64,000 nucleotides of DNA from Flavobacteriaceae bacterium GF1 (GTDB lineage: Bacteria > Bacteroidota > Bacteroidia > Flavobacteriales > Flavobacteriaceae), in the NCBI GenBank assembly GCA_009797885.1, contig WNKP01000001.1, forward strand, positions 744,001-808,000, written 5' to 3'. Position 1 is the stretch's first letter; every line of letters begins with the position of its first letter. The notes under the pieces are model-generated. The model had not been told where the DNA came from. It did no database searches and was given only the letters and a program-made list of their open reading frames with translations. This document shows, one piece after another, positions 1-64,000 of this stretch. Position numbers and translations under genes: made by a program.

Positions 1-44
1 TCGGCTTCGCTCGGCATAAACTTCTCGCCCGGTCTTTGTTGCAC

Positions 45-74
45 AAAAAAAGCTACAACTATCGTTGCAGCTTT
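45..74 (-). terminator. Rho-independent terminator left of the element
   Basis: A 9-bp stem (51-59 with 64-72, one mismatch, 4-nt loop) is followed on the minus strand by a run of seven T (45-51). It lies just past the duplicated tRNA 3' end at 86-98, in the same arrangement as the hairpin that follows the intact tRNA at 10195-10238. I infer it is the original chromosomal terminator of the tRNA gene, displaced by insertion of the element. Confidence 0.6.
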
Positions 75-85
75 TCCACCACTTC

Positions 86-98
86 GTGGTCCCACCTG
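86..98. repeat. Left attachment site (attL), 13-bp copy of tRNA 3' end
   Basis: The 13 bases GTGGTCCCACCTG are identical and in the same orientation to 10245-10257, which is the 3' acceptor/T-arm end of the CAT tRNA gene (minus strand). The match is short, but it sits 160 bp from an integrase gene and is followed outward by a terminator, as expected for the distal junction of a tRNA-integrated element. Confidence 0.6.
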
Positions 99-221
99 AA
101 CAAAATGGGACTATTTCTTAATATCCTTAACTCAACCTAAATAGCTATTAAACCCTTTATATATAGGCAATTTACAAAAACAAAATAGAAATTAAATATA
201 AATAAGGTTAAATAAACATAT

Positions 222-239
222 TAAATGTACGTACATTTA
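222..239. promoter_or_regulatory. 18-bp perfect palindrome upstream of integrase
   Basis: TAAATGTACGTACATTTA is a perfect inverted repeat 19 bp before the integrase start. A related half-site CCGTACAAAT follows at 241-250. It could be an operator controlling the integrase, or an arm site for recombinase or excisionase. This is an inference from position and symmetry only. Confidence 0.4.
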
Positions 240-258
240 TCCGTACAAATTTCCTCAT

Positions 259-1524
259 TTGGCAACAATATCATTTAAAATACGATCCGGTAGGAAGGAG
301 CAAAAACCTATTTATCTCATATTTAGCTATGGTAGGGGTAATGAGTTGCGTTATTCTACCGGCTGGAAAGTTCAAAATGAAAAAAACTGGGACAAAGCAA
401 AGCAGCGAGTCAAAAATGTTGTTTCCGAGCCAAGGTCTATGCCCATAAATGAAGAAATAAATAAACTTGAAGTGTTTTTTTTGGACAAATATTTTGAGCT
501 TAAGAAATCCAATATTGAAATCACCAATAATTCTCTGCGGAATGAACTGGACATATATTTAAAGAAAAAAAAGTCCAAAAAAAACCTCTCCTCATATAGG
601 AGCTTGCTTGAGTGCTATGAGTTTTACTATGACCATTTTGCCAAGAACCCCCTGCCTACGACCAAATCATCGCTATCTGAAGGCACAGTAAAATCTTATA
701 AAACGTCAATGAAATTAATTCGACAATTTAATGATGAAGAATACGCAATAAATTACGATAGAATCACACTAAGTTTTTACTATGACTATTTAGAGTTTCT
801 GAGAGGAAAGAACTACTCTAACAACTATATTTCCAAGCAAATCAAGAACCTTAAGACCATAATGAACTTTGCATGGGAACACAAATACCACAACAACCTG
901 GAATTTAAACTAAAGGCTTTCACTAAGATTCCGGAACAAGTAAATCATATATATCTTAACCAAGAGGAAATTTCCAAAATAAATGCACTCTCATTAGATG
1001 GAAACATTGGGTTAGCTCGTGATTTGTTTATTCTCGCCGCCAATACCGGTTTGAGGGTTTCAGATTTCAATCGCCTTACTGAGTCAAACATCAAGGATTA
1101 CCGGGGCAAAAAGTATATAGAGATAGAAACCCGAAAGACTAAATCAATGGTAACCATCCCTATTAATAGTATGGTCAAGGATATTCTAGAAAAATATGGC
1201 GGACATCCCCCGGGATATATGGTTGAACAAAAAATAAACTTATATCTCAAAACCATCGGTTCCAGAGCAGGTTTAAAAGAAAAAGTCAAAATCAAAAAGA
1301 CAATTGGAGGAAAAACCGATATTAAAGAGTATAGCAAATATGATTTAATCACATGCCATACAGCTCGGAGGTCATTTTGCACAAACGCTTATAAATCAGG
1401 AATGCCTACTTTAGATATAATGGCCATTAGTGGCCATAAAACTGAGCGTTCTTTCTACAATTACATTAAAATAGGTGATTTAGAGAGATTGGAAAAAATA
1501 TCTGAACATCCATTTTTTAACTGA
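259..1524 (+). CDS. Tyrosine recombinase / site-specific integrase
   Basis: A 421-aa site-specific recombinase of the Bacteroidota phage-integrase type. It has an N-terminal arm-binding domain (residues 1-90, beginning MATISFKIRSGRKEQ), a SAM-like core-binding domain (about 105-215) and a C-terminal catalytic domain. Visible catalytic residues are R266 (TGLRVSDF), the H367-x-x-R370 box (CHTARRSF), H393 (ISGHKTE) and the nucleophile, probably Y402 (FYNYIK). A lysine in ETRKTKS fits the beta-hairpin Lys. The start is TTG at 259, because no ATG fits and the domain begins there. It lies 160 bp from the left attachment repeat and reads inward, as expected for the integrase of the tRNA-inserted element. 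All catalytic residues are present, so it should be active. Confidence 0.95.
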   Translation: MATISFKIRSGRKEQKPIYLIFSYGRGNELRYSTGWKVQNEKNWDKAKQRVKNVVSEPRSMPINEEINKLEVFFLDKYFELKKSNIEITNNSLRNELDIYLKKKKSKKNLSSYRSLLECYEFYYDHFAKNPLPTTKSSLSEGTVKSYKTSMKLIRQFNDEEYAINYDRITLSFYYDYLEFLRGKNYSNNYISKQIKNLKTIMNFAWEHKYHNNLEFKLKAFTKIPEQVNHIYLNQEEISKINALSLDGNIGLARDLFILAANTGLRVSDFNRLTESNIKDYRGKKYIEIETRKTKSMVTIPINSMVKDILEKYGGHPPGYMVEQKINLYLKTIGSRAGLKEKVKIKKTIGGKTDIKEYSKYDLITCHTARRSFCTNAYKSGMPTLDIMAISGHKTERSFYNYIKIGDLERLEKISEHPFFN

Positions 1525-1535
1525 CCAAACTATTT

Positions 1536-2546
1536 ATGATTCTCTTTAATCGTTTGGAAGCCTTAATTACTGACATGGAAGAAGAGATATCTTCTTTGGC
1601 AAAAATCAAGCAGGAGTTCTCACTCCGGTCATTGAACATAGATATTAACCTAGACGTTTCAAAAAAAGAACAGACGAAATTACTTCAGCTGGAGCATAAA
1701 ATGAAAGTCGAAAAAAATGGTGTTTTGCTCTGGAATCAGGATTACAAAAAAGAAACTATCCAGGCTACCTACTTTTTGGTTCTTGCGGATGTTATTTCAA
1801 AGGTCCAACTTCTTGCCGCAAAACTGAAAACTTGCTTGGAAACTTACTCTGAAAAGCAATTAAAAAAGAAGATAAAATCCGAACTTAAAAAGCTAACGCA
1901 CATCATTGAATCTCATGACGGACAAATGTTTTACAATGAGGGTTACAGAAAACAGAAAAACAACCTTCTTAAAACAAGATTTGAGGTCATTTGGAATATC
2001 AATGAACAATTTTCGCTGTTTCCATTACTGAAGAGAGACAAAAAAGCAACAATCCTCACAAGTGCTGAGTACCCATTCATTTCTTTTGACATTGATCAAT
2101 GGATTAATCTTGAGCTGGCTTATAGGCTCATTCCAGTATTAAAAAGTGAGACCGCTACTGACGAAAATAAAATTAACCTTGTTCAAATAGAAAAGTGTCC
2201 TTTTTCCGTTGAAACACATATTTTCAATAGTAATGGTGAGGATATTCTATTCACAATTTTAAAAAGGTCTGGAAACATTTCTTACCAGAAAGGTTGTGGA
2301 ATTGAAAAAACAAGTGGTTTTAGAGGTGGTTGTAATTATTTGTTTGATATTCTTAAACGTCCCTCTATCGGCGTTTTAAAAGACATATATAAGAAGGAAT
2401 TTGTGCAATATTTGAATATAGAAAAAGGATACAATGCCAAAATCAAAGACCTATCTAAAATAGCCAATGAAAACACAACGTTAAATGCCTCTAACAGGAT
2501 TGATAAGGAACTACTACTGCTGTATCCAAAAATCATCTTAGACTAA
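1536..2546 (+). CDS. Unknown protein of the integrative element (336 aa)
   Basis: I do not recognise a family. The protein is lysine-rich and soluble. Residues 1-130 are mostly predicted helix, with charged heptad-like stretches (for example EKQLKKKIKSELKKL). The C-terminal part has two cysteines near GFRGGC and ends KIILD. There is no signal peptide or membrane segment. It starts 11 bp after the integrase stop and is probably co-transcribed with it. In elements of this class the gene after the integrase is often an accessory or regulatory gene, but nothing in the sequence proves that here. Confidence 0.75.
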   Translation: MILFNRLEALITDMEEEISSLAKIKQEFSLRSLNIDINLDVSKKEQTKLLQLEHKMKVEKNGVLLWNQDYKKETIQATYFLVLADVISKVQLLAAKLKTCLETYSEKQLKKKIKSELKKLTHIIESHDGQMFYNEGYRKQKNNLLKTRFEVIWNINEQFSLFPLLKRDKKATILTSAEYPFISFDIDQWINLELAYRLIPVLKSETATDENKINLVQIEKCPFSVETHIFNSNGEDILFTILKRSGNISYQKGCGIEKTSGFRGGCNYLFDILKRPSIGVLKDIYKKEFVQYLNIEKGYNAKIKDLSKIANENTTLNASNRIDKELLLLYPKIILD

Positions 2547-2636
2547 CTATTCCGAATTATTTCTGAATTATTCCCGAATCAATCCGAACTAAAAAAAGGG
2601 TTGAATGAACTCATTTTTGCTAAAAAAACAACAAAA

Positions 2637-2918
2637 ATGGAACGAATAACAACAGAAGTTCACAGAATTAGCCCTGAAGCATTAACTGAAAAAATAATAG
2701 ATGGTGTAAGCCAACAATTAGCAGAATTTGAGAAAAAAATAAACTCAAAAAAACAATCAAAATATATTGATAGAAAAGAAACCTCTAGAAGATTAGGGGT
2801 AGGTTACGCCACATTAAATTCTTGGGATAAAAAAGGAATATTAAAGAAGCGAAAAATTGGAAATCGGGTGTTATATCTCGTTTCTGAAATCGAAGAAATA
2901 TTAGAGTCCTCTAAATAA
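2637..2918 (+). CDS. Helix-turn-helix protein, excisionase-like
   Basis: A 93-aa protein with a C-terminal MerR/excisionase-type winged HTH (about residues 45-90). Recognisable parts are RKETSRRLGVGYATLNSWDKKG, split as helix-turn-recognition helix, then the wing KKRKIGNRVLYLVSEIEEIL. This is the HTH_17 pattern used by recombination directionality factors and small regulators of Bacteroidota elements. The ATG at 2637 is preferred over an in-frame TTG at 2601 because it is preceded by an A-rich stretch typical of this phylum. It is followed by a terminator-like hairpin at 2923, so the integrase-side operon probably ends here. Likely role: excision factor or regulator of the element. Confidence 0.8.
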   Translation: MERITTEVHRISPEALTEKIIDGVSQQLAEFEKKINSKKQSKYIDRKETSRRLGVGYATLNSWDKKGILKKRKIGNRVLYLVSEIEEILESSK

Positions 2919-2922
2919 GAAA

Positions 2923-2957
2923 GGGAATAGCGCCAACTATTCCCCTATTAAATTTTT
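2923..2957 (+). terminator. Rho-independent terminator after HTH gene
   Basis: A perfect 8-bp stem GGGAATAG/CTATTCCC (2923-2930 with 2937-2944) with a 6-nt loop is followed by a T-rich tract (TTAAATTTTTCC). It separates the integrase-HTH block from the primase block. Confidence 0.7.
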
Positions 2958-2977
2958 CCTGTAATAAATCAAAAATA

Positions 2978-3127
2978 ATGATACGAATATACCCACATCA
3001 CGGGATATATAAAAATTCCCTCATAAGGTTAAACCGACCGGCTTCAGCTAAAGAGCTGATTAAATCCATTTCTGACCGCATCAGGATTCAAATGCTTATT
3101 CAACAAGGTGTAAATTCCAAAAATTGA
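2978..3127 (+). CDS. Small ORF (49 aa) before primase block
   Basis: ATG at 2978 opens a 49-codon frame, MIRIYPHHGIYKNSLIRLN..., ending with TGA at 3125-3127. That is 5 bp before the ATG at 3133 of the next gene, so the two may be translationally coupled. The product is basic, with no membrane segment, and ends in an amphipathic helix (SAKELIKSISDRIRIQ). I do not recognise it. Its position between a terminator and two overlapping genes supports a real gene, but length alone does not. Confidence 0.5.
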   Translation: MIRIYPHHGIYKNSLIRLNRPASAKELIKSISDRIRIQMLIQQGVNSKN

Positions 3128-3132
3128 CAGCA

Positions 3133-3675
3133 ATGGATTTTAACGACGCCGCTAAACGTCTCATTTGGAGGTTTCAGAATTTTGATACAATCAGAGTGAA
3201 TGAATCGGACATTCTGGCCATCAACAAAATGGTTGATTTTATCAATCTAAGACAAAAACAAGACTTTGCCAATCACAAGTATTTGATCAATTTGTATGCT
3301 TTTCTCCTGGGCTATTTTATAAAAAAATACAACACCACAATCTCTAATCCTTTGCCCCATTCAGAACTTCACAAATTAATGAAAAGGCCACTGGATCATA
3401 TCATCAAAGAAATTGCCGAAGACATGAATTTTCGCTTGAAATATCAACTATTGGAAAACGCTGGAGTTCGCCTAGGTACGCATCCCAGTTTGTTGACTGA
3501 AGAAGAAAAAGAGAATAACGTTAAAAACATCGGAAAACTACTTGAGCTAGGCAATAATTATAATTTCTTTTTTCAAGATGCATGGAGTCCAAAGGAAATA
3601 AAAGAAGGTGTATTCCATCAAATTCAAAACCTGCTTTATGGAGTTCAAAAAAGTGACAAAAACACAGGAAAATAA
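3133..3675 (+). CDS. Unknown protein upstream of VirE primase (180 aa)
   Basis: An acidic-to-neutral, mainly helical soluble protein with no recognised domain. A hydrophobic stretch, YLINLYAFLLGYFIKKY (about residues 48-65), is more likely a buried helix than a membrane anchor. The 3' end overlaps the start of the VirE gene by 38 bp in another frame, which indicates coupled expression. The start is ATG at 3133; a TTG at 3124 is possible. A gene of this size often precedes virE in flavobacterial elements, and I infer an accessory role in element replication, without direct evidence. Confidence 0.7.
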   Translation: MDFNDAAKRLIWRFQNFDTIRVNESDILAINKMVDFINLRQKQDFANHKYLINLYAFLLGYFIKKYNTTISNPLPHSELHKLMKRPLDHIIKEIAEDMNFRLKYQLLENAGVRLGTHPSLLTEEEKENNVKNIGKLLELGNNYNFFFQDAWSPKEIKEGVFHQIQNLLYGVQKSDKNTGK

Positions 3676-4852
3676 TAAACCCGAAGAGCAGGGAAACACT
3701 ATTTTCCACCAAGTTGAGGATTATCTAGAAAATAACTACGATATACGCTACAATAAAATCTCCTTGGACATTGAAATATCTCTAAAAGAGCATAATAATT
3801 GGAAAATTGCCAATGAGAATAGCCTTTACATAGAACTTAGAAAGAAAAACATTGCAGTATCAATGAACAATCTTTTGGCCGTTCTTAAAAGTGACTTTAT
3901 TCCCAATTATAATCCTCTAAAGAACTATTTCAACTCACTGCCCAAATGGAATAATTCTGTCGACTACATAAAAAAGTATGCCAGTTATATCAATTTATCA
4001 CCAGGTGAGAATGTTGAACAGTTCCATTATCACTTTAAAAAGTGGTGTGTCAGAGCGGTTAAGTGTGTTCTTATAGACGGTTACTTCAACAAACAGGCCT
4101 TTATTCTTACTGATGATGGCAAGGGGCAGAATATTGGCAAATCTACTTGGTGTAGGAACCTATGTCCAAAAAGCTTATCGAACTATATTGCCGAAGACAT
4201 GGGGGGTTCAGACAAAGATTCCCGGTTATTACTTTGCAAAAATTTCCTAATAAACCTTGATGAACTTGCGGCCTTGGCCAAAAAGGAAATAAACCAACTA
4301 AAATCCCAGCTTTCAAAAGACCAAATTAATGAACGTTTGCCCTACGATAGGAAAAATTCTGTAATTCAAAGGGTTGCTTCTTTTATCGGATCCACCAATA
4401 AATCAACTTTTTTACAAGATGAAACCGGTAGCGTCCGATGGTTATGTTTTGTAGTAGAGTCCATAGATTTTGCATATAACAAAGAATTCAATATAGATAA
4501 TCTTTGGTCTCAGGCATATGCCTTAAGTATTGATAGTGCATATGATGAAACTATTTCCAGAAAGGACATTCTTGAAAATGAAATAAGAAATAAAAAATTT
4601 CAAGATTTGACCCCTGAACACGAACTGCTTTTAAGACATTTCAGGAAGCCTATGTTAAAATCATCCGAGGAATGGCTTAGCAGCACCGACATTGTAGATT
4701 ATCTTATGACCAATGGATATACTAGACTTTCGCTTCGTCCTGTTAATATGGGAAAAGCTTTGGCACAAGAAAGCTTCATTAAGAAGAAAACTAAAGGGTC
4801 CACGGTTTATAGCGTAGAAAAGAAATTAAATGAGTATTCTGAAGAAAAATAA
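3638..4852 (+). CDS. VirE/VapE-family primase-helicase
   Basis: A 404-aa P-loop NTPase of the virulence-associated E family, found in phages, satellites and integrative elements, where it serves in replication of the element. The N-terminal part (to about residue 100) contains NYNPLKNYFNSLPKWN, the usual VirE lead-in. Walker A is G161-K-G-Q-N-I-G-K-S-T170. The Walker B region is FLINLDELA, with Asp-Glu. A sensor-like motif follows in IGSTNKSTFLQDETGSVRW. The C-terminal 90 residues resemble a winged-helix tail. The separate N-terminal primase domain of long family members is absent, so it is a short form. ATG 3638 is chosen over GTG 3608. It is followed by 576 bp of non-coding DNA with iteron-like repeats. 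Confidence 0.9.
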   Translation: MEFKKVTKTQENNKPEEQGNTIFHQVEDYLENNYDIRYNKISLDIEISLKEHNNWKIANENSLYIELRKKNIAVSMNNLLAVLKSDFIPNYNPLKNYFNSLPKWNNSVDYIKKYASYINLSPGENVEQFHYHFKKWCVRAVKCVLIDGYFNKQAFILTDDGKGQNIGKSTWCRNLCPKSLSNYIAEDMGGSDKDSRLLLCKNFLINLDELAALAKKEINQLKSQLSKDQINERLPYDRKNSVIQRVASFIGSTNKSTFLQDETGSVRWLCFVVESIDFAYNKEFNIDNLWSQAYALSIDSAYDETISRKDILENEIRNKKFQDLTPEHELLLRHFRKPMLKSSEEWLSSTDIVDYLMTNGYTRLSLRPVNMGKALAQESFIKKKTKGSTVYSVEKKLNEYSEEK

Positions 4853-4868
4853 ACAACTTATCAAAATT

Positions 4869-5077
4869 ACCCTCCCTTCTCTCCTTTTCTCTTTAAAGCA
4901 TTATGGTTATTAAAGTTGTTCAGGGAGGGTCTATTTAAAAGAACCCTCCCTCAAGTTACCTACCCTCCCTGAAATACAACCATCAGGAGAGGGCACCTTC
5001 CCTTTTCCGACTTTACCTCCCCTATCAAAACCTTTACAAATAAAGGGATCTGGCAAAAGAGGGAGAGAAGGGAGGGT
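4869..5077. repeat. Five copies of 9-mer ACCCTCCCT, iteron-like
   Basis: The 9-mer occurs at 4869-4877, 4943-4951 and 4962-4970 on the plus strand and, inverted, at 4922-4930 and 5069-5077. Copies 4922 and 4943 form a perfect 9-bp hairpin with a 12-nt AT-rich loop. The whole gap 4853-5428 has no convincing gene, only frames of 63 codons or fewer, and it directly follows the replication-type VirE gene. I infer an origin of replication or a transfer/packaging site, by analogy with islands whose origin lies just after the rep gene. Confidence 0.5.
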
Positions 5078-5428
5078 GAAAAATGGAAAAACTTTCAAAG
5101 TACCAAATTTTCAATAGAAAAAGTAGTTGAAGGAATGTGGGAAGTTGTTGTGGGACAAACAACAAGATATGCGGAATGCGGTTTGTTCTAATCACCAAGA
5201 CAAATGTATGATTAAAGTTATACAAAAACCCCGGAAAAACTAAGGTTTTCCTTCAGTTCAATTTTTACAAAAAATCATAATTTTCACTATCTCCCCAAAA
5301 CGACTTACCGTCTCTTTAAAACACTGGAAACTACTGTGTGTTGAAGAGCTGGTACTAGTCTGCCATTAAAAAGAAAATATGATTAAACGAAGAATTTGTA
5401 ATCTAAGGATTATGTTATAATTGAAGAT

Positions 5429-7183
5429 ATGTTTAAAAATCCTATTACTAGCGAAGCTGAAGAGTTGGGACCCAAAAAACCGAGACTTAAGAAATTAATT
5501 ATTAAAAATTTTAGAAGTATTGGCGAAGAAGGTGTAGAAATAGACCTTGATGAAATAGTTGTGCTTGTAGGTCCTAACAATGTTGGAAAAAGTTCAATTT
5601 TAAGAGCCTATGAACTGGTAATGCTAGGTGATAATAAAGCCGCAATGTTAACCATTGAGGACTTTCCAAATAGACAGACTATCAATCATCCTATTATAGA
5701 ACTTTATACTGTGGTTTATGACAATAGCCCTGGTGAAAAGTGGATTATTGATGATAACGGAGAAAAGTTAGTAAAGGAACGATGGACTTGGAATTCTCCC
5801 AACGTTAGACCAATCAGATTTGGTTGGCTAGCACGGGAAAATAGATGGGCTACTAGCGAAGACAAACAAAAAGTTCCATGGGGAGCAGCTAATATTGCAA
5901 AATCAAAACGGCCTGAGCCACATAGAGTAAGTGCCTTCGATTCTCCAGAAGAACAGGGTAAAGAAATTGTAAAACTCCTTAAGTCCTATCTGACGGATAA
6001 GGTCAAGGAATTTACTGCCGATGGGGAAGAGGAAACCGATGAACAATTGGAATACAAACAGCTTATTAAATCAGTCAAAAAACTTCAAAATAAAATAGTT
6101 GAGAAGTCCCAGAATGAAATAGAAGAAATTGAGAAGGATCTAACCGAATTGATTTCTAAAGTTTTTCCAGGATACAGTATTAAGTTTGACGCTAAACCTG
6201 AAAATGAAATTGACAAAGCAATTACGTGGTTCAAAGAGCAACCAGACCTTTTGATGGGGCCAAAATCTGGTTACCAGAGCACTATAGATAGGCAAGGAAG
6301 CGGGGCCAGGCGCACACTACTTTGGACTGCTTTAAGACTTATTAGCGAACATAAAGCAAAAGAGGGGAAACCGCATTTATTACTTATAGATGAGCCAGAA
6401 ATTTGTTTACACCCCAATGCAACAAGGGCAGCTAGAGAGGTTTTGTACGATTTGCCAAAAGCAGGTAATTGGCAAGTAATGCTAACAACTCATTCCCCTA
6501 TTTTCATCGACATATCAAAGGATAACACAACCATAATTAGAGTTCAAAAGTCTGATGGAGGGAGAGTCAGGGCGACAACCATCTATAGGCCAGATAAAGC
6601 AAATTTAACAGAAGATGATAGGCTTAATTTGAAACTCATGAACATATATGACCCATATTTTGCTGAATTCTTTTTTGGAGGACGGACTATAATAGTTGAA
6701 GGAGATACTGAGTATTCAGCTTTCAATTATGTAAAAAGTGTAAATGACTCATTGAATGACATCCACATAATTAGAGCAAGAGGTAAAGCTTCAATTGTTA
6801 CTGTAATCAAAATATTGAATCAATTTGGCGTAAATTATTCAGTATTGCATGATACAGATAAACCAAAAGCTGTAAGAAAAGATGGTAGCGAAATTACCAA
6901 TCCAGCTTGGACAAACAATAAAAAGATTTTGTCTGCTGTCAATGAAAAGGACAGTAGTGTTACTATTAGACTTGTTGCTTCTAAAGGTAGTTTTGAAGAC
7001 GCCTATCTTGACAGTCAGTTGAGTGGTGATAAGCCATACAATGCTCTCAATGAAATGGTTAAACAAGAAAGTTCTTTCAAAGAAATATCTACATTATTAG
7101 ATGCTCTTATAAACTTTGAAAAGGATTTGCCAGGTGGGGCCATAGAATGGTCAAGTATTTCTGATTTAGAAAAATTGTTTTAA
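5429..7183 (+). CDS. OLD-family ATP-dependent nuclease (ATPase-TOPRIM)
   Basis: A 584-aa protein of the overcoming-lysogenization-defect family: an ABC-type ATPase fused to a TOPRIM nuclease, known from phage and plasmid defence. Visible motifs are Walker A G48-PNNVGKS-S55, a long inserted helical arm (about 165-260, KLQNKIVEKSQNEIEEIEKDL), the signature region RQGSGARRTLLW, Walker B LLLIDEPE with D321-E322, and switch H355 in TTHSP. TOPRIM has E424 in IVEGDTE and D475-x-D477 in LHDTDK. All key residues are intact. It is followed after 4 bp by the DUF2130 gene, so the two are surely one operon. No UvrD-like helicase is adjacent, so it is not a Gabija pair. It is likely a class 1 OLD or part of an unnamed two-gene system. 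Confidence 0.92.
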   Translation: MFKNPITSEAEELGPKKPRLKKLIIKNFRSIGEEGVEIDLDEIVVLVGPNNVGKSSILRAYELVMLGDNKAAMLTIEDFPNRQTINHPIIELYTVVYDNSPGEKWIIDDNGEKLVKERWTWNSPNVRPIRFGWLARENRWATSEDKQKVPWGAANIAKSKRPEPHRVSAFDSPEEQGKEIVKLLKSYLTDKVKEFTADGEEETDEQLEYKQLIKSVKKLQNKIVEKSQNEIEEIEKDLTELISKVFPGYSIKFDAKPENEIDKAITWFKEQPDLLMGPKSGYQSTIDRQGSGARRTLLWTALRLISEHKAKEGKPHLLLIDEPEICLHPNATRAAREVLYDLPKAGNWQVMLTTHSPIFIDISKDNTTIIRVQKSDGGRVRATTIYRPDKANLTEDDRLNLKLMNIYDPYFAEFFFGGRTIIVEGDTEYSAFNYVKSVNDSLNDIHIIRARGKASIVTVIKILNQFGVNYSVLHDTDKPKAVRKDGSEITNPAWTNNKKILSAVNEKDSSVTIRLVASKGSFEDAYLDSQLSGDKPYNALNEMVKQESSFKEISTLLDALINFEKDLPGGAIEWSSISDLEKLF

Positions 7184-7187
7184 TGAC

Positions 7188-8444
7188 ATGAATGATTCTG
7201 CTCAAATAAAATGCCCAAACTGTGGAACCTCCATTGATGTTCAAGATATTTTAGCTCATCAGTTAGAAGATGAAATCAAACAAAAGTATCAAGCCAAGTT
7301 AGCCGATGAGAAAAAGAAATATGAAGCTGAACAAGAGAAGCTTGACAAGGCTATGCGGGAATTTGAAGAAAAGAAGAAACAGCAAAATGAGTTGTTCCAA
7401 GAACGCTTGGAAAAACAATTAAAGGAAGACAGAAAACTTATCACAGAAAAAGTCAAGGCTAAACTTACTGAAGAACAATCTGAACAGTTTCTAGCTCTAC
7501 AAAAAGAACTGAATGAAAAATCTGAGCAGGTGAAAGAGTTGAACCGTTCGAAGGCTGAAATTGAAAAACTAAAGCGTGAAAAATCCGAATTAAAAGAGGC
7601 TGCCGAAGCTGAAGCACAAAAGAAGTTAAATGAAGTACTGCTTTCTGAAAAGGAAAAAATTCGAAAATCAGAAGAAGAAAAAAATGAGTTAAAATTTCGG
7701 GAACTGCAAAAACAACTCGAGGACCAAAAGAAGTTAACCGAAGAAATGAAGCGTAAGCAAGAACAAGGCTCCATGCAGCTTCAAGGCGAGGTACAAGAAT
7801 TAGCGATTGAAGAATGGCTGGCTACTCAATTTCCGTTGGACAGTATAGATGAAATAAAAAAAGGTGCTAGAGGAGCAGACTGTATCCAAGTGGTAAATAC
7901 CCGAAGCCGTCAAAATTGTGGTAAAATCTATTATGAAAGTAAACGTACCAAAGATTTTCATGGCAGTTGGATAGAAAAATTTAAGACAGACATGCGCGAA
8001 CGAGATGCTGACATCGGTGTACTGGTCACCGAAGTAATGCCTTCCGGTTTTGACCGAATGGGGATGATGGAAGGTGTTTGGGTATGCACCTACGAAGAGT
8101 TCAAAGGTCTTTCAGCTGTACTGAGAGAATCGATTATCCAATTAAGCCTCGCCATGACCACACAAGAAAACAAGGGAGATAAAATGGGAATGCTCTATGA
8201 TTTCTTGACCAGCACAACGTTTCGCATGCAAATAGAGGCCATAGTCGAGGGGTTCTCCCAGATGAAATCAGATTTGGAAAGTGAAAAACGTTCTATGCAA
8301 CGCATTTGGAAACAAAGAGAGCGTCAAATTGAAAAAGTCATAACAAATACCATTGATATGTATGGCTCTATCAAGGGAATAGCAGGAAATGCCATTCAAT
8401 CGGTTAAGGCTCTAGAGCTTCCTCCCGGAGAAGATGAAGCTTAA
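7188..8444 (+). CDS. DUF2130 protein: zinc ribbon, coiled coil, PD-(D/E)XK-like nuclease
   Basis: A 418-aa protein. Residues 9-12 hold CPNC of a zinc-ribbon-like start. Residues 30-195 are an almost continuous, highly charged coiled coil rich in Lys, Glu and Gln. Residues 205-320 form the DUF2130 domain, with G-A-R-G-A-D231 and E250-S-K252 in YYESKRTK, which match the D...ExK pattern of PD-(D/E)XK nucleases. A second helical part follows to the C-terminus. The gene begins 4 bp after the OLD stop codon, indicating a tightly coupled two-gene unit in the element cargo. The coiled coil could serve as a dimerising arm or scaffold with the OLD ATPase. The nuclease activity is inferred from the motif. 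Confidence 0.88.
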   Translation: MNDSAQIKCPNCGTSIDVQDILAHQLEDEIKQKYQAKLADEKKKYEAEQEKLDKAMREFEEKKKQQNELFQERLEKQLKEDRKLITEKVKAKLTEEQSEQFLALQKELNEKSEQVKELNRSKAEIEKLKREKSELKEAAEAEAQKKLNEVLLSEKEKIRKSEEEKNELKFRELQKQLEDQKKLTEEMKRKQEQGSMQLQGEVQELAIEEWLATQFPLDSIDEIKKGARGADCIQVVNTRSRQNCGKIYYESKRTKDFHGSWIEKFKTDMRERDADIGVLVTEVMPSGFDRMGMMEGVWVCTYEEFKGLSAVLRESIIQLSLAMTTQENKGDKMGMLYDFLTSTTFRMQIEAIVEGFSQMKSDLESEKRSMQRIWKQRERQIEKVITNTIDMYGSIKGIAGNAIQSVKALELPPGEDEA

Positions 8445-8515
8445 GAATATATTCGTGTTCAAAAGCTTAAAAAGGGATTCAGAACGGAAAATTTATAATA
8501 TTCAACTAGGGTATA

Positions 8516-9004
8516 ATGGGCGATTGTTTTCCAGATGTTTGTGACTGCACTTGTAATCAACCTTACAATGAGTTTGAAAGTATAATTTCCAAAGAAATAT
8601 CTTTTCCATTTAGTTTCGATGAATTGTGTCATAGTAACATTGGGTGGTTTACCGACGAAAAAATATGTAATGATCATCATTTAAATGATTGGATTGATGC
8701 TTCGTGCTATGGTATTTACCTTTTATGGCACAAAGACGATTATTGTGCTACGCATAATATGTTTCACATGAAAGGCCTATATGTGGGAAAAGGGAACATA
8801 AAAAATCGTATTATCTCTCATTTTAAAAAAAAGGATTTTAGTAATGAGATGATTGTATATTTTACTTTTATTGAAATGATTAATCGACGGGCAAAATTCT
8901 TAGAGCAATTGCTATTGGACCATTTCAATTTTCCGTTCAATAAAAATGAGAACAATGGTAAGAAAAAGCTTTGCTCATATTTTTCTCAAATCGAAGTTGA
9001 CTAA
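8516..9004 (+). CDS. GIY-YIG domain protein (162 aa)
   Basis: The N-terminal 60 residues are acidic with an unusual run of cysteines (CFPDVCDCTC). The rest has the order of a GIY-YIG nuclease: CYGIYLLW (GIY strand), GLYVGKG (YIG strand), NRIISHF (Arg and His), E at RRAKFLEQLL, and FPFNK with the terminal Asn. This makes catalytic competence plausible. It lies 71 bp after the DUF2130 gene, in the same direction, inside the element. It could be a third member of the cargo module or an independent selfish nuclease. It is not closely similar to the 79-aa GIY-YIG protein at 10319-10558. Confidence 0.75.
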   Translation: MGDCFPDVCDCTCNQPYNEFESIISKEISFPFSFDELCHSNIGWFTDEKICNDHHLNDWIDASCYGIYLLWHKDDYCATHNMFHMKGLYVGKGNIKNRIISHFKKKDFSNEMIVYFTFIEMINRRAKFLEQLLLDHFNFPFNKNENNGKKKLCSYFSQIEVD

Positions 9005-9030
9005 AGTTTAAATAAAAGATTAACACTAGC

Positions 9031-9447
9031 ATGGAAAATTTTGATGTTGATAATAGTCTAAACCCGAAACTGGTTAGAGGAGCAATTATTTATCATGAAG
9101 GTTCTCTATATCAAGTTAAGGATATGGATAAAGAAAAGATTTACATTTCAAATCAAGAAGTAGATAGTAAAGCAATAGCCGATAATGAGTGGAATCCGGT
9201 AGATTTGACCGAGGATTGGCTTAATCATTTTAACTTTGAAGTTGGTTCTAAAATTCATAATGTTAATACCAAGCAAGATTGGATTATAAAAACTACTGGC
9301 AACTACTATTATATTACAGTTTTTGTTAGTCCTCCTTATGGTGATAATCCGGTAATTGGATTAAAATATGTCCATGATTTACAAGCATGGTTTTTTACGT
9401 TAACAAAGCGAGATTTGGGTTATTTTGGTTTTAATCAACCAAAATAG
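9031..9447 (+). CDS. Small phage/element-type protein (138 aa)
   Basis: The C-terminal half shows the pattern LTEDWLNHFNF ... LKYVHDLQAWFFTLTKRDL, which is characteristic of a small protein recurrent in Bacteroidota phages and mobile elements (usually YVHQLQNLYFALTGEEL at the end). The N-terminal half, with GAIIYHEGSLYQVKDMDKEKIYI, looks like a small beta-barrel fold. No enzymatic motif is seen. It starts 26 bp after the GIY-YIG gene and is the last plus-strand gene of the element. Confidence 0.7.
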   Translation: MENFDVDNSLNPKLVRGAIIYHEGSLYQVKDMDKEKIYISNQEVDSKAIADNEWNPVDLTEDWLNHFNFEVGSKIHNVNTKQDWIIKTTGNYYYITVFVSPPYGDNPVIGLKYVHDLQAWFFTLTKRDLGYFGFNQPK

Positions 9448-9561
9448 TTCAAGAAAAGGATGTAAGAAATGAATATCCAAAAACTTATCCCTTGATTTTA
9501 GAAAGAATGACCAATCGTTTACAAAAAAATCTCTGTTATAGAAAAGTGCAAATGAAGAATA

Positions 9562-9696
9562 GTGGTAATATTTATAGCCGCTATAAAATTACCACATTCT
9601 TTACCCCCCACAACAGCAGTTAAAACCCAAAAATGGATGCCTTTATAGTGGTTAGACAACTGTAAAAACAACCATAGCGACTATAAATTATACCAC
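9562..9696. repeat. Inverted and direct repeats near right end of element
   Basis: GTGGTAATATTTATAG (9562-9577) and CTATAAAATTACCAC (9581-9595) form a near-perfect hairpin. A second copy of the right arm, CTATAAATTATACCAC, lies at 9681-9696, and a shorter form CTTTATAGTGGTTA lies at 9641-9654. The gene-free stretch 9448-9852 otherwise holds only a 27-codon frame from 9726. The repeats may be arm sites for the recombinase or a nicking/transfer site. Confidence 0.4.
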
Positions 9697-9852
9697 ATTA
9701 CAATTGTTTTTCATAGTTTTATCAATGAAAAGCACTTTCGATATACTTAACGATGTGGAGTTGGATTTTTTAGAATCATCCCTCGGGTGTCGAAGGTGTT
9801 TTTTCTAAGTCTTAGTCAATTACTACATCAAGACAATTCTCTGATAAATCTT

Positions 9853-10098
9853 TCAGAGATTGTAATCTTCTTCAAAATTATACCTCTTTTGCATAGTATT
9901 ACAAAACTCTTTTTCATTTTTGATTTTTGCCAGGAGCTTAGCTTTTTTCTTTTTCTTGGCTTTTTTTGATAATTCAGGATCCAGTTCAATAATCTGGACT
10001 CTTGCCTTATTCAATTCCATCTTCAATTGACTAATGTTTAGCCATGTTTCAACTCTAAATTCATCAAACAATTCAAACCTCGGGATTCTTACCTCCAT
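9853..10098 (-). CDS. Small charged protein near element right end (81 aa)
   Basis: A frame of 81 codons begins MEVRIPRFELFDEF and contains a lysine run (SKKAKKKKKAKLLAKIKNEKEF). No family is recognised. The AT-rich upstream sequence and ATG start are typical of this phylum. It reads against the other element genes, toward the left, and lies 147 bp inside the right junction. Low-complexity coding makes it uncertain, and the overlapping plus-strand frame (9787-9969) is less convincing. Confidence 0.4.
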   Translation of the reverse strand: MEVRIPRFELFDEFRVETWLNISQLKMELNKARVQIIELDPELSKKAKKKKKAKLLAKIKNEKEFCNTMQKRYNFEEDYNL

Positions 10099-10194
10099 TC
10101 GTAATTAATTTAAATTAAACTTTTTGATTCTTAAAAAAGGACTCTAATCGAAGAGTTTTCTGCAAAGTATTCGTTCAAAATAACGTACAAAAAC

Positions 10195-10238
10195 AAAAAA
10201 ATCCTTACAACTCACTGATATTCAGATTGTTGTAAGGA
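10195..10238 (-). terminator. Terminator of the CAT tRNA gene
   Basis: A perfect 10-bp stem (10202-10211 with 10229-10238) is followed on the minus strand by a run of seven T (10195-10201). It lies 7 bp past the tRNA 3' end, on the element side of the junction, so the element appears to supply a new terminator to the tRNA it occupies. Confidence 0.75.
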
Positions 10239-10244
10239 TTAAAG

Positions 10245-10257
10245 GTGGTCCCACCTG
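10245..10257. repeat. Right attachment site (attR) in tRNA 3' end
   Basis: This 13-bp segment spans the 3' acceptor strand and part of the T-arm of the tRNA gene and is identical to 86-98. Because the tRNA remains complete here, the crossover must fall inside or at the edge of this repeat. Confidence 0.6.
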
Positions 10258-10319
10258 GGCTCGAACCAGGGACCAACTGATTATGAGTCAGCTACTCTAA
10301 CCAACTGAGCTATAGGACC
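10246..10319 (-). tRNA. tRNA with CAT anticodon (Met, or Ile2 with lysidine)
   Basis: A 74-nt cloverleaf without encoded CCA. The acceptor GGTCCTA pairs with TGGGACC, the D-arm is GCTC...GAGT, the anticodon stem is GCTGA/TCAGT with loop CTCATAA (anticodon CAT), the T-arm is CCTGG/CCAGG with TTCGAGC, and the discriminator is A. The anticodon alone cannot separate elongator Met from Ile2 (lysidine-modified C). The general shape fits either. The 3' end is the attachment site of the 10-kb element. The first base is also the last base of the stop codon of the GIY-YIG gene upstream. Confidence 0.92.
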
Positions 10320-10558
10320 TAGTTGTGTTTATTCTTTAACCACTGCTTGCCGTACCCCGATTTAAGGTACTTCTCTCGTTTTCTCGCAGTGGGTCGATCA
10401 GGATATTCCTCGACATAAATCAATTGCCAGGGGCGATATCCTTTTGTACTTCTTGTTTTTCCTCTGTTATGTTCTTTAAGCCTCTTCTCAACATTTTGGG
10501 TCAACCCAACATAGAGCCTATTGTCAATCTCGCTTTTAAGAACGTAAACAAAAACCAT
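10319..10558 (-). CDS. Small GIY-YIG nuclease inserted in a tRNA locus
   Basis: A 79-aa single-domain protein of the short GIY-YIG group abundant in Bacteroidota. It has FVYVLKS (GIY strand), LYVGLT (YIG strand), Arg and His in EKRLKEHNRGK, and Glu with a basic tail in ARKREKYLKSGYGKQWLK. It lies between a broken tRNA 5' half (10573-10662) and the intact tRNA (10246-10319). Its TAG stop shares one base with the tRNA 5' nucleotide, so gene and tRNA seem to be a single transcription unit. This arrangement suggests a homing-like element that carries a replacement 5' tRNA half to keep the host tRNA working. Catalysis and mobility are inferred. Confidence 0.88.
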   Translation of the reverse strand: MVFVYVLKSEIDNRLYVGLTQNVEKRLKEHNRGKTRSTKGYRPWQLIYVEEYPDRPTARKREKYLKSGYGKQWLKNKHN

Positions 10559-10572
10559 TTTCTTAAATGAAC

Positions 10573-10662
10573 GTCAGCTACTCCCTGCCTGCCGTTACCC
10601 TGCCGGCCTGCGGCCAGTAGGCGGGCGCCAGGTAGGCCGGTAACCAACTGAGCTATAGGACC
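10573..10662 (-). pseudogene. Broken 5' half of the CAT tRNA gene, split by a repeat
   Basis: Reading the minus strand, 10662-10641 equals the first 22 bases of the intact tRNA (GGTCCTATAGCTCAGTTGGT plus TA). After a 57-bp insert, 10583-10573 continues with GAGTAGCTGAC, up to the anticodon loop. Similarity stops there, replaced by the leader of the GIY-YIG gene. So the original tRNA was cut in the anticodon loop and its 5' half duplicated. The left-over half was later interrupted in the D-loop by a palindromic repeat. Confidence 0.85.
10584..10640. repeat. 57-bp GC-rich REP-like insertion inside tRNA remnant
   Basis: The insert starts CCTGCCTGCC and ends GGTAGGCCGG, with internal self-complementary blocks (GGCCTGCGGCC region). 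It exactly interrupts the tRNA fragment between GTCAGCTACTC and TAACCAACTG. It resembles the CCTGCC...GGCAGG palindromes at 27813 and 51310. Confidence 0.75.
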
Positions 10663-10774
10663 GTTGTTAATGGATAATTGATAATTTCCAAAAATCAACT
10701 ATCCGTATTTCAATATTTCCTTCTCCTCATCCCCTATTACCAAACGTTATGCGCTATAGTGGCGTAGAGGGACG

Positions 10775-10805
10775 CAAAATTACTATTTATTTTCCGCTAC
10801 CACAA
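10775..10805 (-). promoter_or_regulatory. Promoter of the tRNA / GIY-YIG unit
   Basis: On the minus strand a TTG (10803-10805) is followed after 20 nt by TAATTTTG (10775-10782), matching the Bacteroidota consensus TTG-N19-TAnnTTTG. It reads toward the broken tRNA half, the GIY-YIG gene and the intact tRNA, with no other promoter-like pair closer. The rest of the 314-bp gap 10699-11012 holds no gene that I can see. Confidence 0.6.
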
Positions 10806-11012
10806 TACCATAGATCCTATTCTTGGCTGTTACCCGGGCAGAACCCCAATGTCAAATTAATGTTATATTCTGCATTAACGTAGTATGGGTTGGTAAGCTA
10901 CCTTACTTTCAATTATATTAGACTTTTTTCTAGAAGGCCATTTGAACTATTGGGTAATACGATGACCCTTAAAATTTGAGTCCTGCTTTTGGACAGTGTG
11001 TAAACAGACCAG

Positions 11013-13379
11013 ATGATTTCGAAAAATATTAAACTCCCCCCCAGGCATATTTATCCTTTGGATGATTGGAGGTTTGTCCAAAAAAAATATTCACCCCAAT
11101 ATCTGGCCCAGGATGAAACCGTTTTTGCCATTGCAAACGGCTATCTTGGTTTTCGGGGCAATCATGAGGAAGGAACGCCTGTGGTGCAACGGGGAACCTT
11201 TATCAACGGATTTCATGAACAATGGCCCATCCGTTATGGGGAATCTGCCTATGGGTTTGCCAAAACGGGCCAAACCATGCTGAATGTTACCGATAGCAAA
11301 GTAATTAGGCTCTATGTGGATGACGAGCCATTTTACCTTCCTACTGCCGATCTTAAATCCTATGAACGGGTACTCGATATGAAAGCCGGTACCCTGAATC
11401 GGGATATTCTTTGGGAAACCGCTTCTGGCAAACGCGTTTCCATCCGCTCTACCCGAATCGTTTCTATGGAACACCGGCATGTTGCCGCCATTTCCTATGA
11501 GGTGACGGTGCTGAATGCCCCGGCCAAACTCATCATCTCCTCTAAATTACGTTGCCCCACGGAGAAACTTAATCCTCAGGAGGATAAGGAGGACCCGAGA
11601 AAATCCCCCAAATTCGACCATAGTGTTTTTGTACCACAGGTGAGTCAGGTTAAAGACCAGAGGGTGCTTTTAGGGCATCAGATCCGTACCAGTGGTATGA
11701 CGCTGGCCTGTGGCGTAGATCATGAGATTCAAACGGAGAATACCTATTCCTACAAAAGCGAGTGTTATGAGGATTCCGCCAAAATCGTTTATTCGCTAAA
11801 AGCAGAGGAGGGAGTGCCCTTTCGGATGATAAAATACATGGTGTACCACAGTTCTCGAAATGCGCCCGTTGTTGAACTTTGCGAACGTACCGAACGAACA
11901 CTGGACTCCGTGACAGAAGACGGTTTTGAAGAATTGACCGAGGGCCAGCAGCGCTTTATGGATAATTTTTGGACCAATAGCGATATTGAAGTTTCCATGT
12001 ATAGGGACCGGAGAACGCAGCAATGCCTCCGCTTTAATCTATTCCATATCCTTCAGGCCTCCGCTCGTGTGGAAGGTACAGGGATCGGGGCCAGGGGTCT
12101 TACCGGAGAAGCCTATGAAGGTCATTATTTCTGGGACACCGAGATTTACCTGATGCCCTTTTTGATCTATACCTCGCCAAAAGTGGCCAAAAACCTTCTG
12201 CGTTTCCGATACAGCCTTCTGGATAAAGCACGCAAACGTGCCAGGGAACTTAATCAGAAAGGGGCGCTCTTTCCATGGAGAACCATTACCGGAGATGAAG
12301 CTTCTGCTTTTTTTGCCGCTGGAACCGCACAATATCATATCAATGCGGATATCATGTACGCCTTGAGAAAATACGTTGAGGTAACCGGCGATGAGGATTT
12401 TCTGTTTGAATACGGAGCTGAAATGCTGATCGAAACGGCACGCTTCTGGGCCGATTTGGGCTTCTATTCAACTAACGGAAAGGACCAGTTTCATATCCAT
12501 GGTGTCACGGGGCCCGATGAATATACCGCCATTGTGAACAACAATGCCTTTACCAATATAATGGCCCGTGAAAATCTGCGGTACGCCGTGGAGAGTCTGG
12601 AGTTACTTCGGAAAAAGGCACCGGACAGCTTTGAGGGCCTGGCAAAGGATACCGATCTTGGCCTGGAAGAGATCGAAGAATGGAGAAATGCCGCAGCCAA
12701 AATGTATATCCCATACGATGAAGAAAAAGGAATTCACCCACAGGATGATGAATTCCTGAAAAAGGAAGTCTGGGATTTTGAAAATACCCCTTTGGAAAAC
12801 TATCCTTTGCTGCTCCACTACCATCCCCTGGTCATCTACCGCTTTCAGGTCATCAAACAGGCCGATGTAGTCATGGCCATGTTTCTTTTGGGCCATGAAT
12901 TTTCGAAGGAACAAAAGAAAAAGAATTTCGACTACTACGATCCCCTAACTACAGGAGACTCCTCATTGTCTTCCTGCGTATACAGTATCCTGGCATTTGA
13001 ACTGGGGTATCTGGATAGGGCCATGGAGCTGATCAAGTATGCCGCCTGGATGGATCTGGCCGATGTAGGGGGAAATGTGAAGGATGGGGCCCATATCGCT
13101 TCCATGGGCGGCACATGGATGGCTATCGTATATGGTTTGGCCGGCTTGCGCGATTATGGGGGTAAGATCAGCTTTAATCCCAAAAGCCCTCCCCGGACCC
13201 GAGCGGTGCGCTTCCCTTTAACGGTTCGTGGTAAACTCCTGGAGGTGATGATCCAAAGGGACAAGGTGACCTATACGTTAAAAAAAGGCAAGGCCCTTAC
13301 CATTCATCACGGGGCGGAAGAAATAAAACTTAGCGAAAAGCAGCCCTCCTGCATTAAGGAGTTGGGCGATACGAATTGA
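11013..13379 (+). CDS. Glycoside hydrolase family 65 phosphorylase
   Basis: A 788-aa cytoplasmic enzyme of the family that phosphorolyses alpha-linked disaccharides (maltose, trehalose, kojibiose and nigerose types). It has the three family parts: an N-terminal beta-sandwich (about 1-270, DETVFAIANGYLGFRGNHEEG), the central (alpha/alpha)6 barrel (about 330-690; ARGLTGEAYEGHYFWDTEIY, FPWRTITGDE) and a C-terminal beta domain. The general acid is E503 in VTGPDEYTA. The phosphate-binding site probably includes the GGTWMAIVYGLAG region. No signal peptide. The usual partner, beta-phosphoglucomutase, is not adjacent, so substrate specificity cannot be assigned from context. It stands alone between the tRNA locus and mce. 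Confidence 0.93.
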   Translation: MISKNIKLPPRHIYPLDDWRFVQKKYSPQYLAQDETVFAIANGYLGFRGNHEEGTPVVQRGTFINGFHEQWPIRYGESAYGFAKTGQTMLNVTDSKVIRLYVDDEPFYLPTADLKSYERVLDMKAGTLNRDILWETASGKRVSIRSTRIVSMEHRHVAAISYEVTVLNAPAKLIISSKLRCPTEKLNPQEDKEDPRKSPKFDHSVFVPQVSQVKDQRVLLGHQIRTSGMTLACGVDHEIQTENTYSYKSECYEDSAKIVYSLKAEEGVPFRMIKYMVYHSSRNAPVVELCERTERTLDSVTEDGFEELTEGQQRFMDNFWTNSDIEVSMYRDRRTQQCLRFNLFHILQASARVEGTGIGARGLTGEAYEGHYFWDTEIYLMPFLIYTSPKVAKNLLRFRYSLLDKARKRARELNQKGALFPWRTITGDEASAFFAAGTAQYHINADIMYALRKYVEVTGDEDFLFEYGAEMLIETARFWADLGFYSTNGKDQFHIHGVTGPDEYTAIVNNNAFTNIMARENLRYAVESLELLRKKAPDSFEGLAKDTDLGLEEIEEWRNAAAKMYIPYDEEKGIHPQDDEFLKKEVWDFENTPLENYPLLLHYHPLVIYRFQVIKQADVVMAMFLLGHEFSKEQKKKNFDYYDPLTTGDSSLSSCVYSILAFELGYLDRAMELIKYAAWMDLADVGGNVKDGAHIASMGGTWMAIVYGLAGLRDYGGKISFNPKSPPRTRAVRFPLTVRGKLLEVMIQRDKVTYTLKKGKALTIHHGAEEIKLSEKQPSCIKELGDTN

Positions 13380-13537
13380 ACGTGGAAAATTGATGCTGTC
13401 GTTGCCAAGCGAATCTGCCGTCCGCTTCCCTGGCCCTCATCCAATTTCCGCGATTTTCCGTCTTCCCGCTTTTGACGTGGTAATTACGGATCAATACCCT
13501 TTCCTGGGACTGTGCACTGCCACTGCATACTGCCCTC

Positions 13538-13939
13538 TTACCCCAAATCCTGACAAAGCTCCGTCAAAACCCCGTTGGTCCCTTTTGGGTGTAAAAATGC
13601 AACGCGCTTATTGTCTGCTCCGTTTTTGGGAAATCCCGGTAACACCACAAACCCTTCCCCTTCCAATCGCTTTATTTCGGCCTCCAAATCATCAACGGCA
13701 AAGGCAATGTGGTGGATTCCCTCTCCCTTTTTCTCTAAATACTTTGCAATGGCACTGTCCGCATTAGTGGCCTCCAAAAGTTCGATTTTATTGGGTCCCG
13801 ACTTAAAAAAGGAGGTTTTCACGCCTTCTGAAGCCACTTCTTCCATTTTATAACTTGGTACACCCAATAGCTTTTCAAAAAGTGTATTGGAAACCGCTAA
13901 ATCCTTTACTGCAATGCCGATGTGTTCAATTTTGTCCAT
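13538..13939 (-). CDS. mce: Methylmalonyl-CoA epimerase
   Basis: A 133-aa vicinal-oxygen-chelate enzyme that interconverts (R)- and (S)-methylmalonyl-CoA for the methylmalonyl-CoA mutase route. Metal ligands are visible as H6 (KIEHIGIAV), the Glu in NKIELLEA, H in GIHHIAFAVDDL and the terminal Glu in VLTELCQ, in the usual order of the two beta-alpha-beta-beta-beta modules. Length is normal. It is divergent from rbfA with a 175-bp gap. The region 13380-13537 between it and the GH65 gene holds no convincing gene. Confidence 0.93.
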   Translation of the reverse strand: MDKIEHIGIAVKDLAVSNTLFEKLLGVPSYKMEEVASEGVKTSFFKSGPNKIELLEATNADSAIAKYLEKKGEGIHHIAFAVDDLEAEIKRLEGEGFVVLPGFPKNGADNKRVAFLHPKGTNGVLTELCQDLG

Positions 13940-14102
13940 GGTGAAATACTGTTAATCCGGGCACAATTTACTCGTACTAAAAATAAGAAATGCTGAGATT
14001 GGTCATGAAATGAGCACTAACAATTTATTTTTCTAGAATAAATCTCCAAAGGCGAATTCCATCTGACCGAAAAGAAAATAAGAAAGGAACAGATGAAATG
14101 AA

Positions 14103-14110
14103 TAATTTTG
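14103..14110 (+). promoter_or_regulatory. -7 box of rbfA
   Basis: TAATTTTG matches the TAnnTTTG box and lies only 4 bp before the rbfA ATG. The transcript would be leaderless or almost so. No good TTG element is seen upstream at the usual distance. Confidence 0.4.
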
Positions 14111-14114
14111 CAGC

Positions 14115-14507
14115 ATGGAAACGCAACGACAGAAGAAAATTGGGGGCATTATTCAGCAGGATATTGCGGAGGTCCTTCAACGGGCCGCCACGGAAGGGGG
14201 CTTAAAAGGGGTATTGATCTCAGTGACCAAGGTTTCCATAACCACGGACCTCTCCATTGCCAAGATTTACGTTTCCATTTTTCCGCCCAAAGAGGCCAAT
14301 GCACTATTGGATGGCATTCGTTCCAATAAGGCCCTGATCAAACATGAATTGGCCCAACGGACCAAAAACCAATTGCGAAGGGTTCCGGAGCTTAACTTTT
14401 ATTTGGATGATTCCCTGGATTATATTGAAAAAATTGAGGAATCCTTAAAAGGGGAAGAAAATCCCATTGAAAAAAGGGACTTGTTGGACAAGCGAAAGAA
14501 ATCCTGA
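14115..14507 (+). CDS. rbfA: Ribosome-binding factor A
   Basis: A 130-aa KH-like protein that helps mature the 16S rRNA 5' end and the 30S subunit. The pattern METQRQKKIGGIIQQDIAEVLQ, followed by GVLISVTKVSITTDLSIAKIYVSIFP and LRRVPELNFYLDDSLDY, is diagnostic. The C-terminal tail is charged. The next gene starts 2 bp after the stop codon, giving the rbfA-permease operon common in Flavobacteriia. Confidence 0.95.
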   Translation: METQRQKKIGGIIQQDIAEVLQRAATEGGLKGVLISVTKVSITTDLSIAKIYVSIFPPKEANALLDGIRSNKALIKHELAQRTKNQLRRVPELNFYLDDSLDYIEKIEESLKGEENPIEKRDLLDKRKKS

Positions 14508-14509
14508 TT

Positions 14510-15715
14510 TTGAACTTCCCCACCTACATCGCCAAGCGGTACCTACGCTCAAAGAGCAGTCAGAATGCGGTCAATATTATCAACTTTTTTACTTTTCTGG
14601 TCATTATCATTGGATCGGCGGCCTTATTTCTGGTCCTTTCCGCTTTTGCGGGACTCAAGACCTTTAGCCTCCAGTTTACGAATACCTTTGACCCGGATGT
14701 AAAGGCCGTCCCCGTAACGGGGAAATTCTTTTCCTTAACTGCCGAAGAAAAGGATGCCCTGGAAACCATGGAAGGAATAGCTTCCTATTCCAACGAAATT
14801 GTGGAACGGGTATACCTTAGTTATGACGATAAAAACTGTATCGCCTACATCAAAGGTGTTGATGAACACTACAGGCAGGTTACGGCGGTGGACAGCATCC
14901 TGTATTTTGGCAATTGGGGGGTGGATGAAAATCAGGCTGTCATTGGTATTGGCATATTCAATCTCCTGGGTGGTCCCATGGGCAATATGGCGCCCCTGAA
15001 CGCCATCACATTAAAACCTGGGAATCGCTCCATTACAGCCGATGTGCTGGGTTCAAAATCCTTTTATAACCAAATGCCGTTGGTGGTAAGTGGGGTGTAC
15101 GCCGTGGAAGATGGTTTGGACAAGACCTACGTATTTGCCACTTTGCCCATGGTTCAGGCTTTTTTGGAAAAGGATTCCACCCAAATTTCCGGTATTAATT
15201 TTAAGGTGGGGGAAGGGGTTTCCATTTCCAAGGCAAAGGAGAACCTCAAAACCGTTCTTGGGGACAAAGCGCTGGTATTGTCCCGTCAGGAATTGAACAC
15301 CACCCTTTATAAAATGCTGAAAACGGAAAATACGGCCACCTATCTCATTTTTACTTTGGTCCTGATCATTGCCTTGTTTAACGTAGTAGGTGCCATCATC
15401 ATGATGATCTTGGATAAACGGGGAAACTCCAAAACACTTTTTGCCTTGGGAACGACCATAAAGCAGCTTCGGCAGATCTATTTTTACCAAGGGGTCTTTG
15501 TAACCTGTTTTGGGGGTTTGGTAGGGATTGCTTTGGGCTCGTTGATTGTGGTTTCCCAATTGGTGTTCAAATGGTGGCGCATTACCCCGTCCCTTGCCTA
15601 TCCCGTGGAATATCAGTTCGTAAACATTCTTATTGTTTTAGGAACCATAGTCGTGCTGGGGCTTATCTCTTCCAAAATAGCGAGCAGTAGAATCTCCAAA
15701 AAGTTATTGGCCTAG
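14510..15715 (+). CDS. ABC transporter permease, LolC/LolE type
   Basis: A 401-aa inner-membrane protein of the lipoprotein-releasing (FtsX-like) permease family. It has an N-terminal cytosolic start YIAKRYLRSKSSQNAVNIIN, a first membrane helix at about 26-48, a large periplasmic MacB-like domain (about 50-265) and three C-terminal helices (about 270-395; YLIFTLVLIIALFNVVGA, GVFVTCFGGLVGIALGSLI). The start is TTG at 14510, directly after rbfA. The matching ATPase is not adjacent and must lie elsewhere. Role: extraction of lipoproteins from the inner membrane, by family. Confidence 0.9.
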   Translation: MNFPTYIAKRYLRSKSSQNAVNIINFFTFLVIIIGSAALFLVLSAFAGLKTFSLQFTNTFDPDVKAVPVTGKFFSLTAEEKDALETMEGIASYSNEIVERVYLSYDDKNCIAYIKGVDEHYRQVTAVDSILYFGNWGVDENQAVIGIGIFNLLGGPMGNMAPLNAITLKPGNRSITADVLGSKSFYNQMPLVVSGVYAVEDGLDKTYVFATLPMVQAFLEKDSTQISGINFKVGEGVSISKAKENLKTVLGDKALVLSRQELNTTLYKMLKTENTATYLIFTLVLIIALFNVVGAIIMMILDKRGNSKTLFALGTTIKQLRQIYFYQGVFVTCFGGLVGIALGSLIVVSQLVFKWWRITPSLAYPVEYQFVNILIVLGTIVVLGLISSKIASSRISKKLLA

Positions 15716-15718
15716 TTG

Positions 15719-16735
15719 TTATGCAAATTGAAAGTCTCCGAACTTCTCCAACACCTCATCAAAAGCGGCAAAAACATCCGCTGAATCATCACTTGTAACC
15801 ATTTTCATTCGGTATTCCTTAAAGTGCGGAATCCCTTTGAAATAATTGGTGTAATGACGGCGGGTTTCAAAAACACCCAGTTTTTCCCCTTTCCAATCAA
15901 TGGCCATTTGCAAATGGCGGCGGGCGGCTTCCACACGCGCTTCCATCGTGGGTGAAGGCAGGTGCTCCCCGGTTTCAAAAAAGTGCTTTACCTGATTGAA
16001 GAACCAGGGGTTGCCAATGCTGGCGCGTCCAATCATGGCCCCATCCAAACCAAAGTCATCCCGCATCCTGACCGCAGCTTCCGGAGTATCCACATCCCCA
16101 TTGCCAAAGACGGGGATATGCATTCGTGGATTGTTCTTTACCGCTGCAATGGGTTTCCAATCGGCATTGCCTTTATACATCTGTACCCGTGTCCTTCCAT
16201 GTATTGAAATCGCTTTAATCCCCACATCCTGCAGTTGTTCCGCAACATCCACAATCTTGATGGAATCACTGTCCCATCCCAGCCTGGTTTTTACGGTTAC
16301 CGGAAGTTTGGTCCGCTTTACCATGGCTTCGGTCAATTTTACCATCAACGGAATATCACGCAAAATACCGGCTCCGGCATTTTTGCAAACCACCTTTTTT
16401 ACCGGACAGCCGAAATTGATATCAATAATATCCGGATTTGATTGCTCAACAATATCTATGGCCTGCAACATCGAATCCAGTTCCGCACCAAAGATTTGAA
16501 TCCCTACAGGGCGTTCCTTCTCGTAAATATCCAGTTTTATGACGCTTTTGGCCGCATCGCGAATGAGCCCTTCGGAAGAAATGAATTCCGTGTAGACTAC
16601 ATCCGCTCCATTCTCCTTACAAAGCGCTCTAAAAGGAGGGTCGCTCACATCTTCCATGGGTGCCAAGAGCAAGGGAAAATCAGGTAGTTCTATGTCTCCT
16701 ATTTTGGGCAAAGCTTTGTTCTTTTTGGGTTGCAA
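15719..16735 (-). CDS. dusB: tRNA-dihydrouridine synthase B
   Basis: A 338-aa FMN-dependent enzyme that reduces uridines in the tRNA D-loop. The TIM-barrel start LLLAPMEDVSDPPFR, the NFGCPVKKVVCKNAGAGIL block with catalytic C117, VKTRLGWD, SIHGRTR and the phosphate-binding NGDVDTPE ... GAMIGRASIGNPW are all present. It converges on the permease gene with 3 bp between stop codons. Confidence 0.95.
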   Translation of the reverse strand: MQPKKNKALPKIGDIELPDFPLLLAPMEDVSDPPFRALCKENGADVVYTEFISSEGLIRDAAKSVIKLDIYEKERPVGIQIFGAELDSMLQAIDIVEQSNPDIIDINFGCPVKKVVCKNAGAGILRDIPLMVKLTEAMVKRTKLPVTVKTRLGWDSDSIKIVDVAEQLQDVGIKAISIHGRTRVQMYKGNADWKPIAAVKNNPRMHIPVFGNGDVDTPEAAVRMRDDFGLDGAMIGRASIGNPWFFNQVKHFFETGEHLPSPTMEARVEAARRHLQMAIDWKGEKLGVFETRRHYTNYFKGIPHFKEYRMKMVTSDDSADVFAAFDEVLEKFGDFQFA

Positions 16736-16782
16736 AAATACGTCAAAAAAAGTATACCGCTCTAAATGAAGTTATTAGCGTA

Positions 16783-18009
16783 TTAGAATTGAATTTCCAC
16801 TTCGCGTTTTTCACCATTTCTGTCGATAACCACTTTGGTGGCGTCCCCTTTTTCAAAGGAAGAAAGCGCCCGCATATAACTCATCATGTCCGTTACTGTA
16901 CTATCCCCCAATTGAATGACCACATCCCCTTTTTGAAGTCCGGCCTTTTGAGCGGGTTTGTCTTCGCTTATTCCATCGATCCGCATCCCCTTTCCATCGA
17001 ACAAATAGTCGGGAATTACGCCCAGCCCTACTTTAAATCGAGGGACTTCCTCACTTTCATTTTTGGTTTTTTTGAACGCCAGCTTGGAACCCTGGTCCAA
17101 ATCCATACAAACGGATGTGAGGTACGCCACAAGCTGTGCCATTCCATCATAGTTCAATTTATCCGCATCATCGGTTGGCCTGTGGTAGTCCTCGTGCTGC
17201 CCCGTAAAAAAATGGAGCGCCGGAATATCCTGCAAATAAAACGAAGTATGATCGGAAGGGCCCACACCGGATTCATTTAAGATCAGTGTAAACCCATTGT
17301 TATTGGCATTAAGGGTCTGTTTCCAAATTGGGGAAGTGCCCACTCCGCTAATGGATAGCGTTTTGTCCTCGCGAAGCCTTCCCACCATATCCAGATTGAT
17401 CATGTAGCTGACCTGATTCAAATCGATCGTAGGGTTTTTGCAGAAATAGTTAGATCCCAAAAGCCCCAATTCCTCCCCGGAATAGAATTGGACCATAATG
17501 TTGGTTGCCGTAAGACTGTCCTTTAAGTGATGGGCTAGTTTTAGAATAGCTGCCACACCACTGGCATTGTCGTCCGCACCATTGTGGATTTCGGGTTCTC
17601 CCCGGTACAGGGATCCTTCGCCTCCCATTCCCAGATGGTCATAATGTGCGCCGAGGACAATGGTTTTTTCGACCTTATTATCCCAAAATCCCATAACATT
17701 GGTCCCCGTTATGGTGCCGTCCCCAGCAGAAACATATTGGATTTCCTGATGTGGGTCACGTTTGTTTCTAAAGGTAAAGGTTTGAAAATAGGTCCCTGCC
17801 CCTCCTTTGGAATCATAACCCATGGATTCCAGTCGTTTTGCCAAATAGGTGGCCGCTTCTATTTCATCCGTAGAACCAGTGGCCCTTCCCTTTAAAGCGT
17901 CCGAAGCCAGAAAAGCCACATCTTCCCTTAAGCTTATGGGTTCTTCAACCCCTGTTTTGCAGGACACGAGGAGTAAGAGCAAAACACAAAAGCCTACTAC
18001 ATTTTTCAT
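16783..18009 (-). CDS. M28 family metallopeptidase with PDZ domain, lipoprotein
   Basis: A 408-aa exported aminopeptidase-like enzyme. A lipoprotein signal (LLLLLVSC, Cys17) anchors it in the outer or inner membrane. The M28 domain (about 30-300) shows the zinc ligands in LGAHYDHLG, NGADDNASG, SGEELGLLGS, INLDMVGR and the final His in TGQHEDYH. A C-terminal PDZ domain (about 320-405) includes AQKAGLQKGDVVIQLGD. Both active centre and PDZ are complete. It stands between dusB and the receptor-like gene, with its own -7 box at 18026. Confidence 0.92.
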   Translation of the reverse strand: MKNVVGFCVLLLLLVSCKTGVEEPISLREDVAFLASDALKGRATGSTDEIEAATYLAKRLESMGYDSKGGAGTYFQTFTFRNKRDPHQEIQYVSAGDGTITGTNVMGFWDNKVEKTIVLGAHYDHLGMGGEGSLYRGEPEIHNGADDNASGVAAILKLAHHLKDSLTATNIMVQFYSGEELGLLGSNYFCKNPTIDLNQVSYMINLDMVGRLREDKTLSISGVGTSPIWKQTLNANNNGFTLILNESGVGPSDHTSFYLQDIPALHFFTGQHEDYHRPTDDADKLNYDGMAQLVAYLTSVCMDLDQGSKLAFKKTKNESEEVPRFKVGLGVIPDYLFDGKGMRIDGISEDKPAQKAGLQKGDVVIQLGDSTVTDMMSYMRALSSFEKGDATKVVIDRNGEKREVEIQF

Positions 18010-18025
18010 GGTACTCTATTTAGTA

Positions 18026-18033
18026 CAAAATTA
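18026..18033 (-). promoter_or_regulatory. -7 box of the M28 peptidase gene
   Basis: The minus strand reads TAATTTTG, 16 bp before the ATG. It fits the TAnnTTTG box, but no exact TTG element is seen at the usual spacing. Confidence 0.4.
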
Positions 18034-18154
18034 CGCATCTATGTACAGAACTCCCTTGTTCCTTGTACTCTTCACTGTACTATTTTCCATAAATGGGAAG
18101 TACCTAGCCTTTTCCAGTAACCGCAATAATGGGGAACACGGGACACCAATTTGT

Positions 18155-20593
18155 TTATTGCTGAGTGGAAGGATTAGATGACCTTCCAAGCCTTTCGCGT
18201 TCATCCTTTTCAATTTCACGTTTATTTTGCTCCAGTCTGAAGTTGCCGAAGTTGTAGGTAAATCCTACACGCACAAACTGGGTTTCCGGAACAAACAGGA
18301 AAGCGTTGTCCTGATTCAGATATCTTGAGGTATAGGTAGGGTTGGCAAGGCCCAGCAAATCCTCAGCGGCAACGGAAATCGCAGCCCTATTGTCCCAAAG
18401 GCTTTTTCGTAGGCCAAGGGTGAGGTTCGTACTTGGCGATTGGACATAGGATCCAAAAAGATATCTGGAAAAGTGGCTGAAAGTTACTTCCCCGGTCCAG
18501 GTCCCGTCCTGGGAAAGGGTCAAATAATTCGCTAGATAAATGTAAAACCCATCTATGGAATTCGTGAATTCCACATTACCGCTTTCAATGGCCAAAAAGG
18601 TTTCCTCCTCATAAAAAACTGACGTATACGCATACAGAAACCAAGGGTCCAGAATGCTTTTGCTAAGGGTAAAATCCAGCCCATAGGAGATGCTTCCGAT
18701 GACATTTTGTTTAAACTCCCGAAGTGTTTGCGCTTCATTGTCCTGAAATACCAGGGGACTGATATAATTCCCGTTGTCCCGATAGTAAAAATCAAAGAAG
18801 TATTCGCTATTGAAGGTGTAGTTTAAGTTGAAATTATTGTAAAAATTAGGCTGCAGGCGCTGATTTCCTTCCCTAAAGTCGTTCTCATTATAGAAATACC
18901 GAAATGGATTCAGGTCATTGTATCGGGGGCGTTCCACCTTCCTGCCGTAATCAAAGGAAAAGCTGTGCTTTTCATTGGGGGAATAGAGTACATAAACGGA
19001 AGGGAAAGGTTCAAAGAAATCCTGGGTGTTGGTTTCATTCAAGGTTTCCGATACTCCGGAGGCATCCGTCAGTTCCCCTCGAACCCCCAATTTAACGGAC
19101 CATTTCTCCCAGTTCTGTACATAGCTTACATACGCGGCATATACCTTTTCGTCGTATAAAAAAATATCCGATAGCGCGGGGTTAACGGTTTCACTCGTTT
19201 CGTCAAAATTGGAAAAATCGATACTGCTTTCAGAATCCACTACGGAAATCTTGGTTCCCGCTTCCAAGGAAGCCGTACCAATCGGGGTTTGATAATCCAC
19301 CTGTCCCGTAAAAATCTGGATATTCTGATCTGCTGTTGTCCGAAAACCAAAATCCCGCAAAAAAGCCCCTGCACTATCAAAGTAATTGGAATTGATCTGC
19401 TGTTGGTAATTGTCCTCGTAAAGGGTGTAGTGTCCATTCACCGTTAGCCTGGCCCCTGGTTTTTTCAGTTTCCTCACATAGGAAAGGTCGAATGCGATAT
19501 TGTTCTCGTCCTCAAAACCAATATTGTTGGTGGTAAAGGTGGAATCCAGTTGGTTTTGTGCATTCCTGATTTCCGAAAAAAGGTCACGTCTCCATTCCTG
19601 GTTTGGGGCAAGCAACACATTGGAGGTCAGCGTTAGGCTATTTTTAGCATCAATCTCATAGTCCAAATTCAGATTAACACTATGACTTTGTATTTCCTTG
19701 ACCTCATTTTCCTCGTTCCGCCATCTGGAAAAAACGGCATTGGACTGATCTATAAAGTTGAGATCCTTATCCAAATCCGTATTGTTTTTCTTGTCGCTAT
19801 AATTGTAATTCGCAAAAAGATTAAGCTTATCGGTCTTGAAATAATGGCTGGTTCCTAAATTATATTTTGGAAAAACAGCCTGGGTAAAACTGCCATCAAT
19901 ACTTCCCTTATATCCTGGGGCCACGTTCTTGTTTGTGATAACATTGATCACTGCGCCATCCTCGGCATCAAAGTTGGCCGGGGGGTTGGCATACATTTCC
20001 ACCGCCTGCACTATAGTACCCGTGAGGCCCTCAAAAAAGTCCTTGACCTCATCCGGGGATAACTGTACCCTCCGACCGTTGAGATAGACGTTTGCCGTTT
20101 TTCCCCTGATGTTCAGTTGATCCCGGTTCACAATAAGCCCTGGGGTGTTCCTTAGGATATCCCAGGTATTCCCCTGGGAAACCACGGTATTTTCCACCTG
20201 GAATACCACTCGATCCGCCAAACGTTTTACAGTGGGTCTTCTGGCAGTGACCACTACCTCATCCAAACGTTCGGATTCCAGGGGTATGACCAGCGCCCCC
20301 AGTTTTACATTGGACGAAATGTCCAGGGCCAAGGGCTTGGATCCCCTTCCCACATAACTTGCCTGTAGCAGATATAGATTCGGTGCCACTTCCTTTAAAC
20401 TAAAAAAACCGTTCTCATCCGCGGAAGTCCCTTTTACAAAAGTGGAGTCTGCTGAATTGAGCAATAGAATATTGGCAAAGGGAATGACTTCGTTGGTACT
20501 ATTGATCACCTTTCCAGAAATCTCAAAAGTTTGCGCTATGGAAATTCCGACAACGGAAAAAACCGTTATCAGGGTAAGCCACAAGGTTCTCAT
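18155..20593 (-). CDS. Outer-membrane beta-barrel receptor with carboxypeptidase-like plug domain
   Basis: An 812-aa outer-membrane protein. It has a signal peptide (to about residue 20, GISIAQ), a CarboxypepD_reg-like domain (about 22-105, FEISGKVINSTNEVIPFANILL), a TonB plug (about 115-215; DEVVVTARRP, NTPGLIVNRDQLNIRGK, DGAVINVIT) and a barrel of the OMP_b-brl_3 type to the C-terminus, with alternating aromatic strands. No SusD-like partner is adjacent, so it is not a polysaccharide-locus pair. The substrate is unknown. The last residues after the barrel are a charged tail (EIEKDERERLGRSS), unusual for a receptor ending in a strand. Confidence 0.9.
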   Translation of the reverse strand: MRTLWLTLITVFSVVGISIAQTFEISGKVINSTNEVIPFANILLLNSADSTFVKGTSADENGFFSLKEVAPNLYLLQASYVGRGSKPLALDISSNVKLGALVIPLESERLDEVVVTARRPTVKRLADRVVFQVENTVVSQGNTWDILRNTPGLIVNRDQLNIRGKTANVYLNGRRVQLSPDEVKDFFEGLTGTIVQAVEMYANPPANFDAEDGAVINVITNKNVAPGYKGSIDGSFTQAVFPKYNLGTSHYFKTDKLNLFANYNYSDKKNNTDLDKDLNFIDQSNAVFSRWRNEENEVKEIQSHSVNLNLDYEIDAKNSLTLTSNVLLAPNQEWRRDLFSEIRNAQNQLDSTFTTNNIGFEDENNIAFDLSYVRKLKKPGARLTVNGHYTLYEDNYQQQINSNYFDSAGAFLRDFGFRTTADQNIQIFTGQVDYQTPIGTASLEAGTKISVVDSESSIDFSNFDETSETVNPALSDIFLYDEKVYAAYVSYVQNWEKWSVKLGVRGELTDASGVSETLNETNTQDFFEPFPSVYVLYSPNEKHSFSFDYGRKVERPRYNDLNPFRYFYNENDFREGNQRLQPNFYNNFNLNYTFNSEYFFDFYYRDNGNYISPLVFQDNEAQTLREFKQNVIGSISYGLDFTLSKSILDPWFLYAYTSVFYEEETFLAIESGNVEFTNSIDGFYIYLANYLTLSQDGTWTGEVTFSHFSRYLFGSYVQSPSTNLTLGLRKSLWDNRAAISVAAEDLLGLANPTYTSRYLNQDNAFLFVPETQFVRVGFTYNFGNFRLEQNKREIEKDERERLGRSSNPSTQQ

Positions 20594-20684
20594 CTAGCGT
20601 TTGGGTTGAGTGCCAAAGCTAAGAAATAATCCAAAAGTGGGTGTTGAATCGTTGGCCCGCATGATAAAAGGCCGTTAAATAAAC

Positions 20685-20692
20685 TATCTTTG
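20685..20692 (+). promoter_or_regulatory. -7 box of lepA
   Basis: TATCTTTG matches TAnnTTTG, 20 bp before the lepA ATG, and is followed by GCGGCC. The -33 TTG is not at the usual distance. Confidence 0.45.
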
Positions 20693-20712
20693 CGGCCAAA
20701 ATTGCTCCCTAA

Positions 20713-22509
20713 ATGAAGCATATTAGAAACTTCTGTATCATTGCCCATATCGATCATGGTAAGAGTACCCTGGCCGATCGGTTGTTGGATTTTACCGGAT
20801 CGGTTACCGAGCGTGAAAGGCAGGACCAACTATTGGACAATATGGATTTGGAAAGGGAACGGGGCATCACCATAAAAAGTCATGCCATCCAAATGGAATA
20901 TGTGTACCAGGGGGAGAACTATGTCCTTAATCTTATCGATACTCCGGGCCATGTGGATTTTTCATATGAAGTATCCCGTTCCATTGCCGCCTGTGAAGGG
21001 GCCTTATTGGTGGTTGATGCCGCCCAAAGTATTCAGGCTCAGACCATTTCCAATTTGTATTTGGCATTGGAAAACGATCTGGAAATCATTCCCGTCCTGA
21101 ATAAAGTGGATTTGCCCAGCGCCAATCCCGACGAGGTGACCGATGATATTGTGGATCTATTGGGGTGTTCCCCCGATGAGGTCATTCCTGCAAGCGCCAA
21201 AACCGGTATTGGTATCGAAGAAATACTGGCGGCCATTATTGAGCGCGTCCCCGCTCCGGAAGGTGACCCAAATGCACCATTGCAGGCTTTGGTGTTTGAT
21301 TCCGTCTACAATCCGTTCCGAGGGGTCGAAACCTATTTTAGGATTCTGAACGGCGAATTGAGAAAAGGGCAAAAAATCAAGTTCATGGCCACGGGAAAGG
21401 ACTATTCCGCAGATGAAATTGGGACCTTAAAACTCACCCAAGAGCCAAAACCCAGGATATCGACCGGGGATGTGGGCTATTTGATTACGGGGATCAAAGA
21501 TGCACGGGAGGTGAAGGTTGGGGATACCATTACCTTGACCGAAAATCCTTCCCAAGCGGCCATTGCCGGATTCGAAGATGTGAAGCCCATGGTTTTTGCG
21601 GGCATTTATCCCGTGGATACCGAAGATTTTGAGGAGCTACGTTCCTCCATGGAAAAACTACAGCTGAACGATGCTTCCCTGGTCTTTACCGCAGAAAGTA
21701 GTGCGGCATTGGGCTTTGGCTTCCGTTGTGGTTTTTTGGGGATGCTGCATATGGAAATCATCCAGGAACGCCTGGAACGCGAGTTCGATATGACGGTCAT
21801 TACCACGGTTCCGAACGTTAGCTACCATGCGTATACCAAGAAAAACCCGGAGGAAATCGTGATTGTGAACAATCCTTCGGACTTGCCCGATCCCTCCACT
21901 TTAGATCGTGTGGAGGAACCTTATATTAAAGCCACCATCATTACCAAGTCGGATTTTGTGGGCAACGTCATGTCCCTTTGTATTGATAAAAGGGGGCAGA
22001 TCACCAATCAGACCTATTTGACCACGGAACGGGTGGAACTCACCTTTGATATGCCCCTGGCGGAAATTGTATTTGACTTTTACGACCGATTGAAAACCGT
22101 TTCCAAAGGCTATGCCTCTTTTGATTATACCCCCATAGGGTTACGCACCTCCAAACTGGTCCGCGTGGATATCCTTCTCAATGCACAGCCCGTAGATGCC
22201 CTTTCGGCCTTGGTACACTTTGACAATGCCCACACCATAGGCAAAAAAATGTGCGAAAAGTTGAAGGAACTCATTCCAAGACAACAATTTGATATTCCCA
22301 TACAAGCGGCCATTGGATCCAAAATCATCTCCCGGGAAACCATTAAGGCCTTACGAAAGGATGTCACTGCTAAATGTTATGGGGGTGATATTTCGCGAAA
22401 GCGAAAGTTGTTGGAAAAACAAAAGAAAGGAAAGAAACGGATGCGGCAGGTAGGAAATGTAGAAATTCCACAGCAGGCGTTTATGGCCGTGCTTAAGCTA
22501 AACGATTGA
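20713..22509 (+). CDS. lepA: Elongation factor 4 (LepA)
   Basis: A 598-aa translational GTPase that acts on stalled or mistranslocated ribosomes. G1 is AHIDHGKST (11-19), G2 is in ERERGIT, G3 is DTPGHVDF, G4 is NKVDLP and G5 is SAKTG. Domains II, III and V follow, and the LepA-specific C-terminal domain ends [22 protein letters not shown] (split motif). Length and all motifs are normal. It is divergent from the receptor gene. Confidence 0.97.
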
Positions 22510-22515
22510 TTGCGG

Positions 22516-22571
22516 GGAACGCGATACACTACGCTAATCGCGCACCAGCGGGGATTACTTTTTATACCCTA
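22516..22571. repeat. Interspersed repeat family 1, copy 1 (partial)
   Basis: The block GGAACGCGATACACTACGCT and the following AATCGCGCACCAGCGGGG match copies at 26704 and 27685. This copy lacks the right half (TAATGCCT...ATTACTGCGGAGCGGGTAT) and runs into the end of the ORF6N gene. Confidence 0.7.
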
Positions 22572-23076
22572 TTTTATTCCTTGGTTTGGGATTTTCCTTC
22601 TTCTCCACCAGTTCATCCAGATAGCTAAAGACGAGTTCGATGTTCTTGGTCTGGTCGGCCAGCTTCTTCTTTATCCCTTCGATTTCAAGGCGCAGGTTCA
22701 GGTTATCGGTGAGCATTTCCCTAAGCTTGGTAAATATCCGCATGACCTGGATGTTGACGGCAATGGCTCTTTTACTGTTCAACACACTTGATAGCATTAG
22801 TACGCCATGTTCCGTGAAGGCCATCGGCGCATACCGTATCCCTCCCCTACTTGAGGTGCCAATTTGGCTCCTCCAATTTTGGAACTCCTCTTTATCAAGC
22901 TCAAACATAAAATCCTCGGGGAATCGGTCGATGTTCCTTCGGACCTGTCTTTTGAGCTGTTTGGTCTCCACTTGGTAAAGTTCCGCCAAATCCCTGTCCA
23001 GCATTACTTTTAAATCTCTGATGAAGTAGATTTTGCTGATTACAACTTCTTCTGGTATGGTCAGTTTTTCGCTCAT
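22555..23076 (-). CDS. ORF6N-domain protein
   Basis: A 173-aa protein with an N-terminal ORF6N/KilA-N type DNA-binding domain (about 10-95). The typical sequence is KIYFIRDLKVMLDRDLAELY, then QLKRQVRRNIDRFPEDFMFEL and the GIRYAPMAFTEHGVLMLSSVL block. A helical C-terminal tail follows (100-165). Members occur in phages and widely in Bacteroidota chromosomes. A 27-bp palindrome lies 29 bp upstream (23105-23131), which suggests autoregulation. Its 3' end touches repeat family 1. Confidence 0.88.
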   Translation of the reverse strand: MSEKLTIPEEVVISKIYFIRDLKVMLDRDLAELYQVETKQLKRQVRRNIDRFPEDFMFELDKEEFQNWRSQIGTSSRGGIRYAPMAFTEHGVLMLSSVLNSKRAIAVNIQVMRIFTKLREMLTDNLNLRLEIEGIKKKLADQTKNIELVFSYLDELVEKKENPKPRNKIGYKK

Positions 23077-23104
23077 AATCTTAATTGGTTTTTAAAGACA
23101 ACAT

Positions 23105-23131
23105 CTTGACATCACAATTTGTGATATCAAG
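23105..23131. promoter_or_regulatory. 27-bp palindrome, operator candidate for ORF6N gene
   Basis: CTTGACATCACAA-T-TTGTGATATCAAG: two 13-bp arms with one mismatch, between the ORF6N start (23076) and the small ORF at 23149. Position and symmetry suggest a dimer-binding site that may control both directions. Confidence 0.5.
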
Positions 23132-23148
23132 TTTTGTACATTTATGTC

Positions 23149-23277
23149 ATGGATTTCTGGGGTTTTATAGGTGTCATTTCTTCGCTTCTAGGGATATTTT
23201 CTTTCTTTAAAAACGATACTTCCCTTTTTGAAAAAATCCTAATCGGAGTATGCGAGCTCCAAATAAAAAAAATCTGA
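23149..23277 (+). CDS. Small single-membrane-helix ORF (42 aa), perhaps truncated
   Basis: ATG at 23149 opens MDFWGFIGVISSLLGIFSFFK and ends after 42 codons. The first 20 residues form one hydrophobic helix. It is divergent from the ORF6N gene across the palindrome. N-termini of this type occur at the start of longer membrane-anchored proteins, so this may be a remnant. No family is recognised. Confidence 0.35.
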   Translation: MDFWGFIGVISSLLGIFSFFKNDTSLFEKILIGVCELQIKKI

Positions 23278-23299
23278 TTTTACAGATTTCTGTAATAAG

Positions 23300-23410
23300 T
23301 TCGCATCTGATGCGAAGTAGCTTCGTCCTATTGTTATCAAAACTTTTAAAACGATCATACCACAGTAGTGCAACCCCGTCCGCCTTTGGCCGGTACCGCG
23401 GAGCGGGTTT
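23300..23410. repeat. Interspersed repeat family 2, copy 1, with palindrome
   Basis: A perfect palindrome TTCGCATC-T-GATGCGAA (23300-23316) precedes a segment from 23320 that aligns with 27573-27654, sharing CCTATT, AAAACTTT and GTCCGCCTTTGGC and the end GGTACCGCGGAG. The end GCGGAGCGGGT is also the end of family 1. The 493-bp gap 23077-23569 has no gene other than the small ORF at 23149. Confidence 0.65.
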
Positions 23411-23569
23411 ATAGTTATGCTCCAAAATAGGTAAAACTTGTCTAGGAGCCGGGGCAAATTGCATAAGCGGATGGATTGGACGATAAACGGTCCGGGGCTA
23501 CTTTGATCAACAGACCGGATAAAGTGGCAATGGGCATCATTGATCCAACACCTCCAACGACACTGCCCG

Positions 23570-24277
23570 TCACAGCGTTCTTTTTGTTAACCAGTCCATT
23601 AAGGGTTTTTTATACGTTCTCCCTATTGGAATACAATCTCCCTTGATCCAAAGGGAATCCGAATCATATCTATCAATACGGTTCAGGGAAACGAAATAAG
23701 ACCTATGGACCCTCATAAAACCATCCCTGGAAAATCTGTTCCCGTAGTAGCTCAAATTCCCCCTTACACGTATTTTATAATCCTTAAGTTGTATGGTGCA
23801 ATAGTTTTTGTCGCCGTGCAAATAGCAAATGTCATTTTCATATATTTTTACGTACATACTTCCTTCCTTTAAGAAGAAATACCTGCTTTCCGAAATTTGG
23901 TCTGTAGGCGCAGAAACCCTTCGTATAGGGGGCGATTCAAAGCATTTACCAACCGCATTGAGAAATCGGTCATAGGGAATGGGTTTCAATAAATAATCAA
24001 CCACGGAATGCTCAAGAGCTTCCAAGGCATATTCTTTATAGGCCGTTGTAATAATGATCTTGGGGGGGTATTTCAAGATTTTAATGAATTGCAGTCCGTT
24101 GACCCTCGGCATTTGTATGTCCAAAAAAATAAGGTCAACCGATTGTGTTTGTACATAGTAAAGCGCTTCAAAGGCATTTTCAAAGGACCTTACCAGGGTA
24201 AGTCCATCGGTGCTTTTGATATGTCTTGTTAACACATCAATTGCAAGGGGTTCATCATCAACAATTACGCATTTCAT
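23570..24277 (-). CDS. LytTR-family response regulator
   Basis: A 235-aa two-component regulator. The receiver domain (1-115) starts MKCVIVDDEPLAIDVL and has the phospho-acceptor Asp in LIFLDIQMPRVNG, the conserved Thr in IITTAYKEYALEALE and Lys in YLLKPIPYDRF. A LytTR DNA-binding domain follows (about 135-232), with FFLKEGSMYVKIYENDICYLHGDKNYC and FMRVHRSYFVSLNRI. The start at 24277 is chosen because the receiver begins there; an in-frame ATG 13 codons earlier lies inside the kinase gene. It overlaps the upstream kinase gene by 4 bp, so the two are one operon. Confidence 0.93.
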   Translation of the reverse strand: MKCVIVDDEPLAIDVLTRHIKSTDGLTLVRSFENAFEALYYVQTQSVDLIFLDIQMPRVNGLQFIKILKYPPKIIITTAYKEYALEALEHSVVDYLLKPIPYDRFLNAVGKCFESPPIRRVSAPTDQISESRYFFLKEGSMYVKIYENDICYLHGDKNYCTIQLKDYKIRVRGNLSYYGNRFSRDGFMRVHRSYFVSLNRIDRYDSDSLWIKGDCIPIGRTYKKPLMDWLTKRTL

Positions 24278-25299
24278 GGTTTTACAATAGGTATTTTCAA
24301 CATAATATGGTAACAATCCTCTGCTATTTTTTTTGTCAAATGAAATTGCTCCTGAAAATTATATTTTAATCGTTGCTCAACATTTTGAATACCAATTCCA
24401 TGCATACCGTTTTCTTCCTGATGACAGGGAACCATGGAATTCTTCAAGTCCATCTCCAGCATAGTATTGGACAAATTGATTTTACATTTTATCCAACATT
24501 TTTTGTAGTCCTTCGAAATACCGTGTTTAAAGGAATTTTCGATAAAGGGCAAGAGAAGCAATGGCGGAATTTTTTTATGGGTTGTTGCCCCAGTAATGGA
24601 CCAACTTAATTTCAACTTTGTACCATATCTCACCTGTTCAAGGGCAATATAGTTTTTAATACATTCCAAATCATCCTCAACATTGACAAGTGGACTTCTT
24701 GCCTCATAAATTATATAACGCAACAAATCCGACAGCTTGATCACCATCTCCGCAGCGCTATTGGGATTGTTCAATATTTGGGCGTACAGTCCATTTAATG
24801 TATTGAAAAGAAAATGGGGATGTAGTTGGGATTTCAGCAGTTGCAGTTCATTCTGGATATTCGATTTTTCCTGACTTAACCGATTACGTTCCTGTTGTTC
24901 CCGATCCTTCAGTAATTTGATGACAACGGCAAGGGAGGATACAATGATCAAATCGAGGAATGGGGAGACCAACTTTGCCAGATCATCAGGAACCAGTACA
25001 TTCTCAATTTCCGGGAAGTATAATGGATATACCGTATTGAGAACGCACATTCGCAAGAGAAAAACGCATATGAGGAGTATAAGGCCAAATTGTATGGCCG
25101 CTTGAACGTACTTTTTCTTCAGTAAGAAGTTGGGCAGGATAAAATATAGGGTAACATAAACGCTAATAAGTTTCGCAGGTAGCGAAGCCAATTCATAAAC
25201 GATATGAAGCCCCAGATTTGGTTCCTGCACGTAGTAGATGGCCACAGTGAAACTAACATATAAAAGCCAGAAGAGAAGATGACCTGAAATTTTGTTCAC
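24274..25299 (-). CDS. LytS-type sensor histidine kinase
   Basis: About 341 aa, with four membrane helices in the first 150 residues (HLLFWLLYVSFTVAIYY, KLISVYVTLYFILPNFL, FGLILLICVFLL, FLDLIIVSSLAVVIKLL). A His_kinase domain follows, with the acceptor His in KSQLHPHFLFNTLN, and an ATPase domain with PPLLLLPFIENSFKHG (N box) and HGIGIQNVEQRL (G box). The GTG at 25299 is preferred. The frame stays open to an ATG at 25434, but the extra 45 residues are Cys-rich and unlike the family. It signals to the LytTR regulator encoded next. Confidence 0.88.
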   Translation of the reverse strand: MNKISGHLLFWLLYVSFTVAIYYVQEPNLGLHIVYELASLPAKLISVYVTLYFILPNFLLKKKYVQAAIQFGLILLICVFLLRMCVLNTVYPLYFPEIENVLVPDDLAKLVSPFLDLIIVSSLAVVIKLLKDREQQERNRLSQEKSNIQNELQLLKSQLHPHFLFNTLNGLYAQILNNPNSAAEMVIKLSDLLRYIIYEARSPLVNVEDDLECIKNYIALEQVRYGTKLKLSWSITGATTHKKIPPLLLLPFIENSFKHGISKDYKKCWIKCKINLSNTMLEMDLKNSMVPCHQEENGMHGIGIQNVEQRLKYNFQEQFHLTKKIAEDCYHIMLKIPIVKP

Positions 25300-25527
25300 G
25301 ACTTGAAATATAGCATCCAATCTACACTTAAAACGACAAAATTGGCAATGAAAGGTGTGAAATACCCCAAAACAGGTACAAACTACTTCAAATGAGGGAC
25401 AAATTAAACAGATGCCTTTTTTCAAGGCGTTCATGATCCATCAGCCTATGTTGAAACCGCTGCCCCAAAAACCACTCCTAGAAATGATACATTGGAAGAG
25501 GAAAAGGGTACTAAAATTCAATATGGG

Positions 25528-26640
25528 ATGAAAAATAAAAGAAGGGAATTTATCAGGAATTTGGGGATCTCAGGAATCGCGGCACTTTCGTCTCCCACGG
25601 TTTTTTCGAGATTCAAATCCATGTCCAGCCTTAGGGTACTGGTTTTGGGGGGAACTAATTTTTTGGGTCCGGCCATAGTGAAATCGCTTCTAAGGGGAGG
25701 ACACCAAGTAACCTTATTTAACCGAGGTATTACGAATCGCCATTTATTTCCGAATTTGAAAAAAATAAAGGGCGACCGTGAAAAAGGCATTTCGGGATAT
25801 TCCAATTTAGGTAACCCAAATGAAGATTGGGATGTGGTCATCGATGTTTGGCCACAAAATCCGCAACTTGTTAAGGATGCGGTCCATATTCTTAAAAAGC
25901 GGACCACCCACTATGTTTTTATATCCAGCATTGCCGTATATGCCAATTATGTGAAAATTGGGATGGATGAATCCTCCCCAAGAAGAAAAGGGACCAATTA
26001 CGAGCCTGGCCATTATAATCTTAACAAAGTACTGTGCGAAAAGGTAGTGGAGGAAGAATTCCCCGATAACTTTACCATACTAAGGCCCGGCGCCATTGTT
26101 GGGGATAGGGATTCCGGGCCCTTTGGAACCTATGTCCTAAATCGCCTAATGAACCGCACTGAAATTTTAGCCCCGAATGCCAACGATCCGGTTCAATTCA
26201 TTGACGCCAAAGATATTGGACGTTTTGTCAATACCTGTGTAGCGCACAGTAAAAAGGGGTACTACAATCTGGTTGGCCCTGCAACCAAAATGGGCTATAA
26301 AGAGATGATCGTTGGCGCTAAGGAAACGCTAAAAAGTCCGGTAAAGATCCTATGGATGGATGCGGAGTTTTTGATAACTGAGATGAAACTTGAACCCTTT
26401 ATGCAAGTCCCCTTTTGGATACCTGTAGCATCCGATCCCGAACCTGGATTCCATCAGATCAGTAATGAAAATGCCATAAAGGCCGGCCTAACTTTTACGG
26501 ACTATCGGGAAACGGTTAAAACCAGTTACGAGTCCTTTAAGGAAAAAAGATTTATTCTTGAAGAAGGAAGCGAATTGGTTTTTGGAATCAGCGCGAAAAG
26601 GGAGAATGAAATCATAGCAAAATGGAAAGGAAGGTCATAA
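25528..26640 (+). CDS. Tat-exported NAD-dependent epimerase/dehydratase-like protein
   Basis: A 370-aa extended short-chain dehydrogenase fold. The first 25 residues, MKNKRREFIRNLGISGIAAL, are a twin-arginine signal (RREFIRN), so the protein is probably exported folded. The nucleotide-binding motif is LVLGGTNFLGPAIV (G-x-x-x-x-x-G type), followed by HQVTLFNRG. SSIAVYANY supplies Ser/Tyr, but the usual YxxxK is replaced by YNLNK, which keeps Tyr and Lys. ATG 25528 is chosen over an upstream TTG because the Tat motif starts there. It is divergent from the LytS gene. The family includes isoflavone-reductase-like and mRNA-binding relatives. The substrate is unknown. Confidence 0.85.
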   Translation: MKNKRREFIRNLGISGIAALSSPTVFSRFKSMSSLRVLVLGGTNFLGPAIVKSLLRGGHQVTLFNRGITNRHLFPNLKKIKGDREKGISGYSNLGNPNEDWDVVIDVWPQNPQLVKDAVHILKKRTTHYVFISSIAVYANYVKIGMDESSPRRKGTNYEPGHYNLNKVLCEKVVEEEFPDNFTILRPGAIVGDRDSGPFGTYVLNRLMNRTEILAPNANDPVQFIDAKDIGRFVNTCVAHSKKGYYNLVGPATKMGYKEMIVGAKETLKSPVKILWMDAEFLITEMKLEPFMQVPFWIPVASDPEPGFHQISNENAIKAGLTFTDYRETVKTSYESFKEKRFILEEGSELVFGISAKRENEIIAKWKGRS

Positions 26641-26703
26641 CCCATTTCCAGATAAAATCACAGACGGCACTACAAGAGGGGAAATAAACGAAGCGTACAT
26701 TTT

Positions 26704-26779
26704 GGAACGCGATGCGCTTCGGTATTCGCGCATCAGCGGGGGTAATGCCTGAGCAGTGTAATTACTGCGGAGCGGGTAT
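26704..26779. repeat. Interspersed repeat family 1, copy 2
   Basis: A full copy of about 76 bp, from GGAACGCGATGCGCTTCG to ATTACTGCGGAGCGGGTAT, includes the central GGTAATGCCTGAGCAGTGTA. It is nearly identical to 27685-27759 and lies at the 3' end of the DUF2927-like gene. Confidence 0.8.
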
Positions 26780-26783
26780 AACG

Positions 26784-27527
26784 CTATTTTTTTGCTTCTT
26801 TTTGCAAAATCTTCTTTATAACTTTTTCACATTGACTGCTATTTAGACCAGGCTTCATTTTTGGATGATATAATAATCTTATAATATCCGAATCCATTTT
26901 TGAATATTCTTTGATGTTATTGTTCTCCTCAGATTTAGGCCTATAAAAAACAGTATTGGTACGACTTTCAGGGTCATTTGGTAATCCTATACTTTGCGTT
27001 ATTTCTTCCAATATTGTAGATTCTTGCACATCTATTGGGTCCTTGGGATTTATATAAACAAATGCTTTTCTGATATCGTAATCACTCCAGTTAAATTCAA
27101 CATAAACGAAGCCAGATACATCTATGTCAATGGCATCGGTAAAAGAGTTATAAAAATCAGGAGCTAATTTCTCAACTTTTCGTTTTTCGCATAAAAAAAG
27201 AATGGCATTGCTCCTCGAAACATCTTCGGTCAATTCAATTCTAAAACCATCCGTTACAAGTTCATTGATTTTGTTTATCGTCTTCTGTATTGCTTCTGTT
27301 TGTTTTTGATATTCCCCATCTTTGGAAACAAATAAGATCATAGGTTTCCCCCATTTGAGTATTCTACCGATGTTTTCATCAAATTCTGATTTTAAAGCCA
27401 CTTCTTTAAAACATTCTATCATATCCGACTCATATAGTGTGGGTATATAACCAATGGGGAACATTTTGTTAGTGAATAGTCCTATTAGAAAAGCAATTAA
27501 GCATATAATAAATATTGCCACTCCCAT
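26784..27527 (-). CDS. DUF2927-like protein with N-terminal membrane anchor
   Basis: A 247-aa protein. One membrane helix at the N-terminus (VAIFIICLIAFLIGLF) leaves the rest outside the cytoplasm. The C-terminal half has the features of DUF2927: STILEEITQSIGLPNDPES, then a YSKMDSDIIRLLYHPKMKPGL block. This resembles a zincin-like architecture, with Glu but without a full HExxH, so peptidase activity is doubtful. It is flanked on both sides by repeats of families 1 and 2, which suggests it is part of a variable region. Codon use is AT-rich compared with lepA. Confidence 0.7.
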   Translation of the reverse strand: MGVAIFIICLIAFLIGLFTNKMFPIGYIPTLYESDMIECFKEVALKSEFDENIGRILKWGKPMILFVSKDGEYQKQTEAIQKTINKINELVTDGFRIELTEDVSRSNAILFLCEKRKVEKLAPDFYNSFTDAIDIDVSGFVYVEFNWSDYDIRKAFVYINPKDPIDVQESTILEEITQSIGLPNDPESRTNTVFYRPKSEENNNIKEYSKMDSDIIRLLYHPKMKPGLNSSQCEKVIKKILQKEAKK

Positions 27528-27572
27528 TTTTTGTCATGTATTTAAATTCGGTCGCTGCGAAAAAGCTTTGCT

Positions 27573-27654
27573 GCTTCGCCCTATTCTTATGAAAACTTTA
27601 AAAAGATTACGCTGTAGCAGTACACCCCTGTCCGCCTTTGGCAGGTACTGTGGA
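27573..27654. repeat. Interspersed repeat family 2, copy 2
   Basis: Aligns with 23320-23410 over about 82 bp. Shared blocks are CTTCG, CCTATT, TTAT, AAAACTTT, GTCCGCCTTTGGC and GGTAC. It is followed within 31 bp by family 1 copy 3. Confidence 0.75.
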
Positions 27655-27684
27655 GATAATTCCTTTTTAAACTAAATTTTATTT

Positions 27685-27759
27685 GGAACGCGATGCGCTT
27701 CGTTAATCGTGCACCAGGGGGGTAATGCCTCAGCAGTGTAATTACTGCGGAGCGGGTAT
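27685..27759. repeat. Interspersed repeat family 1, copy 3
   Basis: A full 75-bp copy from GGAACGCGATGCGCTTCG to GCGGAGCGGGTAT. Together with family 2 copy 2 and the palindrome at 27813 it fills the 325-bp gap 27528-27852, which has no gene. Confidence 0.8.
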
Positions 27760-27812
27760 TGGCACTTCGCCTTTTGTTGGTTTTACTTACTCATTACCGC
27801 CACCAGTCACAG

Positions 27813-27840
27813 ACCTGTCTGCCAAAAGGTAGACTGGCGG
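27813..27840. repeat. REP-like palindrome
   Basis: CCTGTCTGCC and GGTAGACTGG flank an AAAA loop. It resembles the GC-rich palindromes at 10584 and 51310. Confidence 0.55.
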
Positions 27841-27852
27841 TAGCGGGGGTTC

Positions 27853-28332
27853 TTAGTAGACGTTAATTCTATGGGTAATCTTTCTATCTTTATTAACTAT
27901 TCTAACACTATCATTACCTTTCTTATACAAGAATTGATTTACTAAAAAGCCCTGCAATAACATACTACCCTTTTCTTGAGCCTTTAGATTGTAGATAGGT
28001 ATAATACTTTCGTCTATTGGGGCAAAAGTATCGTGAGGTACCTCCATTAACTCTTTGAAAGTATCTATTTCATCCTTGGAAATTGTCAGATATAAGAATG
28101 TATATTTCTTAAAGACATCCTCATTCGGAATTGGATTTGCGGTTCTTTTAAACTCAATATGCCCTTCCAACAAATCTCCTATGTTCAAAGAATCTGGTAG
28201 ACTTAGAGATATGGTTTCCCGATTAACATTATTGATCTGTTTTTTCTTTTCTTGATTTTTTTTGTCCATACAAGAATTGAACAACAATAGCATAAAGAAA
28301 ATAGTACTTAACGTATTGGGGTAAAATTTCAT
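27853..28332 (-). CDS. Lipoprotein downstream of RHS gene (159 aa)
   Basis: A signal peptide with lipobox LLLFNSC (Cys21) is followed by a charged linker (MDKKNQEKKKQ) and a domain of about 130 residues rich in beta strands. No family is recognised. The gene starts 2 bp after the stop codon of the 2210-aa RHS protein, so the two are certainly co-transcribed. Such a tight pair is the usual place for an immunity or partner protein of a polymorphic RHS effector, but that role is inferred from position alone. The coding is AT-rich, unlike the GC-richer RHS gene. Confidence 0.75.
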   Translation of the reverse strand: MKFYPNTLSTIFFMLLLFNSCMDKKNQEKKKQINNVNRETISLSLPDSLNIGDLLEGHIEFKRTANPIPNEDVFKKYTFLYLTISKDEIDTFKELMEVPHDTFAPIDESIIPIYNLKAQEKGSMLLQGFLVNQFLYKKGNDSVRIVNKDRKITHRINVY

Positions 28333-28334
28333 AT

Positions 28335-31300
28335 CTAATTATTTCTGTTCAAAAAATTTCTTCTAGCCTCTCTTACTTTTTCTAACTGGATCGAATCATT
28401 GCTTCTTACAATACTGTCAGCAGTCGAAACGGTGACCGTTGTATCTCTGAATGTTGTTCTGCCAGCATCCATTAATTGTCCGTCCACGTAGCCAAAATCA
28501 GGATTTTTCGTATGTAGTTGGACTGATACCGGTTCGTTACCGGAAGAAGGTTCGTTGTTGTTGGATGAGCCCAACGAACCGGAAGATACCTCCTTGACAG
28601 CTTCGGTGGCTGCCGCACCTTTGTCTATTCCAGCCACAACTGTTGCGATGGGATCAGTATCCAAAACCTTTCCTTTATTCAATGGAGCACTTGCTGTTGG
28701 TCCCAGTGGGACGGCACTCATAATCGCATCTCCATTAATCAATTCTGTTTTCATATCTCCTTTTCTTGTTTCTTCTCCGCCACCCGTCTTACTGTAAAAA
28801 TCATATCCACCGCCACCTTCGCCAGAAAGTTTGTTCAATACATTTTCAGCACCTTTGAGTGTCATCATAGCATTACCTGCTGCCAATGTCGCAACTTGTT
28901 TGAAAGTTTTCTCTACAAATTTCGAAGTTTTGTTGATTTTTTCACGAAAAGATCTGGCGATTCCTTCTCCAATATCTGACGGGAAACAACATCCCGTCGG
29001 TGCCATTCCATCATAATCTTGGAAGTAAATCGGATTGTCAAAAGCAAAATTATAAAGCGAGTGCCTTCGCATCTGTTCCGCCAAGGGGTCAAGGTTCATC
29101 CAACGCCCTAAAGCTGGGTCATAATTTCGAGCCGTTATATCGTACCAGTTAAGACCAAGTTCTTCTTGATATTCCTTCCCTCCAAACTTCCAACGTTGGG
29201 CCACACTATTCCCCAATGAACTTACATTACTATTGTATCCTTTGTGTTGCAGCCCAAAGGGATAGTAGTTGTTCTCTTCCAGTATTTCCACGTCCCCTTT
29301 GGTCACATACACATTATCCAGATAAAAATAGGTGTCCGTACCGTTGTCACTGGCCAGTCCCTTCTCTACCTTTAACCTTAGTTTTGTTCCCGCGGTCACC
29401 GTATAGCTGCCCGTTACCAAACCACTGGCATCCGTACTGGCCAAAGCGCCCTTTAGTCTGACATAGTTGCTGTCGTGCTCGTACATCACCAAAACCAGCT
29501 TTTCCGTGGTACCTTTGTCCAGCTCCAACCTATACTCAATAACATCACCAATGGAAACGTTAACATACTTTTGCGCTGCGTTCCACCTGTCATCCACGGT
29601 CACCTTCAATCTGCCGTTTTCAAGGACTACGGATGCCGATTGGCCATGCCATCCATCGAGACCTGTTTCAAAATTATCGTTCGTTAGCGCATTGTCCTTA
29701 TAGGCCAACCTAACGTTCCCCAAATGGTCCCTATATTGGTAAACATAATCATAACCGCCACTGGTATTGGGCATCACGTAGCCCTCCGGGTGGGTAAAGA
29801 ACTGTAGGGCATTATTCTCATAGATGTAGTTGCCCGCATAATCGGTCGTGGTCGAAACACCGTTGTTGTAGGTCATTTTCTTTAGTTTCGTTCCAAGGGC
29901 ATCGTAAATATAGGTAATCTTTTTAGTACTGCTATTGTCAAACTTTACCTCCGTGGGCAGGTTCAGATGGTTATGGCCGATCCCGTCCACACTGGTGGTC
30001 CCTATGCCCTTGTTCAGGTCGCGCACCATGTTCCCGTTGGCATCGTACCAATAGTCCTGGCCATTGGTGGTGCCGTCCCTAAAGCCATAGGTGTCGTTCC
30101 CATTGTCCAGTACCTTGGTGAGCTTGTTGCCACTGTCATAGGTATAGACCAGGTGGTCCATGGTACCAAAGCTGGTGGCCCCACCGTTGGTATGGCCCTT
30201 GCGGGTAAGGGCCAGGATGTTCCCCATCTTGTCATAGGATATCCCGCTTACCGAATAGTTACTGCTGTTGGCCGTGGCGCTGGTAAGCCGGTTCAGCGCA
30301 TCATAGCCATAACGGTACCATTTTAAGGAGTTGTCGGTATTGGCCGTACGCCATTCCGTTTCCGCAATATTGCCATTGTACAGTTTGGTCCCACTATGGG
30401 CCACCGTATTATAGTTGATCTTAAACCCGAACAGGTCGGTACCCAAATTGGCGGGGTCGTTGATCTTGGTGAGCCACCCTCGGACATTGTACCTATAGTC
30501 TACGTTCTGTAGCGCGGTTGGTGAGGCTGTCGAACCACCGCCCACTTTTTTCCGTGCCAACTGGCCCAGGTCATCGTAGGCGTTCTCCACAATGGTCTCG
30601 GTATGTGAGCCTATGGTCTGCTGCTGTTTCAACAAGCGACCCCTATGGTCATAGCTAAAATCGTCGGTGGTGACCAGCGCCGCATTGGTCCCCTTGGTAT
30701 GGGAGGTCTTGGTCCGTACCACCTTGCCCCCAAAGTCCAGCTGGGTCTCCACCACATCGGTGGTCCCCAGGTACGTATTCTTGCTGGCCGTATAGATGGG
30801 CCTGCCCTTGGCATCGTAACCGGTAAGGGTCGTAATCCAGTCGGCCTGCCCTGCAGTTGCGGAGGGGTCCAGCACCCTCACCTTGTTTACCGTAGCAAGG
30901 CCCTTTACGTTGCTGGCCATGGCCTGTCCCAGAACCGTGGTGGGTACACTAAGGCCATCGGTATCCACATAGCTGTCGTAATAGTTCACGGTGTGGATCT
31001 TGGAGATATTGGTCTTGGGATAGGCATCATTTCCGTAATGCACCGAAACGGTATTGGACTCAAACTTGGTGGCCGTGGCCGATGGCGATTCGTACGGCGT
31101 GGCCACCTGATCTGCCGCGGTCTGGTGGGTGCTCCGGGACCCCGTGGAGCTCACCAGTCCGGTATAGGCCACCCTGCCGTGGGCATCGTACTTGGTGAAC
31201 AGCCATTGGCCCTGGGCCTTGAGGTTCGGATCCCGGGTCAGGATGGGCCGGTCCAGTTTGTTATAAACGATATGCTCCCAGCCCTTGCCCGGCACTTTCT

Positions 31301-34300
31301 TTTCCACCAGGCGGTTGCGGTGGTCGTACACATATTGGTAGCACAGTTCGTTGAGCTCCGTGGCACTCACCCCATCACCGGCCACCACTTTGGGCGGGAG
31401 GGTATAGGTAAGGTTTCCAAAATCGTCGTACACATAGTAGGTATCATGGGCCGTTTCTGTGCTCCCAACCAGGGCGTAGGTGCGCTTGAGGACCACCCGG
31501 CCCTGTTTGTCGGTAAACTCCTCCGTGCTGTGCAGTTTTGAGGTCGAAGCTTGGTTTTCATCATAGGTGATGGTCTTGTACAGCGTCCCGGCGGTATAGT
31601 GACCATCGGCGACCAGGCTGGGGGTATAGGTGTTGTTGGCCACGGTGGTGGTGACCTTGTACTTCCGTACCTCGTTGGTCGCGTTTGCAGCATAACCAAA
31701 TTCCACTTCATGTCCCCCGCCCATACGCCAATCGTACCCGGGGGCGGCCTGCTTCAGTACCCGGTCCAAGGGGGAGGCCTCAAAGGCCCTTTCCGAAAAG
31801 GGATTGGGGGTTACACTGTTGATCTCCCCACTATACTTTCCGATATAATAGCTGTCGGTATCCGTTTCCGCCGTACCCCGGAAGCTGCCCAAACTGCCCG
31901 AGGCCGCGCTGTAGGGGAGCCACTCCCTGGCCTGTCGCCCATAGGTGTCATAGCCCATATGGGTCACCAGATCCTTCAGCTCCCCACTGTACATGGTCCC
32001 GGCGATGATGTCCCCAAGGGCATCCTCGGTACCGTCCAGTTTTTGGAGCACGGGCTGGTGGAAGTACTGCCGTACCCCCACATCGGTGGCATAGTAGAGG
32101 TAGCTCCTGAACCTGGCGGTGGTGGTCGTGGACCTCCAGGCATATTCGGTACCGTCGATCACCTTGTTGCCCCTTAGGTCGTAGACCCCGCTCACCCCGC
32201 TGTCGCCACCGGAATGCCCTGCCGGATGTACGATGCCCACCAAAAGGTACCATGTGTCCAATTCAGGCAGGTCCCCGTACCAGAAATAGGGATTGCCATT
32301 GGCCGAGCCATTAAGGTTGTTCACGTTCTGGGTGCCATGGTAGGTAAGGCCGTCCTGGGAATGGGTGCGTTTTACCCAGACCGTATAGCGGTAGGCCGCA
32401 TTTTTGTCCACGGCAAAATAATCGGTGTTCCAGCCCCCGTCCGCATGGTTGTCGGCCTCATTGCCGCATTCCCATAGCAAGGATATCGCCCCATGGGGAT
32501 TGGAGCCGTTAATCCTTTGGTTTTCCACGATACTGCCGTTCTGGTTGAAGAAGGGGGTGCCGCCGCTTCCTGGGGTCCAGTCCATCGACCATCCGGGCAC
32601 ATTGGAGGTATAATCAAAGTTTTGGGGCTCCCTCCCGGAGGCCTTGATGGCCACCTGCTGCTTACCACGGCCCAGTCCGTCAAAATACGTAATCCCTTCG
32701 ATCACGTCCCGGTTCAGGCCTATGGGGTCGCTTTCCTTCAAAGGGTTTTGGTAGGTCCGGACATGGACATAGTTCTCATCGCTCTTGATTACCGGGGTAT
32801 AGGTCCCGGAACCCGGAGCGGGACCCGTTGTCCCAAAATGGCTGCCGGCCACGGAAACGTTCCTGTCGTCCCCGTTCTCCACATAGCCCGTGGGCCGGGA
32901 ACAGGCCTGGGTGCTGTTGGTCGGGTCGCCAAAGCCGTCCCCGTCGGTATCGGCATACCAGACCGCCCCGGTGTTGATGGTGTAGTTGATCGTCAGTGCC
33001 GTGCCCCAGCAGGAGTCGCTATTGCTCTTTGCCCTGAGGTAATATACTGTCCCGCCGGTCCTGGTCACCGCGCTTGTGGAATTCGATGTACTGGTGCCCC
33101 CAGGGGAGCCCTGCCAGTACCAGGTCTCGCCGGAGGGTGCCGTGCCCATGGTAAGCACCGTACTCCCACAATTGTTGACCTTGGAGGCCAGGGTTGGGGT
33201 CGATACCGCCGGTCTCACCGTTACCTTTATCGACCCGGTGTACTTGGTCCGCTCGCAGGAGATTACCCGCCTGCGGTACCATCGTGTCGCCGTTTGCCCA
33301 CTGGGCGGGTTGTAGGTGCTTGCCGTGGCACCGCTGATGTTGCTCCAGGAACTGTTGTTCGATGAGAGTTGCCATTGATGGGCATAGCTGCCATTGCCCC
33401 CTGATGGGGATGTACTGTTGCCCAATGTGCTTGGATCACCACCATAACAGACCGTTTGCGTACCATTGATACTGCCCGGGGACAGATCGGACCGCACGGT
33501 GACCTTGATACTCGGGGTATATGTTGTCTGTCCGCAGGCCATCACCCCTCTGCGGTACCATCGCGTCGCCGTTTGTCCACTGGGCGGATTATAGGTGCTT
33601 GCCGTGGCACCACTGATATTGCTCCAGGAACTGTTGTTCGATGAGATCTGCCATTGGTGGGCATACCTGCTGTACCAGTTCGAGGGCGAGGCTGCGTTGC
33701 CCAGGGTGAAGGGATCGCCCCCGTAACAGACCGTTTGTGTGCCATTGATACTCCCAGCGGACAGGGCCGGAAGGACGGTCACCTTAACGCTCGCACTGTA
33801 CTTGGTCTGTCCACAGGAGATTACCCGCCTACGGTACCACCGCGTAGCCGTTTGCCCACTGGGGGGGTTATAGCTGCTTCCCGTGGCTCCACTGATATTG
33901 CCCCAGGAACTGTTGTTGGACGATAGCTGCCACTGGTAGGTGTACCCCCCCAGTCCGTTCGCAGGTGATGCGCGGTTGACTAGGTTACTTGGATTACCAC
34001 CATAACAGACCGTTTGTGTGCCGGTGACACGTCCTGCCGACAGGGCCGGCAAAACGGTCACCTTAACGCTCGGGGTGTACTTGGTCTGCCCACAGGAGAT
34101 TACCCGCCTGCGGAACCACCGCGTGGACACTTGACCACTTGGGGGGTTGTAGGTGCTTCCCGTGGCACTACTGATATTGCTCCAGGTGCTGTTGTTCGAC
34201 GATATTTGCCATTGGTAGGTGTACCTCCCAATCCCGTTCGAGGGCAGGGCACCGTTGCCCAATGTGGACGGATCGCCCCCGTAACATACGGTCTGGGTAC

Positions 34301-34967
34301 CGGTGATACTGCCCGCCGTCAAGGGAGGCCTCACCAGGACCCTTACCGGGGCCGTATATTTTGTCTGGATGCCGGAGACCACCCGCCTACGGTACCAACG
34401 CGTGGCAGTGCGACCGCCAGGGGGGGTATAAGTGGTGCCCGTGGCCCCACTGATGTTGAGCCAGCCACTGCTGCCGTTGCTGGAATACTGCCATTGGTAG
34501 CTATAGGTTCCCGTACCGTTGGAGGCCAGGGACGTACTGCCCAGGGTATTGGCATTGCCATTGTAACATATGGTCTGTGTTCCGTAAATATTCCCGGCAT
34601 TCAGGCCAGGGGCCACCGTGATCCGCAGCCCTGCGAATTCATAGGTGCCCCCACTGCTGAAACCGGCCCTTAAAAAGACCGTGCCCGAACTGCCAAAACT
34701 CAATCGGATACTTTGGTTCCCGGAACTGCTTATCGTACTACCGGAAGGGGTGATCCACGATGTGGTGTTTATCGTTCCCGTATGGTTCAGGTAATACGTA
34801 TAGGTGACCCCCTCAATCACCCTTGTCTGCCCACTGATGGTCTGGCCCTCCAACTGTTGGGGAATGTTTATGGAAATAAGGAACAGGGCCAATGGCCCCA
34901 GTTTTGCCCAGGCCCATTTTGTAAAATGGCCCATGGCCCGTGGTCGTAATTTAAACGGTTCTTTCAT
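28335..34967 (-). CDS. Giant secreted RHS/YD-repeat protein with Ig-like repeats (2210 aa)
   Basis: A signal peptide (hydrophobic stretch LGPLALFLISINIP) starts the protein. Residues of about 110-590 hold five to six tandem units of roughly 93 aa with the core GTQTVCYGGDPSTLGN ... WYRRRVISCGQTKY. A linker of secreted type, ADTDGDGFGDP, follows. A DUF6443-like segment (VRTYQNPLKESDP, GITYFDGLGRGKQQ) and a laminin-G-like insertion precede long RHS/YD repeats (YVYDDFGNLTYTLP, YRYNVRGWLTKINDP). The RHS core end is DYVYQYRDHLGNVRL, then NYYPFGLQHKGYN and LGRWMNLDPLAEQMRRHSLYNFAFDNP. The last 200 residues after this hallmark are variable, not matching any toxin that I know. It is probably surface-exposed or secreted. 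Confidence 0.92.
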   Translation of the reverse strand: MKEPFKLRPRAMGHFTKWAWAKLGPLALFLISINIPQQLEGQTISGQTRVIEGVTYTYYLNHTGTINTTSWITPSGSTISSSGNQSIRLSFGSSGTVFLRAGFSSGGTYEFAGLRITVAPGLNAGNIYGTQTICYNGNANTLGSTSLASNGTGTYSYQWQYSSNGSSGWLNISGATGTTYTPPGGRTATRWYRRRVVSGIQTKYTAPVRVLVRPPLTAGSITGTQTVCYGGDPSTLGNGALPSNGIGRYTYQWQISSNNSTWSNISSATGSTYNPPSGQVSTRWFRRRVISCGQTKYTPSVKVTVLPALSAGRVTGTQTVCYGGNPSNLVNRASPANGLGGYTYQWQLSSNNSSWGNISGATGSSYNPPSGQTATRWYRRRVISCGQTKYSASVKVTVLPALSAGSINGTQTVCYGGDPFTLGNAASPSNWYSRYAHQWQISSNNSSWSNISGATASTYNPPSGQTATRWYRRGVMACGQTTYTPSIKVTVRSDLSPGSINGTQTVCYGGDPSTLGNSTSPSGGNGSYAHQWQLSSNNSSWSNISGATASTYNPPSGQTATRWYRRRVISCERTKYTGSIKVTVRPAVSTPTLASKVNNCGSTVLTMGTAPSGETWYWQGSPGGTSTSNSTSAVTRTGGTVYYLRAKSNSDSCWGTALTINYTINTGAVWYADTDGDGFGDPTNSTQACSRPTGYVENGDDRNVSVAGSHFGTTGPAPGSGTYTPVIKSDENYVHVRTYQNPLKESDPIGLNRDVIEGITYFDGLGRGKQQVAIKASGREPQNFDYTSNVPGWSMDWTPGSGGTPFFNQNGSIVENQRINGSNPHGAISLLWECGNEADNHADGGWNTDYFAVDKNAAYRYTVWVKRTHSQDGLTYHGTQNVNNLNGSANGNPYFWYGDLPELDTWYLLVGIVHPAGHSGGDSGVSGVYDLRGNKVIDGTEYAWRSTTTTARFRSYLYYATDVGVRQYFHQPVLQKLDGTEDALGDIIAGTMYSGELKDLVTHMGYDTYGRQAREWLPYSAASGSLGSFRGTAETDTDSYYIGKYSGEINSVTPNPFSERAFEASPLDRVLKQAAPGYDWRMGGGHEVEFGYAANATNEVRKYKVTTTVANNTYTPSLVADGHYTAGTLYKTITYDENQASTSKLHSTEEFTDKQGRVVLKRTYALVGSTETAHDTYYVYDDFGNLTYTLPPKVVAGDGVSATELNELCYQYVYDHRNRLVEKKVPGKGWEHIVYNKLDRPILTRDPNLKAQGQWLFTKYDAHGRVAYTGLVSSTGSRSTHQTAADQVATPYESPSATATKFESNTVSVHYGNDAYPKTNISKIHTVNYYDSYVDTDGLSVPTTVLGQAMASNVKGLATVNKVRVLDPSATAGQADWITTLTGYDAKGRPIYTASKNTYLGTTDVVETQLDFGGKVVRTKTSHTKGTNAALVTTDDFSYDHRGRLLKQQQTIGSHTETIVENAYDDLGQLARKKVGGGSTASPTALQNVDYRYNVRGWLTKINDPANLGTDLFGFKINYNTVAHSGTKLYNGNIAETEWRTANTDNSLKWYRYGYDALNRLTSATANSSNYSVSGISYDKMGNILALTRKGHTNGGATSFGTMDHLVYTYDSGNKLTKVLDNGNDTYGFRDGTTNGQDYWYDANGNMVRDLNKGIGTTSVDGIGHNHLNLPTEVKFDNSSTKKITYIYDALGTKLKKMTYNNGVSTTTDYAGNYIYENNALQFFTHPEGYVMPNTSGGYDYVYQYRDHLGNVRLAYKDNALTNDNFETGLDGWHGQSASVVLENGRLKVTVDDRWNAAQKYVNVSIGDVIEYRLELDKGTTEKLVLVMYEHDSNYVRLKGALASTDASGLVTGSYTVTAGTKLRLKVEKGLASDNGTDTYFYLDNVYVTKGDVEILEENNYYPFGLQHKGYNSNVSSLGNSVAQRWKFGGKEYQEELGLNWYDITARNYDPALGRWMNLDPLAEQMRRHSLYNFAFDNPIYFQDYDGMAPTGCCFPSDIGEGIARSFREKINKTSKFVEKTFKQVATLAAGNAMMTLKGAENVLNKLSGEGGGGYDFYSKTGGGEETRKGDMKTELINGDAIMSAVPLGPTASAPLNKGKVLDTDPIATVVAGIDKGAAATEAVKEVSSGSLGSSNNNEPSSGNEPVSVQLHTKNPDFGYVDGQLMDAGRTTFRDTTVTVSTADSIVRSNDSIQLEKVREARRNFLNRNN
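33200..34610 (-). repeat. Tandem 279-bp repeats inside the RHS gene
   Basis: The block ending CAGACCGTTTG recurs near 33450, 33726, 34005, 34282 and 34565, giving a period of 277-283 bp (about 93 codons). The units encode the Ig-like repeats of the RHS protein. Neighbouring units are strongly similar in DNA, which suggests recent expansion or gene conversion. Confidence 0.7.
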
Positions 34968-35046
34968 AGGTTCACTAGGTTTTTGGGACGTGGGGAAGGG
35001 ATAAGGGGTCCTGTAAAACCGGTATGCCGGCCAAACGGCGGGGCCG

Positions 35047-38000
35047 TCAGTTTTTGTAATGGTACTGGTACTGTTCGATCATATGCCCTGCGGCATCCTC
35101 GATATGTTCCAGTCTATTGAAATTGTCATAGCCATATCCGGTGGTGTACCCCCTTGGATCGGTCCAGCTAAGGATACCCACCAGAGGTAGGTAATCGAAG
35201 GTGGTTATCCTAGCACCTGAAAGGTTGCTTCTGAGCAGACCCTCCTGGGTTGGTGTCAGTCCCTGTAGCCCGGCATGGAAGTCGCTCCCAAAAAGGTTTT
35301 CTATCTGTGTTCGGGTGGCATTCTCTATTTTGGCCACGGGATAGGTCCGGTTATGGCCCCAGATGTAGGAAATGGGCATGCCCCCGGCCCTAGAGACTTC
35401 CAGGGGATTGCCGACACCATCGTAATCCGAATAGACCAACCTGTTCTCCAGACTGCCATTGTTTTTGGAAGTCTGTACATTTTCGGGCCAAATCAGGTTA
35501 CTCGTCCAGTTTTTGAAGTTCGTTCGGGTGGTCATTTTGGATAGCTGTGTTCCGGTTTTACTTTCGGTAATCACTTCCACCTGGACCGGTGCGTTGGGCC
35601 TTGCGGATGTCAGCAGTCCCAATGCCGTGAAAGCCGTGGTGGACAGACCGGAAAGGGAGCTTCGGTTGGAGGGATAATATGTTTTGGTCCTAATAATCGT
35701 TTCATTGCTGCTTTCCCGTTCGGATTCGCTCACCTGGTAATGGTTGGTGTAATCGTAACTGTATGTGGTCTTGTTGGTGACCACCGAACTCCCATCGTAG
35801 GTCCTTTCTTCCGTGGAATGCAGATCCAAGGTCCCCCCGGTCAGGTAAAAGGTCTTAAACTCATTGTATTCATCAGCGTCGTTGAGCGTGCCGTCCTGAT
35901 CCGCAAAGATGATGAAGGACGCCACGTACCGGCTTCGGGTTGCTTCATAAACTTCACCATAATTTGCGCTAACGGACAATGGGGGGGTCATCAGATATGC
36001 TGGGGAACCCACAACATTGCCGTAGCGATACTCGTTCTTGATTTCCTTCAGCAGGGTGTACCCCTTGGTATCCTTTCTAAAAAACTTGGTGTCCAAAGGT
36101 TTCCCCCTTAGCCACTCATTATCGGTGGCCAGGTGGTACGGGAATTTGTAAAATTCCCCAGAGTCCCCGAAAATAGTGAAACGGTGTTCGGTCTTTCCTT
36201 GTCTTCCAGTTTCCCCTACCTCGTATTCAGTAACATATTCATAGCCTTCGTGGTTTCCCTGTTCATAGGTCAGGGGGCTGCCGGGACGTGCGCCATACTT
36301 CCTCCTAAGGATGATCGGGCCCGGCCCTTGGTCCTCCTGAAAATAATAGCTTGGCAATGAAAATACCCTTCCACTGCCAACGCCCGTGACGGGGTCCTTA
36401 TATTCGTACTCCTTTTTTATGGTACCGCCATTGCCATCCTCCAATAGGATACTCTTGATCCTATTTCCCGAGGTAAAAAGCAGTTCGGTACCGCTGGTCC
36501 GATTGCTTATGTTCTCTTTCCAGGATACGAGAATATCGAATGGGTTGGTTAAAATATCGTTGTGGTTGTGGGGTATCTTGGGATTCGGGTCGACCCTAAG
36601 TACATAAGTGCCCGATGAAAGGGTCATGTCCACTCGCTCATTGCTCAGGGTCACATCGGTCTGGGGGCCTATCAACCGTGCCTTATAGGGGCAGGTGACC
36701 GTTGCCTGATGGGTCCCGCAATCGCTTTCCAGCCCTAGCCTGGCGGTAACCTGTGCCGCACCAACGATATTCCCGATGGTAAAAGGTTCCGATTCATAGA
36801 ACGTTTTGTTAAAGCGCGAGGGATGCTTGGCCAGCCCTGCACCTTTTGTTACCGTGGGATTGGTGTCTGGAAACAAAAGGTCCTTAAAATATTGGGGGGG
36901 TACGGCCCGGTTATGTTCATAGGTATAGTTTATGGCCCCCCCTGTGGGCAGTTGTATCTTTGTGAGCATCCCTGCCTGGGATTTTAAGGTATCAACTTCG
37001 CGATTAATGGTTGTTGTTCCGTAATCAAAAAACGTCAAGAACTGCCCATTGTTCTTTCCGTTGTAATATCCCCAGGTGTCCTGGGCATTGGAAAAGCGAT
37101 GGGGCAGTGCTGTACTGTTGTAGAAAAACCGATAGGGGGGCAAGGCGGCTGTGCCCTGTTTGGCGTAAGTCTCCAACGAACTCAGGAAAAGGCGCTTGTG
37201 CGCCCGTAGGTCACAGTTGTCCAAGGCGGGCAGGACATTGGTCGAATTGGCCGAAACATAGGTATGGTTCAGTTTAAGGCGCTTGACCAGTACATTGTTG
37301 AAATCGGTCAGCTGTATCTCTTCCAGCGCGTAGGCATCGTCAAGATCCTCCCTTTCCGTGGTGTCGCTTACAAATTTGATCTTGCCCCGATCAAATAAGA
37401 TTTCAGAGATTTGGTGTTGGACCGGTCTCACTTTCGAGAAATGGGCGCTCACGGCCTTTGTGCCAAAATCCACTTTATCGTAACTTCTCCTACAATATAA
37501 AGGTTGCTCACTGCCATATTTGAACGTTATGGATCTACCGCTCGGCCCGGTAATGTCCATAAGGTACCAGGCCGTATACGCATTAAAGGAACCACTGCCA
37601 GGAGCAGGGGAAAGCGAACCGCCCGAAAAAGTTAGGTTTTGCAAGACGTTCTCTTTGTCCCTTGCCGTTCGTAAAGCATCTTTGGACAGCCCAAAATGGA
37701 GCTTGAACCCATCCGGGGTCACCACTTCCCAGCCGGATATTTCACCCACTGTGCCATTGGCCCAGACCGGACTTATCCTTAAATCGGTAAAATGCTGGAG
37801 GATGGGTAGCTTGGTTCGCTGGTCAAAGATGAATTTTCCGGAATACCCCAAAAAGTTGAACATGAAACTATCCGGATAAAGATCTTGTTCACCCAACAGG
37901 ACACTGTTATATATTCTGGACCGTGTTGTGGCGTCCTCAGTAAAAAAAGTCTGGTAAAAATTGTCCCTGAGGTAGCCTTTGATCCCATTGGGGACATACT

Positions 38001-38319
38001 CATCCGCGGAACCCCGGATCTGTCTGGTAATGGCCCCGCCAAAATCCATAGTCCACCCCAAGCCAATCCTTGATGCAATCTCCTCCACCTGGATGCCCTT
38101 GGCATGGTACCTTAGGACAATAGGTATGGTCTTGCCATCCAGTTCCAGGGTGTGGATGGGAACGGTAATGCTCGGAGTCCCGTTATAATGGGACACAGGT
38201 ACGTCCACATATTTGGCCAGTGCGGTGGCTTCCGGTGAGGGCGGAATGATTTCGGGCAGATCCTGCGCCCAACCAATGGTCACGGTAAGGAGGGTAAGTA
38301 GGCTACATGTTCTTTTCAT
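35047..38319 (-). CDS. Secreted RHS-associated protein (1090 aa)
   Basis: A signal peptide (MKRTCSLLTLLTVTIGWAQ) is followed by the typical start of Bacteroidota RHS partners: SPEATALAKYVDVPVSHYNGTPSITVPIHTL (split motif), then LRYHAKGIQVEEIASRIGLGW. The middle is beta-rich, with GGAINYTYEHN. The last 80 residues have YD-type repeats (YISYIWGHNR-like, GYGYDNFNRLEHIEDAAGH). It precedes the 2210-aa RHS gene on the same strand with a 79-bp gap, so the two probably work together. No enzymatic motif is seen. Confidence 0.85.
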   Translation of the reverse strand: MKRTCSLLTLLTVTIGWAQDLPEIIPPSPEATALAKYVDVPVSHYNGTPSITVPIHTLELDGKTIPIVLRYHAKGIQVEEIASRIGLGWTMDFGGAITRQIRGSADEYVPNGIKGYLRDNFYQTFFTEDATTRSRIYNSVLLGEQDLYPDSFMFNFLGYSGKFIFDQRTKLPILQHFTDLRISPVWANGTVGEISGWEVVTPDGFKLHFGLSKDALRTARDKENVLQNLTFSGGSLSPAPGSGSFNAYTAWYLMDITGPSGRSITFKYGSEQPLYCRRSYDKVDFGTKAVSAHFSKVRPVQHQISEILFDRGKIKFVSDTTEREDLDDAYALEEIQLTDFNNVLVKRLKLNHTYVSANSTNVLPALDNCDLRAHKRLFLSSLETYAKQGTAALPPYRFFYNSTALPHRFSNAQDTWGYYNGKNNGQFLTFFDYGTTTINREVDTLKSQAGMLTKIQLPTGGAINYTYEHNRAVPPQYFKDLLFPDTNPTVTKGAGLAKHPSRFNKTFYESEPFTIGNIVGAAQVTARLGLESDCGTHQATVTCPYKARLIGPQTDVTLSNERVDMTLSSGTYVLRVDPNPKIPHNHNDILTNPFDILVSWKENISNRTSGTELLFTSGNRIKSILLEDGNGGTIKKEYEYKDPVTGVGSGRVFSLPSYYFQEDQGPGPIILRRKYGARPGSPLTYEQGNHEGYEYVTEYEVGETGRQGKTEHRFTIFGDSGEFYKFPYHLATDNEWLRGKPLDTKFFRKDTKGYTLLKEIKNEYRYGNVVGSPAYLMTPPLSVSANYGEVYEATRSRYVASFIIFADQDGTLNDADEYNEFKTFYLTGGTLDLHSTEERTYDGSSVVTNKTTYSYDYTNHYQVSESERESSNETIIRTKTYYPSNRSSLSGLSTTAFTALGLLTSARPNAPVQVEVITESKTGTQLSKMTTRTNFKNWTSNLIWPENVQTSKNNGSLENRLVYSDYDGVGNPLEVSRAGGMPISYIWGHNRTYPVAKIENATRTQIENLFGSDFHAGLQGLTPTQEGLLRSNLSGARITTFDYLPLVGILSWTDPRGYTTGYGYDNFNRLEHIEDAAGHMIEQYQYHYKN

Positions 38320-38447
38320 TGAAATACGTATTTATGGTCATGGTTTTTTTGAAAAGGGGAGGTTTTGGGGAGGGTACCGATGCCCTTGCTATGGGATAAG
38401 ATGTATTGGCACCGGCCTTCCCCAATGGTTTTGTCCATGGTTTTCCA

Positions 38448-38738
38448 TTAGGGCTTTGGGCCTAGCATTTTTCCGTTTCTCGCTACTACGGGCATATTGC
38501 CATTGGACAGGTCCACATTGACAAAATCATCAATGGCAATCCCGAAAAACAGGCATATTTTTTGGATTTTTTGGATAGGTGGGATGGCTTTATAGCGTAC
38601 CCAATTACTGATCGTAGGGACACTTTCGCCAATGGCGATCCCCAACTCCTTCATAAGGATGCCCCTGGTAAAAAGTAACCACCTCAAATTGGTTCTGATG
38701 TAGTTTTCGGGAGGAGTTATTTTCTTGTATCTTGTCAT
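38448..38738 (-). CDS. XRE-family HTH regulator (96 aa)
   Basis: The N-terminal helix-turn-helix of Cro/CI type (about 14-70) has IRTNLRWLLFTRG, MKELGIAIGESVPTISNWVR and IPPIQKIQKICLFFGIAIDDF. The C-terminal tail is short with no sensor domain. It lies upstream of the two RHS genes on the same strand and is divergent from a second XRE gene at 38819, with two direct repeats between them. It may control the RHS genes. Confidence 0.85.
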   Translation of the reverse strand: MTRYKKITPPENYIRTNLRWLLFTRGILMKELGIAIGESVPTISNWVRYKAIPPIQKIQKICLFFGIAIDDFVNVDLSNGNMPVVARNGKMLGPKP

Positions 38739-38782
38739 TCAAATCTTAGATTAACGCTTACAAGATTACGTAATAATTGTGT

Positions 38783-38817
38783 AAATACCTATTTATTGAG
38801 TAGAAAATACCTATTTA
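38783..38817. promoter_or_regulatory. Direct repeats AAATACCTATTTA, operator candidate
   Basis: AAATACCTATTTA occurs at 38783-38795 and 38805-38817, 22 bp from start to start (about two helical turns). They lie in the 80-bp gap between two divergent XRE genes, the second copy ending 1 bp before the TTG start at 38819. This is a plausible shared binding site. Confidence 0.5.
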
Positions 38818-38818
38818 A

Positions 38819-39340
38819 TTGGATATTGATAATAACCTGAAATATAATATTGAGTACATACTTAAGAATCGTAAGCTAACTCAATCTGATTTAGGAAAAT
38901 TGATAGGTTCCAACCAAAGACAGATTAGTAATTGGTTAACGGGCAAGACCAGGGTTCCTATTGAAATGCTGGTGGCGATAGCGGCCAACTTCGATTTAAG
39001 TACGGACAAATTGCTGTTTGACCGTTTGGACAACCCTTATTCCCAAGATGCGGCATTTGAAAAAGCGAACCAGGGGATGTCGGTTTCGGATTATAATGAG
39101 GAGGGACCGGTTTATACTAAAACCGAAGAATCAGAAGCATGGATACTGATTAAAAAATTAGTCCGAGAAAACACTGAATTAAAAAAGAAACTGCCCGAAC
39201 TACTAAGTAATCATTTACACAACGATTTGGTTGAAATAAGTGAAGGACAAAATGTTATTGGGCTCTCATTAAGTAATATTCAATTGGTCCTAGAAGATAT
39301 AAGGACTGCCGTTAGTAAACAAAACAAAGAGTCCAAATAA
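38819..39340 (+). CDS. XRE-family HTH regulator (173 aa)
   Basis: The N-terminal HTH (about 8-65) reads YNIEYILKNRKLTQSDLGKLIGS, NQRQISNWLTGKTRVP and IEMLVAIAANFDLSTDKLLF. A coiled-coil-like C-terminal part (about 105-165) may dimerise. The start is TTG 38819, since the preceding in-frame codon is a stop (TAA). It is divergent from the 96-aa XRE gene across the direct repeats. Confidence 0.85.
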   Translation: MDIDNNLKYNIEYILKNRKLTQSDLGKLIGSNQRQISNWLTGKTRVPIEMLVAIAANFDLSTDKLLFDRLDNPYSQDAAFEKANQGMSVSDYNEEGPVYTKTEESEAWILIKKLVRENTELKKKLPELLSNHLHNDLVEISEGQNVIGLSLSNIQLVLEDIRTAVSKQNKESK

Positions 39341-39365
39341 GAATAATTTTAGTTTTGTTTACCTC

Positions 39366-39542
39366 CTAAGAATTGTTAATATCATCCAAAGCATTAAAGA
39401 CCTTTAGTAAAGATTTATGCATTTCATTGGCAATCTTTTTTTTGAAGCCTTCCATAATTCTTTTTTGGTCATCGATTGAGTATTCTTTTTTTTTCTCAAA
39501 AAAAAGTTGCACCTGCATTAATATGTCAATACCCGGCTTCAT
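39366..39542 (-). CDS. Small soluble protein (58 aa) coupled to membrane protein
   Basis: The frame MKPGIDILMQVQLFFEKKKEY...NALDDINNS has 58 codons. Its ATG overlaps the TGA of the upstream gene as ATGA (39539-39542), the classical coupling. It is helical and charged, with no known family. The opposing plus-strand frame 39373-39606 is less likely because of this overlap. Confidence 0.6.
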   Translation of the reverse strand: MKPGIDILMQVQLFFEKKKEYSIDDQKRIMEGFKKKIANEMHKSLLKVFNALDDINNS

Positions 39543-39967
39543 TTACTCCTATTGTATAAACCATATATGTAAATGCCCGATAGAAAAATCAAAAGAACGA
39601 AGTTGAAAGTTACTTTTACATTAAAATCATTTGTTTGTGTTTTTCGAGCATCAAATAGATATATTAACAATTGATATGTTAACATTGTAATTGGTGCTAG
39701 CATTATCCAGCGATATTTTCTGTTTTTATGCCCCAGAAAAGCAAAAATCCACCCCGATAACGCAAGAATAAAAAGGCTTACTATCCATATCCCAACACGA
39801 AGGGATGAAAAGCCACTAAAACCTTCCATCCCTTTAAAAAAATCAAAATCATGTATGTAGGGCAAAAACGAAACTAAAGCAATTACCCCAATGATAAATG
39901 CTGTTTCATATATCAGTCTCTTTGATTTCTTCGTGTTCAATTGATTCTTCATAAATCTTTTCTTCAT
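39539..39967 (-). CDS. Membrane protein of unknown function (142 aa)
   Basis: Four predicted membrane helices: FIIGVIALVSFLPYI, LRVGIWIVSLFILALSGWIFAFL, WIMLAPITMLTYQLLIYLF and FNFVLLIFLSGIYIYGL. The N-terminus is basic. A second ATG at 39952 is also possible. The gene overlaps the small lipoprotein gene upstream and, by ATGA, the 58-aa gene downstream, forming a three-gene unit. No family is recognised. Confidence 0.7.
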   Translation of the reverse strand: MKKRFMKNQLNTKKSKRLIYETAFIIGVIALVSFLPYIHDFDFFKGMEGFSGFSSLRVGIWIVSLFILALSGWIFAFLGHKNRKYRWIMLAPITMLTYQLLIYLFDARKTQTNDFNVKVTFNFVLLIFLSGIYIYGLYNRSK

Positions 39968-40037
39968 TCTCAGATGTACATGAATACATTGCTGATGACA
40001 AAGCCAAAACTGCGCATGTTAAAATCACTCTTTTCAT
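39906..40037 (-). CDS. Small lipoprotein (43 aa)
   Basis: MKRVILTCAVLALSSAMYSC is a signal peptide with lipobox Cys20, followed by 23 acidic residues (TSENEEKIYEESIEHEEIK). Such short acidic lipoproteins are frequent in flavobacteria. It overlaps the membrane protein start by 62 bp in another frame. The mature peptide is too short for a catalytic role. Confidence 0.6.
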   Translation of the reverse strand: MKRVILTCAVLALSSAMYSCTSENEEKIYEESIEHEEIKETDI

Positions 40038-40601
40038 TTTTCAAGATATTTGAGGTTATTAATAGCCTTAAAACTATCTTGAAATCAGATGGCTAATGAT
40101 ATGTTGTCCAATGAATTATAAAAAAGTTTTCAGACATGAAAACCATAATGTAACAAGTGGCAGACCCGCAATATAAGCGATGTTGGTCGAAAATGCATTA
40201 TAGGAAAACCGTCTTTTTTTTGGGGTTTTCCTACAAGCAACGTTTGTTTCTTACAAAAAGAAGGGGTTCTTTGGGCCAATGGGAACATAAAAAATGGAGC
40301 TCCACTTTACCATCCATTTGATGCATTCCCCTTTGGGGCTGTTTTTATCCCTGTCCCCAATATCCGGATGCAGGGAAAAAGACAAACAATAGCTGTTTGG
40401 AATTGTACTGTCGCTTCGAGCGGAGTCGAGAAGCTTTAAAAATCGTTCGTTTTAATGGGGTCTCGACTTGGCCTGTCTTGAGCGAAGGAAAGATGGGGTT
40501 GTCCAAAAAGTAACTCAAATGTCCATTTGAACACCCACTTGAACGCTACGGGCGGGCACTCAACCCGACAAACACTATTTTTCATAGGGTTTCCCCACAG
40601 C
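40038..40601. other. 564-bp gene-free region with hairpin and palindromic repeats
   Basis: No gene is convincing. A 10-bp inverted repeat TAGGAAAACC/GGTTTTCCTA (40201-40210 and 40224-40233) has a T-rich loop. TCGCTTCGAGCGGAGTCGAG (40411-40430) and TCTCGACTTGGCCTGTCTTG (40461-40480), followed by AGCGAAGG, are imperfectly complementary and resemble a repeat common in flavobacterial intergenic DNA. Confidence 0.5.
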
Positions 40602-42431
40602 CTACAGATCAAAATCGAAGACCTTGCCCAGGTATACCAGTTTGCTCCCTTCTTTTATTTCCGCCATTTCCGTGCTGAATGAAGGGACAATTTCCAAATT
40701 GCCATTGGGCATTTTCAAAAAAACGGGGATGATGTCCTCATCGGTCCTCGTCATATCGATCAATGTCCTGTAATGCTCCAAATCCTTTATTCCCACTTCA
40801 TTTATGGAAGGATATTTCCGGGCGGTTTCCGAGAGCCGCGCAAAATCGGCCGTATAGGAAAACACGCCATCTTTTGCATTGTTTTCGGAATCGTTCATTT
40901 CATCCGTATCCACCAGCCTAAAGGAGCCATTTTCCCCAAATTGATTTCTGAATTTGTCAATGGCAAAACGGTTAATTTCCGAGTTTCCCGTCAAGGCCAT
41001 TAAATACCCCACATCGTTCAACTCAATATTATCGGTAAGGGTGTCGGAATACACGTTTGCCGAAAAAGCCTCCAAACCTAGCCGTTTGGACTTTTCCACA
41101 TTGGCTTCGTTGTTGTCTATCAACACCACATGGCGGTCATTGTTCTTTAAATAGTTGGCTATCAAGCGGGATACCTTGGAAGCCCCTATAATCAAAATAC
41201 CTTCCGATTTGGTGAGGAATACCCCAATAAGTTTTGAAAACAGCCTTGCCGTAGTGGCATTAAAAAGCACCGTGCCCAAGACGATCATAAAAACCAGGGG
41301 CGTAATGTATTCTGCACCGGGCTCTCCCTTGGCCAATAGCTTGGAACCAAAAAGGGAGGCGATTCCAGCAGCTACAATACCCCTTGGCCCCACCCAACCA
41401 ATAAACAGTTTTTCATTGAGCTTTAAGCCCGAACCCTGGGTACTCAATAAGACCCCTAAAGGACGGATCAAAAAGACGACGATCAAAAATAGCCAGGCCG
41501 TATCCCATGTTTTCAAAAGTTCCAAATCGCTCACATTGATGTTGGCGGCCAGAAGAATAAAAAGAATGGAAATCAACAGGACACTCAATGATTCCTTAAA
41601 ATAAAGTAGTTCGTTTAGGTTGGGAAGGTTCATATTTCCGAGGACCATTCCCATGACCACCACGGCTAGCAGGCCGGATTCGTGCGCAAAAACGTCCGAT
41701 TCCACAAAAACCAACAACACCACGGAAAGGGAGACCACATTCATTAAATAATGGGGAATCAAATCCTTTTTGATGGCAAAGGCCAATGCATGGGCAAACG
41801 TAAAACCAAAAGTGGTTCCAAAGAGCAGGATCTTTCCAAATTCAATCAGGGCGGTCTGCGTAAAGGCACTGCCCTCCCCAACACTAATAAATTCAAATAC
41901 CAATACGGCAACCAGGGCGCCAATGGGATCGATCAGAATCCCTTCCCATTTCAAAACGGTGGAGACGTCCTTTTTTAAGGGGATGTTTCTAAGGATGGGC
42001 GTAATTACGGTGGGCCCCGTAACAATGATCAGTGACGAAAACAAAAAGGAAAGTTGCCAGGAAAGGTCAAAAATGTAATGGGCGGCCACCCCTGCACCAA
42101 AGAAGGTCACAATGGACCCAACGGTAATAAGTTTGGTAATCACAGGGCCAACATTGGCAATTTCGGCACGTTTTAACGTAAGCCCGCCTTCAAAAAGTAT
42201 GATACTAATGGCCAGGGAAACAAAATAATACAGTCCCTCCCCTGGAAAAAGTCCTTTTTCCCCATTCCAAATGGGTTCAATCAGTTTACTGCCATCATCC
42301 GTGTATAAGGTTGCAATCGGGCCGACCATCAAACCAATGAGAATCAGCGGTAAGATTGCAGGCAGTTTCAATCGCCATGCCACCCACTGCGCAATGATTC
42401 CCAAAATAATGATTCCTGCCAGTTCTAACAT
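40602..42431 (-). CDS. Cation:proton antiporter (CPA type) with TrkA-like C-terminus
   Basis: A 609-aa inner-membrane protein. The Na+/H+ exchanger domain (about 1-400) has 12 or so helices. Examples are ISIILFEGGLTL and the ion-binding region FSSLIIVTGPTVITPIL with EGILIDPIGALVAVLV (Asp), then FIGWVGPRGIVAAGIASLF. A Rossmann-like TrkA_N domain (about 410-520) starts GILIIGASKVSRLIANYL and includes VVLIDNNEANV. A TrkA_C-like end follows. Function: monovalent cation and pH homeostasis. It is alone on the minus strand, divergent from the MBL gene. Confidence 0.92.
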   Translation of the reverse strand: MLELAGIIILGIIAQWVAWRLKLPAILPLILIGLMVGPIATLYTDDGSKLIEPIWNGEKGLFPGEGLYYFVSLAISIILFEGGLTLKRAEIANVGPVITKLITVGSIVTFFGAGVAAHYIFDLSWQLSFLFSSLIIVTGPTVITPILRNIPLKKDVSTVLKWEGILIDPIGALVAVLVFEFISVGEGSAFTQTALIEFGKILLFGTTFGFTFAHALAFAIKKDLIPHYLMNVVSLSVVLLVFVESDVFAHESGLLAVVVMGMVLGNMNLPNLNELLYFKESLSVLLISILFILLAANINVSDLELLKTWDTAWLFLIVVFLIRPLGVLLSTQGSGLKLNEKLFIGWVGPRGIVAAGIASLFGSKLLAKGEPGAEYITPLVFMIVLGTVLFNATTARLFSKLIGVFLTKSEGILIIGASKVSRLIANYLKNNDRHVVLIDNNEANVEKSKRLGLEAFSANVYSDTLTDNIELNDVGYLMALTGNSEINRFAIDKFRNQFGENGSFRLVDTDEMNDSENNAKDGVFSYTADFARLSETARKYPSINEVGIKDLEHYRTLIDMTRTDEDIIPVFLKMPNGNLEIVPSFSTEMAEIKEGSKLVYLGKVFDFDL

Positions 42432-42616
42432 CCGAGCTTTTTTCGGAAAAATAGGACTTTTATTTCAGAATATTGGGCCTTTTTGCGCCTTTGGTCACAC
42501 CTATTGCACCCCAACACTTCATTTTGGCCGACTTTTGTTAAAAATGGGCTAATAATTCCATGTTTTTAAGGTAGTTATAGTGCTGTTTCTTATTTTGGGC
42601 GACCTTAATTTTTTTG

Positions 42617-43477
42617 ATGACCCTTTATCCCGTAGAAACTGGAAATTTTAAGTTGGATGGTGGCGCCATGTTTGGCGTGGTTCCCAAAACAATATGGACC
42701 AAAACAAACCCTGCTGATAGTAATAACTTGATTGACATGGCTGCCAGAAGCCTGTTGATCGAGGATGGCGATAAGTTGATTCTGGTGGACACAGGCCTCG
42801 GAAACAAACAGTCCGAAAAGTTTTTTGGCTACTATTACCTTTGGGGGGACCATAATTTGGATGATTCCCTTAAAAAAATCGGGTTCCACCGTGACGATAT
42901 CACGGATGTCTTTATGACCCATCTGCATTTTGACCATTGTGGGGGCAGCATCCAATGGAACAAAGACAGAACTGGATACGAACCTGCCTTTAAAAACGCC
43001 CGATTTTGGACCAATGCCGAGCACTGGGCTTGGGCCACCAAGCCAAATGCCCGGGAAAAGGCCTCATTTTTTAAGGAAAACCTATATCCCATGCAGGAAA
43101 GTGGGCAACTTCGCTTTATTGAGCGGGGCACCTCCAATTATGTGGCGGAATCAGAACTGGGCTTTGGCATTCTTTTTGCAGATGGACATACGGAAAAACA
43201 AATGTTGCCCCATATAAAGTATCAGGGAAAAACCATTGTCTTTACCGCGGATCTGCTTCCTACGGTCGGACATATTCCCCTACCCTATGTGATGGGCTAC
43301 GATACCAGACCTTTGCTCACCCTGACCGAAAAATCCGTTTTTCTTGAGAAAGCGGTTGAAGAACAGTACATTTTGTTTTTTGAACATGATGCACACAATG
43401 AACTCTGTACGTTAAAAGCAACGGAAAAGGGAGCTCGGCTAGACCAACTCTTTTCCTTTGAGGAACTTTTTACCTAA
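42617..43477 (+). CDS. MBL-fold metallo-hydrolase
   Basis: A 286-aa enzyme of the metallo-beta-lactamase fold. The zinc motif is MTHLHFDHCGG (HxHxDH), with other ligands in NAEHWAWA, FADGHTEKQML and the final His at FFEHDAHN. No signal peptide. The ATG at 42617 follows a TTG directly. It resembles quorum-quenching or general MBL hydrolases, with unknown substrate. The next gene starts 24 bp after its stop, probably one operon with the S8 and M1 peptidases. Confidence 0.9.
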   Translation: MTLYPVETGNFKLDGGAMFGVVPKTIWTKTNPADSNNLIDMAARSLLIEDGDKLILVDTGLGNKQSEKFFGYYYLWGDHNLDDSLKKIGFHRDDITDVFMTHLHFDHCGGSIQWNKDRTGYEPAFKNARFWTNAEHWAWATKPNAREKASFFKENLYPMQESGQLRFIERGTSNYVAESELGFGILFADGHTEKQMLPHIKYQGKTIVFTADLLPTVGHIPLPYVMGYDTRPLLTLTEKSVFLEKAVEEQYILFFEHDAHNELCTLKATEKGARLDQLFSFEELFT

Positions 43478-43501
43478 TAAACCCTAAAAAAAATCAGTTT
43501 G

Positions 43502-45145
43502 ATGAATTCATATTTTAAATGGTGTATTGCCCTTTTCTCCGGAAGTGTTCTGGTGGGTTGTGGTGCCACCAATCTCGTTTCCACTCCAATTGCCAATATT
43601 GATACCATTCCCTTAAAGATTTCGGAACTTACCGAAGAGGAACGGAAGAATTGGGGCCATTCCGATCTATTGATGGATACCATTCCAGGCATGAGTCTGG
43701 ATAAAGCCTATAAAGAGATCATCGGCAATAAAAAGGGCAAAACGGTAATTGTGGCCGTTGTGGATTCTGGAATAGACTTGGAACATGAAGATTTGGACGG
43801 TGTGCTTTGGACCAATTCCGGCGAACGTCCCGGAAATGGAAAAGACGATGACAATAACGGCTATATAGACGATGTTCATGGCTATAACTTTCTTGGCGAA
43901 GCCTATCACGAGCAATTGGAGTTCGCCAGAATGCTGCGCTTGGGCATTGGTGATGCCCCAACCAGGGCAAAGGCCCAATTGGAGCTGGATGGGGAATATC
44001 CAAAAGCCGTACAGAACAAACAACAGTACGAGCAGATTTTACAGGTGGTGAACAATGCGGACGAAGCCGTAAAAAAAGAATTGGGCAAGGATTCCTATAC
44101 CAAGGAAGACCTAATGGCCATTGAACCCAAGACCGAAGAAATGCAGCAAAATCTTGCCATACTCAAACAGATGTACCAATATGCGGAAACCATAGAGGAG
44201 GTAAAAAAAGAACTGGGTGAGGGCATTACCTATTTTACGGAGAGGGTGAACTATAACCTGAACAAGGATTTTGACGGTCGAAAAATTGTAGGTGACAATC
44301 CCTATGACTTTACAAGTAGGGGCTATGGCAATGGCAATCCCAAAAACAGGGTGGAAGATGAAAGCCATGGAACACACGTGGCTGGAATCATTGCTGCGGA
44401 AAGAAACAACGGGATTGGCACCAAAGGTGTCGCCAATAACGTAAAAATAATGGCCATTAGGGCCGTACCCAATGGTGATGAATATGATAAGGACATTGCA
44501 CTGGCCATAAGGTATGCTTGCGACAATGGTGCAAAAGTCATCAACTGCAGTTTTGGGAAGTCATTTTCACCCAATGCGGAATGGGTGCATCAAGCCATCC
44601 AATACGCCGCTTCCAAAGATGTGCTTATCGTTCATGCGGCCGGGAATGATGGGAACGATTTGGATGATAACAACAATCCAAATTATCCGAACGACCATAA
44701 TTTTTCCGGTTCGGAAATCGCGGACAATGTCATAACCGTAGGTGCATTATCCTCTTCCTATGGCTCCGAAATGGTAGCCACGTTTTCGAATTACGGAGCT
44801 GCAAACGTGGATGTCTTCGCCCCTGGTGACGATATCTATTCCACGATGCCAAATAACAGCTATGATTTTCAGGGAGGTACCTCCATGGCCGCTCCTGCCG
44901 TTGCCGGCATTGCGGCGCTCATACGCTCGCACTATCCTTCCTTAAAGGCCTCCCAGGTCAAGAACGTGATCATGCAATCCGGATTGACCTCCAAGGCTTC
45001 CGTAATCCTGGGTGGGGAAACCGAAAACGCAAAGCCTTTTTCCAAAATCTCCAAATCCGGAAAAATGGTCAACGCCTACAATGCCTTAATTTTGGCGGCA
45101 AATCTCTCCAAAGGAAAAACAACCCTGGACTACAATGCCGAATAA
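43502..45145 (+). CDS. S8 subtilisin-type serine peptidase, lipoprotein
   Basis: A 547-aa exported peptidase. A lipoprotein signal (SGSVLVGC) precedes a 60-residue linker. The catalytic triad is D88 (VVDSGIDLEHED), H289 (ESHGTHVAGI) and S461 (GGTSMAAPA). A long insertion (about 125-270), rich in helices with Glu and Lys, separates Asp and His, which is longer than in ordinary subtilisins but seen in flavobacterial relatives. The oxyanion Asn is in VHAAGNDG. It overlaps or abuts the M1 gene. Confidence 0.93.
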   Translation: MNSYFKWCIALFSGSVLVGCGATNLVSTPIANIDTIPLKISELTEEERKNWGHSDLLMDTIPGMSLDKAYKEIIGNKKGKTVIVAVVDSGIDLEHEDLDGVLWTNSGERPGNGKDDDNNGYIDDVHGYNFLGEAYHEQLEFARMLRLGIGDAPTRAKAQLELDGEYPKAVQNKQQYEQILQVVNNADEAVKKELGKDSYTKEDLMAIEPKTEEMQQNLAILKQMYQYAETIEEVKKELGEGITYFTERVNYNLNKDFDGRKIVGDNPYDFTSRGYGNGNPKNRVEDESHGTHVAGIIAAERNNGIGTKGVANNVKIMAIRAVPNGDEYDKDIALAIRYACDNGAKVINCSFGKSFSPNAEWVHQAIQYAASKDVLIVHAAGNDGNDLDDNNNPNYPNDHNFSGSEIADNVITVGALSSSYGSEMVATFSNYGAANVDVFAPGDDIYSTMPNNSYDFQGGTSMAAPAVAGIAALIRSHYPSLKASQVKNVIMQSGLTSKASVILGGETENAKPFSKISKSGKMVNAYNALILAANLSKGKTTLDYNAE

Positions 45146-45146
45146 A

Positions 45147-47003
45147 ATGATAAAGATTGTAAAGAAATTGGTCTATCTACTGTTCTGTGGTGCCGGAGCC
45201 CTATTGGCCCAAAACAATACAACCTATTGGCAACAGCACGTGGATTATGGCATGGAAGTAACCATGGATGTGGAAACCTATCAATACAAGGGAACACAAA
45301 AACTGGTCTACACCAACAATTCCCCCGATACTTTGCAACGGATGTATTACCATTTGTACTTCAATGCCTTTCAACCGGGAAGTGAAATGGATCTCCGTCT
45401 ACAAAACATCAAAGATGGGGACAAGCGAATGATGCAGGATGGTAAAAGTAGGATTGCTTCCTTGTCCGAAACGGAACAGGGGTATCTACATGCCCTTACA
45501 TTGACCCAAGATGGGCAAAAGGTCGATTTTAATGAAGAAGAGACCATTTTAGTCGTGGATTTGGCAAAACCTATTCCGCCAGGGGGCAAAACCACTATGG
45601 ACATGAGTTTTCAGGGGCAGGTCCCTTTACAGGTGCGTCGCTCTGGAAGAAACAGTAAGGAAGGGGTGGCCTTGTCCATGAGCCAATGGTACCCTAAAGT
45701 AGTGGAATATGATTTTGAAGGCTGGCATCCCAACCCGTATATTGCTCGGGAATTCCACGGGGTTTGGGGCGATTTTGATGTAAAAATTACCATTGACAAG
45801 GAATATACCATAGGGGGAACCGGCTATTTACAAAACCCACAAGAAATTGGCCACGGTTACGAGACAGCCGGAACCAAGGTAAAAGCCAAAGGGAAAACCC
45901 TAACATGGCATTTTAAGGCACCTATGGTCCACGACTTTATGTGGGGAGCCGATCCCGAATATGTACACGATACCCTTGAAATGCAAAATGGACCCACACT
46001 CCATTTCTTCTATAAGGACAATCCTGAACTCAAGGAAAACTGGAAAAACCTCCAGCCCAAAACTGCTGCGGCCATGGAGTTTTTCAACAAAAATATTGGC
46101 CCATATCCCTACAAACAGTATTCCGTTGTACAGGGAGGCGACGGCGGTATGGAGTATGCCATGAGCACCTTGATTACCGGTGAGCGTTCATTTGGTAGTC
46201 TTGTGGGCGTCATGGTCCATGAAATGGCCCACTCCTGGTTCCAACATGTTTTGGCGACCAATGAGTCCAAACATTCCTGGATGGATGAAGGTTTTACCTC
46301 TTTCATCAGCAGCTTGTGTATGAATGAAATTATGGACCAGGGCAAGGACAATCCTTTCCAGGGTTCCTATAAAGGGTACTATGCCCTGGTAAAATCCGGA
46401 AAGGAACAACCACAGACCACACATGCCGATCGATACGATTTGAATTTTGCCTACGGCATTGCCGCCTATAGCAAAGGATCTGTCTTTTTATCCCAATTGG
46501 GCTATGTTATTGGCCAGGACAAACTCATGGAAACAATCAGGAAATACTACAATGACTTCAAGTTTAAACACCCTGTGCCAAATGATATCAAAAGAACGGC
46601 GGAAAAGGTGTCCGGCATGGAATTGGATTGGTATTTGACCGATTGGACCCAAACTACAAATACCATCGACTATGGTATTAGGGATGTGATTTCCGAAGGT
46701 GGGAAGACCAAGGTGGTTTTTGAACGTATTGGCCTTATGCCCATGCCCTTGGATGTTTTGGTGGTGGATGCCGAAGGTAATCGGGAGACCTATTACATTC
46801 CCTTACGTATGATGCGGGCTGAAAAAGACAATCCTTATCCAAATTTGAAACGAACCGTTGTTGAGGATTGGCCTTGGGCGTACCCAACCTATGAGCTTGT
46901 GCTGGACATGCCCATAACGAATTTGGCAGGACTCAATATAGACCCTTCCCAACTTATGGCGGACATCAATAGGGAGAATAACATTTGGCAGGCCCAGGAA
47001 TAG
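45147..47003 (+). CDS. M1 family metallopeptidase (aminopeptidase type), secreted
   Basis: A 618-aa exported peptidase. Signal peptide MIKIVKKLVYLLFCGAGALLAQ. The N-terminal beta domain (about 25-245) is followed by a thermolysin-like domain with the exopeptidase motif GGMEYAMST, the zinc site H358-E-M-A-H362 and E381 (MDEGF), and a C-terminal beta part. ATG 45147 is preferred over 45135, since the signal starts there, but either fits. It lies directly after the S8 peptidase. Confidence 0.93.
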   Translation: MIKIVKKLVYLLFCGAGALLAQNNTTYWQQHVDYGMEVTMDVETYQYKGTQKLVYTNNSPDTLQRMYYHLYFNAFQPGSEMDLRLQNIKDGDKRMMQDGKSRIASLSETEQGYLHALTLTQDGQKVDFNEEETILVVDLAKPIPPGGKTTMDMSFQGQVPLQVRRSGRNSKEGVALSMSQWYPKVVEYDFEGWHPNPYIAREFHGVWGDFDVKITIDKEYTIGGTGYLQNPQEIGHGYETAGTKVKAKGKTLTWHFKAPMVHDFMWGADPEYVHDTLEMQNGPTLHFFYKDNPELKENWKNLQPKTAAAMEFFNKNIGPYPYKQYSVVQGGDGGMEYAMSTLITGERSFGSLVGVMVHEMAHSWFQHVLATNESKHSWMDEGFTSFISSLCMNEIMDQGKDNPFQGSYKGYYALVKSGKEQPQTTHADRYDLNFAYGIAAYSKGSVFLSQLGYVIGQDKLMETIRKYYNDFKFKHPVPNDIKRTAEKVSGMELDWYLTDWTQTTNTIDYGIRDVISEGGKTKVVFERIGLMPMPLDVLVVDAEGNRETYYIPLRMMRAEKDNPYPNLKRTVVEDWPWAYPTYELVLDMPITNLAGLNIDPSQLMADINRENNIWQAQE

Positions 47004-47118
47004 CACTAAAACTGAATCTCCGTATCATTTAGGCAATAAGGGCCAAGCATCGCAATCCTTGGGGGTAGCAAAATTCCAAACCCTAAATGTAAACATCGTA
47101 ACTTACACTAAACAATTC

Positions 47119-47131
47119 CCCCTTTAAGGGG
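47119..47131. repeat. Short palindrome before DUF559-RnpA gene
   Basis: CCCCTTTAAGGGG precedes the GTG start at 47141. Such short runs upstream of DUF559 genes are common in several phyla. It may be a hallmark of a mobile unit or simply a hairpin for regulation. Confidence 0.35.
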
Positions 47132-47140
47132 ACTTCAAGG

Positions 47141-47887
47141 GTGTCTAAAAACAATAGCATTCCATATGACCCTAAACTAAAGGAATATGCCAGGGCGCTG
47201 AGAGAAAACAGCACCATGGCCGAGATTTTGCTTTGGAACAACATTAAAAATCGTGTTCTTGGCGTTCAATTCCACAGACAGGTTCCACTTCTTAATTTTA
47301 TCGTGGATTTTTATTGTTATGAATTAATGTTGGCTATTGAAATCGATGGTCGTTCCCATGATTTTAAATACGGGTACAATGAAAAAAAACAGGGCCTTCT
47401 GGAACAAAAAGGCGTCCGTTTTCTACACTTTTCCGATAAGGAGGTCAAAACGGACCTATCCAGCGTAATGCTAACCATAACAGAAGAGGTAAAAAGGCAT
47501 ATGGGCAATACCCCCCTTACATTTCCCAAAAAAGAACGCTTAAAAAGCAAAAAGCTTTTGGAGCAGCTCTTTCTAAAGGGCAGCGCCATTTCTGCCTTTC
47601 CCCTAAAGCTTCTGTACTTAAAAACTCCCCTACCTGATGATGTGCCCTTCCAGGTTACCGTAGTGGCGCCAAAAAGGAATTTTAAATCAGCTGTGAAACG
47701 GAACCGCATAAAAAGGCTGCTCAAAGAGGCCTATCGCCTGAACAAACCCTCTTTTTTTAACAATACAAAGGGACAATATGCGTTGGTGATTTTATACCTT
47801 GGAAAAGAAATGCCCTCTTTTTCCCAAATAGAATCAGGAACCAAAACCTTGCTTGCCAAGCTCCTAAAAAAGATTTCAAATGAATAG
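47141..47887 (+). CDS. rnpA: DUF559 endonuclease-like domain fused to RNase P protein
   Basis: A 248-aa frame. Residues 1-118 are a DUF559/Vsr-like PD-(D/E)XK domain: RQVPLLNFIVDFYCYEL and LAIEIDGRSHD with Asp and Glu-x-Asp, then FLHFSDKEV. Residues 121-248 are a complete RNase P protein component: FPKKERLKSKKLLEQLF at the start and the RNA-binding KSAVKRNRIKRLLKEAYRL. An internal ATG at 47501 (MGNTPL) lies exactly where RnpA normally begins. So the cell could make RnpA alone from 47501, or a fused protein from GTG 47141. The S41 gene overlaps its stop by 8 bp, as is usual for rnpA in this family. The fusion is clear in frame; its expression is not known. Confidence 0.85.
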   Translation: MSKNNSIPYDPKLKEYARALRENSTMAEILLWNNIKNRVLGVQFHRQVPLLNFIVDFYCYELMLAIEIDGRSHDFKYGYNEKKQGLLEQKGVRFLHFSDKEVKTDLSSVMLTITEEVKRHMGNTPLTFPKKERLKSKKLLEQLFLKGSAISAFPLKLLYLKTPLPDDVPFQVTVVAPKRNFKSAVKRNRIKRLLKEAYRLNKPSFFNNTKGQYALVILYLGKEMPSFSQIESGTKTLLAKLLKKISNE

Positions 47888-49505
47888 ACTGTTCAAAAGA
47901 CGTTTGCTTATTCCTGTTTTTGCCGTTGTTTTCCTTGTTGTTGGAAGTGGTTTTAAAAGCGATTTTTTTGAGATTGCCAAACAAATAGAAATTTTTACAA
48001 CCCTGTTCAAGGAGCTCAACATGAATTATGTGGATGAAACAAATCCTGCGGAGTTGATGGATTCCGCCATCAAAAACATGTTGGATGAATTGGATCCCTA
48101 CACCAAGTTTTTGAACGAACAGGATGTTGAGGATTATAAAATAAGCAATGCTGGAGAATACTCGGGCATTGGTGCCTTGGTACGATCTTATGATGATAAA
48201 TTGTTGATTGTGGAGCCCTACCAAGGTTATCCTGCCGATAAGGCCGGACTCAAAGCCGGGGACGAAATCATCCAAATCGGGGATATTAAGGTGTCCGATT
48301 TTAATGATAATGCCAGTGAACTCCTAAAAGGAACCAACGGGACAGCGGTTGAAGTTACCTACCAAAGGCTGGGGGAAACCAAAAAAACCACCATTAAGCG
48401 GGAAGGTGTGGAAGTGGATGCAGTGCCCTATTACAGTATGGCGGATGACAAAACAGGCTATATTGTGCTATCACGATTCAATAGAAAAGCATCGGGACAG
48501 ACCAAAGCTGCCATACTGGATCTAAAAGGGCAGGGTGCAGAACGCTTGATCCTTGATTTGCGCGGAAATCCCGGTGGCCTTCTTTCCGAAGCCATTAATG
48601 TCACCAATTTGTTTGTGCCCAAAGGGGAATTGATAGTGACCACAAAATCCAAAGTAAAAAAGTTCAATCAGGAGTATAGGACCAAAAATCAACCTATAGA
48701 TGCTGAAATTCCCCTGGTAGTCCTTATCAATGGAAGCAGTGCTTCGGCCAGTGAGATTGTATCCGGAGGGCTTCAAGATTTGGACCGTGCCGTGGTCATG
48801 GGGGCCAGAAGTTTTGGAAAAGGCTTGGTTCAACGTCCATTGAAGCTAACATATGGAACCCAATTAAAAGTAACCATATCCCGTTATTACACCCCATCCG
48901 GCAGATGTATCCAGTCCTTGGATTATTGGAACAGGGATGAAGAAGGAAATGCGGTGAGAAATACCAAATTCAATCAATTTAAGACCAGAAATGGAAGGAC
49001 GGTGGAAGACGGTGGTGGTGTTATGCCGGACGTAGAAATTGCTTCCCTTAAAACCAATGACCTGATCAAAGCCCTTGACAGGAACAGGGTCATTTTTGAT
49101 TTTGCCACCGATTTTTTCTACAAAAACGATTTTGATGCGGTTTCCAATTTTAGTTTTTCCGATACGGACTATATCGCTTTTAAGGGCTTTGCGCAAAAAG
49201 CTGATTTTACCTTTAAAACGGATACCGAAAAATTATTGGAAGAACAACTCAATGCCGATGAAACCCTTTTGGGCTCCGAAGTCCAGAACAGTTACAAAGA
49301 TTTGCTATTGACCATCAATAAAGGAAAAATATCCGCCTTGGACACCTATAAGAAAGAGATTTCCAAAAAGCTTACCGATGAACTTGTCAAACGTTATTTC
49401 TACAGAAGGGGACTCTACGATTACAGCCTCAAACATGATGAGGGCATTTTAACGGCGGTGTCTTTGCTAAATGATCGCCCCAAGTACACTAACATCCTGA
49501 AATGA
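47880..49505 (+). CDS. S41 family C-terminal processing peptidase
   Basis: A 541-aa periplasmic peptidase. An N-terminal signal or anchor (LLIPVFAVVFLVVGSGF) is followed by a helical segment with MNYVDETNPAELMDSAIKNML (split motif), a PDZ domain (about 90-175, AGLKAGDEIIQIGD) and the catalytic core (180-340). The nucleophile lies in NGSSASASEI (Ser289 or Ser291), and the general base is K314 in SFGKGLVQ. A C-terminal helical extension to residue 541 is longer than in Prc of the short type. It overlaps rnpA by 8 bp. Confidence 0.92.
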   Translation: MNRLFKRRLLIPVFAVVFLVVGSGFKSDFFEIAKQIEIFTTLFKELNMNYVDETNPAELMDSAIKNMLDELDPYTKFLNEQDVEDYKISNAGEYSGIGALVRSYDDKLLIVEPYQGYPADKAGLKAGDEIIQIGDIKVSDFNDNASELLKGTNGTAVEVTYQRLGETKKTTIKREGVEVDAVPYYSMADDKTGYIVLSRFNRKASGQTKAAILDLKGQGAERLILDLRGNPGGLLSEAINVTNLFVPKGELIVTTKSKVKKFNQEYRTKNQPIDAEIPLVVLINGSSASASEIVSGGLQDLDRAVVMGARSFGKGLVQRPLKLTYGTQLKVTISRYYTPSGRCIQSLDYWNRDEEGNAVRNTKFNQFKTRNGRTVEDGGGVMPDVEIASLKTNDLIKALDRNRVIFDFATDFFYKNDFDAVSNFSFSDTDYIAFKGFAQKADFTFKTDTEKLLEEQLNADETLLGSEVQNSYKDLLLTINKGKISALDTYKKEISKKLTDELVKRYFYRRGLYDYSLKHDEGILTAVSLLNDRPKYTNILK

Positions 49506-49532
49506 TTCTTGGATTTCTCCCTACATTTGGGC

Positions 49533-50759
49533 ATGCAAAAATTAACCGTTTGTGAACTTTTTGCCGGTGTTGGGGGTTTCCGATTGGGATTGGAGGATAC
49601 CGAGAAATTCAAGGTTGTTTGGAGCAATCAATGGGAACCTTCCACCAAAACACAACATGCGTCAACGGTCTATGAAGCCCGTTTTGGGGCACAGAACCAC
49701 TCCAACCAAAATATTGAGGAGGTCCCTACCCAAGAAATTCCGAATCACGATGTCCTAGTAGGTGGATTTCCTTGTCAGGACTATTCCGTTGCGGCAACCT
49801 TAAACCGTTCCAAAGGTCTTTTGGGTAAAAAAGGAGTGCTTTGGTGGTCCATATACCGCATTTTGGAAGAAAAGACAAAAAGGCCCCAATATTTGATCCT
49901 GGAAAACGTGGACCGCTTGCTAAAATCACCTGCTACACAACGCGGCCGCGATTTTGCCGTGATGTTAAAGGGTCTTTCGGACTTGGGTTATGCCGTTGAG
50001 TGGCGTGTGATCAATGCTGCGGAATATGGTTTTCCCCAACGTCGGAGGAGGGTGTTTCTAGTGGGTTATCACAAATCATCCCAAATTTTTAAAAAAATCA
50101 GTGAAAACGATAAGACGGATTGGATAACTCGAAATGGGACTTTAGCCAAGGCCTTTCCCGTCCAGCAAACCCTGCAGCAATCCACATTTTTTGATTTTGT
50201 GGGAGATTTGGTTTCCACGTCCAACAATTTCAATAAAGGAAAACCCCACTCCCCTTTTGAAAATTCCGGTCTTTGCATTGAAAACACTGTAACTACCCAT
50301 AAAACCACCCCAGATTTTGATGGCCAGCAACTTCCGCTTTCCTCAGTATTGCTCAATGGAGAGGCCACGACAGATTTTTATATTGATGCTGATGAACTTC
50401 CCAGATGGCAGTATTTAAAGGGCAGGAAAAACGAAATTAGGACCACAAAAACAGGTTTTCAATACCAATACTCCGAGGGCTCGATGGTTTTTCCGGATGC
50501 TCTGGACAAACCTTCTAGAACCATTATTACAGGCGAAGGGGGAAAATCACCTTCACGTTTTAAACATGTGGTACAAACGGCCATGGGATATCGTCGCTTG
50601 ACCCCAATAGAATTGGAACGGCTCAACGGCTTTCCGGACAACCATACCAAACTTCAGGGGATATCCGACACCAAACGCGCTTTTTTTATGGGAAATGCAC
50701 TGGTGGTCGGTGTGGTAAAAAAAATAGGGGAATCCTTAATCTCCCATTTGGAAGATTAA
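49533..50759 (+). CDS. DNA (cytosine-5)-methyltransferase, orphan
   Basis: A 408-aa C5 methyltransferase. Motif I is CELFAGVGGFRLGL, motif IV has the nucleophile C81 (GGFPCQDYSVA), motif VI is LILENVDRLL, motif VIII is FPQRRRRVFLVGY, motif IX begins YRRLTPIELERLNGFP and motif X is FFMGNALVVGVV. All catalytic parts are intact. There is no restriction endonuclease or specificity subunit next to it, so it appears to be an orphan. A DUF559 nuclease lies 1.6 kb upstream but is fused to rnpA. The ATG 49533 is chosen because motif I starts right after it. Confidence 0.92.
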   Translation: MQKLTVCELFAGVGGFRLGLEDTEKFKVVWSNQWEPSTKTQHASTVYEARFGAQNHSNQNIEEVPTQEIPNHDVLVGGFPCQDYSVAATLNRSKGLLGKKGVLWWSIYRILEEKTKRPQYLILENVDRLLKSPATQRGRDFAVMLKGLSDLGYAVEWRVINAAEYGFPQRRRRVFLVGYHKSSQIFKKISENDKTDWITRNGTLAKAFPVQQTLQQSTFFDFVGDLVSTSNNFNKGKPHSPFENSGLCIENTVTTHKTTPDFDGQQLPLSSVLLNGEATTDFYIDADELPRWQYLKGRKNEIRTTKTGFQYQYSEGSMVFPDALDKPSRTIITGEGGKSPSRFKHVVQTAMGYRRLTPIELERLNGFPDNHTKLQGISDTKRAFFMGNALVVGVVKKIGESLISHLED

Positions 50760-50778
50760 GGCGGCAAAAAAGGCTTCC

Positions 50779-51219
50779 TTAACCGTAAATCATTTTCCTA
50801 TGGGGAATTCCATCTTCCAAGTACGCCTCCCCCACTATCTTAAATCCCAATTCGGTATAAAACCGGCTCAGGTACGTCTGCGCCGATAGTTCAATTTTTC
50901 CCTCTTTTAAACTATTGAAAATATATTCCATGGCCGCTTCCATCATGACTTTGGCATAGCCCTTTTTTCGATGGGATTTAGCAACAACCACCCTTCCAAT
51001 GGACGGATTCATAAAATAATCCCCTGCTTTGAATATGCGCGAATACGCCACTATTTTCCCTTCCAATATCCCCAGAACATGCAATGCTTTACCATCTTTA
51101 CCATCAATGTCCAGATAAATACATTCCTGCTCCACTACAAAAACTTCGCTCCTCAGTTTCAATAGGTCGTACAACTCCATTACCGAAAGATTATCGAACG
51201 TTTTTATTTGAATCTCCAT
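50779..51219 (-). CDS. GNAT acetyltransferase of ElaA type
   Basis: A 146-aa protein. ElaA signature parts are YDLLKLRSEVFVVEQECIYLDIDGKD and the acetyl-CoA loop RVVVAKSHRKKGYAKVMM, then LSAQTYLSRFYTELGF. The substrate is unknown. The right end of a MITE-like element lies 5 bp before its ATG, so its leader is inside that element. It is downstream of the CDF exporter on the same strand. Confidence 0.9.
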   Translation of the reverse strand: MEIQIKTFDNLSVMELYDLLKLRSEVFVVEQECIYLDIDGKDGKALHVLGILEGKIVAYSRIFKAGDYFMNPSIGRVVVAKSHRKKGYAKVMMEAAMEYIFNSLKEGKIELSAQTYLSRFYTELGFKIVGEAYLEDGIPHRKMIYG

Positions 51220-51223
51220 ACTA

Positions 51224-51413
51224 AGAACTCATTTAAACTTTTTCAAATGGCTAAAAAATTGTCCTTTTGCATCCATTTTTTGTCTTTTTTTCCTTCCGTA
51301 GCCCAGCTACCTGCCCACCATGCGGAAGGCAGGCGGGTGCAACTTAAAAAAGCCTTCAACTGGCCCCAAAATCACCAATTTTCGCCTCATTCCAAAAAGT
51401 TTAAATGAGTTCT
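51224..51413. mobile_element. MITE-like element with 20-bp terminal inverted repeats
   Basis: The 20-mer AGAACTCATTTAAACTTTTT (51224-51243) is perfectly inverted at 51394-51413, bounding 190 bp. The inside has no gene longer than about 60 codons, and includes a GC-rich palindrome (51310-51337). The right end overlaps the stop codon of the CDF gene, and the left end is 5 bp from the acetyltransferase start. No clear target duplication is visible. Confidence 0.65.
51310..51337. repeat. REP-like palindrome inside the MITE
   Basis: CCTGCCCACC and GGCAGGCGGG, with short spacer, similar to 10584-10640 and 27813-27840. Confidence 0.5.
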
Positions 51414-52320
51414 AATCCTGGACTATTATTTTTTTGGTATCACATTTACCAAATTCAGGTTGAATGTTCACATGATTGATGCCATGCCTGTGGTATACCA
51501 ATTCTTCGATACCTTCCAAAATAACATCAAACTCAGATAATTTAATGTCCTCTTTAAAGTCCACATGGGCCTCCAGGTGTATCTCTTCTTCATTTAATTG
51601 CCAAACATGGACATGATGAACGTTTTTAATCCCCTTTATTTCACAAATACTGGAAACAATTTCCTGTACCGCAATTGATTTTGGTGTAAAGAGCATCAAT
51701 ACCTTGGTTGACTCCTTTAATAAATCATAACCCACATAAATCAAATAAAGGGCGATAACCAAGGTCAACAGCGGGTCAATCCAAAAAATAGCGTAAAATT
51801 TCATGAGCAGTCCGCCCACCAAAACGGCAATGGACGCCATCATATCCGTCAGTAGATGAAGGTAGGCTGATTTCATATTCATATTTACGGCAGCATCCTT
51901 CTTCAATAACAACACGCTGAAACCGTTGACCAATATGGCCAGGATAGAAAGCCAGATCACCCAATTTGAAGCAACTTCCTGAGGCGCCAAAAACCGTTCT
52001 ATTGCCTCAACAATAAGAAATAACGACACCACCATTAAGGTCGCCGAATTCACAAAAGCGGCAATAATTTCCGCGCGCTTATATCCAAATGTCCTGTTGG
52101 TGGAAGCCTTTTTTTTTGATAATCTGTTCGCGAGAAAACTAATGATAAGGGAAAGTACATCGCTAAAATTGTGAAGTGCATCGGATAGTAGTGAAAGACT
52201 ACCTGAAATTAGACCTCCTATGATTTGGGCAATGGTAACAACAATATTTAGGACAATGGAGATTCCAAGATTTTTGCCATCTACCTTATGTCTGTGCGAA
52301 TGGTGGTGCTGATGTCCCAT
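51412..52320 (-). CDS. Cation diffusion facilitator (Zn2+-type exporter)
   Basis: A 302-aa membrane protein of the CDF family. A His-rich start (HQHHHSHRH) is followed by six helices with the metal-site residues SLLSDALHNFSD (H and D) and HLLTDMMASI (H and D), and a C-terminal cytosolic domain with VHHVHVWQLN and LEAHVDF. ATG 52320 is preferred; 52326 is also possible. It probably exports Zn or related ions. The stop codon is at the edge of the MITE. Confidence 0.93.
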   Translation of the reverse strand: MGHQHHHSHRHKVDGKNLGISIVLNIVVTIAQIIGGLISGSLSLLSDALHNFSDVLSLIISFLANRLSKKKASTNRTFGYKRAEIIAAFVNSATLMVVSLFLIVEAIERFLAPQEVASNWVIWLSILAILVNGFSVLLLKKDAAVNMNMKSAYLHLLTDMMASIAVLVGGLLMKFYAIFWIDPLLTLVIALYLIYVGYDLLKESTKVLMLFTPKSIAVQEIVSSICEIKGIKNVHHVHVWQLNEEEIHLEAHVDFKEDIKLSEFDVILEGIEELVYHRHGINHVNIQPEFGKCDTKKIIVQD

Positions 52321-52381
52321 AATCAATTACCTTTATTTTAAAGGTAGGTAAGGCTTTATAGAACTCTTTTAGTGTATGGTA

Positions 52382-52813
52382 TCAAGCACATGGGATTTTT
52401 TCTATTCTTCGCTCATGACGGCCACCCTCAAATTCGGTGGTCAAAAAAGTCTCTACCATATCCAGTGCCTGGGGAAGTGCAATGAATCTTGCCGGGAGAC
52501 TCAAAATATTGGCGTCGTTATGTGATCTGGCCAAGGCCGTGATTTCCTTGTTCCAACAAAGGGCTCCCCTTATACCTTGATGTTTATTAATGGTCATGGT
52601 TGCCCCGTTTCCGCTACCACATACCACAATGCCTAAATCCACGGTACCCTGTTCCACTTCCACGGCTACGGGATGTACAAAATCTGGATAGTCAACACTG
52701 TCCGTTCCATCCGTTCCGTAATTGATGACCTCAATTCCCTTGGATTTCAAGAGACCAACAATGGCAAGTTTATATTCTGTACCAGCATGGTCGTTTCCTA
52801 TAGCTATTTTCAT
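52382..52813 (-). CDS. rpiB: Ribose 5-phosphate isomerase B
   Basis: A 143-aa enzyme of the pentose phosphate pathway. MKIAIGNDHAGTEYK, GTVDLGIVVCGSGNGATMTINK (catalytic Cys in CGSGNG), and ALCWNKEITALARSHNDANILSLPARF (His) are diagnostic. The start at 52813 is chosen because the fold starts there. A -7 box TACTTTTG lies at 52841. Confidence 0.93.
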   Translation of the reverse strand: MKIAIGNDHAGTEYKLAIVGLLKSKGIEVINYGTDGTDSVDYPDFVHPVAVEVEQGTVDLGIVVCGSGNGATMTINKHQGIRGALCWNKEITALARSHNDANILSLPARFIALPQALDMVETFLTTEFEGGRHERRIEKIPCA

Positions 52814-52840
52814 GGTTAATCCGCTTAATTTGGTTCCCCA

Positions 52841-52848
52841 CAAAAGTA
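52841..52848 (-). promoter_or_regulatory. -7 box of rpiB
   Basis: TACTTTTG on the minus strand, 27 bp before the rpiB ATG, matches TAnnTTTG. Confidence 0.4.
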
Positions 52849-52920
52849 CAATTCTTTTAGAAGCACACGGTTAATATGTATTTGTAGTTTTTTTGTACTT
52901 CTTAAAAATCAAGCTATTAT

Positions 52921-53008
52921 GGGAACGGTTAAATGTTAATAATACGTAAACAAAAGTGGATGAAAAAATTTGTGTTTTACCACTTTATTTAACATTACGA
53001 ACGTTCCC
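52921..53008. other. Imperfect long inverted repeat in the rpiB-rnr gap
   Basis: GGGAACGGTTAAATGTTAAT at 52921 and the region 52980-53008 ending TTAACATTACGAACGTTCCC are imperfectly complementary, with an inner AAAGTGG/CCACTTT pair. The 557-bp AT-rich gap 52844-53400 has no gene. It may be a folded RNA, a decayed element or a regulatory region for rnr. Confidence 0.4.
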
Positions 53009-53400
53009 TTAATATCAAATTAATATTCAATTAAAATTTAATCAACAATTATCAATAGAAGTACTGCACATATCAACAAAGAATCCATAAATAATTATTC
53101 TAGGAATTCTGTTGATTTCAGTTATGAAGAGTTGTTAAGAAGTTATATAACCTATTGATTTTAATATGCTTCTTGGAATGATAATACGTGAATAAAGTGA
53201 AGGAATTGTTCAACGCAATTTTTTAAGAAAAAAAGTGTTCCCCTTATTCACAAACTATAATCATCCCCATAATTTCTTTAAATTTTAAAAAAGAAAAAGT
53301 AGCTGCATTGTATTTGTTGATAAACTTAACTTTTGAACTGAGGTCCTTGGTAAGACTTCCATAGCTCAAAATTTGTAATTTGGCACAAACTTTCATTTGA

Positions 53401-55590
53401 ATGTCCAAAAAGAAAAAAAGGGCAAGGAGTCAGCGGAAAAATGAAATCACGAAAGGGATTTTTACCGTTCTGGAAGCTGAACCCAACAAATCTTTCAATT
53501 ATAAACAAATTGCTTCAAAACTTGGTATCACGGACACCAAGGAACGGAACGATTTAATTCAGCGTTTAGGGCAACTAAAGGCGAAGAATAGGATTGTGGA
53601 GCTTGAGCGCGGAAAATTTCAAAAAAAACAAACGAAAAAAATACGTTTACAGGGAAAGGTAGATTTGGCCAGCAATGGTAATGCCTATATTATGGTAGAT
53701 GGGGTCGAGGAAGATATTTTCGTCCCCAACAATCGATTGAACAAGGCTTTTCATGGTGATATTGTAGAGGTATCCCTTAGGGAAAAGAAGAACGGGCGTA
53801 GACCGGAGGGGGAAATTTCAAGAGTGGTGGAACGCAAAAAAAATGCCTATGTAGGTATAGTGGAAAAACACAAAACCTTTGTGTTCGTAAGACCAACCGA
53901 CCCTAAGATGTATACAGATATTTTTGTGCCAATTGAGCGGTCAAAAAAAGCGGAGGACGGCACCAAAGTCCTCGTGGAGTTGGGGGATTGGCCGGATGAT
54001 ACCGATTCGCCCTATGGTACTATCAAGGAAATTTTGGGTATGCCTGGGGAGCACCATACGGAAATTCATTCCATACTTGCGGAATATGGACTTCCCTATG
54101 AGTTTCCTTATGACGTGGAGCAGTATGCGAACACCTTGGATACTTCCATAAAAGATGCGGAAATACGGAAGCGAAAGGATATGCGGGAGGTACTTACCTT
54201 CACCATCGATCCCAAGGATGCCAAGGATTTTGATGATGCCCTTTCCTTCAAGCAACTGGAAAATGGAAACTATGAAATAGGCGTGCATATTGCCGATGTT
54301 TCCCACTACGTAGTCCCTGGTTCCATTTTGGATGGGGAAGCTTTCAATAGGGCAACATCGGTGTACTTGGTGGACAGGGTTGTTCCCATGTTACCGGAAG
54401 TATTGTCCAATAATGCCTGTTCGCTAAGACCCAATGAAGAGAAATATACCTTCTCCGCGGTTTTTGAGATGGATAACCGTGCTGTGGTGCGAAATCAGTG
54501 GTTTGGAAGGACCGTTATTTATTCAAATGAGCGTTTTGCTTATGAGGAAGCGCAGCAAATCATTGAAAAAAAGTCCAATACCATTCCAAAGGATATATCC
54601 ATACGGGAGGATGCGTATCAAGTTTCAAATGAAATTAAAGAAGCAATCCTAAAATTGGATGGCCTTGCGAAAATTATGCGGGAAAAGCGAATGGATTCCG
54701 GGGCAATTTCCTTTGATAAAATTGAGGTCAAATTCAATCTTGATAAAGACAACAATCCGGAAAGTGTTTTTTTCAAGGAATCCAAGGACGCCAATAAGTT
54801 AATAGAGGAATTCATGTTACTGGCCAATAGAAAAGTAGCTGAATTCATAGGGAAGCGAAAGCCAAAGAAAACATTCGTTTATCGGGTGCACGATGAGCCG
54901 GATTTGGATAAACTCATGGCCCTCAATGGCGTAATCTCCAAATTTGGACATAGTGTGGATATAAGGGACAGGAAAACAATCAATACATCTTTGAACCGAT
55001 TGTTGGAAAATGTCAAAGGAAAGAAAGAGCAAAACTTAGTGGATACCCTGGCCATTCGAAGTATGAGCAAAGCTATGTATACCACGGACAATATTGGACA
55101 CTACGGATTGGCCTTTGATTATTATACGCACTTCACATCCCCGATACGAAGATATCCCGATGTAATGGTACATCGCCTTTTGCAGCAGTATTTGGATGGT
55201 GGAAAGTCTGCAGGGGAAGAAGTTTTGGAAGAACAATGTAAACATTCTTCCAATATGGAATTGTTGGCGGCAAATGCCGAACGTGATTCCATAAAGTACA
55301 TGCAGATAAAATTTATGCAGGACCATTCGGATAAGGAATTTGTAGGGGTGATCTCCGGTGTTACGGAGTGGGGCATCTATGTGGAAATCATAGAAAACAA
55401 GTGCGAGGGAATGGTCAGGATTCGGGATATTAAAGACGATTATTATGTTTTTGATGAACGCCAATATGCGGTGGTTGGTGAGCGATTTAAAGAAATGTAT
55501 CAATTGGGGGATGAAGTCATTGTTATGGTTAAAAACACGGATTTGGTGAAAAGGCATTTGGATTTTACCTTGATTGGTAGGAACGAGTGA
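53401..55590 (+). CDS. rnr: Ribonuclease R
   Basis: A 729-aa 3'-5' exoribonuclease of the RNB family. A winged-helix start (about 15-70, SFNYKQIASKLGITDTKERN), cold-shock domains (70-215), RNB catalytic domain with IDPKDAKDFDDALSF (metal-binding Asp) and the SPIRRYPDVMVHRLL region, and a C-terminal S1 domain (EFVGVISGVTEWGIYVEI). Length is normal. It degrades structured RNA and helps quality control. Confidence 0.95.
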   Translation: MSKKKKRARSQRKNEITKGIFTVLEAEPNKSFNYKQIASKLGITDTKERNDLIQRLGQLKAKNRIVELERGKFQKKQTKKIRLQGKVDLASNGNAYIMVDGVEEDIFVPNNRLNKAFHGDIVEVSLREKKNGRRPEGEISRVVERKKNAYVGIVEKHKTFVFVRPTDPKMYTDIFVPIERSKKAEDGTKVLVELGDWPDDTDSPYGTIKEILGMPGEHHTEIHSILAEYGLPYEFPYDVEQYANTLDTSIKDAEIRKRKDMREVLTFTIDPKDAKDFDDALSFKQLENGNYEIGVHIADVSHYVVPGSILDGEAFNRATSVYLVDRVVPMLPEVLSNNACSLRPNEEKYTFSAVFEMDNRAVVRNQWFGRTVIYSNERFAYEEAQQIIEKKSNTIPKDISIREDAYQVSNEIKEAILKLDGLAKIMREKRMDSGAISFDKIEVKFNLDKDNNPESVFFKESKDANKLIEEFMLLANRKVAEFIGKRKPKKTFVYRVHDEPDLDKLMALNGVISKFGHSVDIRDRKTINTSLNRLLENVKGKKEQNLVDTLAIRSMSKAMYTTDNIGHYGLAFDYYTHFTSPIRRYPDVMVHRLLQQYLDGGKSAGEEVLEEQCKHSSNMELLAANAERDSIKYMQIKFMQDHSDKEFVGVISGVTEWGIYVEIIENKCEGMVRIRDIKDDYYVFDERQYAVVGERFKEMYQLGDEVIVMVKNTDLVKRHLDFTLIGRNE

Positions 55591-55646
55591 TACTATTTTA
55601 GTGGTAAAAGAGTTTATGTAATTGAGAATCAATCAAACGTGAAATC

Positions 55647-56330
55647 ATGAGAAAATTGCTTTTTCCATTGTTATTCTTCTGTTTTACTGCACCCTTTTAT
55701 GCCCAAGGAGACAAAATCACCAGGGAACTCAAACCGTTCAATGAAGTCAAGGGTTTTGATGGAATTTCCATAGAATTGATAAAATCCAACGAAAACAAGG
55801 TGGAAATCACCGGGGCAAATACACAAAAAGTGGCCATTGTCAACAATAGGGGGGTCTTGAAGATCCGAATGAAGATTGATAAAATTTTTAGCGGGTACAG
55901 AACTTTTGTAAAACTGTACCATTCTGGAGATTTAAACGTAGTGGATGTAAACGAGGATGCCCGGATTTATTCCAAGGATACCCTAATTCAAGAGGTTTTG
56001 GATGTACGTGCACAGGAAAGTGGTGAGTTGCAGTTAAACTGCCAAACGGAACAGCTATTGGTAAAAGCGATTACGGGAGGGGATATTCAAATTAGAGGTT
56101 TTACGGATAACCAGGATATCATTATCAATACGGGAGGAAGCTATAACGGAAAGGAGTTTAAAAGCAAATTCACGACCGTTGCGGTCAATGCAGGGGGAAA
56201 TGCATCAATTTATGCCACCAAATATGTTAAGGCGGATGTCAAAGCTGGTGGAACGGTAAAGGTTTTTGGCGATCCAGAGAAAATGGACGAAAAAACGGTC
56301 TTTGGAGGAAAAGTGGAACGCGTTGAATAA
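55647..56330 (+). CDS. DUF2807 (head GIN domain) protein, secreted
   Basis: A 227-aa protein. Signal peptide (MRKLLFPLLFFCFTAPFYAQ) followed by one DUF2807 beta-solenoid: FNEVKGFDGISIELIKSNENKVEITG at the start, then strands with regular Gly and Asn turns (VKAITGGDIQIRGFTDNQDI). Function unknown; likely in the cell envelope. It is 56 bp after rnr and 5 bp before the LysE gene, so an operon is likely. Confidence 0.88.
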   Translation: MRKLLFPLLFFCFTAPFYAQGDKITRELKPFNEVKGFDGISIELIKSNENKVEITGANTQKVAIVNNRGVLKIRMKIDKIFSGYRTFVKLYHSGDLNVVDVNEDARIYSKDTLIQEVLDVRAQESGELQLNCQTEQLLVKAITGGDIQIRGFTDNQDIIINTGGSYNGKEFKSKFTTVAVNAGGNASIYATKYVKADVKAGGTVKVFGDPEKMDEKTVFGGKVERVE

Positions 56331-56335
56331 TATGT

Positions 56336-57025
56336 ATGATTGAAGATATACAGGCTGCAATTCCCTTGGGATTTCTTTTGAGTTTTATGGTCGGTCCTGT
56401 TTTCTTTGTTCTTCTGGAAACGAGTGCGATAAAGGGTTTTCGTGCGGGACTTTTTTTTAATGTTGGGGTAATTGTTGCCGATGTCCTTTTCTTGTTCATC
56501 GCCTATTTCAGTAGCTTTCAATTGTTGGAAAACCTCAGTAACCTTCCTGGACTTTATGTTTTTGGGGGAACCATTCTTTTTATATACGGTGTTATCATAT
56601 TTATAAAAAAAGAAACCAAAAAGGACAAGGTAAGACCTTCAAAAGGAACCTATCTAGGACTGGTGGTTAAGGGGTTTTTGCTGAATTTTATCAATATCGG
56701 GGTCTTGATTTTTTGGTTGGGGGTGCTGATTGTGGTGGGACCGAATTTGGATAATAGCCCCAACCGTATCCTGGTGTTCTTCGGAACCATGTTGACCACC
56801 TATTTTATTACCGATCTCTTTAAAATTCTCCTGGCAAAACAACTTAAGAGAAAATTGACAAGCAAAAGGATTGCCTACATTAAAAAGGTTTTGGGGCTTG
56901 TTCTTGTGGTTTGTGGTATTGTATTGATTATTAAAGGTTTTTTGCCAAAGGATAAGTTCAATATAAAGGACGGCATAGAACGCATCAATGAACAAAAAGA
57001 CCCAGCTTTAAAGCTGGGTCTTTGA
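56336..57025 (+). CDS. LysE-family amino-acid exporter
   Basis: A 229-aa membrane protein. Six helices are visible: IPLGFLLSFMVGPVFFVLLET with the family Gly-Pro, then GLFFNVGVIVADVLFLFIAYF, LYVFGGTILFIYGVIIFI, LNFINIGVLIFWLGVLIVVG, GTMLTTYFITDLFKILLA and VLGLVLVVCGIVLIIKG. The tail includes a stem-loop in the DNA (56996-57023), so the last residues KDPALKLGL encode the tRNA-Cys terminator. The stop overlaps the tRNA by one base. Confidence 0.9.
   Translation: MIEDIQAAIPLGFLLSFMVGPVFFVLLETSAIKGFRAGLFFNVGVIVADVLFLFIAYFSSFQLLENLSNLPGLYVFGGTILFIYGVIIFIKKETKKDKVRPSKGTYLGLVVKGFLLNFINIGVLIFWLGVLIVVGPNLDNSPNRILVFFGTMLTTYFITDLFKILLAKQLKRKLTSKRIAYIKKVLGLVLVVCGIVLIIKGFLPKDKFNIKDGIERINEQKDPALKLGL
56991..57023 (-). 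terminator. tRNA-Cys terminator inside the lysE coding end
   Basis: A perfect 14-bp inverted repeat, AAAGACCCAGCTTT (56996-57009) and AAAGCTGGGTCTTT (57010-57023), is followed on the minus strand by T-rich DNA. It terminates the tRNA-Cys transcript and is at the same time the last codons of the LysE gene. It may act in both directions. Confidence 0.8.
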
Positions 57026-57095
57026 GGCATCGAGCGGATTCGAACCGCTGTACAAGCTTTTGCAGAGCTGTGCCTAGCCACTCGGCCACGATGCC
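57025..57095 (-). tRNA. tRNA-Cys (GCA)
   Basis: A 71-nt cloverleaf without CCA: acceptor GGCATCG/CGATGCC, anticodon loop CTGCAAA (GCA), T-arm AGCGG/CCGCT with TTCGAAT, and discriminator T, which is the usual U73 of tRNA-Cys. It is convergent with the LysE gene. Confidence 0.95.
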
Positions 57096-57144
57096 TAATG
57101 AGGTGCAAATGTAGCACTCTAAATCATCCTTTCCAAAATACGTG

Positions 57145-57504
57145 TTATTCGTTTTTGGCGGATAAAGTTACAGAAACACTTTCTACGTCCCCTCCTATTG
57201 GTGGATTGATCTTTGAAACGGAAATTTCCGCCGATTTTATCTTGGGAATTTCCATGAAAATGCGATTAAGGATACGTTTGGACACATGCTCCAACAATTT
57301 GGATTTGATGTCCATTTCTTCCTTGATAATGGTATTTAAATGAACGTAATCCACGGTATCCGAGAGCTTATCGGTTTTGGAAGGGACGGATAAATCAGCA
57401 TGGACCTCTAAATCTACCCTATAGTCACTACCAATTATACTTTCTTCCTTAAGACAGCCATGCCATGCATGAACGCGGATATTATTGAGTTTTATTTTGC
57501 CCAT
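57145..57504 (-). CDS. folB: Dihydroneopterin aldolase
   Basis: A 119-aa folate-pathway enzyme. KIKLNNIRVHAWHGCLKEES with the conserved Glu near the start, YRVDLEVHADLSVPSKTDKLSDTVDY, and the catalytic Lys in AEISVSKINPPIGG are present. It makes 6-hydroxymethyl-dihydropterin. It reads away from tRNA-Cys with a 49-bp gap. Confidence 0.93.
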   Translation of the reverse strand: MGKIKLNNIRVHAWHGCLKEESIIGSDYRVDLEVHADLSVPSKTDKLSDTVDYVHLNTIIKEEMDIKSKLLEHVSKRILNRIFMEIPKIKSAEISVSKINPPIGGDVESVSVTLSAKNE

Positions 57505-57548
57505 TGCTTGTAAAAAGTAGGCAAAATTACGGTAAAACTATGAAGCAA

Positions 57549-58505
57549 CTAATATGTACAGCGGCAATTACTGATTCCCTGGAACAAATCCATTCCAACG
57601 GTAAGGACATGTGTTCCCGAACTGTAGCCCAGGATTTCATTGGCAATCACCTGGTACGAATAACCAAAATAGAAATTGCTCTTTTTCAATCCCGCAATGG
57701 GTGCGATATAGAGCGGTGTTCCTATTTGGTCGTTCAAGAAACGGTAGGTAAGGCCTAAATAGTAATAGTCCTCAAAATCATGAAACCGGAATTTTGCATT
57801 CAAATCCGTAACGGAACGACCATCGTTTTCAAACCATTGAAAGAAAACGGAAGGTTCTATCTCTATTTTACTGTTGTTGCTTTTGGAAAAACTATACCCC
57901 GTGTAGACATAGTAATTACGGAGCGTATTGGGCTCAAAAATGGGGTTGAAGTCGGCCAAATCCTTGTTCAATAGATTTGAAGCGTTCAAACTAAAGTAGA
58001 ATTTGTCCAAACGGTAGAGCACTCCTACATCAAAATTGTGATTGGCGGTTGCACGATCGTCCGTTGGTGGTGGTGGACCATTTGGATCCAGTTGTACAAA
58101 GTTTTCCGTGTCTATCCGAAACTGGTTAAAGTTATAGGAAATACCAAAGGACAGGAACTCATCATCGTACCTATCCAAAATAAGGTGGTGGGCAAAGGAA
58201 ACCCGTGAACCGCGCTGTTTGGTCTCTCCATTACTATCGTTGTACAACAACATCCCTATTCCGGACCTATTTCCAATTCGGGCATCTGCGGCCAGGGTCT
58301 GGGTGTCCGGGGCATCTTCAATACCCACCCATTGCGTAAGTCCGTTGAGCCTAACTTTAATATGGTCTCCCACACCTGCGTAAGTTGGTGACATTATAAA
58401 AGGGTTGTCCGCAATATATTGCGACAGCTGAGGTATGGTCAATTCTTGGGATTTGCCCGACAAAAATACGAGCATCAGCAGGGTTAAGAGTAGGGACTTC
58501 TTCAT
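57549..58505 (-). CDS. PorP/SprF-family T9SS outer-membrane protein
   Basis: A 318-aa outer-membrane protein. Signal peptide (MKKSLLLTLLMLVFLSGKSQ), then PQLSQYIADNPFIMSPTYAGVGDHIKVRLNGLTQWVG (split motif) that is the hallmark of PorP/SprF, and beta strands with a C-terminal end. It lies 25 bp after the giant SprB-like gene on the same strand. In Flavobacterium the SprF homologue is needed for secretion of SprB, so the pair is probably functional. Confidence 0.93.
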   Translation of the reverse strand: MKKSLLLTLLMLVFLSGKSQELTIPQLSQYIADNPFIMSPTYAGVGDHIKVRLNGLTQWVGIEDAPDTQTLAADARIGNRSGIGMLLYNDSNGETKQRGSRVSFAHHLILDRYDDEFLSFGISYNFNQFRIDTENFVQLDPNGPPPPTDDRATANHNFDVGVLYRLDKFYFSLNASNLLNKDLADFNPIFEPNTLRNYYVYTGYSFSKSNNSKIEIEPSVFFQWFENDGRSVTDLNAKFRFHDFEDYYYLGLTYRFLNDQIGTPLYIAPIAGLKKSNFYFGYSYQVIANEILGYSSGTHVLTVGMDLFQGISNCRCTY

Positions 58506-58530
58506 GGCGCTGTAGGTTAATACGATTTGG

Positions 58531-61500
58531 TTATCTGTACAACGTGAAATGTCCTACAAATTCTCGGTCGTCATTTTCTCCTTTTAATTTGATGACATAC
58601 CAATAATCACCTGTGGGCAATTCACTATTGTTGTAAATTCCATTCCATCCTTGGTCCCCGTAGCCCATTCTATAGAGCTCTCTACCATAACGATCAAATA
58701 TGATAATTAGTACATTGGGAAACACTTCTAAATTCTCTGGAACCCATAAATCATTTGAACCATTTCCATCTGGGGTGAAATAGTTCGGGATTTCAATATC
58801 AATGAACTCCATAAAGATTTCGGCCATGGCCTCACAGCCATTTTGATCGACTACCCGTACGGTATAGGTGTCCGTTCTATTAATATAGATAGTGTTGTCG
58901 GTCCCATTGGCAACGTCATCAAAATAGAAGGTATAATCCTCCAACCCACCACTGGCAACAGCCGTGATTTCGTTAATGTTACGCTGTTCCAAGGCAAGGA
59001 CGAGTGGTTCAAATGCAGTGATTTCAAAATCGATGGTATTCATACAGCCATTGGCATGGGCGATGGTCAACGAATGCGATCCGGGCAACATATTCGTAAA
59101 ATCTGCAGTTAATTGCATATCCAGCGGGTCGGTGGAGTCCATCGCATAAAGGACATCGGCACTGACGGAAACATCCTCAAGCACAAGCTCCAATGTATTT
59201 TCCGGGATATTGCCTGTACAGGTATAGATGGGCTGGACAGTGGCATTTAGGTTCACCCCGGGATTGATTTCCGCAACTACCGTAGCTTCACATCCTTGGG
59301 CATCCCTAACGAACACCACATGGGTGCCGGAAGCCAAGCCATTGAACAGGATTTGGTCCTGTACAAATCCTGCATCGTTATTGGAGTTTAAATTTGTACT
59401 GTAAGGAGCGGTACCTCCCGTAATCTGCACCTCAAAAGAACCATCCGCACTACCGGCACAAATTTCAGGCAAGATATTAATAGCCTGACCCATAAGTGGT
59501 TCGGGAGCTTCAATGGTAAACTGAAATGGAATAAAACAGCCATTTCGATCTTGGGCAATTACATCATAGACCCCAGGGGCCAAATCCGTAAAAATGTGCT
59601 GTGAATCAAACTGGTTCAGATTTGGTGTAATGGCATAAAGAATTTCTCCAGTTCCTCCCGAAACCTCAACTGTAATTGTTCCATCGTCTATACCGGCACA
59701 ACTGGTATCCGTGAACGTTTCCTGATCTATTTGTAAGGGAGCGGGATCCATAATACGAATCTCTTCGGAAACTTCTTCACAGTCGTCACTGATCACACGC
59801 ACAACATAGGTCCCTGCAGGAAGGCCGCTAAAGGTATCCGAAGATTGGGGGCCACCAAGTAAATTGGTAAGGGCAAGATCGTCATAGAGCTCAAAACTAT
59901 AATTGCCCAACCCGCCAGTGGCGTGGGCCATAATCGTGGCCGAAGCCTCACCCGTACAATTGATGAAGGCTGCAGTGTCATCAATGGTAATGGCCAGTGG
60001 AGGGACCATATCCACACTTACTTGGTTGGAAATCATGGCCTCACAGCTATTGGCATCCCGAATCATAAACTGATAATCCCCAGGTGGAATATTGTTGAAG
60101 GTATGCGAATTGCCCCCATTGAAGTTGATCCATGTGGTTGTCGTGTCATCAAAGTACTGGTACGTTCCGCTTGTATCGCCCCCAGTAGCGGTGAGCAATA
60201 GACTGGCATTGGTGGTACACCTCATTTGGACGGTTTGAATAAGGTTGGCCCCTACTTCCTGGGGCTCATCGATTTGAACTTGGAGGGTGGTTACATCACA
60301 GTTCCATCCATCGGAAACGGTAATGCTATAGATTCCGGCACCCAAGTTGTTAAATACATTACTGGGCTGAAGTCCTGTACTGAAAATAGGGGTCAAATCA
60401 CCAAAATTGGCAAATACATTCAATTGATACTGGTAGGTACCACTTCCTCCTATAGGAAGATCTGCCCATACGGAAGCATTGTCATCCCCATAACAGGTCA
60501 ATAGGCTTGTGGAAGCATTGATGTCCGTAGTAATCGGGTTGGGGATGGAAAGTATCAATGATGTGGGACTAAATGGACAACCGCCATCATCGGTAACCAA
60601 AACATCATATGTCCCTGCGGAAAGTCCTGTAAACACATAACCGGTTACATCATTTGCAGTATAAACCTGTGAGGTTGTCGTATTCGTCAGGACAATATCG
60701 TACGGCGGATATCCCCCCTCGGGGATAACTTCAATTTCCCCTTGGTCATCGGTACAGGTAACACTGGCAATTTCCCTGGGAGTAACGTCCAGTGCCATGT
60801 CCGGTGAAGCTATGGTAATGGTATTGGAGTCCGCACTACAAAAGGTACTTCCCAAATCGGTTTCCGTTACCCGAACATAATAATTTCCACCGGTAAGACC
60901 GGGTATGGGGAAAGGGTTGACCGAGGTATTTCCGGTGCCGGTCAAAATACTGTTTGCAGCCTGGTCAAACACTTCATAGTCATATCCACCCGTATATCCT
61001 GTAACCATTATTTCAAGTGCACCATTGGTATCCCCAAAGCAAATGGAAGGTGCCGTTGGTGTGGCCATTACGGCAATGGTATTATATGGGGCAATGGTAT
61101 ACGGGGCGGTATCCACATAACAGTTTGTTGTGGTGTTGGTTACCCGAAATACATAATTTCCGGGCTGTACGAGGTCATAATCGGCTGTAGTGGCCGTACT
61201 TCCCGTTTGAACCCCGGAAGTATTGCCCAAGGGCAGTAAGGCAAAGGTATAAATGTCACCAGGCGCAGCACTTTCGTTGACAGTTATTTGGATTTGCTCC
61301 ACGTTGGGTGCGGCGCAGGTTATGGGATTTATTTGGGTAACCTGTGCGGTAAACGTATTTAACGGTTCAATTACTTGTGTGGGCAAAGTGAAAAGACATC
61401 CATTGGCATCCCGGACAACAATATCATAATTACCGGATGTGTTCACGGAGTGAACAAATACATTTCCTCCCGTAGGCAGAAAGCTGCCCCCGTTTACACT

Positions 61501-64000
61501 GTAGAAATAATCAGGTGTTCCCGATCCTGCTGGAATGGTCACCTCAATTTGTGCGGATTGCTGTGCATTGTTTATATCACAGGCAAAAGGGGTCACGTTT
61601 GTTATGGTTGCGGACAAAGCGGTGGGTTCACCAACAGAAACTTGGTCCGTGGCCACACAGTTCCGGTTAGATGTAACGGTGATATCATAGGTGCCTGCAG
61701 GAAGACCCGTAAATACGCCATTGTTTTGGGTAAAAGTGTTAGTGCCATCGGTGATTTCAAAAGTGTATGGCGGGTTATCATTGATACCACTACCCGTTGG
61801 TGCCAGATTCACGGTTATTGAGCCATCGGAAGCACCAAAACAACTAACATCGGTAACTCCTGTAGCCAAAAGGGTCACTGCTGTGGGTTCTTCCAAGCTA
61901 ATGGGAACAGCAACAAAACAATTGGGGGTGCCCAATGTAGCATCGGTCACCCTTACAATATAGTTTCCAAAGGCAACCCCCGTAAATTGGGAACCTATGG
62001 GAACAAGTCCAGTATCGGTTAGGTCCGTCCTAAGCAACTGAACGGTGTTCGTTCCAGATCCCCCAGCAACCACAAAATCTATTATACCATCTGCCGTGTT
62101 ACAGCTGGGTTGTGTATTGACCATGGCGGAAAGGGTCAACTGGGGTGAAATGGTTATGTTTTCCGTTTCCCCACACCCATTGGCATCCCTAATCGTTACG
62201 GTATGGCCTCCTGAGGCCAGATTGGCATAAGTATGGGCAAAGCTTGTAATGCTCTGGAATACAGCACCATCAAGACTCATGGTGTAGGGTCCCACGCCCG
62301 TATTTACGGCATCCAATACTACGGAAATGGCGAAGTTCCCTTCAGGGGCGCATTCGTCCACAATGGCCAAAGTGATATCCGGGGTGGTATCGGCAGCTAT
62401 GGTTACGGCCAAAGGCGTATTGATGATACATCCGTTGGCGTCCCTAACATAGATGTCCCATGCGGTCGCGGTCAATGGATTCAGTTCCAAGGTACTATCA
62501 AATGCGAATGTTGCGGGAACACCGGTTCCACTCTGCGAGGCGCCATAGGTATAGGGTCCCGTTCCACCCGATCCCTGTACCGTCACAATGGAGTTGGCCT
62601 CGTTACAGTTGGCATTAACGTTGTCCAGTAGGGTAAGGACCAAAGGCTGTGGGGCATCAATGGTTACGGCATTGGTCTCCGTGGTGCACAGGGGGTCTGC
62701 GGTTTCCGTGATACGTACGGCATAGGTCCCAGCACCAAGCGTAGTGGACACGGTAAACGTATAAGGATCGGTTGTGGCGTTATTGGAATCGTTGGTCCCA
62801 ACTATGGGATTGCCGAGGTTATCCAATACCACATAGTCAAATGTTCCAGTATATCCCGTAACGGTGACTTCTATGGTCCCATCCGTAGCATCGCTACAGG
62901 TAGCATCGGAAGTTACGGTTGCTACAGCATTTATAAGATCATAAGGGTCGACCACATGCTGAACGATAACGGAACAGTTCGTCGTTGTATCGGTCACCTC
63001 GTATACATAGGTGCCGGGAGCGGTAATGACGATGTTTGTTGGATCGGCAACGGGACTTCCGCTTGGTAATTGTGCATAGGAATAGTTGCCCGAACCGTTG
63101 GCGGCAGCAATCTGAATGATTTCCTGGCCGTTGTTACAGTCTATATCCTGAAGTTCGGTAATGGTGGCCGTTACATCCGCCCTTGCAGGAATAGGGACGT
63201 TTACCGTATCGGTACAACCATTGTCATCGCGTACCACGACCACCACAGCTGGACTTCCATAAGCTACCGTGAAAGTATTCCCGCTACCAAAGGCACCCCC
63301 ATTGAAACTATACTGGTACGGCGCAGTACCGGAGGGGTGTCCCAATGCATCATTGTTGATGCCCACCGTTACGGTACTCACCGCGTCATTACAGGTAAAT
63401 ACCGAGGCACTTGCAGTAATATCAAGTTGCGAGGGTTCATCAATGGTTATGGGTAGTGTGGTACTGCACCCTTTGGTGGAGATAACCGTGACATTGTAAG
63501 TGCCTTGAGTGAGTCCAGGGAATACATTCGAGGCCTGTGTTGTTGTCCCGGCATCCAAACTATACAGGTAGGGGACATCTATATTTCCTGGATTTAGGGT
63601 GGCGGTAAGGGTGCCATCGTTACCACCAAAACAGCTGACGTCAGTCTTGGCAAGGGTGAAGGTGGGGTTCACGGGTGCCGGCAGGGTAATGATTACGGGC
63701 ACAATACATCCGGTATTGTTATCCGCCACTTGAAAGGTATAGGCAATGCTATGGGTAAGTCCACTGAACACGCCGGTAGCATTGGAAGCACCTGCAGGAG
63801 TGGTCTGGGTAAAAGTGTATGCTGCCGACCCTCCATTGGCAGTTATGGTGACCTCCCCGGAGTTGGCAGGGTCACAGTTATCATCGGCGGTTATATTGGC
63901 AATAACTTCCAAAGGGGGAAATATGGTGATGTTTTCCAGTTCGCCACACCCATTGGCATCCACTATTTGTATGGTATGATTGCCTGAGCTCAAATTGGAT
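58531..64000 (-). CDS. Giant SprB-like T9SS adhesin (C-terminal part, 5' end beyond window)
   Basis: At least 1820 aa, continuing beyond the right edge of the window, so the signal peptide is not seen. It has many SprB-type repeats of 70-90 aa (YDITVTSNRNCVATDQVSV, GTYDVLVTDDGGCPFS, VTVSDGWNCDVTTLQVQIDEP and others), each with a terminal Cys pair. The C-terminus, IEIPNYFTPDGNGSNDLWVPENL, LIIIFDRYGRELYRMGYGDQGWNG and LPTGDYWYVIKL, is the type B T9SS sorting domain. It is exported through the outer membrane and should stay on the surface with help from the PorP/SprF-like protein encoded 25 bp downstream. Possible roles: gliding or adhesion. Confidence 0.93.
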   Translation of the reverse strand, partial: SNLSSGNHTIQIVDANGCGELENITIFPPLEVIANITADDNCDPANSGEVTITANGGSAAYTFTQTTPAGASNATGVFSGLTHSIAYTFQVADNNTGCIVPVIITLPAPVNPTFTLAKTDVSCFGGNDGTLTATLNPGNIDVPYLYSLDAGTTTQASNVFPGLTQGTYNVTVISTKGCSTTLPITIDEPSQLDITASASVFTCNDAVSTVTVGINNDALGHPSGTAPYQYSFNGGAFGSGNTFTVAYGSPAVVVVVRDDNGCTDTVNVPIPARADVTATITELQDIDCNNGQEIIQIAAANGSGNYSYAQLPSGSPVADPTNIVITAPGTYVYEVTDTTTNCSVIVQHVVDPYDLINAVATVTSDATCSDATDGTIEVTVTGYTGTFDYVVLDNLGNPIVGTNDSNNATTDPYTFTVSTTLGAGTYAVRITETADPLCTTETNAVTIDAPQPLVLTLLDNVNANCNEANSIVTVQGSGGTGPYTYGASQSGTGVPATFAFDSTLELNPLTATAWDIYVRDANGCIINTPLAVTIAADTTPDITLAIVDECAPEGNFAISVVLDAVNTGVGPYTMSLDGAVFQSITSFAHTYANLASGGHTVTIRDANGCGETENITISPQLTLSAMVNTQPSCNTADGIIDFVVAGGSGTNTVQLLRTDLTDTGLVPIGSQFTGVAFGNYIVRVTDATLGTPNCFVAVPISLEEPTAVTLLATGVTDVSCFGASDGSITVNLAPTGSGINDNPPYTFEITDGTNTFTQNNGVFTGLPAGTYDITVTSNRNCVATDQVSVGEPTALSATITNVTPFACDINNAQQSAQIEVTIPAGSGTPDYFYSVNGGSFLPTGGNVFVHSVNTSGNYDIVVRDANGCLFTLPTQVIEPLNTFTAQVTQINPITCAAPNVEQIQITVNESAAPGDIYTFALLPLGNTSGVQTGSTATTADYDLVQPGNYVFRVTNTTTNCYVDTAPYTIAPYNTIAVMATPTAPSICFGDTNGALEIMVTGYTGGYDYEVFDQAANSILTGTGNTSVNPFPIPGLTGGNYYVRVTETDLGSTFCSADSNTITIASPDMALDVTPREIASVTCTDDQGEIEVIPEGGYPPYDIVLTNTTTSQVYTANDVTGYVFTGLSAGTYDVLVTDDGGCPFSPTSLILSIPNPITTDINASTSLLTCYGDDNASVWADLPIGGSGTYQYQLNVFANFGDLTPIFSTGLQPSNVFNNLGAGIYSITVSDGWNCDVTTLQVQIDEPQEVGANLIQTVQMRCTTNASLLLTATGGDTSGTYQYFDDTTTTWINFNGGNSHTFNNIPPGDYQFMIRDANSCEAMISNQVSVDMVPPLAITIDDTAAFINCTGEASATIMAHATGGLGNYSFELYDDLALTNLLGGPQSSDTFSGLPAGTYVVRVISDDCEEVSEEIRIMDPAPLQIDQETFTDTSCAGIDDGTITVEVSGGTGEILYAITPNLNQFDSQHIFTDLAPGVYDVIAQDRNGCFIPFQFTIEAPEPLMGQAINILPEICAGSADGSFEVQITGGTAPYSTNLNSNNDAGFVQDQILFNGLASGTHVVFVRDAQGCEATVVAEINPGVNLNATVQPIYTCTGNIPENTLELVLEDVSVSADVLYAMDSTDPLDMQLTADFTNMLPGSHSLTIAHANGCMNTIDFEITAFEPLVLALEQRNINEITAVASGGLEDYTFYFDDVANGTDNTIYINRTDTYTVRVVDQNGCEAMAEIFMEFIDIEIPNYFTPDGNGSNDLWVPENLEVFPNVLIIIFDRYGRELYRMGYGDQGWNGIYNNSELPTGDYWYVIKLKGENDDREFVGHFTLYR

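Follow-up and report, generated by a model that had tools for sequence, protein, structure and literature searches.

Group I introns of bacterial tRNA genes are inserted in the anticodon loop. Like the locus described here, they invade tRNA genes, and they may encode homing nucleases (excerpted text of PMC3984707). A second likeness is found in SegB of phage T4, a stand-alone GIY-YIG gene lying among tRNA genes (PMC2988022, in excerpt). Duplicated gene ends are described for the mobile ORFs (mORFs) of fungal mitochondria, in Allomyces atp6 and in Glomus atp6, atp9, cox2 and nad3; there, as in the present case, an endonuclease ORF (GIY-YIG in atp9) parts the displaced native end of the gene from a second, gene-completing end (PMC3630166, in the portion available). 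An engineered parallel is provided by the "home-and-rescue" drives (PMC7968924, likewise in excerpt). Stand-alone GIY-YIG elements of the present kind at bacterial tRNA genes do not appear among the open-access papers listed, and the excerpted text of the 2006 GIY-YIG survey (PMC1564403) makes no mention of a link to tRNA genes.

The locus lies in a 64,000-nucleotide stretch of the genome of Flavobacteriaceae bacterium GF1, referred to below as the window. It is probably a mobile element of ~340 bp, whose lone gene encodes a single-domain GIY-YIG nuclease, and which belongs to a family inserting at tRNA genes with local duplication of the gene end.

Organization of the locus

On the minus strand, nucleotides 1-22 of a tRNA-Met, a 57-nt insert, nucleotides 23-33 of the same tRNA, a leader, the GIY-YIG ORF and an intact tRNA-Met follow one another (Table 1). 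The original prediction had proposed a broken tRNA 5' half ending in the anticodon loop, and the break indeed falls one base into the loop, after nt 33. It was equally accurate in placing a complete tRNA (10319..10244) after a 79-aa GIY-YIG gene (10558..10319) and in noting a base common to the stop codon and the tRNA 5' nucleotide: the last base of the TAG is the first G of the intact tRNA-Met. Its description of the broken half was correct as to the end, and overlooked the 57-nt D-loop insert (10640..10584). This insert separates nt 22 from nt 23 of the broken copy, on the 3' margin of the D-loop, and appears to be a hairpin with a second hairpin nested in its loop; shorter, 30-nt forms occur at the matching junction in three relatives (L019, L046, L049). 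The stability of the window's insert and broken copy is not beyond that of dinucleotide shuffles (z -0.12 and -0.24).

Table 1. Features of the GIY-YIG locus and of the neighbouring integrase-bearing element, in window coordinates unless a contig is named.
Feature	Position	Strand	Remarks
First part of the broken tRNA-Met, nt 1-22 (5' strand of the acceptor stem and 5' side of the D-arm)	10641..10662	-	repeats the intact tRNA exactly over 22 nt
GC-rich D-loop insert of 57 nt within the broken tRNA-Met copy	10584..10640	-	hairpin-like, judging from relatives
Broken tRNA-Met copy, nt 23-33	10573..10583	-	terminates one base inside the anticodon loop
Leader of 14 nt preceding the GIY-YIG start codon	10559..10572	-	
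GIY-YIG nuclease gene, 79 aa	10319..10558	-	catalytic residues conserved; PF01541 E 3.4e-19
Intact tRNA-Met(CAT), surviving copy	10244..10319	-	ARAGORN; Rfam tRNA 68.2 bits
TAnnTTTG-like promoter element, presumed tRNA promoter	10775..10782	-	~113 nt upstream of the broken copy
17-bp tRNA 3' end, att-like repeat of the second, integrase-bearing element	10245..10261	-	second copy at C11:743980-743996
Tyrosine integrase	259-1524		
VapE-like protein	3608-4852		
AAA/OLD-like TOPRIM protein	5429-7183		
DUF2130 protein	7188-8444		
162-aa protein of the integrase-bearing element	8516-9004	+	weak GIY_YIG_2, E 0.0014, below the Pfam cut-off

The broken piece, the gene and the intact tRNA fit a single transcription unit, and we infer that transcription passes through the whole of it. 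Among 95 loci, the TAnnTTTG motif, a promoter motif to which the element at 10782..10775 is similar, is present in the 60 nt preceding the broken copy in 45 and in the gap between gene and tRNA in 4; 67 of 2000 random 60-mers contain it.

As for the class of element, no inverted-repeat pair of at least 14 nt flanks the GIY-YIG gene in the window, as would be required of an insertion sequence. Among the Rfam matches for positions 9500-11500 there is no intron family, and an intact tRNA lies alongside, which does not agree with a group I intron. The element contains a single gene and no integrase, and so does not qualify as a tRNA-integrating element. It resembles a gene-end-duplicating mobile ORF in that the ORF lies between a broken and a whole gene end. 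The neighbour at positions 1-10244, by comparison, does qualify as a tRNA-integrating element. It occupies the 3' end of the same tRNA, measures ~10.27 kb and is bounded by 17-bp repeats of the tRNA 3' end, the outer of which lies 5 bp to the left of the window. The prediction that another element is seated at this 3' end is borne out by the 17-bp copy, 10.27 kb away, and by the tyrosine integrase ORF.

The nuclease and its distribution

The assignment of the protein to the GIY-YIG superfamily is supported by the PF01541 match (3.4e-19) and by retention of the catalytic residues. Across 220 copies, H30 and E62 are invariant, while Y16 is kept in 219 and R26 in 218; the Tyr, Arg and Glu residues presumably fulfil their catalytic roles in the GIY-YIG domain. 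The dN/dS ratios of 0.08-0.28 in eight pairs indicate purifying selection. Among solved structures, the best relatives are UPF0213 and bacterial SLX1-like single-domain GIY-YIG proteins (UPF0213 1ywl, 1.4e-11; SLX1 7wme, 1.1e-6), followed by I-TevI (1mk0, 9e-4), and the PDB search yielded no structure from the protein's own clade.

Relatives were collected from several sources. A GTDB genome scan with the window protein gave 25 loci, 24 of them with a tRNA gene in the fetched stretch; a 28-row alignment, whose members are mostly tRNA-linked, served as the profile for genome searches; and 100 further stretches were picked by hand from the match lists. Within the window's family, this alignment has matches at E 1e-18 in 112 of 397 genomes, and across the phylum in 110 of 395, so the element may be a common small mobile element. 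It is easily overlooked as a "GIY-YIG nuclease family protein" plus stray tRNA debris. Phage and plasmid collections gave 15 and 5 matching records, respectively, all below 60% identity, and the viral contig scan gave three loci. The same layout is found in metagenome-assembled genomes labelled Auribacterota (L061), Deltaproteobacteria (L063) and Giovannonibacteria (L264, by eye), and also, by eye, in one labelled Parcubacteria (L265), where the intact tRNA is lost at a contig end; caution over binning applies to all four.

The main set was defined by a relative scoring at least 80 bits and comprises 169 loci, no two of which have DNA-identical best copies. An intact tRNA lies within 500 bp in 149 of them (20 of 20 loci from the GTDB scan, 129 of 149 from the genome searches), on the same strand in all 149. 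Twenty-one tRNA kinds are represented, most often Leu-CAA (28), Arg-TCG (19), Met (18), Ala-GGC (13) and Asn (11). Tandem arrays of two to five copies of at least 80 bits are present at 34 of the 169 loci. In the protein tree, built from 76 columns and with 88 of 166 inner branches unresolved and 6 strongly supported, the 169 proteins group by target: 52 target changes are counted, against a mean of 122 after shuffling, and none of 200 shuffles is as low.

Geometry of the broken and intact copies

The geometry was analyzed in 152 tRNA-linked loci (at least 60 bits), with the tRNA filed downstream of the gene in 102 (5'-type) and upstream in 50 (3'-type). Broken pieces that extend to the expected end of the tRNA are present in 95 of 102 and 41 of 50 loci, respectively. 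Counting only pieces beyond the gene gives 95 of 102 and 38 of 50; that is, the gene separates an intact from a broken copy in 133 of 152 loci, and the proposed search for broken halves beside short GIY-YIG genes has a positive outcome. Any fragment of the linked tRNA is detected in 140 of the 152, compared with 3 for the shuffled tRNA and 6 for its reverse complement. The mirrored layout, with the 3' part of the tRNA duplicated, exists as well. As anticipated, a working tRNA is left in place, the intact gene standing beside the broken copy.

Broken pieces differ from their intact partners at 197 of 7019 aligned bases (2.8%). At informative positions, defined as those where the resident tRNA differs from most loci of its kind (kinds with at least four loci, one piece per locus), the letter of the broken copy is that of the resident tRNA in 430 of 450 cases and that of the majority in 12. 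In 66 of 95 5'-type loci the inner end of the piece lies within the anticodon loop or the 5' strand of its stem, in agreement with the inner break predicted near or within the anticodon arm; the inner ends of 3'-type pieces are more scattered, 20 of 41 lying after this arm. The stop codon of the ORF overlaps the tRNA in 64 of 102 loci. The shared sequence extends into the flank beyond the tRNA in 17 of 93 5'-type and 19 of 41 3'-type loci, some of which are tandem arrays or remnants of earlier copies (L120).

Nineteen of the 152 loci have no scored broken copy beyond the gene, namely seven of the 5'-type and twelve of the 3'-type, eight of these twelve at tRNA-Asn. One of the twelve, L103, is misclassified through overlap, and its broken copies lie upstream. 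A short broken copy is visible by eye in six of the seven 5'-type loci (L020, L087, L088, L116, L123, L124), and in L258 none is found by score or by eye. The 3'-type loci devoid of any scored broken copy are L064, L195, L209 and six at tRNA-Asn. The original prediction named a gene present without a duplicated half as evidence against it; such cases are a minority, among them six of the ten 3'-type tRNA-Asn loci. Two more of these ten hold a fragment that does not lie beyond the gene. In the six tRNA-Asn loci with the gene downstream and no scored broken copy (L139, L144, L149, L150, L151, L156), the spacer shows GTAGAGC..GCTCAC-like motifs.

As a control, 26 tRNA genes were inspected in 26 loci of the same genus that lack a close relative of the GIY-YIG gene, and 11 fragments were flagged within 600 bp: four broken copies with hairpins and no GIY-YIG gene, one fragment at L179, four att-like 3' repeats and two weak chance matches. 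The four GIY-less units (L177, L178, L190, L191) consist of a broken 5' piece of tRNA-Asn or tRNA-Phe with a hairpin, 83-119 bp before the intact tRNA; the spacer of L177 encodes REKFKKY in one frame, a possible ORF remnant. A half predating the gene was the other finding expected to count against the original prediction, and the existence of these GIY-less broken halves answers to it in a minority of cases; we read them as possible deletion derivatives. The GIY-YIG gene at L179 is divergent, scoring ~29 bits against the window protein, but displays the same mirrored layout at tRNA-Asn, and the layout habit may therefore extend beyond the clade of the window protein. The same layout also occurs at tRNA-Leu-GAG (L036, L043). 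At L161, an intact tRNA is followed by broken 3' pieces in tandem that bear a palindrome in the T-loop, and the stretch covered contains no GIY-YIG gene.

Hairpin inserts in the broken copies

An insert of 15-70 nt is present in the expected-side piece at 120 of 136 loci (93 of 95 5'-type, 27 of 41 3'-type). The insertion sites are located preferentially outside the cloverleaf helices, in 67 of 79 distinct combinations of tRNA kind and junction against 48.4 expected (P 5e-6). The placement of the L057 insert at junction 28 is an alignment artefact, the junction being 32 by eye. The inserts are mostly self-complementary, a statement which refers to the whole set and not to the window's own insert: for 147 distinct inserts, the median z is -2.8 relative to mononucleotide shuffles, and 99 lie below -2. 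Terminal inverted repeats are found in 81 of 145 inserts as opposed to 1.2% of shuffles, but pairing the ends of two different inserts also gives a match in 25%, since the inserts have sequence in common.

Several palindromes that do not resemble one another are found repeatedly at the same broken-tRNA junctions. The commonest is found at 25 places in one genome (G345), at 19 in G404, 17 in G199 and 15 in G005. An origin of the insert as a resident repeat of the window's genome was considered and rejected: the commonest family palindrome has no match there with up to two mismatches, and for the insert of the window itself the genome contains a single further match, weak and 22 nt long. We read the inserts as functional or strongly site-directed, any particular role being conjectural. 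Separately, a distant GIY-YIG gene at L068 is flanked by a palindrome resembling GTCATTTCGAA..GAAATCTC, which we take to be a common repeat of the phylum.

Occupied and empty sites

Comparison of tRNA loci among related genomes, which had been suggested as a check, reveals occupied, remnant and empty sites. The full Met-type element is present in 3 of 11 congeneric genomes (G000, G004 and G005; in G005 a contig end truncates it close to the 3' end of the tRNA), and in a further one (G007) a decayed remnant is left, the ORF core being deleted. The sister genome G006 (locus L171) carries the exact empty site of the window, with flanks 95% identical over 1298 aligned bases to the junction and a net insertion of 343 bp. 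This pair is equally compatible with gain and with loss. It shows no duplication of shared upstream flank; the duplication in the window stops at tRNA nt 1, and the window alone is consequently uninformative on local copying. Over the 72 to 76 nt matched, the intact tRNA-Met is 100% identical in each of the 11 genomes of the genus that were searched, occupied or empty; a recoding of the intact tRNA to escape cutting was rejected on this ground.

A second pair, from another genus, is more telling. The occupied tRNA-Leu locus L210 matches its empty allele L274 at 500 of 512 positions before and 559 of 586 after a 361-bp insertion, with no base lost. Two copies of the host terminator in L210 agree over ~32 nt and share three differences from L274, so that the insertion looks younger than the split. 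This suggests a recent gain with local duplication of the host's tRNA end and terminator, although gene conversion could also keep both copies alike. The duplication of a host-specific flank in L210, together with the 430 of 450 resident letters, points to local duplication. At L153, the congeneric empty loci have other terminators and are hence uninformative on local copying. The empty sites in G006 (for the window) and L274 (for L210) show that some relatives carry the element at a fixed site which in others is precisely empty, as is expected of a free-standing homing endonuclease. With these empty sites and its recurrence in relatives, the predicted small GIY-YIG mobile element at a tRNA gene is supported.

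In one alternative, an empty tRNA gene is cut and then repaired from an occupied allele, the broken half, the gene and a ready-made 5' half being copied as a unit. The family does resemble free-standing GIY-YIG homing nucleases, its protein lineages are target-specific, the tRNA itself could serve as homology arms, and the window has no shared upstream flank. We nevertheless regard this route as rather unlikely, given the flank beyond the tRNA that is shared in part of the loci (arrays and remnants among them), the local copying in L210 and the letters that follow the resident tRNA, although conversion could explain the last. The outline of "homing and rescue" in the original prediction is retained, with the rescuing part in the clearest case (L210) copied locally and not carried. 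That the element brings its own 5' half finds no support as a general rule, since the duplication in L210 includes the host terminator and the broken copies overwhelmingly carry resident letters. The window's own duplicated half may have come from a donor or from the local gene.

The GIY-less broken copies with hairpins could also be taken to mean that the whole arrangement is a by-product, in which a tRNA is duplicated in tandem, one copy decays, and hairpin repeats and a GIY-YIG gene gather in the spare DNA. The regular position of the gene between the copies, the target-specific protein clades, the mere 2.8% mismatch of the broken copies, and the exact empty allele and recent gain of the L210/L274 pair all argue against such a history, which we judge very improbable. 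Insertion with local end duplication remains the preferred reading.

Targets other than tRNA genes

In 20 of the 169 loci, ARAGORN detects no tRNA within 500 bp. At L241, the target is a tmRNA gene, with its 3' end duplicated and an insert in the T-loop. Damaged or unrecognised tRNA pieces are visible by eye in L127, L152, L204, L213, L242, L243 and L253, and Rfam detects a tRNA in L127 and L213. Six loci (L141, L143, L147, L154, L157, L251), which form one group on the tree (support 90), hold a relative between a duplicated 5' piece and a whole sugar-nucleotide epimerase/dehydratase-like gene, as judged by eye; they read as the same plan with a protein gene as the putative target. Another six relatives (L231, L233, L234, L237, L246, L249) lie in or near other genes; inverted repeats such as CCCCGTTA...TAACGGGG flank members of this group, at least L237 and L246. 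These two are inside apparent tyrosine recombinase genes, with the inverted repeats terminal and no duplication, and look like minimal transposons.

This variety of hosts bears on the possibility that the gene is a resident helper, i.e., a host nuclease gene co-transcribed with tRNAs and active in their processing or quality control. Same-strand linkage without exception, the frequent overlap of stop codon and tRNA, and purifying selection are what such a gene would display. The distribution is, however, patchy even within the genus; the hosts comprise many tRNA kinds, a tmRNA and protein genes; and tandem arrays and damaged copies occur. A housekeeping role of this type accordingly has very little probability in our estimation.

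Proposed mechanism and significance

In the preferred model of local end duplication, insertion would break the tRNA at one point (after nt 33 in the window), and the stretch from the break outwards, to or past the nearer tRNA end, would be duplicated. One copy would remain with the old flank as the broken piece and the other would complete the intact tRNA across the gene, the duplication itself rescuing the tRNA. The tRNA's own promoter would then drive the broken piece, the nuclease gene and the intact tRNA. Insertion is likely triggered by the nuclease, the protein cutting the tRNA gene and repair at the cut yielding the duplication, and the hairpins may shield the broken copy from cutting or from recombination with the intact one. 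The tandem arrays suggest recutting or unequal exchange. Some observations count against the model: the intact tRNA is unchanged by insertion, so that recutting would be expected; 19 of the 152 loci lack a scored broken copy; GIY-less copies exist; and L237 and L246 show no duplication.

A broader proposal, to which we assign slightly less than even chances, is that the family represents a new class of minimal bacterial transposable element, in which a GIY-YIG domain of 75-80 residues would be the sole enzyme, structured RNA genes would be targeted, duplications of tens of bases to ~80 would restore the tRNA, and the discarded copy would be marked by hairpins in the cloverleaf loops; the family would then be a natural counterpart of the engineered home-and-rescue drives. 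If the model of local end duplication is correct, an essential tRNA gene can harbour a selfish gene and the host survives, the target end being duplicated upon insertion.

Comparison with known systems

Within the literature listed, the nearest published idea is the fungal mitochondrial mORF with a duplicated gene end, as far as the available portion of PMC3630166 describes it. The mORFs reside in mitochondrial protein genes, and their inserted C-terminal end is thought to be donor-derived (PMC3630166), whereas the present family occupies bacterial tRNA genes, acts at either end, appears locally copied in the clearest case and bears hairpins in the discarded copy. SegB, unlike this family, lies in an intergenic region of phage tRNA genes, and the excerpted text of PMC2988022 mentions no broken tRNA half. 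Small GC-rich palindromes comparable to the hairpin inserts are known as REP/REPIN sequences (PMC3116915, PMC3733652, both in excerpt) and as mitochondrial double-hairpin elements; in contrast to REP/REPIN, the several unlike palindromes of this family recur at the same broken-tRNA junctions beside a GIY-YIG gene. Finally, group I introns restore the tRNA by RNA splicing (PMC3984707, in its excerpted text), whereas the present family would do so by DNA duplication.
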